From positions 124,001 through 188,000 of the forward strand of contig JAFCMP010000134.1 of assembly GCA_017506865.1 (NCBI GenBank): DNA of 64,000 nucleotides. The letters are read 5' to 3'. Source of the stretch: Tribonema minus (lineage: Eukaryota > Sar > Xanthophyceae > Tribonematales > Tribonemataceae). A program made the translations under genes and the position numbers. Under the pieces are notes generated by a model. That model was not told where the DNA came from, did not search any database, and was given only the letters and a program-made list of their open reading frames with translations. Positions 1 through 64,000 of this stretch are shown in pieces. How positions within the stretch are numbered: the first letter of the stretch is position 1; each line of letters opens with the position of its first letter.

Positions 1-392
1 GTGATCGTGTTGTTGAAAATTGTTGCAACAGGTTGATGGCCATGCAGTACGCTTGTCACTCCTTGCAAGCAACACTCCTTTTTTGACGTACAGCTGTGAA
101 CTGTCTGCAAGCGGTACTGCAATTGGTGTTGTTGGCACTGCCTGTATTGAATGCTGCCCCCCCGGTTTCTTGGCAATCACAGCCATTGGCAATGTGCAAG
201 TGCCCAACACTCCACTGCACCACTCCGTATGCACCAGGGGCAAATCATGTGTAACGCTTCAAGTATGCAGGCCAATTACTCGCTTACCATTCTCTTGAAC
301 ACATATGCACCTCGCGTACATGCTGCTTGGCTGCCACACCATGCGCATTAACGTCAAGTGTTGCTGCTTGACCCTATCTCTGTTCACTGCAG
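1..392 (+). other. Intron or upstream sequence of the first gene
   Basis: No convincing exon is visible. The stretch ends in a pyrimidine-rich tract and a clear AG acceptor at 391-392, just before the long open frame that follows. It is therefore probably the last part of an intron of a gene that starts outside the window. Confidence 0.5.
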
Positions 393-3300
393 GTTGGAGT
401 GCGCACTGCAGCGTGTGGCAAGCCCCGCAGCAGCCAAGGCGCTAGTACAGGCGGAAACCAGCATGGCGTTCAGCGCAGACGTACACCATGCACTGCTCAG
501 CGAACGCCAAGCCGCTGCTACGCGCCTGGAGAAGGTGACCGCCGATCGGCAGCGCCTCGACGACAAGCTGCGCAGCGCCATCGAGAGCGCCAACTCAACT
601 CCTGTGTCGGCGGATGATGGAGCGGCTCCTGCTGGTGCTGCTCCGTGGGAGACGCATGCCCCGCATGCGGCTGCTGCAAACGGCGCGGTTGGCCATGGCG
701 GCGGCGGCGGCGGCGGTACTGGCGGTGGCGGTGGCGGCACTGATCGTGTAGCAGCTGCAGCTGAGCAGGTGCATGCAAGCACCGATCTGCTGCATGCAGC
801 CGGCAACGGATTCAACACTGGGCACAGTACTCCAGCACAGTCTACTGCCGTCACTCCCACCGCAACACACCCGTGCCGCAGCGTCGAGTGCGCCACGCCT
901 ATGCGCAGCTCAGGACTTGGAGCTCACCATGCAGCCGATGCGTGGGGTAGGCTGTCCCATGCTCACAGGAGCAGCGAGGCAGGGGATGAGGTGGCATCTG
1001 CTGACAGCAGTGGAGTAGCGGTGGGGGCAGCGGAGGCAGCGGCGGCGGCGCGCGCGCGCTCGAAGCGCAAGGTCAAAGTAGCACTGCAGTCTGCGCAGCA
1101 CGACCAGCTGCAACTGCAGCGGGTGCTGAACGAGATTGAGGGCCGGGAGCCGCAGCAGCAGCAGCAGCAGCATCACACGCGCAGCTACCACAGCGACACG
1201 TATAAGGAGCGAGCTGGTGCTCACGCAGGCGGTAACACACAACACCCCGCTGCGTCGTTGCGTCACACACTCAATCCAGTCAAGCTGCACGTGGTGCCGG
1301 AGCAGCAGCAGCGGCAGCAGCAGCAGCAGCAGGTCAACCATGCTCGTGACAGCGTTGCGGCACCACCAGCGGCAGCGACACTGCACCCCCCCAGCTTCAC
1401 GGCGGCAACAGCAGCAGTACCACCAGCCACATGGTCGTCTCCGCCCAGCCCGCAGCGCGAACTGCAGCTGCCATGTGGTGTCAAGCCTTCGCCGCTGTGC
1501 CTGTCAGCGCTAGGCACGCACTCATCCGTGACAGGGCCGGAGTCACCGTACACGCCACCGTGCATGCTGGATAGGCTGCAGGTGACGAGTCTTGCCATCA
1601 ACGGCCTGCATGGCGGGCCCAGCACCAACAGCAGCCTCTCAGGGCGCAGCAGCACTCACGCCAGCAGCATCGGCAGCAGCAGTCTGGCGGACAGCCGGAC
1701 CGGCAGTCATCACGCGGGGGGGGCGTGGTCGCTGCAGCAGCCCTCAGAGGGCATGTGCAGCGGCTTCAAGAGCAGCACGCACGCTGCGCGGGCCATGGCG
1801 CGCTGCGGCGGCAGCGGCCGCATCGAGCACGTGGAGCACGTTCTAGACCGCAACGATGCTCAGCTCAACGGCACCCACGATGCAGTGTGCCCGCCGCGCA
1901 GGGGGACATCACGCCACCAGCACCGCAGCAGCACACGGCAGTCAGGTCATGACGGCGTTGGCGGCGGCAACGGCCACCACAGTGTTGAGCGTGGCGGCGT
2001 CAGGGCCGCCAGCCGTGGTGTTCAGGAGGACCAGCGTCGACACAGAAAGCGCAGCGAAAGCGTGCCCAAGCAAGCGGCGCGGCAGCCACCTTCAGAACGT
2101 GCGCATGCAGGTCTACAGCAAGCGGCGCATCACAAGGCGGACCCGTGGCACGGGCGCCACACCGATGTGCGCCAGCGGCAGCCGCAACAGCAGCAGCAGC
2201 AGCAGGAGGACCAGCGTCGACACAGAAAGCGCAGCGAAAGCGTGCCCAAGCAAGCGGCGCGGCAGCCACCTTCAGAACGTGCGCATGCAGGTCTACAGCA
2301 AGCGGCGCATCACAAGGCGGACCCGTGGCACGGGCGCCACACCGATGTGCGCCAGCGGCAGCCGCAACAGCAGCAGCAGCAGCAGCACCAACACCGCAAC
2401 AGGGACGGCCACAACAGCAATGCAGTGCCGCGCCAGCCTGCACCGGCACACGGCGCGCAGTGTGACTGCCACTGCCACGAGGCCCCGCAGCAAGCTGACG
2501 TCGCATCGCTGCACAAGAGCCGGCGCGATGGCTTCAACAATAGCCAACAGCCAGCTTATGCGTATGATGATGACATCAGCTGCAGCAGCGGCGATGACGG
2601 CGATGTGTGTGACGTTTACGCGGACCTTGCCAAGGCGCAGTTGCTGCTTAGCCGGCAGCTCTACAGGCTCGCGAAGCAGAGAGGCACTGGTTCCAACCTG
2701 GGCACCCAAGGTGGCAGGTTGCTGCAGCCTGCTGCTGCTGGTACGGCCAGGCAGCAGCGCTCACCTGTGCCCGCAGCAGCGCGCGCCGCAACAGGCACTG
2801 CCTACAGGCGACACAACCGTACAGCACAGCGCGAGTACACCGACTTTACTCACAGTGACTCATCAAGCCCTGACCCCCTTGAGTATGCTTCGCTCATGCG
2901 CGCCCTTGGCGGCCGCCCTCCGCGTGATCATGGCAAGTTTAGCCAGCAAGCTGTGCTGCGCTGCACCATTGGCATTGATGACCTAGGCAGCATGCGAGCA
3001 TTAGCAGCAGCTGCCGCATATGTGCCGCACAGCAACGCTGGGTACTGGGCATCCAGACTTGGTGTGTTGGACAGCCATTACCCTGTGCCCTTTTTCTAGG
3101 TGCAGTTGAAGATGCTCTACATGACACTAGCATTGTTTCTGCCCGCTTTGTGCGCTGTGCCTCCCGCTTTGCGTGCAGCCTCACTGGTTATGCTTTCATG
3201 CTGCCACATGATGTTTTGCAAGCATCTACAACCTTTCTTGCTGTGGTGCCTCGAAGTATTTGATTTACTGAGTGCTCACGTGAGGTTGATGAAGTGATGA

Positions 3301-3634
3301 TGTAGTCCACTATTCTGGTCATTATGATCAGAATTGCTACAAACTTGCCACTTTGGCAATAGGGTCATTTGGCAGCATCGGGGAGCAGGGGCGGAAGCTG
3401 CTGGAGGCTGTGGCGACGGAGTATGCCAGCAGGATGTCAGTGCCCGGAGGAGCGCGCCCTAAAGCTCTCAAGGGCATCGCCCTGGCGCGCTTACGCTCGG
3501 CACTGTCGGCAGCGCTCCACATGGCGTACTCTGGCCGTGTCATGACACACATGGCAGAATCCAGGGGGGGGGGGCACATGGAGGAGGACGTAGGGGAGGA
3601 CCCCGAGATGCCATTTGGCGGCGGCGGCGTTTGA
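393..3634 (+). CDS. Gln/His/Ala-rich low-complexity protein, 5' end missing
   Basis: Function not recognised. The open frame enters at the acceptor at 391-392. It starts with a short helical, charged stretch (roughly the first 60 residues, coiled-coil-like) and then becomes a long disordered region. That region has a Gly run (near 700-738), several poly-Gln runs encoded by CAG (about 1150, 1310, 2190 and 2370), and Ser/His/Arg-rich segments. Read straight through, the frame stops at 3097-3099. A better model uses a donor at 3062 (AG-less, G|GTGTGT) and an acceptor at 3361-3362. This joins exon 393-3061 to exon 3363-3634 with matching phase, so the protein ends in a helical Ala/Arg-rich segment and a Gly tail (stop 3632-3634). 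An AATAAAA-like signal lies near 3734. The N-terminus is outside the window. Disorder and poly-Gln suggest a scaffold or regulatory protein, but nothing identifies the family. Confidence 0.55.
2023..2382 (+). repeat. Exact 180-bp tandem duplication inside the coding region
   Basis: Two adjacent 180-bp copies (2023-2202 and 2203-2382) appear identical base for base. The unit is 60 codons long, so the frame is kept. It encodes an Arg/His-rich segment ending in poly-Gln. Perfect identity in a variable low-complexity region points to a very recent duplication or to an assembly artefact. Confidence 0.9.
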
Positions 3635-4408
3635 GTGGTTGTCGTTGCGACACTTTCAGACTGTCATACGACATGTAGATTCCTTACAGCTAGATGCCAA
3701 TCATCTGGGCTTTTTCGCGCCCTGAGCGAGAATTAATAAAAAGTACAGTGTTCTGTGTGCTTCGGTTGGGTGAGAACAGCGAATGATTAGGATGAGGTGA
3801 CAGCGCTCGAGGTAGTTGAGTGCGCCGGTGAAAGTTTCAGTGAGTTGCACATCTGCTCAGTGCAACAAATATATGATATAGAGGTGTTCGGCATATGCAT
3901 GCAGGTACAGGTGCAAGATTGCATACAACATGCATGAACTGTTTTCAGGCGCAAATGATATCTTATTGTTTTGAACTGATTCCATCAATTTGTTGCCGCA
4001 ATACCGCTTTCAGATTGGCTGTTACAATTCATACTGTTTCTGATGTCGACAGTGACGCCTGCAAACACAACTGTGAGCGAATGTGATGCCCATAACAAAG
4101 ATTTTGTGCAATTCCAATTACAAGCGCAGCTGAAGGCCAGCAACGAGAAGACGCCCAAGTGATGCAGATGCTATAGCTTAGGCAGCAGTGATGATTTCTC
4201 ATCAGCATATGCTCGTAGAGTATATACAATTGCAACACACCAAGGGAATGCTGCAGAGTGTACATTGCAGCGCTGAAGACGTTCTCAAAAGAGGGGTATT
4301 TCTTTTCAAAAAAATTTGGTCGTGACACATGGAACTTCAACTTTGTTTTTCGCGAGAATAAACCCTCCTCAGCAGCTTGAAGGCCAGCAACCAGAAGACG
4401 CCCAAGTG
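3635..4408. other. Intergenic region with a duplicated start-codon segment
   Basis: It contains a likely polyadenylation signal (AATAAAA near 3734) for the gene to the left. It also holds a copy of the start region of the gene to the right: about 45 bases at 4126-4170 match 4372-4417 with only two differences. The upstream copy has the same ATG context but runs into a stop codon two codons after the shared part. No other gene is seen. Confidence 0.7.
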
Positions 4409-6900
4409 ATGCAGATGATGATCGCGCTGATGCTGCTGAGTACTGCGGCAGCAGTCCAGGCATTCTTGCCCCTCACACAATCACCGGCTCTAAGCCACCA
4501 CCGATGTCCTGACATGGCTCTGGACGCACATCCCAACGCCGATGTGGAGGTTGTGGAGGTGAGTCTGTCAGTGTGCATGAGCATGCCAGGCTTGCGAAAC
4601 AAATCTTTGACGCATGCGCACTTCTGCTGGTCTCACGCTGCCAGGGTTGTCTCTTTCGCTCCACCGTCATCCGCAGACAATGCTGAAAAACCCTTCAGCT
4701 GTCGCGAAATTTGTGAACGAGGTCAAGATCCTCTTTGGTGGAAGCAGTGCCGCGATGACAGCAATCAACCAGATAGGCGTGAACACGACAGTACGCGGTG
4801 CTCGAAACCTGCTCGGCGCAACCATTTCGCTCAGGGACGCACTTTCAGGCGAGGACCTGGTCAAGCGGGCCTGCTTTGCCAGCTTTGCCTCCGTGGTTGA
4901 CCACTTTGCAACGGCGAAGGAAAACTACGCATGCGTGATGTATGGTCCACGCGGAAGTGGCAAGTCCACCTTAGTGGCTGCCGCAATGAAGGTGAGCACT
5001 GCTGTGCAGCGGGCTGAAGGACGCTGTGGCTACGACATCCACAGCACCCACTCATATGATATCAGCTTCAGTTTAGATAAGAGGCCCATCCAACAATTCC
5101 AGAGCATCAAGCGTCGGATTGTGCATGCGCATGCGGTCTGTATTGTACCAAATGATATGTGGAATGCTAAAAAGCTTGCACACAGAAGTCTTTTTGACTA
5201 CTGTGGATATGGTGGCACTGTTTGACCCGTCGCCGATTGCCGCGGCAGCGGCGACCGAGGTTATTGGTGGAAGGCATTCAATTTGACGGCCAACCCCACC
5301 TTGTGATCTAGAGCTCTACGATCTTGCCCACCTTGTAATCTAGAGCTCTATGATCTTTTGATTTCCATGTAGTAGTTCACGCCAACTCATCACAGCTGAA
5401 GAGTTGGCTATACATACTTGGCTTGCACGAACTCATGTATGAATGCATGGCTACAATTGTATGCATCCGTTCGGTCCAAGAAGCTCACCACCTCATGAAC
5501 GGTTTAAAGACAGAAGCCCATGCATCCTTTTGTGACGTGCAGAAGGGCTATCCAATGCGCTGGTCAGCGCTGCAATCCATGGTGGTGCAGGGGAGCTAAA
5601 ACGTTTTCAGTGTGCAATGTTTTTCTAGTTTTCTGCAAATGTAGTCATAGCGCTCGCTTCAAGGCGGCGAGCCAGGACCAGGGCGTAGCTAGCATGAACG
5701 TATATTGCTGGCACCATAGGTGTAGCAACGCAGCGTACCGCCTCTGGCAGGCGTGGTGTGCATCAATGCTGCTGTCAAACCCGTTAGGTCTCAACTTGAA
5801 AAACGGGTTGTTGGCCACTAGCATATATATCGATATCCATGTTGGGGTGAAGCGCTAGATGGACAGGCGCGACTGCATCTGAGACGACTGAAACGCATCT
5901 TGTTGTCTCCTGCTTTGGAGTACAGCGCATGTCAGAGCTATAGACCACGTGCTCGCTGGCTAGGGCTAGCTTTTGACCCTGCCTAACCGCCATCACATAG
6001 GTCTGTCCCGAAATTAGAGTGCAGGTCTCATAAGCATACAATGGGTATTTTGAAGGCGTGTGCTGATGATGCCTCCTTTGGCCTATTTGCCGCACCTTTT
6101 GCAACCCATCACAGGATGAACCGGGTGTGGTGTGCAGGCCATATGATATGGGTGACGGCTCCAATGTTGTCGCATGGCTTGAAAAGGCGGTGCTGGACCT
6201 GTCTACGGCAAAATTTCGAGCTGTGAAGGCGGACATTGGGAAACGCCTGCGGGCTGTTCTAGCGGCATATCGGACACTGTATCAGTGCCGGTGCATCTTC
6301 ATTGTTGAGATCAACAGCAAGATTTTGCCCGCTGTGCTCACAGACCTGCTCTTGGCGATCAAACAGCTGGGGTTTGAGGAGAGTCTAGCCACATTTGTTG
6401 TTGTTGTATCAGCCTCGCAGAGCGCTCTAGGCCTGCCCCTTGGCATGTCCGAGCTGCGCGCAAAAGGATACTGTGCGCCTGACTTCACCACTGCAGAAGC
6501 GCATGCGTACATCCAGCACAGGCTTCCATTTCATGACATTGCCGCCAATATTACGGGCCTGATCGGAGTGCGCGCTCTAAATGTAGTGGAGGCATGCAGA
6601 GTGTGCGCCAATGTGCAATCGGCGGAGGAGTGCATCCAGCGCGTTATTGCGTACAAACAGGCGCGTCTCGAGGATTCAAGGCGGGCACTCGATGGGTTTC
6701 TAGCCATTGCAGAGGAGAATGCCGGTTTCAGTGAGAACAGCAGCCTTGCATTCTTCGACAGGCTGAGTAAAGATGAGGAGCTGGATGAGGAGGCAGCCAG
6801 GTTGGCATTTGGATTCAGAAAGCCGGATGGGCTCGTTGCAGCCCTCGCCCAATGGCATGCGTTCGTTGTTGACCCGTTCAACTACCAGGTCAGCATGTAG
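4409..6900 (+). CDS. Plastid-targeted P-loop ATPase (AAA/archaeal-ATPase-like)
   Basis: Exons 4409-4558, 4677-4991 and 6115-6900 join in phase 0 to give 416 residues. Residues 1-17 are a signal peptide (MMIALMLLSTAAAVQA), followed at once by FLPL. This is the Phe-after-Ala junction used for import into complex plastids. Residues 140-148 are a Walker A motif, GPRGSGKST. A hydrophobic strand with IFIVEIN (about 217-223) sits where Walker B is expected but lacks the usual Asp. The C-terminal half is helical and resembles the lid and winged-helix part of archaeal-type AAA/STAND ATPases. The start is the ATG at 4409, which begins the signal peptide; the frame stays open upstream but is not needed. 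The partner or substrate is unknown. Likely site is the plastid stroma. A donor-like CAG|GTCAGC just before the stop leaves a longer C-terminus possible. Confidence 0.75.
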
Positions 6901-9090
6901 TCTTTTTTATGCGAGAGGTGATTGAAGTCTACGTAGCTGAGGTCAAGAAAAAAAAACGTGCAGATGATGGCCAAGACTCGCCTTCCTCTGCGTGACAGAT
7001 ACAGGGGACCAGGCTTAGACTGTGCCTCTGAAGATGGTTGCTGTATGTGTACAACACAATTGTATTCATTGCCATGTATCAAGAATACTGAGCGGATTAT
7101 CTGTATCGTTGCATTGTTCTTTGTGTGCCTAGGTTGCTGGTGAGCATCAGCACTACTGATACTAGTAGCAGAATCACAATCGGCTTGACATTTGCATGAT
7201 TCACATTAATATGCAAACTGCGGCTTGCTTGAGCTGTACCTGCACGGCACAACGCTCCTGCGGAGTTGCTGCATGGTGTAACGTGCGTCGTGCTATGCTG
7301 CCAGTGTTATCACAAGAGTCCAGCGCTCAGAGCTCCCTGCTCTGTGTTCTGTCCACTTGCTGCTCAGCGCTAATCAGCAAAGCGTGAAGCAGGCGTATGT
7401 GTCAAGCGGTGATGAGTGTTCCGTGTATACAATGTTGCATCTGCAAAGTCACGGTGATGAGGCATGTACATACAGAGTGTCAGCGGAAGTTTGCGCTATC
7501 ACCATCATGTTGGGAGCGCTGACATGCTGGCAGTAGTTGCATGACGCCATCATGCCGGGTGTGCAGCTAGTAGCATAACATTGTACTGTTTGCGCCCACA
7601 GTGTAGCTGATAGCTGATAGACGCCAGGGTGTGCCACCTCGTATACGCCTTACCACTTGTGCGCGGACGCGCCATGCAGGGGGCATGTTGTGAGGCGACC
7701 CTAGAGTTATGGGGACTCCTTGAGGTACTTGAAGTACGAAGCAGATATATTCAGCCATATTCCTTGAGATTGCGCCCGAACGTATGCTACGTGTGGTGCA
7801 GTGCTTACCATACAGTGGAGCATAGGACTATGACTACCTCAAGGATTATCTACTGCATACAGAACATGCAGAAGACTACAAAGGGACAACGGATTTGTGC
7901 CAGCACATCGCAATGCAGCACAGTGCCATCATGGGGCTTGGTCCAGAAACAGCAACAAGGGCCGCCACGCCTGCAGTCGCCGCTACGAGCTGCACTACAA
8001 GGCAATCAGTCCTGTGTGACAATGGCTGCTTTCTGCTGATGCATGTTGATGAATGACAAGACGATAAGTAAATGCAGAAGTCAACAATCATTCCTTAGGG
8101 GAATCAGCAAATGGGCCATGAAATTACCAGGCCACAATAACCACAACTAGCGATTGACGCCTGAGGCTCATCGCGGGATTATCGGCAGTCGCCGATTACG
8201 TCTAGCATTGCAATGCTGAGCAGCGGCACCGAGGCCATAAGAGGCAGCGCACAGTAGCAGCAGGCGAGTGCTGTAGCAGCAGCCACATGCAAAATCACCA
8301 GTGCTGAATAAGGTCAAGGTAGTCTTGACAAGCATGCCTCATTGGCACCACCATAAATGTACAAAGCTTGACCAACTACCGTCAACAACGCCAATGATGA
8401 TTTGTGTGATGCATAGAAGTTCAAATTCCCCAAGACGACTCCTGAGTAGTAGTTTGGGGGGCCTAGTAAGCTTGTCATTACATCATCTGTGGCAGCTGCA
8501 ACGGCCTCAAAGAATCAAGCAATGCCAGCAATATCATATGGTACTTCTGGCGAGGCAAGACAATCGACAATGCATGCAATTGGCTGCGGCATGACAAACT
8601 AGCACGCATGCGATTGGTACATGCACAAGTGCAGATGCACAGGACCATTAAACCAAACAGGACCGCCCGTGCTTGGATTTCAAACAAACATCTGCCTATG
8701 CTTGAACGAGAAAAAGTGTCAACAACAACTCGAACCATACAAACAACAACATTCAAGAACTGGACAACTGGTTGAGTACGTCCAGCAAAAGCATGATTGA
8801 CAAGACGGCACAAACTGCACACACTGCACGTAGTTGTATGGCTGTGATTGCATGCGCACACTCTGTAATCATTGCTGGCGCATCACAAAATGTACTGGAA
8901 GGGATGCTGCCATACAAACCCAGCAGCACATTGTGTGCCACCATGTTACCTCCATGCATGACCTTTGCCAACACCAAACCCCCTAGCGCATATCCAGCTG
9001 CTCCTCCTGACTCAGCCTGCCAGCAAAGCTGCAGCCCCCCGCCCCCTGCTGCTGACAACTAATGAAGCCTGCAAGCTGTGTACCTGTGAG
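6901..9090. other. Gene-poor intergenic region
   Basis: About 2.2 kb of TGCA-rich, intron-like sequence lies between a + strand gene and the 3' end of a - strand gene, so both genes end here. The open frames are short, low in GC and not supported by splice sites. I see no RNA gene or repeat. Confidence 0.6.
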
Positions 9091-11402
9091 CTAGCTATGT
9101 CCAGCTGCCTCAGTTTGCGATGGCGGCGCCAGCTGCGGCAGAGTGGCGCCAGCCCTGATGTCCTCCAATAGCTCCCTTACTCTCGCAACAGGCTCGCCCG
9201 CACCAGAGGCGCGCTGCAACACGAGCGCCTGCAGCTGCGCAGCCGCCTGCGCCGCTCGCGCAGCAACGCCCCCCATCTCCGCCTCTCCCCCCCTCAGCTC
9301 TGCAATGAGAGCGTTGATGTCCTTGAGCATGCACAGGTGCACTGGGCCATGCCCTGTGTCGGCGCCGCCGCTGCTGCTGCTGCCGCTGCCCGCTGCGCCA
9401 GCAGTCTCGCCGCCGCAGACGTCAGCAAGCTGTGAGGCCAGGGTCTCCACTGGGCCCCACCCGCCCGCCACCGCTATGGCCTCCGCCGCGCCTGGCCAGT
9501 CCATCAGCGACAGCACAAAGGTACTCGCCGCCGCTGCGCCCTGTACGCCGCTGACGTGCTCCAGGTGCACCAACGCCGCTTCATACTCGCTGCGCGCTCC
9601 GCCGCCTGCTTTGGTCACGCGCGCCGGTCTGGCGGCTTTGGTGCTGCGCACCTGCGCTGCCGGCGCTGTCGCGCCGCCGCCACGCTGCTGCAGAAAGGCC
9701 TCGGCAGCTGCAACGCTGCGCTGCGCAGCACCGCGCTGGGCGTGCCACAGCATGGCCAGAGCCTGCGTGAGCACTGAGGACAGCGCACTTTCGTCCGCAG
9801 CGCCATCCGACGCACGCGCCAGGCGCACCAGCTGCCAGACTGCGCTGCGAACGGCGGCGGCGCTGCTCCCTGCTGCGGCACGCAAAGCGACGCCGGCACG
9901 CTCCATGTCGGTGGCGGCAGTCGGGCTCTGCGGCGGCGCGTTGAGCAGCCGCCTTAGATGGAAGCGCAGCGCACTGCTGAGGATCTCAAGCAGGCGGCGG
10001 CGCAAGAACGACTCGCTGCTGACGCCAGGGCCCGACAGCTGTGCTTGCGCATCACCAGGCGCGCCTCCGGCTGATACCTGCATGTGGAGGCAAGAGATCT
10101 CTGCGAGCAGGAGAGTGGCGCAGCCGCCCGCATAGCGCGCGCACGCGGCTGTCCCTATGTCCCGGCACGCTTGCTCCACCACTGCCTTGAGAGCCCCGCT
10201 CTGCTCCAAGGGCAACACCGCCTTCCCGGCCGTCGCAGCGCTGCCTGTACCGGCTGCTCTCGCCACCGTGGCAAGCCCCTGCAGCAGCGCCAGCATTGGC
10301 AGCTCTCTGCTGGTAGACCCGCCATGGCCCATAGCCCGGCATAGCGCCATGGACTCACGGCGCACAGCCATCAGCAGCAAGGCGACGGCTTCCACGTGCT
10401 GAGCGCTGTCTGGTCTGGCGTCGCAAGGCGGGTCGATGGTGGACAGGTCGTAGGCGCAGAACAGCACTCGCATGGGCCGCGCGCTGCTGGCAGCAGTTGC
10501 GCCAGAGGCGGCATCGCCCAATACTGCCGCCGCCTCCAGCGCCACAAGGGCCTTGAAGAGCGGCAGCAACGGCTCGCACATGCGTGAGGTGCCGCCGCCG
10601 CCGCCGCCGCTGCGCTCTGCCAGGCAATGCGCTGCTGCCAGAACCACAGGCATCACGCAGCCAGGCACGTGTGTGTCACCGAACCACCGCCGCGCACACT
10701 CGCACACGGCCGTGGCAGTGATGGCGCTGGTGACTGAGGCGCTGAATGGCACCAGAGGCCCGTTGTCAGGCAGCGCTGCGCACACAGGTCCGTTCCCCCC
10801 CTGTGCGTCTGCCGTCAGCACTAACTGCGCTGTGCCGGAGGGCGCCAATTTCCTGCGCCTCTGTGTCGCCGCCGCTGCAGCGGTGGCGGCGGCGGCAGCA
10901 GAGGCTGCTGGCTTGCGTGCAACCTTTGCAGCTGATGACACCGTTGCTGCCGCTGCTGTCTTGGCTCCAGCGGGCCGCCTTGCAGGCATGGGCTCGCCTC
11001 TCATTGCCTGTGTTTTGGCGACAGGCAGTGCCGCAACGGCTGGCGCCTTCACCGGGGTAGCAGCAGCAGCAGCATGAGGAGAAAGAAGAGCTCCGCTGCC
11101 CGCTGGCGCTGCTACACACGCCTTGCCGCGAGCTCGCGCTCTCCCCCCCGTACTCGCACCTGCGAGAGCTCCAGCGTTGGCAGCCACTGGCACCGCAGCA
11201 GCTGTACCACCAGCAGCACTGCTCGGGCCAGCGCGCGCACCCTTTGCCGGAGCAGATGTAGCAACACGCTTCCTTGGGGCCGTTCTGCTAGAGAGCGCCT
11301 CCTTGCGTTGGCGTGGCTGGGGTTGAGGAGCTGCCGTGACTACTGGTGGACCAGCCGCAGCAAACGCATGCTGCGGCATGGCGACCTGTCCATCACCACC
11401 GC

Positions 11403-11453
<51 letters not shown>

Positions 11454-13029
11454 CGCAGGTACTGTCGAGTGCATGACTCGTATCATCCTGCCCGCACAAT
11501 GCTGGCGTACCTGGCAGTGTTTCTGCACCAGCGCTGTCCTTAGCAGGTGTTGGGGGCTCCGGTCCTTGCGCCCCCCTTCCTAAGCTGCACCGCAGAGCAA
11601 TGCGTACACTGCGTCGGCGCCCCGGATCGCCAGCTGCTGCTGCTCCTTGAGAGGTGCTGGCTGTGCCGAAATCCGCTGAGTTCTGCGGCAGCCGCTCGTA
11701 CGAGTCCCCGCCATCGCCCAGCAGCGACTCGTCCATGACTAGGATGCCGCCTTCGCCGCCGCTGAAATCGCCAACACTGCCAAAGTCAAAGTCGTCGAAG
11801 GGCATGGCCACCTCCTCTACGACCACGCTGCTCTCGAAGTCATGAGGTGTGCCGCTGCTGTGCTCGAGCATTGCCTGTTCCGCTAGCAGCTGCACCTGCT
11901 GGGTGGCATGCTGCTGCGACGGCAGCGGCGGCGGCGGCGGCATGGCTTCCCCCTCTGCTTCTGCTGGCGCTGGTGGTGCTGATGATGCTGATGGTGGTGC
12001 TGATGCTGCTGATGGTGGTGCTGATGGTGCTGCCGCTACTGCGCCTGCAGGCTTGCTGAGAGTGCGGCGTGCAAGAGTTGAGGCTGGGCCAGCCGCCGTA
12101 AGTGGAGGCGCTGGTGCTGGTTGTGTGAAGGTCCACCCGCCCAGATCAGGCCCGCATTCGCCAAGTCCTTGCGTGCAAAGCTGAGCGAAGGCTGTTGAAA
12201 AGGCTGTGGAGTCCCTGTCTGTCGCAGCTTTGACTAACTGCGCAATCTGCGTGCGCAGTAACGACAGGTCATCCTCGGCGGAGTCCCTCGCGGCAAGCAG
12301 CTCACTGGCCTCTGCAGCGCTTGATGCCTCGGAGCGCTTCACGTGTCCCCGCCAGCCTTCCAGTGCAGCAGTAGTTTGTTCGAGTTTTGAGCGCAGCGCC
12401 TGCAGCTCTGTCTCGTACTCCGCTTGTGCGCTAGTCACCCTGCCAAGCTCGGCTTGAAGGCTCGAAGTAGTTGCCTGTGCCTCTTGCAGCTGAGCAAGGC
12501 ACACCTCGCCAGACGCCTGCTGTGCGCCTGATGATTGCTGCACATGAAGTGCCGCCAGCTCTGCCTTCAGAGACTCCACTTCGATGGCCAGTGCACTAGC
12601 TCTGCTCTCGCTGGAGCCGGCCATGATCTGCAGCTCCTGGTTCCGCAGGGTGAGGTCCTGAATGCGAAGCATGAACCGCCGAGTATTACCGCCCTCCACA
12701 ACAGCTGCACGATTCGTTGACCTATGCGATGTCGCCGTTGCCGCTGGCACTGGTGCAGCCGTGGATTTGGCCACTGCAGCACGTAGGGATCGATTGCGAG
12801 GTGTGCCATCCGCAGCTGCAGATGTCGCCGCTGCTGTTTGGTCTACCAGCGAGCGCGATGACTGCCTCCGAGGTGTCGATGCAGGCACTGGCGCAGGTGA
12901 AGCTCGTGATTGCTTGCGAGGGGTGCCTGCAGGAGCCTTGCCTCGTGGAACCCTCGATGGTGGCACGTTCTCATCGCTGGTGTTGCGCCGGGCCTTGCCA
13001 GGGCCTAGCGAAGGCGCAGGCGGGTCCAT
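9091..13029 (-). CDS. 1312-residue Ala-rich coiled-coil protein, single exon
   Basis: Family not recognised. One uninterrupted frame runs from the ATG at 13029 to the stop at 9091, unusual among the intron-rich neighbours. Residues 1-90 are basic and disordered with three similar sites, TPRKQSR (36), TPRRQSS (52) and TPRNRSL (76), which look like proline-directed kinase sites, and a DENVPPS motif (19-25). Residues about 125-275 form a coiled coil rich in Leu, Glu and Gln. About 410-440 is acidic (FDDFDFGSVGDFSGGEGG). A poly-Ala run near 535-552 is encoded by the GCT repeat at 11404-11452. The C-terminal 550 residues alternate Ala-rich helices and small loops, possibly an alpha-solenoid. The layout recalls cytoskeletal or mitotic scaffold proteins, but this is only a resemblance. 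GC content is much higher than in the flanks. It is divergent from the SLC25 fusion gene. Confidence 0.75.
11404..11452 (-). repeat. Trinucleotide tract coding for poly-Ala
   Basis: About sixteen CAG units on the + strand read as GCT/GCA alanine codons on the coding - strand. Such tracts change length easily. They shift no frame here. Confidence 0.85.
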
Positions 13030-13175
13030 GCTGCCCCTGCACTACGCGGAATCCGCACAACTTCCTACTGCTGGTACTATGTCCTCTGAATAATGCCAAC
13101 CGTCATTTTTGTTCACGCCCTTCGCGCCACGTGTAACGCTTCGAAAATCTCGTGCAACAAGGGCTGCATGCTGTG
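13030..13175. promoter_or_regulatory. Short shared divergent promoter region
   Basis: Only about 146 bases separate the start codons of the 1312-residue gene (-) and the SLC25 fusion gene (+). Both 5' UTRs and core promoters must lie here or overlap the coding regions. I see no clear TATA box. Confidence 0.5.
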
Positions 13176-16100
13176 ATGACGCGAAGCCGTAGGATGTGGC
13201 GTGGTGTGGGCGCTGCCTCCGTAGTGCTGACATGCGGATGCCTACTTGCATCCAAGTGCAGCGCATTGATCGCACATCATCGAGCAGGCCTGCCTTCTCG
13301 TCCACCAACATGGCGAATAAGATCGCACGGGCTTGGCGCCACCGCTCGTAGGCCTTCTCTGCTATGTGCGATGGACCCGGAATCGCATGGCAATGTGCAG
13401 CTCCCAGATGGCTCGGATGCACACTGCACAGGACAGCCGCAGAGCTTGCACCCCTCCGCAGATTCCAGCATCGAGCTGTCCCCGATGTCTCGGCGCCAGT
13501 TCGTCGGTGCCGCTGCGGCCACCACCGCCGCATCGGCTATCTTCCTAGCTCTAGGCATGGCACAACCGGGCATTGCAGATGACGACTTGGCGGCCAAGGG
13601 CGAACCTGAGCTCGTCTGGTCGGCCATCGCGGACTACGAGGAGAGCACAGCTCAGGAACGTGGGACTTATAGCCCTCGCTTCGTGGCATATCTTGCAAGG
13701 TTTCTGATCAACTATGACACTATTTCTGCCTACTGGTGGAATGCTCAGCAGACCAAGGTCAGCGTGGCCAGCGCGCAGAAGTTCAGCAAGCGGCTAATCG
13801 AGGAGGGCGCCACCTCGGTGTTTTACAACCTGGATCTTGACGGCAACGGCAGGTGAGCATCAATACGTGTCAGGCTTGTCTGTCTTGCAAATGACATACT
13901 GCAATCACGCGCACTCAAATGTAGCTGCTGTGTACAACAGGTCGATGTCTCATGCTAACGACACGTGGCAGTTACTCGGGCAGCTGTATGATCAGGAAGC
14001 GGCCTTTGTTCACAACACTGGCAGGCTTGTTTTATTTTGTAACTGTACAAATATGCCACATATACTGCCGTGCATGGCTGCTGTAACTTTGCAAGTATCG
14101 CACAGAAATGCACCGCAAATATGTAGTACTTGACACATTACGCTGTAAAGCCATAGTATGAGTTTGAAGTGACGCACAAAATGCAAACGCGTGCACCTTC
14201 ACTGATTTGATGCTTTCACCTGTATTTGTGGCCTTGCAGCCTGAGCGAGGAGGAGTTCTATGCTGGTCTCACAGATCAGACAGAGGCCTTCTCAAAGTTC
14301 CAAGCGAGCATAGCATTTGGACTGCGCAAGTACCAGGGGAAGGACGGGGTGAGGTCGCTGTTCAAGCTGCTGGTGGAGCAGTTTGGCGAGCAGCTATCGG
14401 CCCGGAGGCAGATCGCACTGCTGTTCTCTCTGATGGACTCTGTGCAGCCGGTGGAGCTCATAAAGCGGCTCATTGGAGAAACGGACAATGCGTCCATCAT
14501 TGGATACAAGGTGGTGGATGGGGGGTCGGGGTATACGCCGGAGGCGCCACCATCAGTCAAGGTGGATGGCCCAGCGTTTCTGGATGACACGGCAGCGGCT
14601 AAGGCGGTGCTAAAGCCAACTGGGAGGCTGTTTAGAATCAAGGTGAGCGGCTTGAAGATGAGATGATGCTATCGTCCTTAAGCAGTAGCATCGCCAAAAC
14701 CATAGGTTTTTGAAAATATACTCTGTAGGCCGTAAACGTACCATACCATGACCGTTTCGTATGCTGTACCAGCACCCGTACAACAGCCGTATAATCGTAA
14801 TCGTAAAACCGTACTCCCCACCGCAAACCGCATGTGCCGTAATTGTCGTAAATATGCAATTATTATAATGCGTGTACACTATATGGTCCGCCTTGCATAT
14901 GGTGACACAGGCACAGATGACTACACGAGATGCGTACTACTAATAGCACAACTTCAACTCGCTGCAAATGCTCACATGGTGCAGGCAACGTGAGCTAGTC
15001 AATGACAAGCAAGCATCAAGCATTACCACAGATCACTGCACACAATGTCCGCAATGAGGATGCGTACAGCTTAACATATGTGTAATAGCAAGTACGCTCA
15101 GGTTTTTTACCCAAACGGTCGCTTGAGGTGTGGTTCTTTGATCAGGTGCAGAGCCACGCTGATGGTAAAGAAAAGCTTAGCCAAGTGGCTCACGGCTGCT
15201 TTTTCGCGCTGCTGCCTGTACCACCAATCAGTGTTCTGAGTACCCATCATATATGACTCATTGCATCATTTCTGCTGATGACTTGTCAAGTAGCATGCAG
15301 TTCAGCACAAAGATCAGCCAGGGTAGCTTCAAGATGAGCACAGGATTTCAATTGTTGCACCTTGCAACGTGCAGTTGCTTTGGTGCTGTAACTTCTTTCA
15401 AGAATAGATGACTGATTGTGCAAGTGATTATCGCAGTCAATGTGACAGATGTGTCGTTCGATAGACCACTGGGCAATTGGCCGTTGATGATTAGCTCTGG
15501 TGCTGTTACAGTTTCTGCAGATCACTGATCTCTTGTCGCAGGTCATGAGCGGCGTTAGTAACCATTGAGTCCTTGCAGACATCAGGAAATAACATTTGGC
15601 ACTGTGTGCCAGATTTCGGCATGAAGTGCTGAGATGTCACGCTTACATGTGCTGGCTGTTGTTGCCCTTGTCAAATCTTTCAGCTCTTTTCAATTTGATG
15701 ATAATGATGATAAACAGTGTTGGAGGGAAGTCGCAATCCATCTGGCTTGCACATTCAACTACGGCGAGGGCGGCCTGCAAACAGAGTTATTTGCCTGTCA
15801 TGAATCACAGATCATTTAAGTCTGTTGCCTGTCATGAATTGCAGGTCAACTCTACATACTTTGAAGTTATTGCTTCATCACTGATCAAATGACGTGCTGG
15901 GTGCAGGCAGTTTGTCTGCCTCAATGGCAGACCACACCTCCTGAGGTGAACACAGTTTTCACTTGAGGGGATTGAAGTTCATGTATTCAGGCAATCTCTC
16001 TTGCTGTTGATCTGGGTGTTCAGCTCAATCAGTCTCTGATACTTCAGCAACCTCGCTGCAGTCATTGGCTGTCGGGAGCAGTTTGCTCGGAATTTTGGAG

Positions 16101-19100
16101 CACATGCCTTTGTGTGTGAATATGCATACATCCAGCAGGCTGTACGCCATTCTTTTAGAGGATGGATGCACATGATGTGAACATGCTTACCTGTCAGGTG
16201 CATGAAGCTTTTCAGTGTCAGGCATGCCAGGCGTTGACATATCATATGAACATGAGGTCTAAAGTGATGCAGCGTGGTCACATATGTGTCCTTCACAAAC
16301 ATGATTGAATTGAATTGCACTGCCTTACTTTTTTATGCAGCGTCTTTCATTAAGATTGGTGCTTTGCATCATGTTTAAGTACCTACCTACCCGGTGATGA
16401 CACGTGATCCAAATGCTGATGGAGTTGTCAGCGCAATATGTACTACAGTGCCATCACCGCCATGTTCATCATTGTTGCATATGTTATATGCATGTATGCA
16501 GGTGACCTCACCTGGCAAGGGCTACGTCAAGGCCCCTGACGTCACCATCAGTCCCCCTCGGGCATCATGGGGGCGAGCAGCCACTGCCATGTGCATGCTC
16601 AAAGGGGACAAGCTGGCGGGTGTCGTGCTGACCAACCCCGGCAAGGGCTACACCACAGGCGACGACATCAGAGTCATGATAGCAGGCCCTGCCATCAACA
16701 TGACGGCCATCAACGTAACGGCCGCGGGCGCGGGGGAGGTCATAGAGCGCATGATGGGCGGAGCCACGGCGGAGGCTATCCTGGACATGATGGTGGGGGA
16801 GGTGGCGGTTGTCAAGCCAGGATCGGGCTACGGCGTCGATCTGCCGATCACTGTCACGGTGGATCAGCCGCCAACGCGCGTCGACTTTGCCAACTTTGGC
16901 CAGGTGGCCAAGGTGGAGGCAGTGCTGTCGCCGCCGCCGGAGGGAGAGCTGCTGAGGTCGTGGCTGCCGCCGGCTTCGTTGCAGCAGGCAGTGACGGAGC
17001 TGCTGCCCAATAACCTGGTGCCCAAGCTGGACCCGTGTCTGGGGAAGTTTTACATATCCCCCATCCAGGTGAGCCTGCTGTTTGACTCAAAGACTCTACA
17101 CTTCAACAATCAAAGTAAGCTGACATGCCGCGTTGTATTTGCAGCTGTCAATCAATGGGTGGCATTGCCCTGGTCTGGTGGCATGCAACTAGCTTGAGCG
17201 AGGAGTTCAGAAATACATAGATTTTACATTAGTAAGTCCACATGACACAAGCATGCATGCAATAGGTGCATCTGGCAGTCCTAATGCACCTATGACCTTA
17301 GGTGGTGTCCTGGTGCAGCCGGCATCTTCAATGCACTACCTTATACTCTTGTTGGGGGATGGCCGCCATCCAAGCCACTTGCATAGGGGTGTGGAATTTG
17401 GTGCTACGCGTCTACCTATGTTGGGCTAGAGGTTGCAGATCACTCAGACCCTGCTCGTGAGTGGCGCAGCATTTGGTGCCGATGGTGTCGCTTGAAGTGC
17501 ATACTGCAGCAGTGCTCATCTTGTTTTTGTTCCATCTACATCTGCTTTAATGTCTAAGGAGCTACAACAAGCTTTTGACACCATCCGTATGGTGCTGCTC
17601 TGCTTCTGCCGCAGGTGCTGGACCCCAAGTACTGCATTTATTACGACAACAGCGAGTTCCAGATCTACCCCAGCCAAAAACTGGCACCGTATTTCTCATT
17701 CCTGGACGGTCCGCGTGCCCGATACCCAGTTGAGAAAGAGCGGCCGTTGGACGTCGGCGTGTTCCTGAGGTTTGCTGCGTGCGGTGCAGCATGCGGCGCG
17801 ACTGCGCACGCTGTCCTTATCCCCATTGATGTGGTCAAGACGCGTATGCAGAGCGAGCCGCGCAAGTACCCAGGCATGGTCAGCACATTCAAAACGCTGC
17901 TTGAGGAGGAGGGGAAGGATGCGTTCCTGCTGGGGGCGGGAGCCACCATTACCGGGTACTTTGTGTACGGTGGAGTGAGCTTTGGTCTGACGGAGTTCTT
18001 CAAGCGCAAGTTTGTGGAGATCTGCGGTCCTGAGTTTGCTACGCTGTATCCAGTGCCGCTGCTGCTGTTTGCAAGGTGGGTGTTCTCTTGCTATTTGCAT
18101 TTATAACGTGTCAGAACTGCATGTGTCTGCCTCTTACTAGGATGGTCATATTGTTCACATAGGCTTCCAATGATGGCGTGACCGGTGTCATGCTGACATT
18201 TGGGTGAAGTCGAAATGACATATTTTTCTCAGTTTGAAGCATGGGTTCACATTTGGTGTGGAGAATTGCTGTATTTGCAAGCCTCTTTCATCTTTGGGTT
18301 CTCACCAGGCACCTCAACAATGGCAGTTGCAGTATGCTCAAGACTCTTGCATACTTGCTGAGGCAATGGCAATGGCAATGACTTCAAAGCAGCACGCTTC
18401 AGTGTGAGCCATCAGTTTGAAGGCTGGGATACATGTACAACGATGCCACTTGTATCATGTTTGCACATGTCCTTGAGTTCGGTTGCAGACAGCACCAGAC
18501 CCCATGCTCAATTCAATATGCCAAACCAGCGCCATGCATAGATGCTTGTGTTTTCTTGGTCATGCTGCCTACCTGTGTGCAGTGGGTGCACGTGCAGATG
18601 GCGTATGACCTCTGCACCACAGCATGAGCTTAGTTATGCATGCCATGCTATGTAATGCTTGCCATGCCGTGCATCACACTGCCGAATGCTCAGATGTAAG
18701 CGGAAGCAGCCTTCGCACTGTAATTGAACAGACTCATCAGCATTGTCTGCACTACCAACTTCACTTATTGATCGGTGAGGTTACGTGGCTTGTTGAGAGC
18801 CTTGACATGAAAAGAAATATGCTCACTCACTCACATCACCTATATTTTCACTTCCTTTCTCCTGCAGTGCTATGGCGGCCACCTTTGCCGCCACTGCCGT
18901 GACTCCCTTTGAGAGCCTGCGCATCAAAGCAGTTACCAGCCCCGGCTTCCCACGCACGCTCATTGGCGGCCTACAAGAGGTAGCGCGGCGCGGCCAGACT
19001 CGTGAGCTGTTTGACGGCGTACCCGTCCTGCTGCTGGCCGAAATCCCATATATGATGGCAAAGTTCGCCGTGTTTGACGCCGCGTCCAAGCTCGCCTACA

Positions 19101-19516
19101 GCCTGTTCCCCCAGGCAGGGGAGTCTGTGACATTGAGCCTGCTGGTGTCGCTGCTTAGCGGGATGGTAGCGGGCGTTGCTGCCTCCTTAGTGTCGCAGCC
19201 GAGTGATACCATACTTGTTGCAGTGAATGGGGAGGCGGAGGAGGGGGGTCGCATGGATATTGTGGGGACAGTCAGGAACAAACTGAAAGAGGGGGGCGTA
19301 GCGGCGTTTTACAAGGGCTCTGTGCCACGTGCCATCAAGAGTGCCATCAACATTGCCATACAGTTCTTCCTGTACGACAGCTGCAAGCGGCTTGCGCATG
19401 TGGGTCCTGATGACATCAAAGTGTTCTTTGATGTCATGAGCGGCCTCGAGATAGGACTCAAGGGCGCAGGTGGCATGGGTGCTGTCGCAAACATGATTGA
19501 AACAAACATGCGTTGA
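13176..19516 (+). CDS. Fusion: plastid presequence, Tat signal, EF-hand, GxGY repeats, SLC25 phosphate-carrier-like domain
   Basis: Exons 13176-13852, 14240-14642, 16502-17068, 17615-18075 and 18868-19516 join without a phase error into 918 residues. Order: signal peptide (8-30) and Arg-rich transit-like stretch; MSRRQFVG plus a hydrophobic segment and AQPGIA (104-135), a twin-Arg thylakoid-type signal; an EF-hand loop DLDGNGRLSEEE (220-231), which forms only after exons 1 and 2 join; four repeats of the type V-x-x-PG-x-GY (about 330-510); and a carrier domain (about 590-900). The carrier has PIDVVKTRMQ, PFESLRIK and a degenerate third motif PSDTILV, with EIPYMMAKF. This resembles the mitochondrial phosphate carrier SLC25A3. 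Expected role: phosphate or anion transport in a plastid membrane, perhaps the thylakoid, possibly sensed by calcium. Start chosen at the ATG that begins the signal peptide; an in-frame ATG 24 bases upstream is possible. Families are seen; the function is inferred. Confidence 0.85.
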
Positions 19517-20697
19517 GCTCATGGCGATCACATACTGGCTGCTGGGGGGGGGGGCAACTCCCCTCACTGCCGCCCCGTGACTCCCATGCTATTTACAGAG
19601 CTTGTGGTGCAGCTTGGGACCCCTTGGGCCACCATGCAAGCGCATGCATCCTCATAGACAACACATGCTTTCGTCAAGCGGCTGGGTGTGGGTGGCTGCG
19701 GCTGCACCGCACGCATTCTATCTGTGGTGGTGGTGGCTTGTTGAAACACCTTCTTAGATGCCCAGTGACTCGCCTCTCCTTTGTTTAGTTGTCTGTTACG
19801 GGAGCCAGTAATGTACAGCACAGCACGCTGTAGAATCATCAGCAGCTCTTGTGTTTTTCTCGTATTTGTTGCTCAGATCGCTGCTACAGTATTCATAAGC
19901 AATCTATGCCTCTGGTCTGAGAGCTCACCATGTGTAGCTGTACATGAAGCATCCATTCAGTGTCAGTGACGCAGAAATGACATTCAGGCGTGTCATTTCA
20001 GGCAGCTCGTCAACGCACCTGAACAACGAGCATCAGCTTCAGTGATCAGATTGCTGCCAATACATAACACTGTCACTGTTGAGTATGGTACCTCCTGCAC
20101 TGCAAGTGCTGCACGTTACAAGTCAAGTTTGCTGTACATGTGCCTTGTGCCTTTTTTTAAGTATGCAACTTGCTCAGTCAAAAACGCCTCTAGACTTGCG
20201 CTGCGCACATTTGATTGCATGCATATCGCATTGATTTTTTTTTGTCATTGTCTGCTCATCTGTCACTGGTTTAGCTTCAACTCGAACCGGCCACTACAAA
20301 CACTGGCAGGCCTCATGCACTGCGAACAATATCATGCCCATCAATCGAAACACACCTCACAAAAGCCTGACCCCCAAGGCTGCTAAACGAGACATTTTTT
20401 TGTGCGGTCAAGACAAGTATTGGCATTCTGTGGAGAGGGGGGAGGGGGGAGGGAATTGCTCCACTGTACTTCTTTGCCAACTGAGATGATGAATGGCTGC
20501 CTACCATGTCATCAAATCGCTGGGCACTGACGTTTTGGGTCCTTTCACATGCACAGGACAGTGGTTCACTAATAGTGAGTTCACACACACAATGGCGAGT
20601 CGCTTTGATGTTCAAGTTCCCGTGGGAAACTGTTCTTCACACATGCAAAGACGAAAGGGAGAGGTAGCACGCCTGGTGCTCCCGTAGCCGAGGCAGC
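19517..20697. other. Intergenic region
   Basis: This holds the 3' UTR of the SLC25 fusion gene (with a G run at 19547-19554) and the promoter of VTI1. The G/A-rich tract near 20433-20450 is low complexity. No gene is seen. Confidence 0.6.
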
Positions 20698-23231
20698 ATG
20701 ACGTCCATTTTTGAGTCTTACCACGAGGAGTTTGTGACGCTCACGACAGACCTCAGTCGCAACATCAGCCATGCCTCTACCTACGAAACCAACCCAGCGG
20801 CGAGGTCCGGACAGCTCCGACAGGCCAATGTGCTCCTGGGACAGGCAGATGACCTGCTGAAGCAGATGGAGGTGGAGGCACGTAGTACACCAGACGCTCC
20901 TACACGGCGAGACCTCCAAGCCAAGGTGAGCCTGTAGGTGGAGCTTTGGACTAGGGAGTTACACGAGGGAGGAGGGGGGGGGGATGCTCTTTGGCACCGC
21001 GTCTGCTAGCCATACTCAGCTATTCCGATCCATCCGTTCCTCGTTCGTATCACAATTCGCCATCTTCACCGTCGTCTTCCATTTGATGGCATCGACTCTG
21101 GTATTGTTCGCTTTGCGCAGGTGGCGTCCTACAAAAAGTCTCTTGCGTCGGTTCGGCGAGACTACCAAACGGCTGTAGAGAAAACAGAACGGCAAGGCCT
21201 GATGTCAACTGCAGACGGTTTGGAGGTAAGTCGTGAGATTGAACACAGGCCTCGAATGCACAAGCATGCTTTCGGCTGCGATTGATGACATACTGGCCTT
21301 CGATTTGAGGCCGTGTTCAAACAATGCCTTCACTGATCACTTCTCATTGGTGCTGCCCAGCTGATGGCGATCAAGAGTACAGTAAAGCTGATGGCGATCA
21401 AGAGTACAGTAAGCGCGGGACGTCTACGCACTCTGGGATTCTCTGCATATCACTTTGAGTAGCATTGTGGTCGATGCATTGGTGGGGCACTGTCGAGCAA
21501 CTGATGTCGTGCGCAACAGCGTTTTTCATAGTGGCAACCCATCATGCCACCTGACTTGCTTAATGGCAGACTGTCATGCCACCTGACTTGCTTGCATGGG
21601 TCTCATGTTAGTGTCTGCCTGTGACTCATGCCTTCCCGACATGGGCACTGGCGCTTACTGAAGATTTCCAGCATTTCAATGACAATGTTCAGCCCGTCCT
21701 GCCCTCCTATACGCACATCACGCAGACATTGGTTTCTTGAGGAATACACTGTTGAAGTGATTCCTGCTGAATAAGCTGCAATGAGAAAATAACCGGGATT
21801 GGTGTCACACTAGCGACCGCCATCTTTGTGTTTGTCATCGTTTGAATATGGTCGACGCAGACAGGTGTCATTGTGGCTCATGTGCTGCTGCGCAGACAGG
21901 TCCTCTTATGCAGAGACAAGTTCTTCGACAGGGCCTTCTATGAAGCAAGCGTGCTGCAAAAGTACACAATCTTTTCAAGGTGTTGAGTCTGACTGACCGT
22001 CGTACAGCACCTATATTCACAGGCGGGTGCCTCAAAGGAGCACAGGGAACGGCTGCTCAAGACAGGCGACAAGCTTAATGAGCAGAGTGAAATGCTGGCC
22101 AACAGCAAGCGGACTATACTGGAAATTGAGGGTGTTGCGGGGGAAATCACCACAGAGCTGGGTCGCAATAGGGAGACCATACAGAGCGCGCATGGGAAGG
22201 TGAGCCATCGCCCAATCACCATATGCAAAATGCAGCATCTGACAAGGACACTCAGAGCTGGCCATGTGCACGTCTCTGTGGACTGATGACTGAAATTGCA
22301 GCAAATGGTGTACAGGTAGCGCGTGCATCACCGCATTTGACAGACAGCAACAACGTCTGCTTATCACCACAACATTGTGTCAACATGAACTTGGCCACGC
22401 CTCACCAATGCAGCAAGATGTATGCCCCCTGTGTAGTGGTAATTTAATTGTGTCATGTAGCATCCTCCAAGACATGAGCAATTTCTGTCAAGCTTCGTTG
22501 AAGTCTGGCAGAGCATTGTGACAGCAGCAAGTGCTCAGTATAGCCCAGTGCGCCACGATATCATATGATACAGTCCGACAGTCCTGGAAGATGACGAGTA
22601 CTGGATTAGGCATATAATACAGCGGTTTGGGGGCGCAGACTGCATGGATTGAAGTGTGTGTGCATACATACTCTAGGACCCCATTGTTGGTCTCAGCAGT
22701 TAGCATGTGCCACATGACACAGGCGATGGCTCATGTCACCTACAGCGAATGGGTACCTTGTTGTGGCAATGTTGTCAGCTTCACGTGTTGTACTGAAGCA
22801 AAAGGTTCATCGAACACGCGTCCATGATGATGCCCTTTTTATGACCCTGGATTGACTTGAAGAGAGCGAACACTTCCTGTAGCTTTGTGCAGGGTACTGA
22901 ATGCACTTAATCGTTATAACCTAAAAGCAAGTGAGCTAAAACCAGCGCAGTTCCAGGCTTCATACCAGCGGGTGCAGTGCGTCCATTGCATTTGTGCAGT
23001 ATTTCAGTGAGGATCTGAGGTGTTGACTTACTTTCCATGCCTCTCACTGCATGTTTTTGTGCACGTGCGTGCATGCAGGTGAGGGAGGTCAGTGCCATGA
23101 CAGCAAACGCAAGGCGGCTGGTGCACAACATGAGCAAAAGAGAAGTACAACAGCGGTTCATCTTGTGGGGCATTGCTCTCCTACTGCTCCTGGCTGTGAT
23201 CTTGGTCATTTATTTTGCAGTGAAGAAGTGA
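20698..23231 (+). CDS. Vti1-type Qb-SNARE
   Basis: Exons 20698-20925, 21121-21225, 22023-22199 and 23079-23231 are all phase 0 and give 220 residues, the usual Vti1 length. The N-terminus (MTSIFESYHEEFVTLTTDL) matches the start of Vti1 proteins and begins the three-helix Habc domain. The SNARE helix spans about residues 135-195 and includes ELGRNRETIQ, which carries the zero-layer Gln of Qb-SNAREs. The last 25 residues are one membrane anchor (ILWGIALLLLLAVILVIYF) with a short basic tail. Vti1 acts in membrane fusion between Golgi, endosomes and vacuole, anchored by its tail in the membrane. Nothing is missing. Introns are 195, 797 and 879 bases. Small direct repeats lie in intron 2 (a 26-bp tandem near 21361-21412). 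Confidence 0.93.
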
Positions 23232-23423
23232 CATCAAAGGCGAGGCCATCCTGCCTCCTTCAGCTCGTGTCCATGTATACATCCAGTTACCCATTCAATA
23301 CTGCTATATCTCTTTGCCCTGTCTTGTGAACTGCTGGCTTGCTTGATCACTACGGAATGTATTTGCAGTGTTTAGCTGCTGAACTGGGACACTTGTCTGC
23401 GCTGCAGGAGCTGCACCACCAGT

Positions 23424-23963
23424 TTACCGCTCATCGTTTTCATTTTTGTCGTGCATGTGCACTGTCGGTTCTGGCAAGAGAGCTCCTGCACCAAGCAATG
23501 TGTTGTCTGGAAAGCCTATCGCCTGTAAGATGGGCCCGGCACCAACGGCAGCACACCTGCTCATTTCGGTGTACAACTCTTTGCAAGCGTTTGGCTGCTT
23601 GGGATGGCCTTGCTCTTGGCGCTCGCTCTGCTCCTCTTGACATTTCCAAAGCTCCTTCACGTCGGGCGCGCAATGAAGATTTGCGTAAAGAGCGACGCGT
23701 TGCATTGCTGTCGTACAATCAGCGGCGGAGACCTTGTTGACTGCTGCCGCTAGGCACAGCTGCTTGCTATAACCCATGTCCTGCAACCAACCGCTGAAGG
23801 TATCTCCGTATTGCCAGGCATCCGAGACGAAGTAGGTGCCGCCCACATATGCTGTGATTACGACAAGCAGCCCCAGCTTCAGAAACTCCACCACCTTCCC
23901 CATTGGTTGCAAAGCTGCAGCTGGCTTGGGCTGGCCTGGAGGCTGGAGGCTGAGTGACTGCAA
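23424..23963 (-). CDS. Membrane-anchored twin-CX9C (CHCH) protein
   Basis: Single exon, 179 residues. Residues 28-46 form one hydrophobic helix (LKLGLLVVITAYVGGTYF). The C-terminal half has two exact CX9C motifs, C98-C108 and C127-C137, the pattern of proteins folded by the Mia40 disulfide relay in the mitochondrial intermembrane space. The spacing between the two pairs (18 residues) fits a helical hairpin with an extended loop (Glu/Gln/Pro-rich). No cleavable presequence is seen. It probably sits in the inner membrane with the CHCH part in the intermembrane space, perhaps in respiratory-complex or MICOS assembly. It does not match a named CHCH family that I can recall. It lies tail-to-tail with VTI1, with about 190 bases between the stops. 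Confidence 0.75.
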   Translation of the reverse strand: MQSLSLQPPGQPKPAAALQPMGKVVEFLKLGLLVVITAYVGGTYFVSDAWQYGDTFSGWLQDMGYSKQLCLAAAVNKVSAADCTTAMQRVALYANLHCAPDVKELWKCQEEQSERQEQGHPKQPNACKELYTEMSRCAAVGAGPILQAIGFPDNTLLGAGALLPEPTVHMHDKNENDER

Positions 23964-25490
23964 CTGATTTTGTCACCAATGCATATCCTGATAGCCTGTC
24001 AGAGCTGATGCCCCTCCCCTTCGCTATCAGAGCCTGGCGAATGCATGCAAGCGGGGCAGGCAAGAAAACATACATCAGCAACCAGAGACATGGACGGCCA
24101 TGTTTGTCGAGGGGCGACAACTGTCTGTCGACAGCCTGATGGGTCCTGGCGCCATCTCAGGCACGCTTGCAGCGTGTTGCCATCACGCGCTCACAGGACC
24201 ATTGCGAGGCAATCACGCTGCACAAGCCGGAACTCTTGTGTTGGATATGCAAAACTTTTGATTGTTAGGAGGGCTGCAGAGTTCGCTGCCGCCGCCTCAC
24301 CTGGGTGAGTCAATCTTAGCGCAGTCGCGGACGCGGTGATGGCTTTGGCGAAATTTTCAACTTCAACTTCGTAGTGAAGTTCAAAACATGAAGTTCAAAA
24401 ATGTAACAGTTCCTTGTGAAGTTCCAAGGGTTTTGTATGTATTAGCCTCTCAGGGCGGGATACGTATATCACAAACATATGACGTATAAACCGACCATAT
24501 TTGTCAACCCTGCAGCCGCAGTTGCCGAATGTAGTGAAGGTGCAGCCGACAGAAGTGGCAAGGACAGCAACAGGTCATAAAGATGCAAGTTGTATGCGAC
24601 GTGTTGCGCCCAGAAAGCACTTGCCATGAACATACCATAGCTCATCACAGCCTCAATTGACAACTGTGCAAGCAGCAGCATGTGCGGGCAAAAGCCAAGC
24701 ATTGCAGGGATAAGACCAGTTCTATTGAACAACGGCATGTGCACAACCGACGAACCAGGTCCACCAAGCTCAAAGAAGCCAATCCGCATCATCTTGACAC
24801 CTGGAAAACAGTCCTGAAGGCCAGCAACGCCGCCCAACATGGACATGAACATGAACAGATCTACAGGACTCCCCCCCTCTATAACCCCACTCTAACCTTG
24901 CTATGCAAAATGTGTATATTGGCCTTCCTCGTATCACTCCATCCCCCAACCCAGACCTATGTACAAACACAGTGCTTTTGTGTTTTTTTGTTGTGTTCCA
25001 TCGGTGTTGGGAAGGCTTGACAAAGAATGGGCTCACAAAGTGAGGCAAATGGCCCCCTGCTCCATGCAAGCCATCCCCCAAGCACAGCTCTAATGTAGAC
25101 CCACCTGACAACAGCACGGGCTGCTGGCTGTGGCTGCTACACAGGTAGCTGGTGCTTGGTTCTCAGTTGCCCGCTATTTACACCAGCGTCTAAAGTTTTA
25201 TCCAGGATGGCGGCAGCGCCCACACCAGCCAGGATCACCGCTGAGTGTGCGTTGCCAGATGCCCATGCTATGTACCCCCCGCCCCCCCCCCCTCCCCCCC
25301 TGTAATCCTCATCCCCCCTTTCTGTAATCCTCGTCCCCCCCCCTGGCCTGTCCATGTGCCCAAACTGTGAAAGCAGTCAGCTGATGCAGCATAAGCATCC
25401 CTCCTGAGCACGTGTTGCCTCTCATAGCTCACTCGAGAGGTAGCCACTGCTGCAACTGCTGAAACTGCGTCCATAGCTGGCGTGTCTCAA
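23964..25490. other. Intergenic region with low-complexity C tracts
   Basis: This is upstream of the CHCH gene and downstream of the RSH gene. Near 24355-24430 the short motif GAAGTTCAA repeats several times. At 25276-25347 there are long C runs and two copies of TGTAATCCTC. A hydrophobic open frame on the - strand (24852-24469, 127 codons) has no splice or family support and is left out. Confidence 0.6.
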
Positions 25491-28400
25491 CTAGTCTGTC
25501 CAACTGATAGCATCGCCGTTGCGCAGCAGGTAATCACATGGCACCTGATTACCTTCCACCATAATGTCCACTGATGAACGCCCCCGCATTCTGCGCGAGT
25601 AAAAATTGGCAATACTTACACGCCGTGCTACGTCTGCCGCTGTTGCACTTTTATCGAGGTCCCATATGAGACCGTCCGGACCGAACACGTAGACTTTGCG
25701 GGACTGCAGTTCGCTGTGCAGCCAGTTGACAAATGCGCGACCGTCCACAAAGTCCGCTGGAACGGCTGGGGCACCGCCGATAGTGCGAGCGCGAGGGCTG
25801 TCCGCGTGACTGGCTAGCCATTCCGTTGATCCCTCGCCCTTGTAGCCCCTGCGATGGAGCAGACAGGCAGCGAGCGTGTCAGACAATGGGTCCGTGTGGT
25901 GCAGCTGATTACATGTGCATATGATACATCAGCGTCAAAGTTTCAAATGCGCCAGGCAAGTGCAGCCATAGTGGTTGCCGTGGCTGCCAGAAGCAGCTTG
26001 ACATGTGTACAGCCAGGAATATGTGCGTGCACAGTTCTCAAGTACACACAATGCAACTGATGACAGCCTGCAGATTGCATCTCATCATCAACTAGCACAG
26101 GAACGCCCGAATGCTGGATGCTGACGTCTACACAAAAATGCACTTCCTGTGCTGCAACAGAATGCTGCTGGAGGCAAGCTTAACAGCAATAATACCAAGC
26201 AAATACACACACCAAGGCAAGTGGTGCACTATGTACGGCTGCAATGCAAATGAGTGTGAACAAGGGGCGTTGCACGCACACACCATTCAAACACGCTCAC
26301 TAACATACAGCGCCACTTACCAGTGAGCAGCAGCGCCGTATTCCGCCTGTTGGTGCATCTCAAATGTGCGCACCTGCACCTCAAATGGGTGCACGTTGTC
26401 AGGGTCACGGTCGCACTGCATGAGAGCCGTGGTGTGCAGGGACCGGTAGCCATTGGCCTTGGGCGCGCAGATGTAGTCCTTGAAGCGCGTGGTGACAGTG
26501 GGGTAAAGGCCCTCCACAATGCGCATGGCCTCATAGCACAGCGCCTCAGAGCGAGACTCATACTGGGCGTCAGTCTCGGCAGGAAGGCGCCGCGCCTTGA
26601 AGACCACGCGCAGTGCCACCGCATCCGCTATGTCTGCCACCGCCACACCCTGCCGAATTGTCTTCCGCCACATGGAGTAGGGGTCTTTGGTGCGCCCCGC
26701 CAGTGAGACGCTCTCCACCGCCGCCATAAACGCATTGTTCTGCTCCAGGGCAGATGTGAGGTCCGCTATGGAGCGATCCAGCACCGCCTCGTGGATGTCT
26801 GTGCGTGCTGCCATCTGCTGCCGCACTTCCGCGTTCTGGCGCGGGTATAGGCATTTGAACGCCAAGTCCTGGAGTTCCGCCACAAGTTGGTGGATACCGA
26901 GGCGATGCGCCAGTGGTGCATGAACGCCTAGTGCTTCGTGCGCAAGTGCCTTGTGCTCAGAGCGGGCACGAGGTGACACGCACGCCGCTCCAGCCGCAGC
27001 AGCAGCATCGTGCCGGCGCATGCGCTGCGCACAAAGAAGGCCACGAAAGGAGCGTCAGCCTGTTGCGCATTGTTGTCAATCTAATGAGACCTCTGGTGAG
27101 TTGCATAGTACAATCAGTGATGCCATGCAGCATGGCGTGATGTGGCGGGTGAGGTGAGTGCTGCTGGGGTGAAGTTGAAGTATGTGTCACGTCATCACAT
27201 GATGACACCAGCATTTGCTTGCAACACAGAGCCAGCATATGTGTCAAGTGGTCTGCCGGGACCCGTGCCTCACACACAGTATTGTTACCGACAGTAAGGT
27301 GTCCCCAGGCTTGCAATAACCTTCTCCACAGCCAAATATGTTGTGGTCATCAAACTACAGAGGTCGTCAACAAGCCGTTGAATTGGGGACTTGATCATTC
27401 AATCATGGCAAAAGCATACTCGGGGAGCAACAAACTATGGGCCAGCACTTGACATTGGCCTGCGATAATGTTGCAGTTGCATGGCGCACAGTGACAGTGG
27501 CACTGCCAGTGCCAGTGAGTGTTGCGCAGCATCGCGTGCCACATTCAAGTGAGACAGTCTATACCAGCGCCATACCACATACTTCTTATATTAGGCAAGC
27601 AACTGAATGAGCACTAGTAGTCCAGAAATTGCTAGCCAACAGCCTTCATGAATCGCTGACCAGCCAATGCAGATGCCATATGGGCTTATGTAAGAAACTG
27701 GCGCGTAGCTGTCCTGTCACTGTGGGAAGCATAGCTCTACCTGCCTATGTTCATGTCTCTTCTGGGCAAAGGCATGGTGATCTAAGTGTTTGCGCAACTG
27801 GCTGCAACTGCAATATGGTACAAGAGGCAAAGTGTCACCTGCAGATGAGATGCCACCCGCAATATCACCACTCTCCAGTCTGCCGTTTCTGAGAGAATGA
27901 GATTCCTCAATCTGTCCATTTGCTCGGCAGCCTCCTCGCTGCTGACCTTGCCCTTGGCCTTGGCTGCACGTTCAGCCATGTACCGCTGTGCAAGTTGCTC
28001 CAACCGCGTGACGCGTTCATAGGACTGCACCAGTCTCACCTGTAAGTGCGGCAAGTTACATCGTACGTATCAGCAAAGCTGCAAAGCGGTCATGCCCCAA
28101 TGTTGTAAATAGTGAGGCATCAAGTCAAAGGCACATCTGAACATATTCGCAGTGTTTGATACAGCAACTTGCCATGGGCCAAGCCGCAGTCTTGACAGAG
28201 ATGTGACCAAGCATGACACAGGTCAAGTTGCAAGTATGCGTGGTTGTACACTCACCACACGGCGACCAAAGCGGCGTTGCAGGTCCTGCACAGATGCTCC
28301 CGCTACCCCCATCGCCTTCCCTAGCGGACCCTGCTCAGGGTTCAGTGTGCCGGTTAGGATGGCTGCCAAGAGGGCATCCACATCCATGTCCAGCTCGCCA

Positions 28401-29271
28401 AGCACCAAGCACATGTCCACAGCGTTCTCTGTACGACGGCGCCCTTCGCGTGTACCGGCTGCATCAGAGTGAACCCTGGCAGAAGAGCACAGTGCCAAAT
28501 GGCAATATGATGAGACAACTGCTTGGACATGGCTGATGGAGGCCATCAACCTGTACGATCGTGATTTGGTCATGAGCAGCATTGGCATACAGAGTGCAAT
28601 TGAGTCCTTCGTCCTACGATTCAGTCATATCAACAGCCTGCAATGAACGGGCAAGCAAGAGCTGGCAAGAATCAAATACTCGTCAGCAAGTAAGCCTTGA
28701 AGACTTCGCAGGCTTTGGTGCGCTCAATCATCCTTAGGCAATTCAACAATGACTTGAGCATGAGTGCCAGCACAACTTGAGAAGGCCATTTGCTGACTGT
28801 GGCCCACAAAGTGAAGGGAGACAGTGCCAGAACCTCCAACTTGTAAGCAATAACTCCATTTCCTCACCTGAGGGCCACAGCCAGGGCGCGTTGAAGCTCG
28901 GCTTGTTCAGTCTGCCCCAAGTATGGCAGCCCATCTCTTAACTTCTCAGCGAGGTCAACAGCAGTCGATCCTGCCGGAATCGTGATGCGAAGGGCATGAT
29001 GGGGCCTCGGCGCACGGGAGGCAACCGAGTGTGCCGAAGTGCGACGGCTCAACGTGATGGAGTGCAGCAGGGTGTGATGTTGACATGAGCGCAGGGAACC
29101 TCTGGGCCTGAACGTGAGGACATCACGTAGACGCACGGACGGCCTGTTGTTGAAGCGCCTGGCCTGTTGATGCAATGGGGTCGGCGGTGGAGCCAAGTGG
29201 AACGCCGCTGCCGAATTCACTAGCCCAACAAGAGCCACCAGGGCTTGCGCCACAATTGATGATGGCGCCAT
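25491..29271 (-). CDS. Plastid RelA/SpoT homologue with degenerate HD domain
   Basis: Exons 29271-28868, 28475-28256, 28039-27839, 27024-26321 and 25848-25491 join in phase to 628 residues. Residues 1-25 are a signal peptide ending SAAA, followed by FHLAPP, the import junction of complex plastids. Residues about 125-275 align with the HD hydrolase domain. The first His is kept (VHSDAAGTREG), but the second is lost (TEN in place of a THP-like motif) and the HD pair reads TG (AAILTGTLN). The synthetase domain (about 330-505) looks intact: KDPYSMWRK, DAVALRVVF, DYICAPKANGYRSLHTT, QVRTFEMHQQAEYGAAAHW. A TGS domain follows (KVYVFGPDGLIWDL, about 550-610) and the protein ends there, with no zinc-finger or ACT part. 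Expected role: making (p)ppGpp in the plastid stroma. Hydrolase activity is not expected. Confidence 0.92.
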
Positions 29272-31368
29272 CGATTCGTAGAACGGTATTGAAGCCAGTC
29301 AGTCCTATATACAGTAGAGTCGGTCGCCTCCTCCCCAGTGCAGCCCCGCGCTCTCCACGCCTGCAGGAAAAAATGCAACCACCCTCCTCTGTCAAGAAGT
29401 TGAATCGCCGCCGTTGAGCAGGCCAGAGGCACTGGCGAGGGAGCGCGTGCCACTGAAAGCAGGACCGTGCGGCCGCAGTCCTGCCCTAACACCAATCTTC
29501 TCCTCTCGCGCCTGCCTGTTTTCCAATCTGATGATCAATGTGCATTTTTCATCATGTTGTGGTGACTGAAAGTGGATTATTAGTGACCTGTGCCTGCATG
29601 ACTACGTATACCGTACACGTATTTGCATTGGTTGCGTGCAGGGTGAGAAAAGGGACATCAATTTCTTTTGAAAGAAACGGTATAGACCTCAAAACGTAGC
29701 TTTAGGTCTTTGATGAACACCCGGCATCGCTCTTCCACCAAGACTTCTGAACGTCAGTGATGCCCGGCTGCTGACAGGCAGCTGCTGCACTTTTTCGCTG
29801 CCCTAAGAGCAAATCCCTGGCGCTGGCAGATGCATATGCAGGCGGGTGAACGATACAAGCATGAACAGGTTCTCCTGCTTGGTTGTGGACATGTCAGCCC
29901 CTCTCACTGTGACTGCCAGTAAGCACTGACTCGAATACCCGGGGCCCCTGTGCAAGAGCGCTTCTGCGTCCTGCCCACAATGCAGGGCACGCTGACAGCG
30001 CCAGCAACAGTCTGCCATGGGCTGGCCTGGTTCTTTGCCCACTGCTGGACAAACACATGAGCATGCGCCGATGCATTGCCAAATGGACATGTTGCCGTTG
30101 GGTAGTGGCGAGAGTGGCGTCGTGTACAAATAATGCGCTTGTAGCCTGCTGCTTAGGGCAGCACCGTGATGTAATCGATTTCTGCGCTGCCAACGCCCAG
30201 ATCTTCCCCAGCACTCAAGGCTTGCTCAAAGCTCGCCCCTCCCCTTGCCCCACCCCCTCTCATTAGCCATTGGCAGGAGACATGTGATTGTTGATCAGCT
30301 GCCAGCTTTGTTGCTCACTGTTGATGCATGCAGAAACGCTGCCCATTGCTGCATATTGAGCCATGACCAAGTTGCAAATTGAGTCATGACTACGTTGGCT
30401 ACCAATGTACCAGCTGGGAATGGTGTTGCCCGGAAACTGTACGCTATACAAAGTGGTCACCAGCACCAGCACTGGGCGGCTATTTGAGTGCGCCAGCAGC
30501 AATACAGCGGATGCATGTCATTGTCATGCCGGTTTGTGCACTGCAACATAATGTGACATCGGATGGCAGCATGTCCAGTCAGCAGCGCACTTGGGCACCA
30601 AGCCACACTGCTGTTCATGAGATGACACAGAAACGTCCAGAGATTGCCGTACTCAAGGTGCCTACACTGTTATGCTGCATGCACAGCAGCATCCATGATC
30701 CCGCTCCTTCTATCACCACATGTCCGCGTGTGAGATAAGGGTGTGAAGGCAGGACAATACTGCAGATAATGGCAACACACATTGCATGGCTGCATGCAGT
30801 GATTGACGCTCACTGGCGCACCGCCAGTGCAGTTGATCTTATTCAAAGGCAGGCAGGCAGACATGTGCGTCTCAGGTTTTGATTGGCAGCGACAACAATG
30901 AGCTTCTTTCTTGATCAAGAAGAATCGGTTGCCTGCACCTGATGCTGAATCCTGAGATGACCGTTGACGAAACTTGCGGGCTAGGGCAGGTGAAACACTG
31001 ATTGAGCACAATGCAAAGGCAAATGATCGCACTCAAAAAACGCATGTGGACAAAGTGCCTGATCAAAAGCTCCCTGGGTGTTGCATTCACATGCAGCTCA
31101 ATGAGCTCGCGTTCACTTCAGCATTTATACATCTTCAACACAAGAGGGCAGACCCACTGCAATGCCTGTACACTGCTGTACCTCTGCTTGCCAGCGCCGT
31201 GTGCCTCTGTAAATCAGTTACTGTCTGGTGCAGCGACTGTGCGCTGCTCAAGGACCACTGCCGGTCACTTGAACGCACAAAGACAGATGGGGCTTTCGAT
31301 CGCTGCTGATTCGGTAAAGCATCTTGCGAACGCATTGATTGCAGTGCTGGCAAGCGTGCGGAACTCCA
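29272..31368. other. Intergenic region
   Basis: About 2.1 kb lies between the start of RSH and the end of the rhomboid/UBA gene, so it holds the RSH promoter and the 3' UTR of the other gene. Open frames are short and GC-poor. I see no gene, RNA or repeat. Confidence 0.6.
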
Positions 31369-32989
31369 TTACGCGCTTCGACTCTCTGCGAGATATGCTA
31401 CAGCAGCATTGATGTCACCTTCGGTGTGTGTCAATGCCTCCCTAGCATCATCGGCGCTGTACCCCATGTCTTGCAGCATCATGACTTCATGGTCCGTGTT
31501 ACTCAGGAGTGAACTCGTCGCACCTACCCCCGCTGCGCCCCCGCCCCTGCCAGTCCCGCCATTTGCGCCACCACCAGCAGCTGCACTGCTGGGCGATGAT
31601 GCCGCCGCTCCTCTGGCTTCCAGTGCTGCCAGCCGTGCGGCACGCGCCGCTGCAGCCACATCAGTGTTTGAACCCCGCCCTAGAGCGCTGGTTACCACGC
31701 TTGTGCGACTGGTGCTGCCTCCACCAAGCGTCTGCCCAGAGCCAGTGAACGCACTGGCCGCAGGCTTTTTGTTAACAACTGATGGGGCAGTCACTGGGCC
31801 GCTGTTACGGCTTACCCAGGCACTGCCGCCGCTCCCGCTTTCACCACCATCTGCCGGCGGACCCCCCTGCTGCCCGCCACCCCCGCCGCTGCCACCGCTG
31901 GTGCCACTGCTGCCGCCAAATATGGAAGCAAACCCTCCTCCTTGTCCTCCGCCGTGACCTCCCTGTGTCCTGCCTGCAGGATTGTTGACCGGCTGCCAAG
32001 GTTCTTGCTGGGTACCGGTAGCAGTGATGTAGCCCTGGCGCGAGGTGAAATTGCGCAAACACCCGTTCTCCCAGCCCTGCACGAGCAAACATGGCAAAAT
32101 GTCAGCTTGACTTGTTGTATAGGCGCATGAGCATACAGCGGTGTTTGAAGCACTTCATGACTAGCTTGCCTCTGACATGAAGGTGATTGTGCAAAGCGCA
32201 AGTTGCGGTGCCTGCAGGGTGACTGTTGATGGATTGATTGAACTGTTCCGCCTGTATGCAAAGGACGTACCTGTACACGGGAGATGCTGGGCTTGAGACA
32301 GTCCAGCTTACCGAACGCAAAAGCGTACCCTGTGGCCAGCGCCAGTGCCATGTCCACCCTCACCCCCCCCATGATTGAAAATAATGCAAACAGCGCCAGC
32401 GGATAGTACTTGGACGGGATCTCGCAGGGGAAGAAGAAGAGTTTGCGCGGAAAGTCCGGCATCTGCATGCAGTCGACGACGATCAGCGGCATAAGTAGGT
32501 TCCACAAGCCCTGTGCTGCGGATAACTCTGCTGCGCGATTCCCCAGAGCTGTGGACAGTAGACCAAAGAGGAGGAAGGCCGAGTTGGCTGCTACATCCAA
32601 GATGGCCATCAGCGCCAGCAGGCGAGCCGAGCCGAGGGAGTATTCCATCTTGGGCCCCATCTGACTGAGAACCATGACGCCGAAGATGAGGGTGATGAAG
32701 CTGGTGCACCACAGGCTGGCGGTGAAGATGCGATACACTTCCAGGGAGTAGATCGTGTAGTGCAGGCTGTTGTTGAGGGCCAGGTCCAGATCCACGAACA
32801 TACCCAGCAGAAACAGCACGACCTGAAGGATGCACATCGATCGGGTGACAAAGGGCTTCGTGGATGCCCACCCGTTGTACCTGCACAATCAGACCAAGAC
32901 AAAAAGCAAAGGCGTGATTCAGCTGAATACTTTGCAGTTGGAAAGTGAAAAAGAACGAGAGAGGAGTGGTTGTCGACTCACGCTGTCAT
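31369..32989 (-). CDS. Rhomboid-like membrane protein with C-terminal UBA domain
   Basis: Exons 32989-32982 (only 8 coding bases, ATGACAGC), 32880-32271 and 32076-31369 join in phase to 441 residues. The start is supported because the 8-base exon fits the phase exactly and gives MTAYNGW. Residues 15-205 carry about five hydrophobic segments with the rhomboid-type features YRIFTASLWC and MEYSLGS, but no Ser-His active site is visible, so it is probably a pseudoprotease. A Gly/Ser/Ala-rich linker of about 150 residues follows. The last 45 residues form a UBA domain (VMMLQDMGYSADDAREAL). The layout resembles UBAC2, an ER protein of ubiquitin-linked degradation, although the linker is much longer. 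Likely an ER membrane protein binding ubiquitin. Confidence 0.85.
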
Positions 32990-34164
32990 GATAGGGTTCT
33001 CTTGCGGGCCTTGGCTTGCACCATCTTGTGGAGGCATGACTCGATTCCGTGCGTGCGTTCTGGTACTCCCGGATGTACAGTTGAAGTTGGTGTTGAAAGC
33101 AGTTGAAGTGGAACTGAGGCCCCCCCAGCTCAGGGTGGGGGGGTGCAGATCCTGACCGCAGTGATGGCAGTGTCACGTGTCGTGCACGCGGATGGACGGT
33201 GGGACCCGCGGTTTGGCGCTCAATGTACTGTTGCTGCTCGCTGCTGCACTCCTGCCTATGCTCAAACTGGCCAGACGGCGCACAGTTGTCGTCCGTGTGT
33301 GCGGTAGCCAGAGGCGTTCGTGTGTCAATGGACGTGTGATCAAACGCTGGTGCCAGCGACCATGCCTCCACGGTGCGCGCCGTTACTGTCGCCACTGCGC
33401 TGCTGGACAGGCAAGTGGCACGTTGCACTCAAGTGTACGCAATGGTCACAACTCAGCAAGCGGGTAGCACTGCGTCCGGCAATCAGCAGATGGTGCAATT
33501 CATCGGTTCAACGACAAGTGGCGTCATCCAACGGATGTAGTGCACAACAACGGCCGATGGCACTAAATGCAGACATCAACAGGTCACCATCAAGCAGCAT
33601 GAGCCATAGAGGCACGCGCATGGCAAAATGACAGACTCCAGGTGCCTCTACGTTGTTGTGTGTGTTCAAACCTTTCTCTTCGAAACCGCTCTCAGCAACC
33701 AACACTGTGACACAGGAAAGTTGCGTCCCTGTAAGCACGCTGGTGGCAGACCAGCACATGTGCGGATATGTGCTCTGCCCATTTGACACGTCGGCTGCAA
33801 CAGACTCTGTAACCAATGCACTGCATGAAGTGCATCCACAAAGGCCAAATTGAAGCACAGCGTGGGTTTTGAACTTGCTGGTCTCACAATGAAGCGCTGC
33901 TGCTGTCCTTGCCCCACTTGAAGTCTGCAATTTGCGTTCAACTGCTGCCTAAGTACCTGCTCCTTTCTGGACCTCAACTACAGAGGCCTCAAGCAAATCA
34001 CAAGTAGTGTGTCAGCAGCATCCTCCTCTTGAACTGCAGGCTTGTTCTGCAGACTTGTTCAGGCCTGCACATGTGGCGCGCAGCTGCCGATTGGCTTTTC
34101 TATCAGCAACAGTAAGCGGCGTCGCACACACCATGCTGGGCCTCTTCTACCTGCTGAGCGGCAC
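32990..34164. other. Intergenic region
   Basis: Holds the promoter of the rhomboid/UBA gene and the 3' region of the phosphoribosyltransferase-fold gene. Open frames on both strands (for example 33177-33467 +) have no supported splice sites or family likeness. Confidence 0.55.
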
Positions 34165-37100
34165 TCAGATCTTGCACTGACGTTGCGCTTCCCGTTCCGC
34201 TTTGCGCTTCAGTGCGAACTGTGCCAGCACACGTTGCATTTCCTGTTGCGCCTCTCGTCGCGCTTGCCGTTGCGCTTCCCGTCTCGCTGCCCGTTTCGCT
34301 TGCCGTTCCTCTTCCCGTCGCGCTTCCCGTTGCTCTTTGCCTTGCCCGACCAGGGGCTTGATCGAGGGTTTGGCAGCAGGGTCGCCGCTGGCTGCAAGCA
34401 AGCACATGCGTACAAGAAGGGCTCAGTGCGGTCACAGCAGCATGGCGATGCATAGCCAGATGCGTGTTACGTCCGCACCTTCACCATCAGCGTGATCATG
34501 TTGCATGCATGCACCTGTGCACGCCACAGTGCTTTAGGACCACGTGTTGTTCATGTACCACTATGTATGCATGCATCCCTGACATGAAGCCCACACTTGG
34601 CGCACTATTCAGCACTGGCTACTGAATTGCCATCATGTGCTACTAATCAAAGGCATGTCAACTTCGAGTGCCAATAGTAAGGACTCATACAGAAAGGCAT
34701 GTCAACTTCAAGTGCCAACAGCAAGGACTCACATGTAGCATACCAGGAGCTCTGCGATCTCTTGATACGTGTCGACACTAATAATACATCTGAAGCTTGG
34801 GCTTCCCGGTCACCAGGATCACAATCATCATCATAAACATCATACATGCGGCAACAGGATTCCGCCAAGCGCAACTCACCGTCCTGCGTCTTCTTGAGAG
34901 CCGCCTTCTGCGCATTGGCTCCCTCCTCCCCTGCGCACGCGGCGGCGTGCTTGTTGTACGTAAGGCACTCGTCGCCCACCTTCCTAGTCTTAGCTGCAAG
35001 GAGGAAGATGAAAATGTCAGTTGCTGCAGCGGCCGCACGGACTGCTGAGCGCTGCTGCTGAACAATCAATCATGACAGGGGTTGGGTTAGGAGTGCTCAA
35101 GCTTAGCCACGCCCTTAGTGAACGTCGCTGCTGCATGGCAGAGACACCCTGACCACAGTGCTTCACACATTGTCAAACTGTCCAGTCCTGTATGCCGCAA
35201 ACGCAATGGCGTCTCAGCGAGCGCGACGAGCAATTGATCAGGAAGTTTATGGTTGAAGTTCAAACTCAACTTCATGCAACTTCAACATGAGCACGCGCTC
35301 AGCCGTGACCACCATAATCTATGATATGGGTAGCGCGCCCACAAGCCAACAGCAAACATACCAGGAGCTCTGCGATCTCTTGGTACGTTTCAACACTAAT
35401 AATAATAAGCTGTGTCAATTCTGTATCATAGGGCAGTTGCATTTGCAATCACCAGCAACGAATGCAAAACTTGGACTGGCCGGGGTCACTTGCCTGCCTC
35501 GCTCTGATGCACGGCCTTCCCCCCAAGCTCCTTGAGCAACTCGCACGCCCACTGCTGCTGCTCCGTCGTCGCTGTGTGGCCGGGGCTGTCGCTGGCCGTC
35601 ACCGTGTCGCCCACCGCCGTGAACAGCACTGCCGTGTTCTTGGTGTTGGCGGCGACGAGATCGGCAGCCGCTTGCCGCGCAGCCTCCGCTGACGCCAGCT
35701 GCGTCCCGCGCTTTGCGCCCCACCGGATCAGCAAGCCTGCCCATGTGACAAGTCAAGACAAAGGCACATCAACTTCAAGTGCCAATAGTAAGGACTCATA
35801 CAGCAAAAGGCATGTCAACTTCAAGTGCCAACAGCAAGGACTCACATGCAGCATACCAGGAGCTCTGCGATCTCTTGATACGTTTCGACACTAATAATAC
35901 ATCTTAAGCTTGGGCTCTCCGGTCACCAGGATCACAATCATCATCATAAACATCATACATGCGGCAGCAGGATTCCGCCAAGCGCAACTCACCGTCCTGC
36001 GTCTTCTTGAGCGCCGCCTTCTGCGCATTGGCTCCCTCCTCCCCTGCGCACGCGGCGGCGTGCTTGTTGTACGTAAGGCTCTCGTCGCCCACCGTCCTAG
36101 TATCAGTCGGTCATGGCCAGTGAGCTCCCCCAAGCCCAACGGCAAGATGAAAAGAAGTTGACTTCCAATGGAATAAAAGCCACAACACTTGAATACTTCT
36201 ACTTATCATTCATTGGCGCACAGCACAGGTAGACAGCCATGCAGAATTTGACAGCACATGCAGACATGCAAACGGCTTCGTGTAACTGTCGCTTACGACA
36301 CCTGCAATCCGCTGCAGTCAGAGGGACCCGGTGCTTTAGTGAGTGATGCCATACATGCTGCTCGAAAAGCTTGACAGGCATTGTCAATGAGTGCGACTGC
36401 TCAAAACGAGGTGTGCCACACACATGTGCCTCTTTGAAAAGCAGCTGGAGTGCAAGTTGAGATTGTAAAGCATTGCAGTTGCAGGTTCTAGACAGCTGTG
36501 TCTCACCTACGGCAGCTGAAGTTGGCTTGAGGATGGAAAGCGCGGTTCACATGAATTAATGCGACATAATCGAGCAGCACACTTCTTCAATGATGCGTCA
36601 AGTTTGAAAACGCTGGTGGCACAGCATGAACAAAACCCACGCTGAATAGATGCATTGTCATGTAATGAAAAGAAGTGACAGTTGTGTTGCTGTGTCAGGG
36701 TACGTGAAGCGTGATTGACAGAGCATCTCTTGCACCTTCCATCTCAAAAACCATACCTGAGAAGCATCACCATCTGTGGCTGCAGTCGCTGTCCGCTGGC
36801 TGTCACCTCCCTGGCGAACTCTCCCATGATCCCACTGTAGCGTCCCTGCATTGCGAGATGCATGGGCAGCCCGCACGATTGTGTCAGTGCAGTACTGAGC
36901 GCCGCCTTGGCCCCAACTTCAATAATGGTTTTGCCCTGATAGCTTACCTACTGAACAATGAATATGGCAATTGCCTGAGATGTGCTACAACAGTGACATG
37001 TATGGGCTGAGCAAGGCCTGGCGTCTGCAACACAGCAAGGTGACAGCGGCTGCCGCGGCAGCATCTCTCACATCACAAACACTCGGCTGCAAGTCATGTA

Positions 37101-40100
37101 CCACTTGAAGGCTCACCGGGCTCTGGTATTCTGACCAGGTGGACGTGGTGGTGCCACGTCCGGGGTGCATGGTGCCGCCCAGTAGGACTGCATACAGCAT
37201 ATTGGCGGGGTCGAGGGTCGCCGGCGGGGGGTTCGATGTGCTGAACAAAAAACCCTGTGAGACACCAGGTCAGTGTGCGATGCAGGCAAACGTCAGCGTG
37301 CTGCTTGCGTCAAGGGGGAGCAAGAAAAAGCGAGCACACCAGGCTGTGCTCTGATAGCCTGGGGATGGCACTTGATATTGAGCATATATATTTTACTCAG
37401 CTGGTTGCAGCCACGGAGGAGATTCAAGAGTGCCAATAATTGACGATATGCCGTGGTGTGTACTGATTGACAAGAGGCGTGAGGTGCAGATGCCTGCTGC
37501 GCAGTCGTCAACGAAATGAGCATTGACTACTTGCGGGTGGCAGAGACAAAGTGCACCTTTGTGAAGTGTAATGGCTCACCAAGAACCACAAATTCGGCCG
37601 CAACTTCAATGCGTCACGCTTCCCCATATGTGTCATATAATGTCCGGGCACGGGCAAGATGCAGAACTTGAGAGGTGGAAGTATAAAAAATGTCACCCAC
37701 TCACGGCCTCAAACACATGCGCATGTAGTAGGCATATCTGCTCTGGCCTGCAATGCACCTAAATTAGTTGAACCCTGCGCATTCAAGACCCTGCCCGCAC
37801 GCATGCAGCTCACCTGGGCACCGGAGAACGTTGTCAGCCTCTTGAATTTTTCAGTGTCATCTGCAATGTTGAAGATTTGTTCCCGCAGAAGCCATTCGTA
37901 AAAGTCTCCGTGCACCTCCAGCACACCCAGCACTGCCTGCGGCACACAGGTGAGACGCCGCCGCCCCGTGCCCCAGCCGGGCTTGTCGGTGTGATTGGGG
38001 GGTGGCTCGCAGTGCTGCCAAACCAGCTGAGCCATTCATGAGTAGTAATCCACATATTCTGTTGATGCAGGCTGAAAAGCAGGGTTACACTCCCTTAAAA
38101 TGACAAGGCCCCCCCGCACGAGGGTGGGGGGGTGGGGGGGGCGGCAGCTAAGGAGCAGGCGCACCAATGCACATGAGCTTACCTGCATACGCACATGACG
38201 ACGTGCATGCGCACACATCGCCCATCGGTTTCAGTTGCGAATTACAGTGGTGAGGGCGGTGGCGCACACGCGGCGACAGTGTTGCGAGGACATGGGCGCA
38301 GGCGCGCCACGATCGGCGGCACCGCCATGGCAGAGCCGCAGCTAGGCGCACACCGAATGAGCAGTCATGGCAGCGGCGATAGAGCAAAACACGTGCACAT
38401 AAGTGCAGCGTTTGCGAATAATGATGCCATCTATGGCATCAGTGTTGTGCCGCACGGCCAACCATGCCTACAACAGGTTGCCCAAAATGGCAATTATAAC
38501 TTATGCGACAGACTAGGCTACGACGGTTTGAGAGGCATACCTGCTGCTGCTGAGGGGTCGCCGACTTCAGCAGCGCCTGCTGCTCTGCATGAGACCCCCA
38601 GTTCACCTCCAGGTGCGGTTGGCCCGGCCACCACTGGCGCATGGACGCAATGTTGCGGCCAAGTGGCGTGTCTGGATGATGCCAAGCATCAGTTGGTCCG
38701 CCATTGGCGCGCATCCCGTTCCACACGGAAGCCGGTGCAAACAGGGCTGTGCCGCGTGCACGCACTCCAGGGTACACCTGCTGGATCCGCTGACACCCTG
38801 CAGCGCCATCAAAGCGAAGCAGTCAGGCCAAGTGGTGCAGGTAGCTGCACGACAGAATGTGTAGCGCACAATGCAGGCCCGCTGCATCGAGTCGAGGTGG
38901 TATGAGCCCATCGCGTGACATGTATACAAGGACGACGTCCTCCAAGGGTTGCAGGTCTGCTGGAAAAGGGGCACCGCACCTGTTCTAAGGGTGAAGCCCG
39001 TCCCGCGGACGTCGTCCAGCAGTAGCAAATGTACACCGTCCCCTTTCTTGGCCAGCACTCCATCCCGCACTTCCAAAGTGGCAGCATCGGCTGCATTGAG
39101 ATCAGGGCGCTGCGCACTGAGCTCCGCTGGCAGTGCTGAACGCTGTGGCACGAGGCGTGTGCGGTGCAGCAGGTCCTCGAACCGCACGCGCGCCTGCACA
39201 TCCTGGGGCAGCTCGGTGATGACAGCCTTCACCAGGGAGCGGAATGGCTGGTTGTCTGGGTTGTGCGCCGGGACCACTGCAACAACTGCGTCGAGCGCGG
39301 CGGCCTCGTCCAGGAAGCTGATGATGCCCTGAAGAACGAGCTTCGCAGCTATCGCGTGGTCGGCCGTGCGCAGCGCTCCAGCGTCCGCCTTCTTCAGCTG
39401 CTGGACGATGAGATCCTGGTCCTGAACAATGCCGGTCGCCAGGACCTCGTCCTGGATCAGTCGCACAGGGCAACATGGCAATAAGTTATTGAGTCAGCCG
39501 GTTTTTGCAGGACAGCCAGCCAACAACATTTGATACCTAACATTGATACGAGAACATGATGAAATATACGAACTAATAAAACTAGGCACTCAGCATAGAA
39601 CTGACCTTTTCCTGGAAGGAGAGGAAACTACGTCAGATACACCGACATAGTGCTGTAGGATTTACATACCAAGCAGCCAAACGCTTCACTGTGATGTACA
39701 AGAACTGGTACGTGAGTCCATTTAACAGCTTACTGACAGCAGTACACACCACCACCAAATGATTGGGGTAGGGCCGCTTGGGTCAAATTCAACAAATACA
39801 CACTTGCTACATGGCGTCTGTATCCCGGCTTGAAACAGATCGAATTGGACGGGAAATACCAAATGGAGCCCGGCTGATGATCTGCCAACATTTTTTGGAG
39901 TACATACTGGAGTTGCACAAGGTCCCAACAGGTATATGTGAAGTTGCCAGCGGACAAGGCACTCCTACTGGCCCAGCTTCTTGCTTCATGATGCCAGCAC
40001 ATTCACATACAGAACAGTTGGCCAAAAAGTAGTTCAGAACAATCATTCGAAAGGGGACGGCAAATAAGCAGAAATAAATACGACTAGCGTATTAATTCTG

Positions 40101-41548
40101 TATTTATGACTATGAATCACCACAACCTATTGGTGAGCTAAGTGGGGTGGCTCAAAGCTGTGGGTATGGTGCGTACGAAGAACCTGCCTGCAAATGCAGC
40201 AAATGGGACTTTTCATCCCAGTCTGGGGTGATCTGGCAGTACTACTTATTTCTTCAACTACAACTTGAAGATTTAAGGACCTGACCAGACGACCATGACC
40301 GCAGATGTAACGGGAAGTGAAGTCATGTATATCATTGTATATGAGTCACCTATGCAGGGGAGCACATATAAGTGCCATGCATAATTTTAAACAAGTCGAG
40401 GAAAATGAAGCTATAACGTACCACATACGTTGCTTTTTTTAACGCTGCTGACGGACAACCCAAGACAGAGTGGAACTGGGTAGACGGAGCTAGAGAGAGG
40501 AGGTTTGTGGCACTGTGACTCGTGGCCGATGACCGCAGCAGCGGCGACAACGTTATTGTCGGAAGGCACTTGCGGCTAACCACAAGTTGTCGGTAGATAT
40601 AAGTACAATCTTCTGATGTGTTTCGATTGATGTTGGAACAATCTAGCAACACAGGCCTGCTTGATGAATGTACAGGCAATGCACACTACTTACATGAAGT
40701 GCGCGGGCCAGTGCCGCAGCTGCCGCAAGTGGGGGCGCGGCGATGCTGCTGGATGCGGTTGCTGCTGGTGCTGATGCTGCCGGCGAAGATTAGGGCTTGT
40801 GGCGACGCTTGGCGGTGCGTGTTGCAGTTGGCAAGCCGCGCACACGCTTGGCAGGAGCGGCGCTGGCAACTTATCCGCTGTGACATCCAGCAAGTGTCCC
40901 CCACGCTTTGCTGGCCTGCAAGGCGGCGGCCTGCAAGGCGGCGGTCAGCGGAGCATGAAGTTGAGAACTTGCCAATGGGAGTTTGCAAGTGTGAACACGA
41001 AGGGCGAGTCGAAAGAGAGGGGGTGGCCAGTCGTGAGGATAATGTACAGGGCTATCGTGTTCGGGGTGCTGATTCCTCTGACATGGCATCCCCCGCCCCG
41101 TCCGTGCATGAGTGCAACGATGAGGTGAGCTGTGTATACACCATGCCAGTGCTGACACACAAAGCCCAGGTGAGGATTTGTTGCTCGGGACAGACGCTCT
41201 GGCAGGCAGCTCATGCTACTTCTGATGGAAAAAAGTCTGCGGCTGCAGCTGCCATGTTCATGGTCAGGAGGTCGTGGCGGTACTACAGTACTGGGAAGTC
41301 CATCCGCAGCGCGACAGTTTGATGTGCGTGCGGCGTTTGCGGTGCATGCAACAGCCTTGAGGCAAGAATCTGACTACAGCTTGCAGGATCAATAGACAAT
41401 CTACATCAACTCCTTTGTCAAGAAACACGCCCGGAGAATGCATGACATGCTCAGCCTGCACGAGTGCACCAGAATGGCTTTTGTTACACCGCGGTCGTGC
41501 ACACTCACCCGCGGTGGACGCCGAGAGTTGGTCAGTTGCGGCGGGCAT
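34165..41548 (-). CDS. Phosphoribosyltransferase-fold fusion protein with duplicated C-terminal exons
   Basis: Twelve exons fit in phase to 688 residues: 41548-41509, 40776-40694, 39451-38980, 38797-38541, 38026-37814, 37666-37580, 37254-37117, 36845-36757, 36096-35993, 35736-35494, 34993-34880 and 34391-34165. After an Ala/Ser-rich start, residues about 60-230 resemble a ComF-like phosphoribosyltransferase. A VVAVVPAHNP strand is followed by LLHRTRLVPQRS and the PRPP-loop motif HLLLLDDVRGTGFTL. Residues 230-460 are not recognised. Exons A (460-494) and A' (576-613) encode nearly the same segment (LTYNKHAAACAGEEGANAQK) on each side of exon B, which is Ala/Gln-rich. The last exon is a highly charged Arg/Glu/Gln helix (about 640-688), probably a coiled coil. 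Exon B ends in a GC donor (AG|GCAAGT). Substrate unknown. Exon 2 and its acceptor are the least certain part. Confidence 0.7.
34651..34980 (-). repeat. Exon-containing tandem duplication, copy 2
   Basis: This stretch matches 35764-36093 at an offset of about 1113 bases. Only scattered changes are seen. It spans exon A' of the phosphoribosyltransferase-fold gene and its following intron. A partial third copy (about 55 bases around GGAGCTCTGCGATCTCTTG) lies at 35357-35412. Confidence 0.85.
35764..36093 (-). repeat. Exon-containing tandem duplication, copy 1
   Basis: Partner of 34651-34980. It includes exon A and its donor. Within it a shorter direct repeat is also seen (CAACTTCAAGTGCCAA occurs twice, near 35769 and 35817). 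Confidence 0.85.
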
Positions 41549-41739
41549 GGCTTGTCCTTGTCCTCCAGTGCTTCGAGCTCGTCGTTGTCCGTCAGTGATT
41601 CGAGCATGTCCTCCAGTGATTCGAGTCCATCCCCCGTGATGCGCAGGTGATGCGCAGGTGGCAGAGCGCAAGGTTTCTCAGGCGCGGAGATGACAGCTAA
41701 CACAGAAGTGGGTTGGCACCAGTGCTGTGGAGTTCATGC

Positions 41740-42771
41740 TCACGAGCGCCGGAACGTCATCACCGTCACAAAGATCCTCTCATCTGAAACGGGACCCTGA
41801 AAGCGAATGCAAACGAGACAGTTGTCCAGTAGTGAACATAAAGAGTGGCCTTGGTGATCACTTGTGATGGCGGCCATAGACTGGCTTCACGTCAAGACCC
41901 TCCAGCAAGCAATAGTCAAAAAGACCTCTCACCTTGTGCAGCGGCCGCCAGGGGAACAGCAACAGAGACTGACGCGGAAGCAACGGTGGTGGTGAGTGCC
42001 GTCGCTGCTGCTGTGGGGTCCAACGTTGCCGCTTGAACAGCGGTGGCAACTTTGTCGACCTGTGGACGCGTACGACACAGTGCAGAAGACCAATCACTGG
42101 ACCGCCTGCAATACATTGCATTATGCTGAAGCACATACTGGAGGGACCACGCTTGAAAGATGATTGCTGGAGTTGACGCGCAGCTTGCCTTTGATACGCT
42201 GCCTGGCATAGTGTCCAAGTGTAAACCATACTTTCCTGTGAGGCCACCACCAGAGCAAATGACCAATTCAGAATCTGTGGCGTGTGGTGGCAATCCACGT
42301 GTCTTTGTCATGTATCAGCTGTGTGACTCAAGATTGTACGTGGAGGGCGAAATGGCCGCTAAGTTTGCAAGCACTGCTGCGCATGACGGTGGTTAAGGTG
42401 CCACGCAATGTAAAGAGCTACCAAAGAAGTCATTGCAAATGGTCTACGTTGTAGAAACATTGAGCATAGCATGACGCCAGAAGTAACTCAAAGATCTATT
42501 CCAGTACCAAAAGCCGGAGCTGAAGTCTGCATCACCATCTGGCGTGGCGCACAGATTTGGAACACGGTTTCTGCCTGCCCACCTCCGATTCGGCAAGGCC
42601 TCTGATGTCAAGCAGCTGGCCTCGGCACTCGTGCACGCCAGAGAGAGACGCGACGCCGGCCTTGGTGATGGTGCCAATGACCTGGTCCGTGACGCCGTGC
42701 TGCTTCAAAGCGGTAGTGTCATCGAAGCGATGGTCTCCCTCGCGAGGTCCCTCCTCACCGTCGCGGTGCAT
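41740..42771 (-). CDS. Small protein with Rad51/Dmc1-like N-terminal HhH domain
   Basis: Exons 42771-42583 (frame open up to an acceptor at 42829), 42059-41933 and 41783-41740 join in phase to 119 residues if the ATG at 42771 is used. Residues 22-74 (LKQHGVTDQVIGTITKAGV, LLDIRGLAESEVDKV) follow the helix-hairpin-helix N-terminal domain of Rad51 and Dmc1, including the GLSEAK-like turn, which is split by intron 1. After that comes an Ala/Thr-rich segment and a short end (FVTVMTFRRS) before the stop. There is no Walker A or B motif and no room for the ATPase core before the next gene starts at 41548. It may be a stand-alone DNA-binding domain, a truncated paralogue, or a chance likeness in an HhH protein. 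An upstream first exon is possible. Confidence 0.5.
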
Positions 42772-42957
42772 CGCCACGCCATTTCCAGCACCATGCGACT
42801 GTTCGTCAGAGCACCTGGCGCCCGAGGTCTGCACAATGTGTCAGGCAATGCAGAAGCGTGCATGATCACAAAGTCACAATATGTAGTGGAAGAAAGCTCG
42901 CCGCCATGATCTCATCATTGCTCTGCAACACGTTTGTGGCAAATGTCATCATAACCA

Positions 42958-43703
42958 TCACAGCAGCGCTCCATCAAGGGTGGCCTTGGCACAGCGCAGC
43001 AGCGCTCCATCCAGGGTGGCCTTGGCAGCCGCGCGCTGCCTGTCTGCAGCCTCCTTGGCGCGCTGTTGAGCGTTGCAAGTGCACGTGCGTACATGAGGTG
43101 TTTGCTGGTGAGTGACCGACTAGTCAGGGTCCAAGGGGCTGTCGTGTAACGGTTTAGTAGTGCGCGGACAGGTCACACACATGCCGCGATTTGCATGCTG
43201 GCACCATGACAGCGAGGTATGCGGGAGCAGGACCTCTGGGTATGGCAACATAGAGACGCGTTTCCAACTAGCAGTTCAGAGTTTGGTGACGGTGTATGTG
43301 GCTCGGGACATAGTGCCCCAAGCACAACACTAGGTACTCTTAACAAATAGCAGCGGAGAATAGTGCATGCAATTGTGACTGACCTGGGCAGATGTGGTAG
43401 CGGCGTCCAGTGCCGTAAGCCTGGCTCCAAGCGCTTCTACCAGGTGGCGAGCACCTGAGGGGTCCGTGTTGGCAGTCGAGCCTGTACGTAAAAATGCAAG
43501 AACGACATTTGAGAGTGATGTGAGGCAACAACATACTTGTCATAAAAGTCCACAGAGGGTCCAATATATAGTGGGGTAAATTGATGACAGCACCTGCGAC
43601 ATCCATTGCAACATCTCAGCATTAAAATGTGAATCAGCACACACCGAGCGTGCCGCATTACGAGAATCCACATCCCATGCGCATTGTCGCCCTCCCACAG
43701 CCC

Positions 43704-43734
<31 letters not shown>

Positions 43735-46700
43735 ACGCTCCCCTCACCAGCAGTCACGGCGGCGGCGGCAGCCGTTGCGGGGGCGTCGCATATGGTGAGC
43801 AGTGCCACGCCGGCCTCGGGGTCCTCAGCAGCAGACGCACGCAGCTGCAGGCACCAAACAGTGGGCGAAACACTTGGGTGAGAGAAGAAGCTACGGCGAG
43901 ACGATTGACCTGCTGCTGATGCCCGATGCAGTTTCGTAGTCTGTCCCAGGAATCCTTTTTGAATGGACAGATTGCTTGGCTGCGCCCTGCCAGTGTGCTA
44001 ATTCTGCTACATCATCGCTTATGTGATCGTGCATCAATGGAACATGTCAGGCACACAACCATTGTAATGGCATGGCATCAATGGCGCTGCAACATGGCTG
44101 GTCATGCGTCACGCCCTCACGGTGCGCCATACAACAAGCAAGCCAGCCTGCTTGAAAGAGTCAACTGGTGGATCATATCAGGTATAGACATGTGCTTACG
44201 CCATGTCCATGTTCCAGATAGATCACGCAGCGCACTGCTTTAACATGGTAGCGATGGAGAAAGTAAGCACATGACATACCTCTGTCAGGCGAGCATCCAG
44301 CGCGTTGAGCTCGTGAGCAGCTGCCGCCGCCTCCCTGCGTGTCAACAACAGGCAAGCCACAAGTGAGAACAACAGTTAGCATTTAGGTGACAACCAATGT
44401 GCATTCAGAAATGATCACAGCCATCGGGTGCTGTCACGAAGCACTCACTTGCTCTGCATGCTCTGAAGTCATTGCGGGAATGGCCTGCTATGCATTTGGT
44501 CTCTGCGGACTAGCAATGAGCTACCGCACTACATAGAAACAGGCCACGCACACTGTCCTCTTCTCTTGGCTGCGTACTGCCAACAAACACCATGGTGCAC
44601 ACAGGCCAAACGTAATGCACACAGGCCAAACGTAATGCGCGAGCTACCGTTGAGCCCCATCACAACTAGCCTGTCGAGGGCATCCTTGCGCTGCTTGGCC
44701 TCTGCAAACGCGCGCTCGGCCGCCACCGCCATGGACAGCGCAGACATTATGGCCGCCGCCAGCGGAGCCGCGGAGGCGTCCTCTGCGCGCTCGATGTTGC
44801 GTCGCACAGACTCCAGCGCTGCGCGCACATGCGCGATGGCGCCTACCACAGTGGGCTCTTCGGCTACGCCAGCGTCTGCAGCCCTGTTGTTACGGGAAAT
44901 GATGAGAGTTTGGTGTGGTGTCAGCGGTAGATAGGCGTGAGAGTGACTGTGGTGGAGGTCGTGGCTTCTGCCGGTCGTTGTGGCGATGACAGCAATTGTC
45001 TAACCAATGTGTATATACGTGAGCGTCAAATTGTAGAATAGTATGCTGTTGGTGCGTGCCGAGGCGCCAGCAGCAAGAACACTCCCACGTCATGGCGTTT
45101 TGGGAATGTCCAATGGGCACAACTACATGTGATGCTCACCGAGCTTAGCTTCCCGCCTCCTCTGAGCATGCTGTCGAAGTACTTTGTTTCTCAATCAAGT
45201 GCCAATGTCCTTATACAGATGCTCTGGGTGCTTGTATGGCTTAAGGCACCCATGCTATAACAATGTTCGTTCGTTCCCCACCATACTGCTTTGTCAGGGT
45301 GCAACCGACGCGCTTTCAACTTCAGCTTGCGCACGCCAGAGCGCTCCGCAACACAGGCAACCTCAATACATGCGTCAAAAAGCCATGCAGACAGCCAACT
45401 CACGCAGCTGAGCCATGCACACACACTCACACACCATCACATACATACATACCTGATCTCCAGCGTCGCCAGCGCGGCCAACGGTGGCTCCAGGCGCGCG
45501 AGCTCGGCCTGGCGGATCCTGTCGCAGGCCTCCTTGTGCTGCCTCTCGGCGCCCAGCGCCACCTGCACCGCGTCTGCCACCGCGAGCGTCGCGTCGGCGG
45601 CGTCGATGAAGGCTGATGCGCCGCCGACCTCTGCGAGACGCGCCTCTGCCATCTTGCCCTCGTAGGAGGAGAGCGCCTTCACCAGGCCGGCGCGGCCCTG
45701 CATGCGTGGAGCGATGCGGTGAGACGTCGCAGGTGTGGTGAGTGTGTGCGTTGCGCTGTGAGCGTGCAAGGCACAGTGCGAGGAGGCTGCGCTGACCACT
45801 CTCAAGCACTGTTCTCACTGTTCTTTCATCTATTACAAAAAACTGTAAGCAGGATCTTTCCCACGTAGTGCAGTCGCAAGGTTGCTGTACTCACAACTTT
45901 TCTCAAGGAGCCTGATCGCAAGGTCGCTGTACTCATTCACTTGTGCGCGCGGTGATCTGAGTGGCACTGACCTGCACGCCCAGTGCGACGGCGTCGTCAT
46001 GGGCGGCGGCGTGCTTGGCGGCGGCGGCGCGCAGCGTGGTGCGGCCTGTCTCGCGCCTGTCGTCCTCCTCCTTCTGGGCCTCCTCGCGCGAGGCGATCTG
46101 TGGTGGTGGCGGCGGCAGCATTGGCAGCAACGACATTAGGCACTGTGCTCCCAACTTTTGTTGACACGGCAAGCGTTGACATCGCACTCACAGGTCCAAG
46201 CAATAATGTATGTACGGTGTCACCAGAGAACTTCAAATGACAAGAGTCACACATGTATGCGGTCAGACCCTTCCATGGTGCACTGTGACGAGGACCCTCC
46301 ATTGCAGAACCCCCGCAGAGCAGATCATACTTCTCGTCCAGCGCGACCTCTAGAAGCTCCATTACGCCATGCTCTCGCGCCGCACGTGCCAAATTCAGGC
46401 GTCACACCACCATGCCCCATGTGCACTTACAGTTACGCCATGCGCGTGCACTTACAGTCACACCGTGCGCGCACCTGTGCAAACTCAAAACGCGACTCCA
46501 CTACGCCCTCTAGGGCCTCCAGAGCCTCTGTGTCCGCCGCGTCAACAGCGTTGCTCGCTGCCACAACAGCTGACACGTCGCTGATGCCGGCGGCCGAGGC
46601 CAGTGTGGCAGTTGGACACGGCGCGCGGACGCTGTGCTCCAGCAAGTGGTGCATGCATTTCTGGAAGACATGTCTGTACTCTGCATACGTGCTTGCTTGC

Positions 46701-48114
46701 CATAACATTCTCATGCTTACACTCTACCAATCACAAATCAGGTCTCAGTTTGTCACGCACTTCTTGACAAAGTGGTGCATGCAGACAGTCCGTGTGGCCA
46801 TCAGCCGACACATGTTTTGCCCACTGTTGGCGTCACACGGTCAGCGACTGCTTGACTGTCGTTCATCATGAACTGACCGAAAGGAATCATTCCAGCCCAC
46901 GTGCGGAAGTGTTGAAAATGTACACTCCCATATGCATACCTTCTGTTTCTTGATGTGGTGGGTCAGCAACTCTTGCGGCTCCACGTCGGCAGCGGGCAGG
47001 CCTCAGCCTACTCGTCGCCACCTCCGGTGCAGCTGCTGAGGCAGCTGGTTAGCTTGCGCTTGACTCCCGCGTCACAGAATTGAGCATTATGTCAGAGCGT
47101 GAGGTGCGCACGGCACAGGCGCTGGTCATTGGGGATTTGAAGGACACACCATGAAAAAAACTAATCAACTTGCATGTGGGGCGGTGTCAAACATTCCTCA
47201 AAGCCGCAAACACGAGCAGTAGTGATGGGCTTGCACCTTGCTATGCACATGACGTCTGCGTTGTACATCCCAAGCTGTGTTGCAGTGGCACGGGCAAGTA
47301 CCTAGTACTGTGCTCGAAGACACCGGCGTAGGCAAGCAGGGACATCCAGCATGCCGGGCGATGGGCTGGATGATTGTGATGTTCCCTGCCCGCCTGCAAA
47401 CATGGTGTAATGGTGTAATGAGTTGTGCACGCGGCAAAAGGCTGTTGGCGCAGTCAACTCCAGCGTGCTTGACTGGGAAGTGAACATGTCCTCAGATTTG
47501 GATGTGCGGTGCAGACACTTGCCAGCGTTGCCAGAGAGCGTGTTGGTAAAGGTGGTGCTGGCCAAGCACCCAAAATGCCCACAAGAACTGGCTGATGTTT
47601 GATGAAGCAAGACTGCTTGTCCTCCTGAACTGGGCCATCAGTAAATCTCCGCTTCGGCCACAGCCACTTCACCGGTTGCTGCGCTCCTCTCCAGGGGACA
47701 TGGCGGCAGCTGCCGCATGTGGCGCCTTTCGGTGATAAGCATCAGTTGCCCACATTCTCCACCTCATATAGTTGGACTAATAGAGCATCAAGCGCGTGGG
47801 TAGGGAAGATCAGAGGATACAAACTCTCGAGCTGCAAGATAAGGCAGTGCAAAGATTGACCTGCTTGTGTCCAATGAAAGTGGCTCAGCGATCTGGAGGT
47901 TGACAACAGCAGGTCAGCTAAGAATCGGTTGCTGAAAGCGCTGGCGCCTAAGATCAGTAATGAAGTTTGAGGACAGGGCGACCTGTCGTGCAGCCCATGT
48001 CCACATAGTGTTCAGCCCAGCAACAAAAGGCGCACAGCAGGAATGTGACCCACCTGGCTCCACTACATGCCGACGACCAGCTGCGCCTCCGACGTCCACC
48101 ACCTGAACCTGCAT
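42958..48114 (-). CDS. Ala-rich coiled-coil protein, many exons
   Basis: Family not recognised. The model has twelve exons and 486 residues: 48114-48054, 47001-46940, 46660-46475, 46371-46192 (doubtful), 46097-45972, 45697-45453, 44883-44648, 44462-44449, 44330-44280, 43844-43748, 43481-43384 and 43062-42958. Exons 5 to 12 are well supported by acceptors, donors and phase. Exon 8 is a microexon of 14 bases (5 with an alternative acceptor). Exon 4 could be skipped without a phase change. The protein is almost all helix with Ala, Glu, Arg and Leu heptads (for example LVKALSSYEGKMAEARL and HVRAALESVRRNIERAE), so a long coiled coil is likely. The last exon carries a duplicated KATLDGALL. It shares strand and close spacing with the next two genes (about 190 bases to each), but no functional link can be shown. 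Confidence 0.6.
42960..43035 (-). repeat. Short tandem duplication in the last exon
   Basis: Two neighbouring copies of about 36 bases (GCGCTCCATC-AGGGTGGCCTTGGCA on +) encode KATLDGALL twice, in frame, at the C-terminus of the coiled-coil protein. Confidence 0.8.
43701..43735. repeat. Homopolymer tract C24-A11 in an intron
   Basis: Twenty-four C followed by eleven A, in the intron after exon 10 of the coiled-coil gene. Length is likely to vary or to be miscounted in assembly. Confidence 0.9.
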
Positions 48115-48739
48115 GGCAAGGGGCACATACATGGATCAGGATCATCTTGACATCACACTGAAGACACACAAAAAAATGTTCAGCGACGCAAAATGTCCAC
48201 AGCACATGACAAGAGCATCACATGTGGATGTCAATGTGGATGACAGAAGCACGGAGAGTAATGAGCTGTCACTGGTGTGTGCCTGTTTGCAACGGGCGTG
48301 CGGAGCAGACTGAGCTTGATGCCCCGTCAGCGTTGATGCCTACTTGAGCAGCTGTTCTACGTCAATGATCCGGGCCTGATCGCCCTCTGCTGTGAGAATA
48401 AGGGTGAAGCAGTGGCAGGCGCGGAGCAAAGGCGCGGAGCAACAGCCTTGTGAGGGATCTCGAAAAACCCCAAGCACTGCAGCGACCATCGATCTAAAGC
48501 GAAACTGGCGGCGCAGATATCTTACATTTGTGTTCATCGTTGCGACACACAGTGGCGGCATTTGCATTTGCTTGCTGAAAGTGGGTCCGTACTGACGAGC
48601 GCATACCGCGCGGTCGGCTTGATGACCACCATAGGAGGCCCTCACCCTCCCTCCCTCCCTCCCGCTCAAGGGGCGACACCGAAAAAATCGTGTGTGGCAC
48701 TGTGTGTGTGTGTTGAGGTGTGGGCTGTGTACCGCAACC

Positions 48740-48863
48740 ATGGGGGCCGACGTGTCGCGGCCCCGTAGTCACCGTGCTGACGGCGATACCAGTACTGCCT
48801 TATACAAGTTTGCAGACCACGGCGACCCACTGGGGCACCTCTGGGCCATGCAACGGCTAACCG
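48740..48863 (+). CDS. Probable first exon of an unidentified + strand gene
   Basis: The ATG at 48740 opens 41 codons plus one base, ending at a good donor (ACCG|GTGAGC). The protein starts MGADVSRPRS, with Gly at position 2, so N-myristoylation is possible. A stretch TALYKFADHGDP faintly recalls the first half of an ankyrin repeat. The next exon is not clear; the ankyrin-like exon at 52461-52556 lies on the same strand but in a different phase. Partial gene; function unknown. Confidence 0.4.
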
Positions 48864-49427
48864 GTGAGCTTGCGCATCTTTGCAGACGTGATGACATTTT
48901 CGTCACATTGATGAGACGCCGTATGCACACACTGCACAGCGTTCACGCAGCCATGTCGAGACGCTATTGGAGATGACGAATCCTCTCTTTCTATCGGAAG
49001 CAAGCTCAACTTTTTTTGTTTTTACTTAATATTAGAGAGAGAGAGGAAGGTGGGTGACATGAATTTGCCTACCTGAAGCTGTTCCCAAAGCAACAAAAAT
49101 GGCGCCACAAACATCAACGACACCAGTGGCTTTTGTGCCACCACCAGAGTCAGTGGCACAACAGCCACCACAGCAGCACAAGCATCAAATGTTCTTGCCA
49201 CCAGCTGTCAGCAGTGCAGGCATACGAGGCACAATGGTCTGCAGCACCATTCAGGAAAAATGTACAAACACCAAGTACGAACACACCAAGCTCGACGCAG
49301 TGGGCTAAAACAGGTGCATTGACTGTAAGGTTGCTGCTGCCTGGTTCAATTCCACATTGCCAAAAGCACTCACCACACCTACACCGCTAGTCCCCCCCCC
49401 CCTAACCACTTGCACAGGTGCGCATGT
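48864..49427. other. No supported gene
   Basis: Holds the intron side of the orphan exon and a GA-rich tract near 49034-49050. A + strand open frame from 49099 (Pro/Gln-rich, 69 codons) has no splice support. I cannot assign it. Confidence 0.45.
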
Positions 49428-50325
49428 CTAGTCACTGTCCTCGTCCTCATCCTCAGTGGGCGCACGGAAGTGCAGGTGCACCAGCAGGTCATCCTGATGA
49501 CCGATGACTGGGATATGAACACGGTCGATTCGCACCTGCAGATACGAACACGGTCGTTTCGCACCTGCAGAGGGCCAGAGGCCTTGGTGATGTACTGCAC
49601 TGCAATGAAAGCCGACTGGGGGCCCTCAGTGGCGTTATTGATCTCACTCAGCTGTGTCGTGTCCCTGTTGTGCATTTCGAGGGACATGGCACCGCGCGCC
49701 ACCAAGTACCGCTTGTAATACTTCACTATCTCCCCAACATTCGCCTTGCCGTCCACCGCCAGCAGCCCGTGGGCATCCACACGCTGGGTGCGATCCTCCT
49801 GGTTGCCGCTGCGACGAGGGGTTGCGTTTGGGTCCACCAGCTCCTTCAGCTCCAGCTTGCTGTCCACCGCTTTGATCGCCTTTGGGAACTTTGCATCTAG
49901 GTCGCACACAGCGCCCTCGAAGCACTGCATGGCGGTGTGGGCGTTTTGAACACAGGTGGCGTTGGCTGTGTTGAAGCTTGTGCCTCTCAGGTAGATGAAG
50001 GCGGCACCAGGCACCTGCTCGTACAGGTACTTGGTGATGGTGAGAGCACGAGAGACCCTGGCATGAGGCGACTTCTCTGAGGGGGGGCGCTCACGGCCAC
50101 GGACACCTGTTGCAGGGGTCACAAGAGCATCAACGGTGCCCATGCGAGGCATTCTGATCGTCCTCTTGCCGTCATCTCCCTGACTAGCCCAGGCATTGGC
50201 AGTGCCCTGCACCTCCACCAGGTCTTCATAAGCATAGCGAATCTGAAGGTCTCCGGTAGGGGAGGGCTGGCTAAGAACATCGCCTTGAGCTTATAGCCCC
50301 AGTCACGGGGCAGTGCTGCTGCCAT
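49428..50325 (-). pseudogene. Broken or misassembled ORF of unknown family
   Basis: The frame starts MAAALPRDWGYKLK (50325). It shifts by one base near 50283 into a long frame (LQIRYAYEDLVEVQGTANAW and onward, to about 49565). Near 49565 it meets a 29-bp tandem duplication (49507-49535 and 49536-49564) that shifts the frame again. Beyond the duplication an acidic tail ends at a stop (EDEDEDSD, stop 49430-49428). Correcting one missing base and leaving out one 29-bp unit would make an unbroken reading of about 289 codons. So the coding potential is old and real. Family not recognised: there is a Tyr/Lys-rich segment (IVKYYKRYLVARGAM) but no known motif. The left flank has no introns. It could be a decayed gene, part of a mobile element, or a gene hit by assembly errors. 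Confidence 0.55.
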
Positions 50326-51962
50326 GACGCTGCTAAAGGGGCCGCCTAGGCTGCCTGCTTGCCAGCTTAAAAACAGCTGATAAAAGAAAAAGAGTTTTAA
50401 AAAACAGAGTTTTCAAAACCGATGGGTTTGCCCCCTTGTCCCTAAACACAGCTGCACCTTCAGCGGGTTGCAATCAACCACCTCGATCATCCCGATAGTT
50501 AACTGTTATGTTGAGCATCCTGGGCTCGCAATGTCTGTGAGCACCATGTCATCATCATCAGTGGCTTGCGTGTTTTCCCCCTTAGGGCCGTTCTGCGCTG
50601 AGGCTTTTTGCGTGAATATCGATGAAAACACGTGAATGTTGTGGCATATTGCAGATGGATTCGCAGCGCCCTTTGGAGGGCCGTGAAGAACAATTAAGTT
50701 CCTAGGGACGAAGTCACTAGGTCTCCGTTTGCACATCGTGCAAAACACCCAAAATCGCAATAACTCCTGAACCAGAAGCCTGTTTGCATTTAGTTTGTTG
50801 CAGGGTACATGCCATACTGTTAGGTATAATGATCATGCAACAGGTCTGTCTCATCGCCGACCTGTAACGCAGTGGGATAATTACAACGCCTCAAAATAAG
50901 TTTTATTGACTCAATAATAAAAAAATTTGTCTGTTCACCGAAATTTCGAAATGTCGGTCCGATGCACGTAACTGCTGCGTAACTGCTGCGAGCGTCGTGA
51001 GAGAAGCGAATAGTGAAGACTGGTGGAGCCGCGGTGCACCGCGGTGCAAGCAGGGACGCTAGTGCAAGCCGAGACGCTAGTTGATGCGCCACGGTGGCCA
51101 TAATGCCGTTGCGCAGAGAAGCCAACCGGGGCTCGCATAATTTCGAGAGCAGCAGAAAGTGACAGAGCAGCCACGCAGCGCCGAGATCTGGCGCAACAGC
51201 CCGTAGATAAGCGGAGACAGCCAGCGAAGCAGCAGCGAGTCGAGACACCGCGAGGGTCAAACAAGCAGCGTGGCGAGCAGCGCTCCGAGAGGCAAAGGAT
51301 AATACTCGCCGATATTCATGATCCATGATCATGATCACGCTGGCCTCGAAGAAGCAAGCACCGTGCGGCGGAGGAGATGGTCATGAGACAGAAGTAAGTG
51401 GTAAGGCTAGCTCAAAGACTAGGCGTGCACATCAAGAAGAAGGAGGCAGCCGGTGCGGTACAGCTCGCGGACTCCGACGCGGAGGACGGTGGCAGTGGAG
51501 CCTGCCTGAGCGAGGCACCCCAACGCAGCACACGCGAGAACAGGTGCAGAGTGAGGTGCAGCAACAGCCCTTGCTGCACGGTGAGCAGTGCTGAGCCACG
51601 TGGGCAGCAAGTGCTGGTGTGTTGACGACGCCAAATTTTGAACCCCTGTTGATGGCGGGAGAAGCAGCCGCACTGGAGCTGCAATGAGCACCTGGTAGCT
51701 TGTGGTCCCATTTCGACACCTGCTGAGCATGACTAGGCTCACCCTACTATACGTGTCTGCAGTATACGCCCCAGTGCAGCTGTGGAACGAGCTTTATCGG
51801 CGAGCGTGTCTTATGCAACGGTGCGAATGCAAGGTTCGGGTTTCAGTTTCAGTGGCTGCGACGATGGGCTGGAAAAAACACGGTGATGCTACTTGACTAG
51901 CAGGACGTGCACTATACTGGTGATCAAGGTGACATGCAGATATGCAGCAAATTATGGCTGAA
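50326..51962. other. Repeat-rich stretch without a supported gene
   Basis: Contains a dispersed repeat copy (50581-50694) and a GC-rich segment (50980-51300) with short internal repeats (GTAACTGCTGC twice, ACGCTAGT twice). Around 51398-51545 a + strand frame with KKKEAAGAVQLADSDAEDGG looks somewhat protein-like but has no clear ends. Confidence 0.5.
50581..50694. repeat. Dispersed repeat, copy 1
   Basis: About 114 bases, from CTTAGGGCCGTTCTGCGCTG to GAAGAACAAT, closely match 53391-53502 in the same orientation. The two copies are about 2.8 kb apart and lie on either side of the minisatellite. Confidence 0.85.
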
Positions 51963-52450
51963 TTGGCGACCCATGAGCAATGAATGTCCATAGCTGGTGC
52001 TTGCCAACTGTTCGCAACGGCAACCCGGCCTGGCTGGCTGACGCTGGAGCCATAGCTCGAGATCAATTACAACTTTGATGCTTGCAGAGCTGCATGCTGT
52101 CAGACCGGGCGGTGAGCACGCAGCAGGCTTCGGTCGATTGACCTGGCGGTCCTTTAGCAATGAACTTTTATGGATAGGACTTGCCAACTCTTCGCAACGG
52201 CGGCTGGCTTGGGTTGGCTGCAGCTGAAGACATGCGATGTAGAACTGCCAGTGCATGCTCTCACACTGGGTCATGCATGCAGTGAGCATGCAGCAGGCTG
52301 CGATCGGTGGACTTGGCGACTCGTGAGCATTAAATAGCCATGGCCGATCCTTGCCAACTGTTTGCAATGGTGACTGGCTTGGGCCAGTTGCACCCGAAGA
52401 CATATCCATCTGTGAGGCTTGCAGATCTGCTTGAACTAGCACTGAGTGCC
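51963..52450. repeat. Minisatellite, about three diverged copies of a 170-180 bp unit
   Basis: Anchors such as TTGCCAACTGTTCGCAACGG occur at 52001, 52181 and 52351, so the period is 180 then 170. Other shared parts are GAGCA-TGCAGCAGGCT and TGGCTTGGG. The copies differ at many sites, so the array is not recent. Confidence 0.8.
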
Positions 52451-52460
52451 ACCCTCCCAG

Positions 52461-52556
52461 TATGTCGCAAAGGGTAACAAGGATGCCACTGCCAACGTCG
52501 TGGCAAAGCTGCTTCTGGAAGCAGGTGCCATGGTCATGCGTTCTTCATGGGGCAAG
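52461..52556 (+). CDS. Orphan ankyrin-repeat-like exon
   Basis: Between an acceptor (CTCCCAG) and a donor (GGCAAG|GTGATA) lies a 32-codon frame, phase 0 to 0. It reads YVAKGNKDATANVVAKLLLE and then AGAMV, which fits one ankyrin repeat (usual length 33). No neighbouring repeat exons are found, so this is either one exon of a gene whose other exons I cannot see or a relic. Confidence 0.4.
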
Positions 52557-53390
52557 GTGATACCAACAACGCACTGGTGTCAACAGCATCATGTGGTATG
52601 AGAGCAGCTGAGGCGCAGACCAAGCTGGCACAGCAGGACGTCATAGCACACTTCTGATACTGCCATGAAACCTGCGTGGAGTAATTGCAATCCTCTGGTC
52701 GGCGCCTGATGAAGCTACATAAAATGGTACAACAAAAATATGTGCTCCTGCGTTGCCATGCTTGCCGACATACACATCTGCAGTGTGCAATGATGCAGGG
52801 TAGTGTGTGGTGATGCCTTCGATGACCCCAGGCGCTGGAGCAATCCATGTGGAACTCAGTTGTTACATGTAGCGCCTCCAGTGCCCCCTGCTTCCACCGC
52901 TGCTGTGCACTGACAACGATGTGCCTGTCTGCATGGCCAGCTTTCCAACATGTTTGCAATACAACAACCCTGACGTCAAAATGCCATATTTTGTGAGCAA
53001 CAATAATGCCCTTTTTGAGTTTTGCAACACCATGGTGCACTCTACCAGCACGCGTCCCTAGGACTTTTCGCCAGCCCGCAGGGCTATTATGAATGAATAC
53101 GAAACCAGCAATCAGATCGCGCCCAGCTGGTGATGAGGGTCGCTGGCCGTGCGTCACTCAGCACGCCCAGGCATGGCGAGAGTGGCTGTGCAGCGCCATG
53201 ACCACTAGGTACCGAGCCGCTGCTGCCTGCGCCACGAGCCGTGTGCTGAAGGGCCACACCTGCGCTGGTCGCTAGCGCTGCGAGTGACGTCGCGTTGGCC
53301 ACGTATGTGAAAACTACAGGCGCTGTACAGAATGCGGTTTAGACTTCACGCCTGGATTCACGGCGCAAAACTGGCGGTGCAGAACGGGGT
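52557..53390. other. No supported gene
   Basis: Open frames exist on both strands (a - strand frame of 207 codons at 53157-52534 and a + strand piece near 52900-53060), but none has splice sites or recognisable motifs. Confidence 0.45.
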
Positions 53391-53502
53391 CTAAGGGCCG
53401 TTCTGCGCTGAGGCTTTTTGCGTGAATATGGATGAAAAACACGGGAATGTTGTGGCATGTTGCAGATGGATTCACAGCGCCCTTTGGAGCGTGAAGAACA
53501 AT
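53391..53502. repeat. Dispersed repeat, copy 2
   Basis: Partner of 50581-50694. Differences are a few substitutions and small indels. It ends next to the truncated copy of the DUF2064 gene start. Confidence 0.85.
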
Positions 53503-53546
53503 AAAAAGTGAATGAATAGGACATTTTGGAAAGAGCACCAATCTAC

Positions 53547-53640
53547 GCTCATCTGCTGAATTTCGATGCTCCCCCGCGCAAAACTTGAAGAAGCAGGATT
53601 CTCGCAGCAGAAGGCGCCGGATGCTTTGCTCCTCATCCAC
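53547..53640 (-). pseudogene. Truncated copy of the start of the DUF2064 gene
   Basis: This stretch matches 55829-55931, which is the region just upstream of and including the start codon of the DUF2064-type gene. The ATGAGCG start is shared and a few codons beyond stay similar (TTGGTGCT); then the sequence diverges and leads into the dispersed repeat. No protein is expected from it. Confidence 0.65.
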
Positions 53641-55235
53641 CGGCTATTGGTCTTCATCCAATTCGGCTGCCCCAGCTCAGGGTGGGCCTTTGCAAGACAC
53701 ACAGTTGTAGGTTGCCGAAGGAATAGTTTTAAAACACAGGGCTTAACGTCAGAAATGTGGGCATCTCATGCATCATCGTATGCAATGTGGTACTCACTAC
53801 AGTCCATCATTTGCTACAAGTGGCTTTCAACGTTATTGACAGTGTCAGTTGTTGTATGGTTTTTTGGTAACAGTATCGCAGCATGACATAATGTACTCAA
53901 CTGTTTTGACGACAAGCGAATGAAGCTATACGTGGGTCAACCTGCAGGGGGTGTGCGGATGCTTATGCTGATGCCAAAGATGATCGCACATTACACATGC
54001 GCGTGTGACCAACACGCACCATGGCATGCCACTGGCAAAGCGTAGGTGGTTGTGGCTGTGTCAGAGTCTGTGGTAGGAAGCTCAAAGGCAGATTTGTTCA
54101 ACATATTGCATTTTCACATGTATGGGAGGGACAAGACTCTGGGATCGGATATGCAGCGTGCAGTTGCTTCAGGAGTTGCATTATCATGACACAGAGGCAT
54201 GCGTGAATGGTGGGGGGAAGTAGTCCCAATAGCTGTGACTCAATTACTAAAAGGCGCCGAGGGCGCATGAGCGTCACAAGCAGTCGCATGGGGCCATGCT
54301 GGTCGTTGACTAGCACGGTGTCTGCAGTCGATGTCATTCCAGATTGCAAATATGCCATTGTGTACACAGCAGTGGTGTTCTGACAAAGGCAAGGGTAAAC
54401 TCCAACACGCTTGAATTGTGCTACAACACCATGAGCAATCATTCACAACAACATCTTCAACACTTTAAAGCCCTTGCACATGTGACGAACAGCTTCCAAC
54501 AGCCGTTAAGCAAACACTATGGCACTGTATTGAAAGCTCACAAGCAAAAAGTCATGCCCCAAGCAGTGTGCACAGAAGGTGTAGGCTTGAAGAGGGGAGT
54601 GCGTGTCTGTGTATTGTATTTCGCGCGCATTTGACGGTGTCCTGGCCAACCCTGACTTGGCTGTGCTTTATGCTCCAACATCAGTGCCCGACGAGAGCTG
54701 ATCATCACATGAGAGTATTTCACACATGATCATTGACTCAGATCTTCGTGATGGAAAAAAACACTCAGCAAATGGAGCCTTGACGCCATGCAGGTTTTCA
54801 ACCATCCGGGCTCGTCAGAAACGCAAGGAAGTCAGAAACAGGCAAGTAGCGTCATGCTCTGGCCGCTCTCAATGCCGCTGCTGCAGCTTCAAGTGTCAAT
54901 GGGCAGATATGTGCCGCCGCAGATGTTGCTGTTGCTGTTCTGTGCCATGAATGTACGTCCTCTGCGGTATCCAGGTCTTCGTATGTTGCCCCAATCATAA
55001 CACTGATGCCACACTCTGCATACAACATGCCAGTGCATCACATCGTGCAGGCATGTCAGTGGTACATGACACATTGTCACCATCAACTTCAGGTTCGATG
55101 GTTGCTCAATCGATGCATCACAATAGCGCCTTTGTCAAATCGGGCAGCACACTACCAGTAATTCACCACGCCTGCAGCTGATGGCGAGACTCACACACAA
55201 TCTGTCATCACTGCTCGATCATGATGTCATGAGCT
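53641..55235. other. Intergenic region
   Basis: About 1.6 kb without a supported gene. Open frames are short on both strands and no RNA gene or clear repeat is seen. Confidence 0.55.
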
Positions 55236-55835
55236 TCAAGTTGCAGCATAGGCATGCACATCCTCACCTCGGAGTCTTGTGACCTGTGTCTCGCACGTTT
55301 TCGGTGAAGACCACAGAACGCCGTCAAAAATCTTCGCAGGTGCATTTCTTGGTACTCCCAGCAGAGTATAGCCACCATCATTTGCCGGACAGACCAGTGC
55401 CACGTCTTCTGCACCTTTTCTGCACGCCTCAATGATTTCAAAAGATGGCAAGTGTGGAGTGTCCATGCCCACGAAAACGACAGTTCCAGTGGTGCCCTCC
55501 TCGCGGGTGCCTTCCAATGCGTCTTTGAGTATTGCAGTCAGATCTGCATCTTTCAGCTTGGTTCCGCCTGCCACCGGGGTGAGAACCCATTCGTGCTCAA
55601 CGCCAGCTTCGCGCACCAGCTTCGCTGCCTCATCTCTAGCTTCTGGCGGTGCATAAACCAGCACACGCCGTAAGCTGCGTAATTCTGCACTGCTGCCGAA
55701 CCTGCGAAGCAGATCAAGAAGCATCGCTCTGGCTAATTGGAATGTGGCCTCCTCGCCGAAGCACGCGATGAGCCTGGTTTTGCTGATTCCCATGCGGGGA
55801 CATTTTGCAATAAGCACCAAGCTATCTTCGCTCAT
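55236..55835 (-). CDS. DUF2064 / GT-A-fold transferase (rSAM-selenodomain-associated transferase 1 type)
   Basis: Single exon, 199 residues, the normal length for this family. Motifs in order: LVLIAKCPRMGISKTRL near the N-terminus (nucleotide-binding loop of GT-A-fold enzymes), VFVGMDTPHLPSFE (Asp-containing strand that binds metal and sugar nucleotide), and NDGGYTLLGVPR followed by LWSSPKTCETQ. These fit the TIGR04282/DUF2064 group, found mainly in bacteria, whose reaction is not settled. No signal peptide is seen, so it is probably cytosolic. It has no introns, unlike most genes here. It is divergent from the pyruvate carboxylase gene with about 300 bases between starts. A truncated copy of its start region lies at 53547-53640. 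Bacterial origin is possible but not shown. Confidence 0.8.
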   Translation of the reverse strand: MSEDSLVLIAKCPRMGISKTRLIACFGEEATFQLARAMLLDLLRRFGSSAELRSLRRVLVYAPPEARDEAAKLVREAGVEHEWVLTPVAGGTKLKDADLTAILKDALEGTREEGTTGTVVFVGMDTPHLPSFEIIEACRKGAEDVALVCPANDGGYTLLGVPRNAPAKIFDGVLWSSPKTCETQVTRLRGEDVHAYAAT

Positions 55836-55931
55836 CTGCTGCAGGATTTCTCCCGCCCCCGCAAAACTTGAAGAACGAGCAGGATTCTCGCGGCAAAAGC
55901 ACTACAAGGACTACGCGCCAGATGCTTTGCT
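55829..55931. repeat. Source copy of the duplicated 5' region
   Basis: Upstream sequence and start codon of the DUF2064-type gene; the partner copy is at 53547-53640 (shared CAAAACTTGAAGAA and GATGCTTTGCTC). Confidence 0.65.
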
Positions 55932-56134
55932 CAGCACGGGGGAAAGTCTGCATCCACCAGCTACAGCTAGGTGCAGTTAAGTACTTGCTCTGCGGTGGCA
56001 CATTTGAAGAGTTGAACTTGGTGGAACTGCCGATTGAAGCATAGTGCAGATCCTGTTCACAACCCGCACAAGCACAGCACTCACGCCTGCGGTGGCAGCC
56101 GTTCTGCTTAAATCGAGGTCTTGAGCAGGCCAGC

Positions 56135-59100
56135 ATGACGCTGCTACAGCTGCAAAGGCTGTCGGCGCGGCCTGCTATGCTGCGCTCACATGCGTGGCGA
56201 GCGTCCTTCAACAAGCGAGGATGGGCCTCCGGCGCAAAGGTGGGCAAGGCATGAGTCGCTGTCTAATACGATGACCTTCTCTCAATCATTTATTAGCAAT
56301 GATGCGTTAGCATACCTGGGTTCATCCACTGATTCTGCCTCACTGTCGTGGTAGCTCAATTTCGGGGACACTAGTGCCACATCATAGGCAGTCAACACAC
56401 GGCGGAGCTTCAGCTGCTTCCTCTGTCTCGAAATCATTGCTTTGTTATCACGTCAGCCAATATCAGCTGTTTGTGTGGCTTCTGAAAGCATAGAACGGCG
56501 GTCGCCGGCTGCGGGAGGAGATATCACGCGGTGCCACTTCAGAGCTGGCTCCGCTCCCGCAGGCTCTTGCCGACTTCTTGAAGCTCTGCAGCTGTTCACA
56601 TGGTGCTTTTATTTGCTTGTTCTGCTTACCTTTGCCGCCTGACAGCCTTTCAAGAAGGTCATGGCGTGCAACAGAGGGGAGGTAAGTACGCAGCTGATCA
56701 TGATATTTTTATTTGTTCTGGGTGTTTCTTTGTGGATTTGTTCTGTACTGCACTGAAGCGACTTGCAGATGCTCGCACAGCAGTTGCTTTCTATCTGTTA
56801 TCTGTCAGCTCTATTCAGTCAAAACATCAGCAGTGCCCTACTGAAACATTCACAGAAAGCCTTGTTGAAGTTGTACTGAAGTTCAACAGTGGTCGCCGAT
56901 GTGGGAGTTGGCCTCTGCCATATTGTCTGCAATGTGCATGCTGCCACGGTGTTGAGCATGGATATGGGCGCTCAGTATACTGCAGCATTCTATGTTAGCG
57001 TTGTACACACATGTTGATGTGCTACGGGCAGGTCTAATTGAACAGTTGAAGTAATCGTCCTGTGGATCTGCTGGCTGGTTCACCAAGACACTACGCCTCT
57101 CTTGCCCATTCTGTTCGAACTCAATGCTACAACAGATTGCGGTCCGCATCATGCGTGCGGCTAATGAGCTTGGATGTGAGACGGTGGCCATCTACTCCAG
57201 GGAGGATCGCTTCACTCAGCACAGGTGACTTGTGCACCATCGATGCATGTTTTATGTTCAGCCACATCTGAGTGCATTTGCACACTTCAACAACATCATC
57301 GCTTTGCAGCACAGGGTCAGCAGCCGACACCTAGTTTTCGCTCTGCAAAGACCCGGTGTCCTCGCATGCGCATAGGCTTGAATGTATGTATACATCAGCA
57401 TCGGCTGCTGTGGCCGCATGTGGTATATGTCTCCAATTAGGCTGCTTTGAAGGCTGCTTGAATTTTTTTTGTTACAAGTGCAGACAGCAGTAGCTGTGCT
57501 GGCGCGTTCTGCGAGCCTGCCTGGCTCATTAATCACGCTACTGCCACTGCACCTGGTGTAACAGGTTGCGCAGCGATCCGCTCGTAATAATCAACTTGTG
57601 TCGTAATAATCAACAAGTTGATTATGCTGTACTTTTGTGAATTACTCCAGATACAAAGCGGACCAGGCATTCCTGGTGGAGAACAAGTCTCCCGTTGGTG
57701 CGTACCTAGACATTCCCCAGATCATCAAGATTGCCAAGGAGAACAAGGTGGAGGCTATCCATCCTGGCTACGGCTTCCTCAGCGAGAACCCCGAATTTGC
57801 GCAGGTGGGTGATGATAGTGGTGCATGGGCAGGGTTCCCGGCTAAACCTCCGCCCTTGCGCCTCGATGGTTTAGCCCCCTTGCGCCCTATGGGGGTGTTA
57901 TATGGGTGAGGCGCATGAGGCTAAATAAACTCCCTGCCGTATATAGCCATGTACATAAAGCCATATCTACAGCAAATCTCGCATCGGGCGACACACATGC
58001 ATCAATGCAGGCCCGTTGGGCCCAATGCCGGCCTCGGAACTCCTTCGCCGCGAAAGGATGCACAGTGACGTTAGGGTTAGGGTTAGGGCTATGGTTAGAG
58101 CTAGAGTAACAGTTAGGGTTAGGGTAGTGCACGTTATTGGAGTGCTTTCCTGGCTGAACATCGCATATGGTAAGCACCTAGCAAGCACCCAATGATGCAA
58201 ATGTGACCAATTGGTGCTTTCAAGCCCCGTATTTTCTTGCTAAAGCGTCAAAGGGCTGCGCCATTGCGGCTCAGGGCTAAACTAGGTTTAGCCTGAGGCA
58301 AGGGCTGAACACCATTCGCCACCCCCCATATAGTGTAGCCGGGAACCCTGTGTATGGGTACTTCTATGTGGATGCCGCATGGTGTCACAAGGGAGGCAGA
58401 GGGCGGCCAAAGTTCACGGTGTCTGTTGGCAATCAGTAGCGTTGTCCAGTGTATACTTGAAGCAAGTACACAATTCACCAGTCAGACAGCCTCAGTTTTC
58501 ATGATCATCATGTACTGCTGTTGCCAACAGTCATGTGACAAGTGCCTGCTGCCAAGGACCTGCTCAGGAACGGCAGTTTTAACCTGTTGCAAGATTCTGC
58601 TGTGACACGCATCTGCAGAGCAAGCTTGTACTCATGCTGCGTGCAATGTGTTCGTGTCACCCACAGGCGTGCAAGGACAATGGGATTACATTTTGTGGTC
58701 CAACACCGTCGAATTTAAAGGACTTTGGTGAGTTTTTGAAAGGACTTGGGTAAGCTGGTGCCCCCTCTCTGATGTTTAAGGGTATGCCCTGCAGTCGCGC
58801 TCACAGCACATTGCGTTCGGCACGTTATTCAGAGAGTATGACATGTGACTTGTGTTGGTCATTGGGGTCTTTAGTGCTGATTGCTCATCACAGGCTGACC
58901 ACACCCATCCCACCACAACACCATCAACAGCATGACATGCCAAAGCGCGTATTTCTACTATCATCGAAGCACCAGCACCGCAATAAAGGGCAGTATTAAT
59001 ACACCTGGTATAAACGCTTTCCAGCGACATACATGTGGACATAGCGCGTGCTCATCAACCAGCGTTGTATTCTACATGTGCTCAGCCAATTGGTGAAGCT

Positions 59101-62100
59101 GCATAATTGGTTCCGACTCCCACTATTGGTCTCACGCGGGCCGTTGACAGCTGCTGCTCTGCTGATAGGTGACAATTTGTCGTGTGGCATTGCTGCTTTC
59201 GTGTGTTGTACACGCAGGGGACAAGACCACCGCGCGTGAGCTTGCCCTCAAGGTGGGCGTGCCCTGTGTCCCTGGTGAGTTGTCACCATACTTATGTTCA
59301 AACATCTGATTGCCATCTCCTGCTGGTACAGCACGTGATGTGAGTTCTTGGAAGATAGACTTGTTGTACATGCAGGATAACCACGCTCGACTCATTCGTC
59401 CACAATGTACACCGAAACAGCTCGTAAGCTGGATAGGGAAAAAACAGAGGCTCATCATGGCGGCGTTTGCAACATGCAGTACCTCAGTGTGTTGTAGTAA
59501 TCACCAGGAAGGTGGTGCGATATATTGCTGCATGCAAGCAACTGGCAGCTGCTGATCTCATAGTATACACATACTGTGCGGCTTCTTCCCACACAGGCAC
59601 GCCTGGACCAGTGAACACCGTGGAGGAGGCCCGTGCTTTCATTGACTCGGGCGTTGGATATCCGGTTATTCTCAAGGCTGCACATGGGTAAGAAGCACAT
59701 CCCACGATACGTGTCAGCACCAGGCATATGCATCTGTTATCTCACATGCTGCAGGTCACATGTTTTGCAGCCTACAAAATGACGCCTTCTTTCTGCATTG
59801 TTGCCGGCAAAAGGGTGATTTGACTCTCCGATCCCACTTTCAAGGCACACACCTACGATCACGCACCTATGTTTCCAGTTCTTAAGACACGCACCTTTCA
59901 GCTCATGGCTCAAAAGGGGGGGGGGGTGGTTGTGTTCTGTATCACGCTTGTACTTGAGCACTGCTGTGTCTGTTGACTGCGGCAACAATACCATTCAAGT
60001 CATGGACATGCTCACCTTCACAAGAAGGGGTTTCACATCTGAGTGCATGTGTTCAACATCTTATGCAAGCATCTCACATCGCAATCTGCTTCGTCTGCTT
60101 GCCTTGGTTTTTGCAGTGGTGGTGGGCGTGGCATGCGTGTTGTTGAGAGCGCTGAAGTCCTGGAGGAGAACTTCAACCGTGCTACCTCGGAAGCCAAGGC
60201 CGCCTTTGGTAATGGTGCCGTCTTCATTGAGCGCTATGTCTACAAGCCACGCCACATTGAGGTGCAGATCCTTGGCGATGGCACTGGCAATATCGTGCAC
60301 CTCTACGACAGGTACGCATTTTGATGTTAAAAAGGTTGCTTCAAGTAGCACCATGTGAAGCATCCAAATTTCATGCTTATTTGGTGTTGTGTGGTATTTT
60401 TTTGTTCTCACATGCATTATGATCAGCTATACATACATATATATATTTGAAGTAGTATGCCTCAGAGTAGTAAATGCTTGCCCAATGTCATGAACAAATA
60501 TTCCTTGGCTGGTTTAGACAACAGCTTCTCACTTGTCGGCTCTTCCAACCCCTCAATCCGCATGTAACACGCAGGGACTGCTCCGTGCAGCGCCGCCACC
60601 AGAAGGTTGTGGAGACAGCCCCCGCCATGGGGCTTGACCCCAAGACACGCCAGGCCATGCTCAACGATGCCGTGCGTCTCACATCGCACGCGAAGTATCT
60701 AAACGCCGGCACTGTCGAGTTCCTGGTAGACAAGGAGGGCCGCTACTACTTCATTGAGGTCAACCCCCGCATCCAGGTAATGCATGGTTTATGACAGTAT
60801 GTGGTGGTGAGAGTCTACACTTTCGTTGAACTCCACACGCAAGAGCTCTGTGTGTACTCCTGCACTGGTTGCAAAGCAGTTAGGCCTGTAAACATCCAGG
60901 CTGACTTTGACTGGTGGTTTCCCCCCATAAGCTACACAACGCAAAGTTTTTGTGTCTAGCAACCACAAAGCATCCCCCAATAGGAGCTGAGGCCACCTGG
61001 ACCTGAATGCATAGAATTGTGTTCAGTGGCGTGTCGACAATACTTCCAATTACAATGCAAGTCAAGGCTCTCCTGTTTTGGATGTGGTCAGTCACTTGCA
61101 CCTCAAAGATGCAGCAAAGTGCAGAAATGTAGGTTTCTGAACAGGGTGTTTCATCTTGCAAGAATCGCTGCGCAGTCATCCATCCAGGCATGAGCCACAG
61201 CTGCCAAGGCTGCATGACAAATTTGTCACCATGCATCAGTGGCCACTATAAGCTATGTCCTCAAGATAACAGCGCTGCAATGCAGGTGACATTATGATCC
61301 AAATGTGTAAGCCTTGACTCGGCGCCTGCTTGCAAGCTACAGGTTGTTTTGCTGCGTGCATGTGTGTGTCTGCAAGTTACGGGTTGTTTGACTACCTAGG
61401 TGCATGCGGGAAAGACAACATGTATGGAGGTTGTGACACACTCTGATCAATACTTCATCTCTTTGTCTCCACGCTGCCTCATGCGCCGACATTACTGTCT
61501 GTCATAGGTGGAGCACACTGTGACGGAGGTGGTAACTGGAGTGGACCTCGTGCAGAGCCAGTTCCGCATTGCTTCTGGTGCCAAGCTGTCAGACCTCAAC
61601 CTCACTCAAGACAATGTCAGCGTGCGCGGAGTTGCCATGCAGTGCCGTGTCACCACAGAAGACCCATCGCGCGACTTCAAGCCTGACACTGGTACCATTG
61701 AGGTCTTCCGCTCCACCGGCGGCATGGGGATCCGGATTGTGAGTCATGCGCTTGAAGCGAGTCCTACTTACATTTGCCCACTTGAGCAGCTGGTGATAGC
61801 TTTATCATTATTTCATGTCCTACAGAATGGCAGCTGGCGGCAGCTGTGCGAGAAGACTTGCATCAAAACTGCAGCTTGCTGATCATCATTAACTGTAGTG
61901 CAGGCCTTGAATACAAACATTCGTTAGAGTTGCTTGGCAACGTAAAACCGGCCTGTCTGTTGCAAGCGCAGACGTGTCTGAGCTAAAACAATGCGATCAG
62001 GTTAGGCTTTGACTACTGCTTCAGAGTATGAATTGTCGATCACCGTGTTCATTTGCAGTGCCGCCACTTGAGTGTTACCGGGCAAACATATTGAGCGTTA

Positions 62101-63565
62101 CCGGGCAAACATATCTCAATAGCATGGTTTGGTCTGGTTGCAATTTCAGCAACACACCTAATTGCCTGCTTGCTTTTTGTTGCATCTTTGTACAGGACGA
62201 TGGGCCTGGCTTTCAGGGGCCGTCATTACCCCCTTCTACGACTCCCTGCTGATGAAGGTCACTGCGCATGCCATGACCCGCAGAGACTGCGCTGCCAAGC
62301 TGAGCCGTGCACTGCGCGAGCTCAGGGTCCGTGGTGTGTCACTCAACAAGGTAAGGTGCTGCGAGGTGTCACACAAAGGGCTTTGCATAGTGCATCGCTA
62401 AATTCTGTGTGTGGCATGTGTTGCAGTCTACAGTCACTGTTTGCCTTTTCATTCTGCTTGGTTTGATGACGTCTTTGTTGAAACGTCATGAGCAGACAGT
62501 GTTGACCACCGCAGAGCACAGTGACATTTCATCACATCTCAGCATCAGGCATGTCCACCACAGTTCTTTTTCACCTTTTCGTGTCAATCACTGTTTCCTG
62601 GTCCAACATGGTGCTGCAACGTTCAGTATGTCACCGCCCTTGACACTGTTCCTGTCCTGATTGGTTGTCTGCTTGTCCACAGCCCTTCCTCCTGGGCGTC
62701 CTGGACCACCCTGACTTTGTCGACGGTACAGTGGACACCTCATTCATCGCCGAGAACCCGCAGCTGCTGGAGCCAATGCACGTCGCCAACCGTGGCTCCA
62801 AGCTGCTCACATACATCAGCAACGTGATCGTGAATGGCCCTCCGAAGGCACTGGGTGCTGTTGGTGCGCCTCCCAGCCCAGTTGACCCACAAATTCCCAC
62901 CCTGCCAGCGCCAGCCAAGAAGCAGGGGCCTAGCCTGAGGGAGACATACGTCAACAAGGGCCCTGCGGCATTTGCCAAGGCCGTGCGTGACAACAAAGGC
63001 CTGCTCATCACGGTGAGTTGGGACCGTAAACGAGCATGTACACCATGATGTGAGGGTGTTTGCAGTGACAAACAAGTCTGGGTCCTCGCCATCAACAAAT
63101 TCGCCTTCCTTATGTGTGTTCAATCCGCCTAACATAGAGGCCCGAACAGGGAGCAGCATACCCTGTGAAGTAAACAGAAGGTTGTGAAACGGTGCATTGA
63201 TGCATGATTACATGGTAAAATGTGTTCTTGCCATGTAGAGAGCCACAAATATGACGTGATATTTCAACTCTGTCAGATGGTTTAGAGCTGGCGATGCACT
63301 CACCGAGGAGAACATCACGATGCCGACATCAATTCAAACATTGTAAACAGCCCATTGCCATTGAACACAAGCGGAACTAATAAACCCTCACATGTCTGTC
63401 TGCGCTTGCCAGGACACCACGTGGCGTGATGCCCACCAGAGCCTGCTGGCCACACGCATGCGCACCGTTGACATGCTCAACATCGCCCCCCGCCACCGCC
63501 ACTGCCCTGGCCAATGCCTACAGTCTGGAGTGCTGGGGTGGCGCCACTTTTGATGTGTCCATGAG
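56135..63565 (+). CDS. Pyruvate carboxylase, 3' end beyond the window
   Basis: Exons: 56135-56239, 56646-56681, 57136-57224, 57651-57804, 58667-58727, 59218-59274, 59597-59687, 60117-60311, 60575-60776, 61508-61738, 62196-62350, 62683-63012 and 63413-63565. Residues 1-35 are Arg/Ala/Ser-rich without acids, a mitochondrial presequence. Then comes the biotin carboxylase domain: [33 protein letters not shown], the ATP-grasp region with [20 protein letters not shown], and [20 protein letters not shown]. After a linker, the carboxyltransferase domain begins ([32 protein letters not shown]). The enzyme makes oxaloacetate from pyruvate and bicarbonate with ATP and biotin. Exon 11 is one base short at a G run (62216-62219) and exon 13 has one base too many at a C run (63486-63491). 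The rest of the carboxyltransferase domain and the biotin domain lie outside the window. Confidence 0.88.
57830..58350. mobile_element. hAT-like MITE in intron 4 of pyruvate carboxylase
   Basis: The 521-bp segment has inverted ends of 15 bases, CAGGGTTCCCGGCTA on the left and its exact reverse complement on the right. It is flanked by TGCATGGG and TGTATGGG, an 8-bp target duplication with one mismatch. CAGGG ends and 8-bp duplications are typical of hAT transposons. There is no transposase frame, so it is non-autonomous. Confidence 0.75.
58071..58124 (+). repeat. Interstitial telomere-like repeats
   Basis: Three TTAGGG units (58071-58088), variants (GGTTAGAGCTAGAG), and two more units near 58112-58124. 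They lie inside the MITE, within an intron. Confidence 0.85.
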
Positions 63566-64000
63566 GTATGTACTGCTGCCGTACATGCCGATTATGCAGC
63601 TTGTTGATGTTGTGCAGCAGTGAGTTGATGATGATGTAGATGCCAGAAACCTCTATGAGCCATGGCTGCTTTGCTACCATGGGGCACCGAGGTGTGCTCC
63701 GCACTAGTGTTTCATTCTTGCGTAATGATCACTTTGGAAACCGCTCACTCCCAACGAACGTGATGGATGTGGAAGCGCTCTACCACAGTAAATACATGAA
63801 GGACAATGCCCCATGTATATATCGACATGTCACATGGAAGATGTGTGTAGCATCTCATGACACAACTCAACCACTGTACCCCCCTTGAGTGTATTGGTGT
63901 AACTGAGGCACCATGCCGCTGTCTCTCACAGGATTGCGTGCACACAGTACTAGTTGCTGTTTGCAGTGTGTGCGTGCAGCACAAGCAGGGTGTGCATATA
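63566..64000 (+). other. Intron of pyruvate carboxylase, running out of the window
   Basis: Starts with the donor after the exon ending ATGAG|GTATGT. No further exon is visible before the window ends. Confidence 0.7.

Follow-up and report, generated by a model that had tools for sequence, protein, structure and literature searches.

Which membrane would harbor an SLC25 carrier that is preceded, from the N- to the C-terminus, by a signal-peptide-like start, a twin-Arg signal, a helical domain with one EF-hand loop and four GxGY repeats, and what might such a carrier transport? We approached this question by a computational analysis of the window (the whole stretch of 64,000 nucleotides of Tribonema minus DNA under study), of the surrounding genome and of the relevant literature.

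Gene structure and paralogues

The gene occupies positions 13176-19516 of the forward strand and consists of five exons (Table 1), which together yield a single frame of 918 residues plus stop codon (2757 nt) with no internal stops. All four introns (387, 1859, 546 and 792 nt) possess GT-AG borders; three donors read GTGAGC, one reads GTGGGT, and the acceptors follow the pattern NNGCAG. An in-frame stop codon is present 42 nt upstream of the ATG, and this gap contains no further in-frame ATG. The five in-phase exons proposed in the initial annotation are borne out by these GT-AG introns and the stop-free frame, and the EF-hand loop and the third carrier motif are indeed formed without gaps in the spliced sequence.

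Table 1. Positions of the exons and protein features within the window.
Feature	Positions	Strand	Basis
Exon 1: start codon, signal-peptide-like stretch, transit-like region, twin-Arg signal, helical domain, 5' part of EF loop	13176..13852	+	
Signal-peptide-like hydrophobic stretch, aa 9-30 (ending in VVLTCGCLLASKCSA, followed by LIAHH)	13200..13265	+	hydropathy
Twin-Arg (Tat-like) signal, aa 105-134 (SRRQF...QPGIA, followed by DDD)	13488..13577	+	Pfam TAT_signal, sub-cut-off; RR also in C45 and C368
Helical domain, part 1 (TYxPRFVAYLARFL..YD)	13596..13832	+	paralogue alignment with controls
EF-hand loop, part 1 (DLDGNG plus two bases of the following codon)	13833..13852	+	
Exon 2: remainder of EF loop (14240-14255), helical domain, GxGY repeat 1	14240..14642	+	
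Helical domain, part 2 (FxxF..GLxxYxG..G.R.L..RQ..LLF..QP)	14280..14498	+	paralogue alignment with controls
GxGY repeat 1 (GSGY, aa 321)	14523..14534	+	
Exon 3: linker, GxGY repeats 2-4	16502..17068	+	
GxGY repeat 2 (GKGY, aa 365)	16514..16525	+	
GxGY repeat 3 (GKGY, aa 407)	16640..16651	+	
GxGY repeat 4 (GSGY, aa 467)	16820..16831	+	
Exon 4: linker, SLC25 repeat 1	17615..18075	+	
SLC25 carrier, part 1 (repeat 1; motif PIDVVKTR at 17822)	17747..18075	+	
Exon 5: SLC25 repeats 2 and 3, C-terminal extension, stop	18868..19516	+	
Second carrier motif (PFESLR)	18905..18922	+	
Third carrier motif (PSDTIL, Leu in the Lys/Arg place)	19199..19216	+	
C-terminal extension (start VxPDDLKxFLD kept in paralogues)	19415..19513	+	

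The genome contains two divergent paralogues, named C45 and C368 after their contigs, in which a twin-Arg signal, the helical domain and the carrier follow each other on one strand. When the helical/EF part (aa 141-312) was aligned with splicing allowed, it scored 191 on C45 and 159.5 on C368, compared to control maxima of 86.5 in 32 stretches and 72.5 in 34 reversed-query runs. The GxGY part (aa 309-485) scored 225 on C45 and remained at background level on C368 (control maxima of 102.5 in 32 stretches and 99.5 in 34 reversed runs); eight of the 32 control stretches were other parts of C45 or C368. GxGY repeats are hence also present in C45, while no GxGY array was found in C368. The initial annotation had considered an ochrophyte homologue with both parts essential to its proposal; C45 and C368 provide this as paralogues from the same genome. 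Collections of viral, bacterial and archaeal contigs yielded no relative outside this genome, a result that says nothing about other algae.

An ochrophyte host is supported by the presence of aureochrome-type frames (bZIP plus LOV) in the genome. A green-alga reading based on intron style was rejected, given these genes and the fact that a nuclear rbcS gene (RuBisCO small subunit) was not found in the genome.

The N-terminal part and the carrier look like a single gene, since exon 4 provides its first Met only after carrier helix 1 and since both paralogues repeat the domain order on one strand. In the exon 4 frame, the helix-1 motif lies at residue 82 and the first Met at residue 90; therefore, the carrier cannot begin there alone, and it was rejected as a separate gene. 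That two adjacent genes, one ending before 17615 and one encoding the carrier after it, were wrongly joined would be in keeping with the exon 3/4 junction, the one without clear sequence continuity in a paralogue, and with the frame continued past exon 3, which runs for 42 extra residues into a stop. However, intron 3 is an ordinary GT-AG intron of 546 nt, and together with the missing start codon and the order and strand kept in C45 and C368, it leaves such a misjoining most improbable.

The N-terminal part of the protein

The twin Arg, the hydrophobic core and a small-x-Ala end are found in all three copies (window, C45 and C368), whereas the flanking presequence differs. With 17.3 bits, the signal falls below the Pfam TAT_signal cut-off of 22.7; its hydropathy was computed for the window copy. 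The counterpart of the end of the signal-peptide-like stretch in C368 reads MAAAAAVTLAATAQA, followed by FSSAQP, and is ASAFAP-like. The occurrence of the twin-Arg signal in all three copies in this genome supports the plastid/thylakoid-type targeting suggested earlier, and we regard the protein as a probable plastid protein. A Tat signal ahead of a six-helix protein is unusual, and the matches listed in our literature search included no account of an SLC25 protein with Tat targeting.

The EF loop DLDGNGSLSEEE (aa 220-231), which is interrupted by intron 1, fits the canonical 12-residue pattern D-x-D-x-N-G..E. Five Pfam EF-hand models matched at 14-17 bits, all under the Pfam cut-offs, and the trimmed domain reached 26 bits with its best EF-hand model, with 30 required. 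By motif and Pfam, the window copy possesses one canonical loop, while none was found in C45 or C368. Calcium regulation, as inferred in the initial annotation, is therefore a candidate property, put forward for the window copy. In searches of solved structures, the N-terminal part gave weak EF-hand-type matches and one dehydrogenase (E 1.9), the helical domain a single chance-level match (E = 1), and the GxGY part no match. AlphaFold predictions without relatives yielded low pLDDT values of 44.7 for exon 2, which was predicted to be helical, and 32.5 for exon 3. Three NCBIfam matches were all far under the cut-offs.

The GxGY repeats, for which the initial annotation could name no role, are now identified as to type: they match profiles of virion proteins from T4-like cyanophages (PHROG 5342, 460, 701 and 2885) with a best E-value of 1.9e-12 and are of the type seen in the structural proteins of these phages. 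The GxGY part of C45 matched 12 phage families at E <= 0.1; three control versions of almost the same stretch of the window protein, one reversed and two shuffled, each matched none. In both the algal and the phage proteins, a Pro stands a few residues downstream of G-x-G-Y, and the spacings of 44, 42 and 60 residues in the window protein compare with mostly 39-48 in the phage genes. The latter, however, contain 12 and 11 copies (1373 and 1375 residues read) instead of four, identity is about 29%, and the algal repeats reside in a probable plastid protein.

The carrier domain and its relationship to phosphate carriers

Pfam Mito_carr (PF00153) matched the carrier in three stretches (E 5.2e-43), and a search of solved structures with this part returned other carriers. 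The motif Px[DE]xx[KR] is complete in repeats 1 and 2 and deviates in repeat 3 (PSDTIL), where the Leu is common to the window copy, C45 and C368. As reported in PMC9104175, phosphate carriers possess Val or Leu instead of Lys/Arg in the third motif; PSDTILV, previously taken for a degenerate motif, is therefore typical of this type of carrier. The window carrier is 32-36% identical to four phosphate carriers (C412 and C334, as well as those of yeast and human, whose sequences were entered by hand), 41% to C368, and 18-26% to four further carrier frames from this genome, all of them partial. These four were obtained from seven loci searched for a long frame, of which C35 and C522 gave none and C64 was left out. 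In a tree of 11 rows, the seven phosphate-type rows group with weak support (68/90); most of the internal order is open, and the three fusion carriers are not resolved as a clade. Taken by its sequence, the carrier fits the SLC25A3 clan.

Its substrate site has diverged. All three fusion carriers lack the helix-2 Gln and Lys common to the four phosphate carriers, and they also lack the helix-3 acidic pair and the helix-6 Thr pair of C412, yeast and human; a literature search on these phosphate-carrier residues gave no match. C334 retains only the helix-2 and helix-4 residues and one helix-3 acid. In the window copy, the replacements are Tyr and Ser (helix 2), Ala and Ala (helix 3), and Ile and Ile (helix 6). 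At the helix-4 contact pair, which is [KR]Q in phosphate carriers, the window copy has Ala-Glu and C368 has Arg-Gln; both retain the helix-1 His. The window copy also keeps the acidic gate residues in helices 2, 4 and 6, with Thr replacing the helix-2 gate Tyr. The earlier suggestion of a phosphate or anion carrier accordingly holds with respect to clan resemblance (identity and third motif), but the binding-site residues have diverged and the substrate is putative.

Proposed location and comparison with known transporters

We tentatively favor, at somewhat less than even confidence, a thylakoid carrier with a lumenal N-terminal domain that would move phosphate or a related anion. Signal and transit peptides would bring the nuclear-encoded protein to the stroma, and the twin-Arg signal would then direct export of the mature N-terminus through the thylakoid membrane, placing the EF-hand/helical/GxGY part in the lumen while the C-terminal SLC25 domain spans the membrane. 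Since SLC25 carriers have both ends on the proton-rich intermembrane-space side, a lumenal N-terminus would preserve the normal orientation, with the lumen corresponding to the intermembrane space and the stroma to the matrix. The carrier would most likely return phosphate, or a small anion resembling it, from the lumen to the stroma or mediate its exchange, and the lumenal domain may anchor or adjust it, with putative calcium binding in the window copy.

In a rather unlikely alternative, the protein would be a SAMTL-like carrier of the plastid envelope; its RR-hydrophobic stretch would be a non-Tat presequence element or would stay uncleaved as an anchor, with the N-terminal domain facing the intermembrane space or the stroma. 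SAMTL, a chloroplast-envelope SLC25 protein with one EF-hand, is described as such (PMC4844381, PMC6471148), the Pfam TAT score is sub-threshold, and the thylakoid carrier TAAC is reported to occur in the envelope as well (PMC3928508); yet it is precisely the RR, the hydrophobic core and the small-x-Ala end that are kept in all copies while the remaining presequence is not. Alternatively, a thylakoid carrier of the same design might transport a nucleotide, sulphate, a dicarboxylate or a metal ion. In the binding-site residues of helices 2, 3, 4 and 6, the fusion carriers deviate from phosphate carriers and from one another, which suggests different substrates, but the third motif, the overall identity and the helix-1 His of the window copy and C368 point to the phosphate-carrier clan, and we consider this unlikely. 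The large N-terminal part, the virion-protein-type repeats and the diverged substrate site could also be those of a transport-dead carrier domain anchoring a lumenal calcium-binding or adhesive domain; this is very unlikely in view of the intact motifs 1 and 2 and acidic gates, even with Thr at the helix-2 gate.

According to a review, diatoms, brown algae and related algae lack the plant carriers that transport phosphate and nucleotides across the thylakoid membrane, which leaves room for other proteins in this role. The fusion family offers three concrete genes with a proposed address and topology. The favored thylakoid carrier, if true, would be a further example of a polytopic membrane protein sent by the Tat route, and the family would place a virion-type repeat in a probable thylakoid-lumen domain. 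More doubtful is the broader idea that ochrophytes, reportedly devoid of TAAC and PHT4, return lumenal phosphate through a recruited, Tat-routed protein of the mitochondrial phosphate-carrier clan, controlled by a lumenal calcium-binding domain that includes cyanophage-type repeats.

The mitochondrial phosphate carrier SLC25A3/MIR1, to our knowledge lacking an N-terminal domain, shares with the window copy the clan, the third-motif Leu/Val, the helix-1 His and the helix-4 Lys-Phe, but differs in location and in the helix 2, 3 and 6 residues (those of C412, yeast and human) that the window copy has lost. PHT4 proteins have a different fold, and the ATP-Mg/phosphate carriers are not known to belong to the phosphate-carrier clan. 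The latter (SLC25A23/24/25) likewise place an N-terminal calcium-binding regulatory domain before the carrier, as described in PMC7611774 and PMC12410006, but are mitochondrial and possess four EF-hands and an amphipathic locking helix, compared to one EF loop in the window copy. In aspartate/glutamate carriers, the single calcium-binding EF-hand is not regulatory according to a review (PMC12410006). Among thylakoid transporters, TAAC is likewise an SLC25 protein, an ATP/ADP carrier with a processed form of about 38.5 kDa, and PHT4;1 of plants is described as moving phosphate from the lumen back into the stroma (PMC3928508). One review gives the distributions of TAAC and PHT4 without ochrophytes (PMC5948301); this gap may be smaller than stated there, since a diatom survey reports for Phaeodactylum a phosphate permease of the plastid (J23830) as well as homologues of TAAC that are not clearly plastid (PMC9546453).

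According to the initial annotation, calcium-regulated carriers possess no plastid presequence, to which SAMTL of Arabidopsis is a counterexample (PMC4844381): it is described as moving S-adenosylmethionine and is assigned to the outer envelope membrane in PMC4844381 and to the inner one in PMC6471148. SAMTL and the window protein have in common an SLC25 carrier, a plastid or probable plastid setting and one EF-hand. Going by the descriptions cited, which mention neither a twin-Arg signal nor GxGY repeats for SAMTL, the window protein is set apart from this known plastid SLC25 carrier by its twin-Arg signal, its repeats and its resemblance to the phosphate-carrier clan.

The fusion gene and its host genome

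Joining the five exons of the window copy on the forward strand yields a continuous frame of 918 residues plus a stop, with GT-AG borders in all four introns, and thus bears out the in-phase closure that the initial annotation had proposed. An in-frame stop lies 42 nt upstream of the ATG, without any in-frame ATG in between, and the first Met in the frame of exon 4 is found only downstream of the carrier helix-1 motif. The neighbouring Ala-rich frame on the opposite strand may have a common promoter region with the carrier gene.

Aureochromes are known from photosynthetic stramenopiles. Since an aureochrome-type basic region and a LOV domain were found in one frame at two loci (L052 and L055), the genome is that of an ochrophyte. 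Light-harvesting genes are many (92 matches in the genome), and a nuclear gene for the RuBisCO small subunit was not found in it.

Coordinates of the fusion gene, its neighbours and features of related genes (L numbers are examined stretches of the contigs)
Feature	Position	Strand	Remarks
Window, Ala-rich frame	9091-13041	-	Long; adjacent to carrier gene; first Met ~150 bases from its start
Window, exon 1	13176-13852	+	
Window, exon 2	14240-14642	+	
Window, exon 3	16502-17068	+	
Window, exon 4	17615-18075	+	
Window, exon 5	18868-19516	+	
Window, next gene downstream	20698-23230	+	Looks like Vti1-type SNARE, C-terminal membrane anchor (by eye)
Window, RelA/SpoT-like gene	~25500-29270	-	(p)ppGpp enzyme (by eye)
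Window, rhomboid-like frames	31369-32888	-	Resemble membrane protein plus C-terminal UBA domain (by eye)
C334, phosphate-carrier-type gene	2028606-2030386 (L014)	-	Helix-2 Gln and Lys kept
C45 paralogue, tandem stretch	113827-114318 (L019)		(RQLAILFSF)LNRYQPV coded in three copies, last shorter
C368 paralogue, doubled exons	L021 ~4588-4292; L015 ~8109-7795, 4981-4637		Several exons seemingly twice in tandem: YLARFLLTYDT, PAESVRIRS and SLLSGLVAGVCA exons
C368, lone GSGYT	~387.9 kb (L020 8135-8091)	-	Between helical domain and carrier

Divergent paralogues and variable domains

A whole-genome search with the N-terminal domain (E up to 1) gave eight matching stretches: four belong to the window's own gene, three lie on contig C45 (best E 4.1e-7) and one on contig C368 (E 0.2). 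Both contigs were also matched by the carrier-domain search of the genome, and on each of them the N-terminal domain and the carrier pieces come in the same order along a single strand. When the helical/EF part (residues 141-312) was aligned with splicing, it scored 191 on C45 and 159.5 on C368; the controls reached at most 86.5 in 32 stretches, eight of which are other parts of C45 or C368, and 72.5 in 34 runs with a reversed query. Invariant residues occupy 29 of the 199 columns of a three-row alignment of the helical domain, for which the rows of C45 and C368 derive from spliced models built in this analysis. Because the EF loop and the GxGY array differ among the three copies, their sequences indicate that the shared design is a twin-Arg signal, a helical domain and a carrier, with EF-hand and repeats varying. 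The doubled exons of the C368 paralogue could be alternative exons or a sign of post-duplication decay.

By hydropathy, residues 9-30 of the window protein are hydrophobic and signal-peptide-like; the twin Arg follows at residues 106-107, before a second hydrophobic stretch ending in GIA ahead of DDDL. Its Pfam matches to Tat and EF-hand are weak and below cut-off. The predicted EF-hand loop does form in the spliced frame, where DLDGNGSLSEEE, interrupted by intron 1, is canonical. The window copy alone yielded such a loop. Scanning the C368 strand above 388 kb for the motif detected none, and C45 frames of at least 30 residues at 110.8-114.3 kb showed none either; both searches could miss a loop divided among short exons. 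The C368 presequence (MAAAAAVTLAATAQA/FSSAQP) resembles the ASAFAP motif described for diatom plastid proteins (PMC6995639); at the likely cut site of the window copy, the next residue is Leu, not Phe.

Three GxGY repeats and one worn copy are present in C45. The array was not found in C368, where the spliced-alignment score of the GxGY part (residues 309-485) was at background; a lone GSGYT in the right place and strand, with 8 of 15 residues like window repeat 1 (E 1.5), may be a remnant of a lost array. The initial annotation could name no role for these repeats; their class can be named from PHROG profiles of phage virion proteins. At E up to 1, the window repeats match 20 PHROG families (best E 1.9e-12), which include tail fibre, baseplate and head-closure proteins as well as other proteins of the virion. 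Those of C45 match 12 families at E 0.1 or better, and no match came from control queries made by reversing (one) or shuffling (two) nearly the same part of the window. With tblastn, 324 phage records were obtained at E up to 0.01, 245 of them named Synechococcus phages; none reaches 80% query coverage and the best rows are about 29% identical. Of the phage genes among these hits, two possess 12 and 11 GxGY motifs within the 1373 and 1375 residues examined, mostly at intervals of 39-48. Solved structures gave no sequence match to the GxGY part, and its single-sequence structure model was of poor quality. The likeness between alga and phage may reflect either uptake from phage or an older repeat common to both.

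Carrier class and substrate site

Pfam recognizes three SLC25 repeats in the window protein (E 5.2e-43). In an 11-row alignment, its carrier shares 32-36% identity with four phosphate carriers (C412 and C334 from this genome, plus manually entered yeast and human sequences), 35% with C45 and 41% with C368; for four other carrier frames of the genome, all partial, the values are 18-26%. Identity between C412 and the human sequence is 54%, and C412 was taken as the mitochondrial phosphate carrier. The seven phosphate-type rows group in the tree with weak support (68/90), and the three fusion carriers do not form a clade in it. The third carrier motif of the window copy, PSDTIL, had been regarded as degenerate; this is not so, since its Leu at the place of the usual Lys/Arg matches the Val/Leu reported there for phosphate carriers (PMC9104175) and is thus a mark of the clan.

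All three fusion carriers have lost residues that C412, yeast and human share: the Gln and Lys of helix 2, an acidic pair in helix 3 and a Thr pair in helix 6. At the helix-4 contact pair, the window copy has Ala-Glu, C45 Arg-Glu and C368 Arg-Gln; in helix 1, the window copy and C368 retain the His, and C45 has Arg. These changes count against phosphate as the substrate. As the gate residues of the window copy are largely intact (helix-2 Tyr is replaced by Thr), it appears to be a functional transporter whose site has changed. For the phosphate-carrier-type gene on C334, no N-terminal fusion domain was found in the 9.5 kb examined.

Proposed place in the thylakoid and known systems

Both ends of SLC25 carriers face the intermembrane-space side. 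If the twin-Arg signal takes the N-terminus of the window protein into the thylakoid lumen, the carrier would sit in the thylakoid membrane in its usual orientation, with the lumen for the intermembrane space and the stroma for the matrix, and its putative N-terminal regulatory domain would lie on the same side as in ATP-Mg/phosphate carriers. In the latter, calcium is reported to pull a locking helix away from the carrier (PMC7611774, PMC12410006). The doubt expressed in the newer review about a regulatory role of the single EF-hand of aspartate/glutamate carriers (PMC12410006) weighs against calcium control of the window carrier.

In plants, phosphate freed in the lumen is described as returning via PHT4;1, and ATP as entering via TAAC (PMC3928508). 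A review reports TAAC and PHT4 distributions without ochrophytes (PMC5948301); a later survey mentions TAAC homologues in Phaeodactylum and its plastid phosphate permease J23830 (PMC9546453). The fusion-carrier family, for which we infer topology, substrate and calcium control, is a reasonable candidate for the return of lumenal phosphate.

Among the matches listed by literature searches aimed at this protein (15 of 154 for one query), none concerned an SLC25 protein with Tat targeting. The diatom survey names J46742 as a plastid mitochondrial-carrier protein (PMC9546453). SAMTL, described as a chloroplast-envelope SLC25 protein with one EF-hand (PMC4844381, PMC6471148), joins a carrier and a single EF-hand in a plastid, as the window copy may do; since SAMTL is known, a plastid calcium-binding carrier as such is not new.
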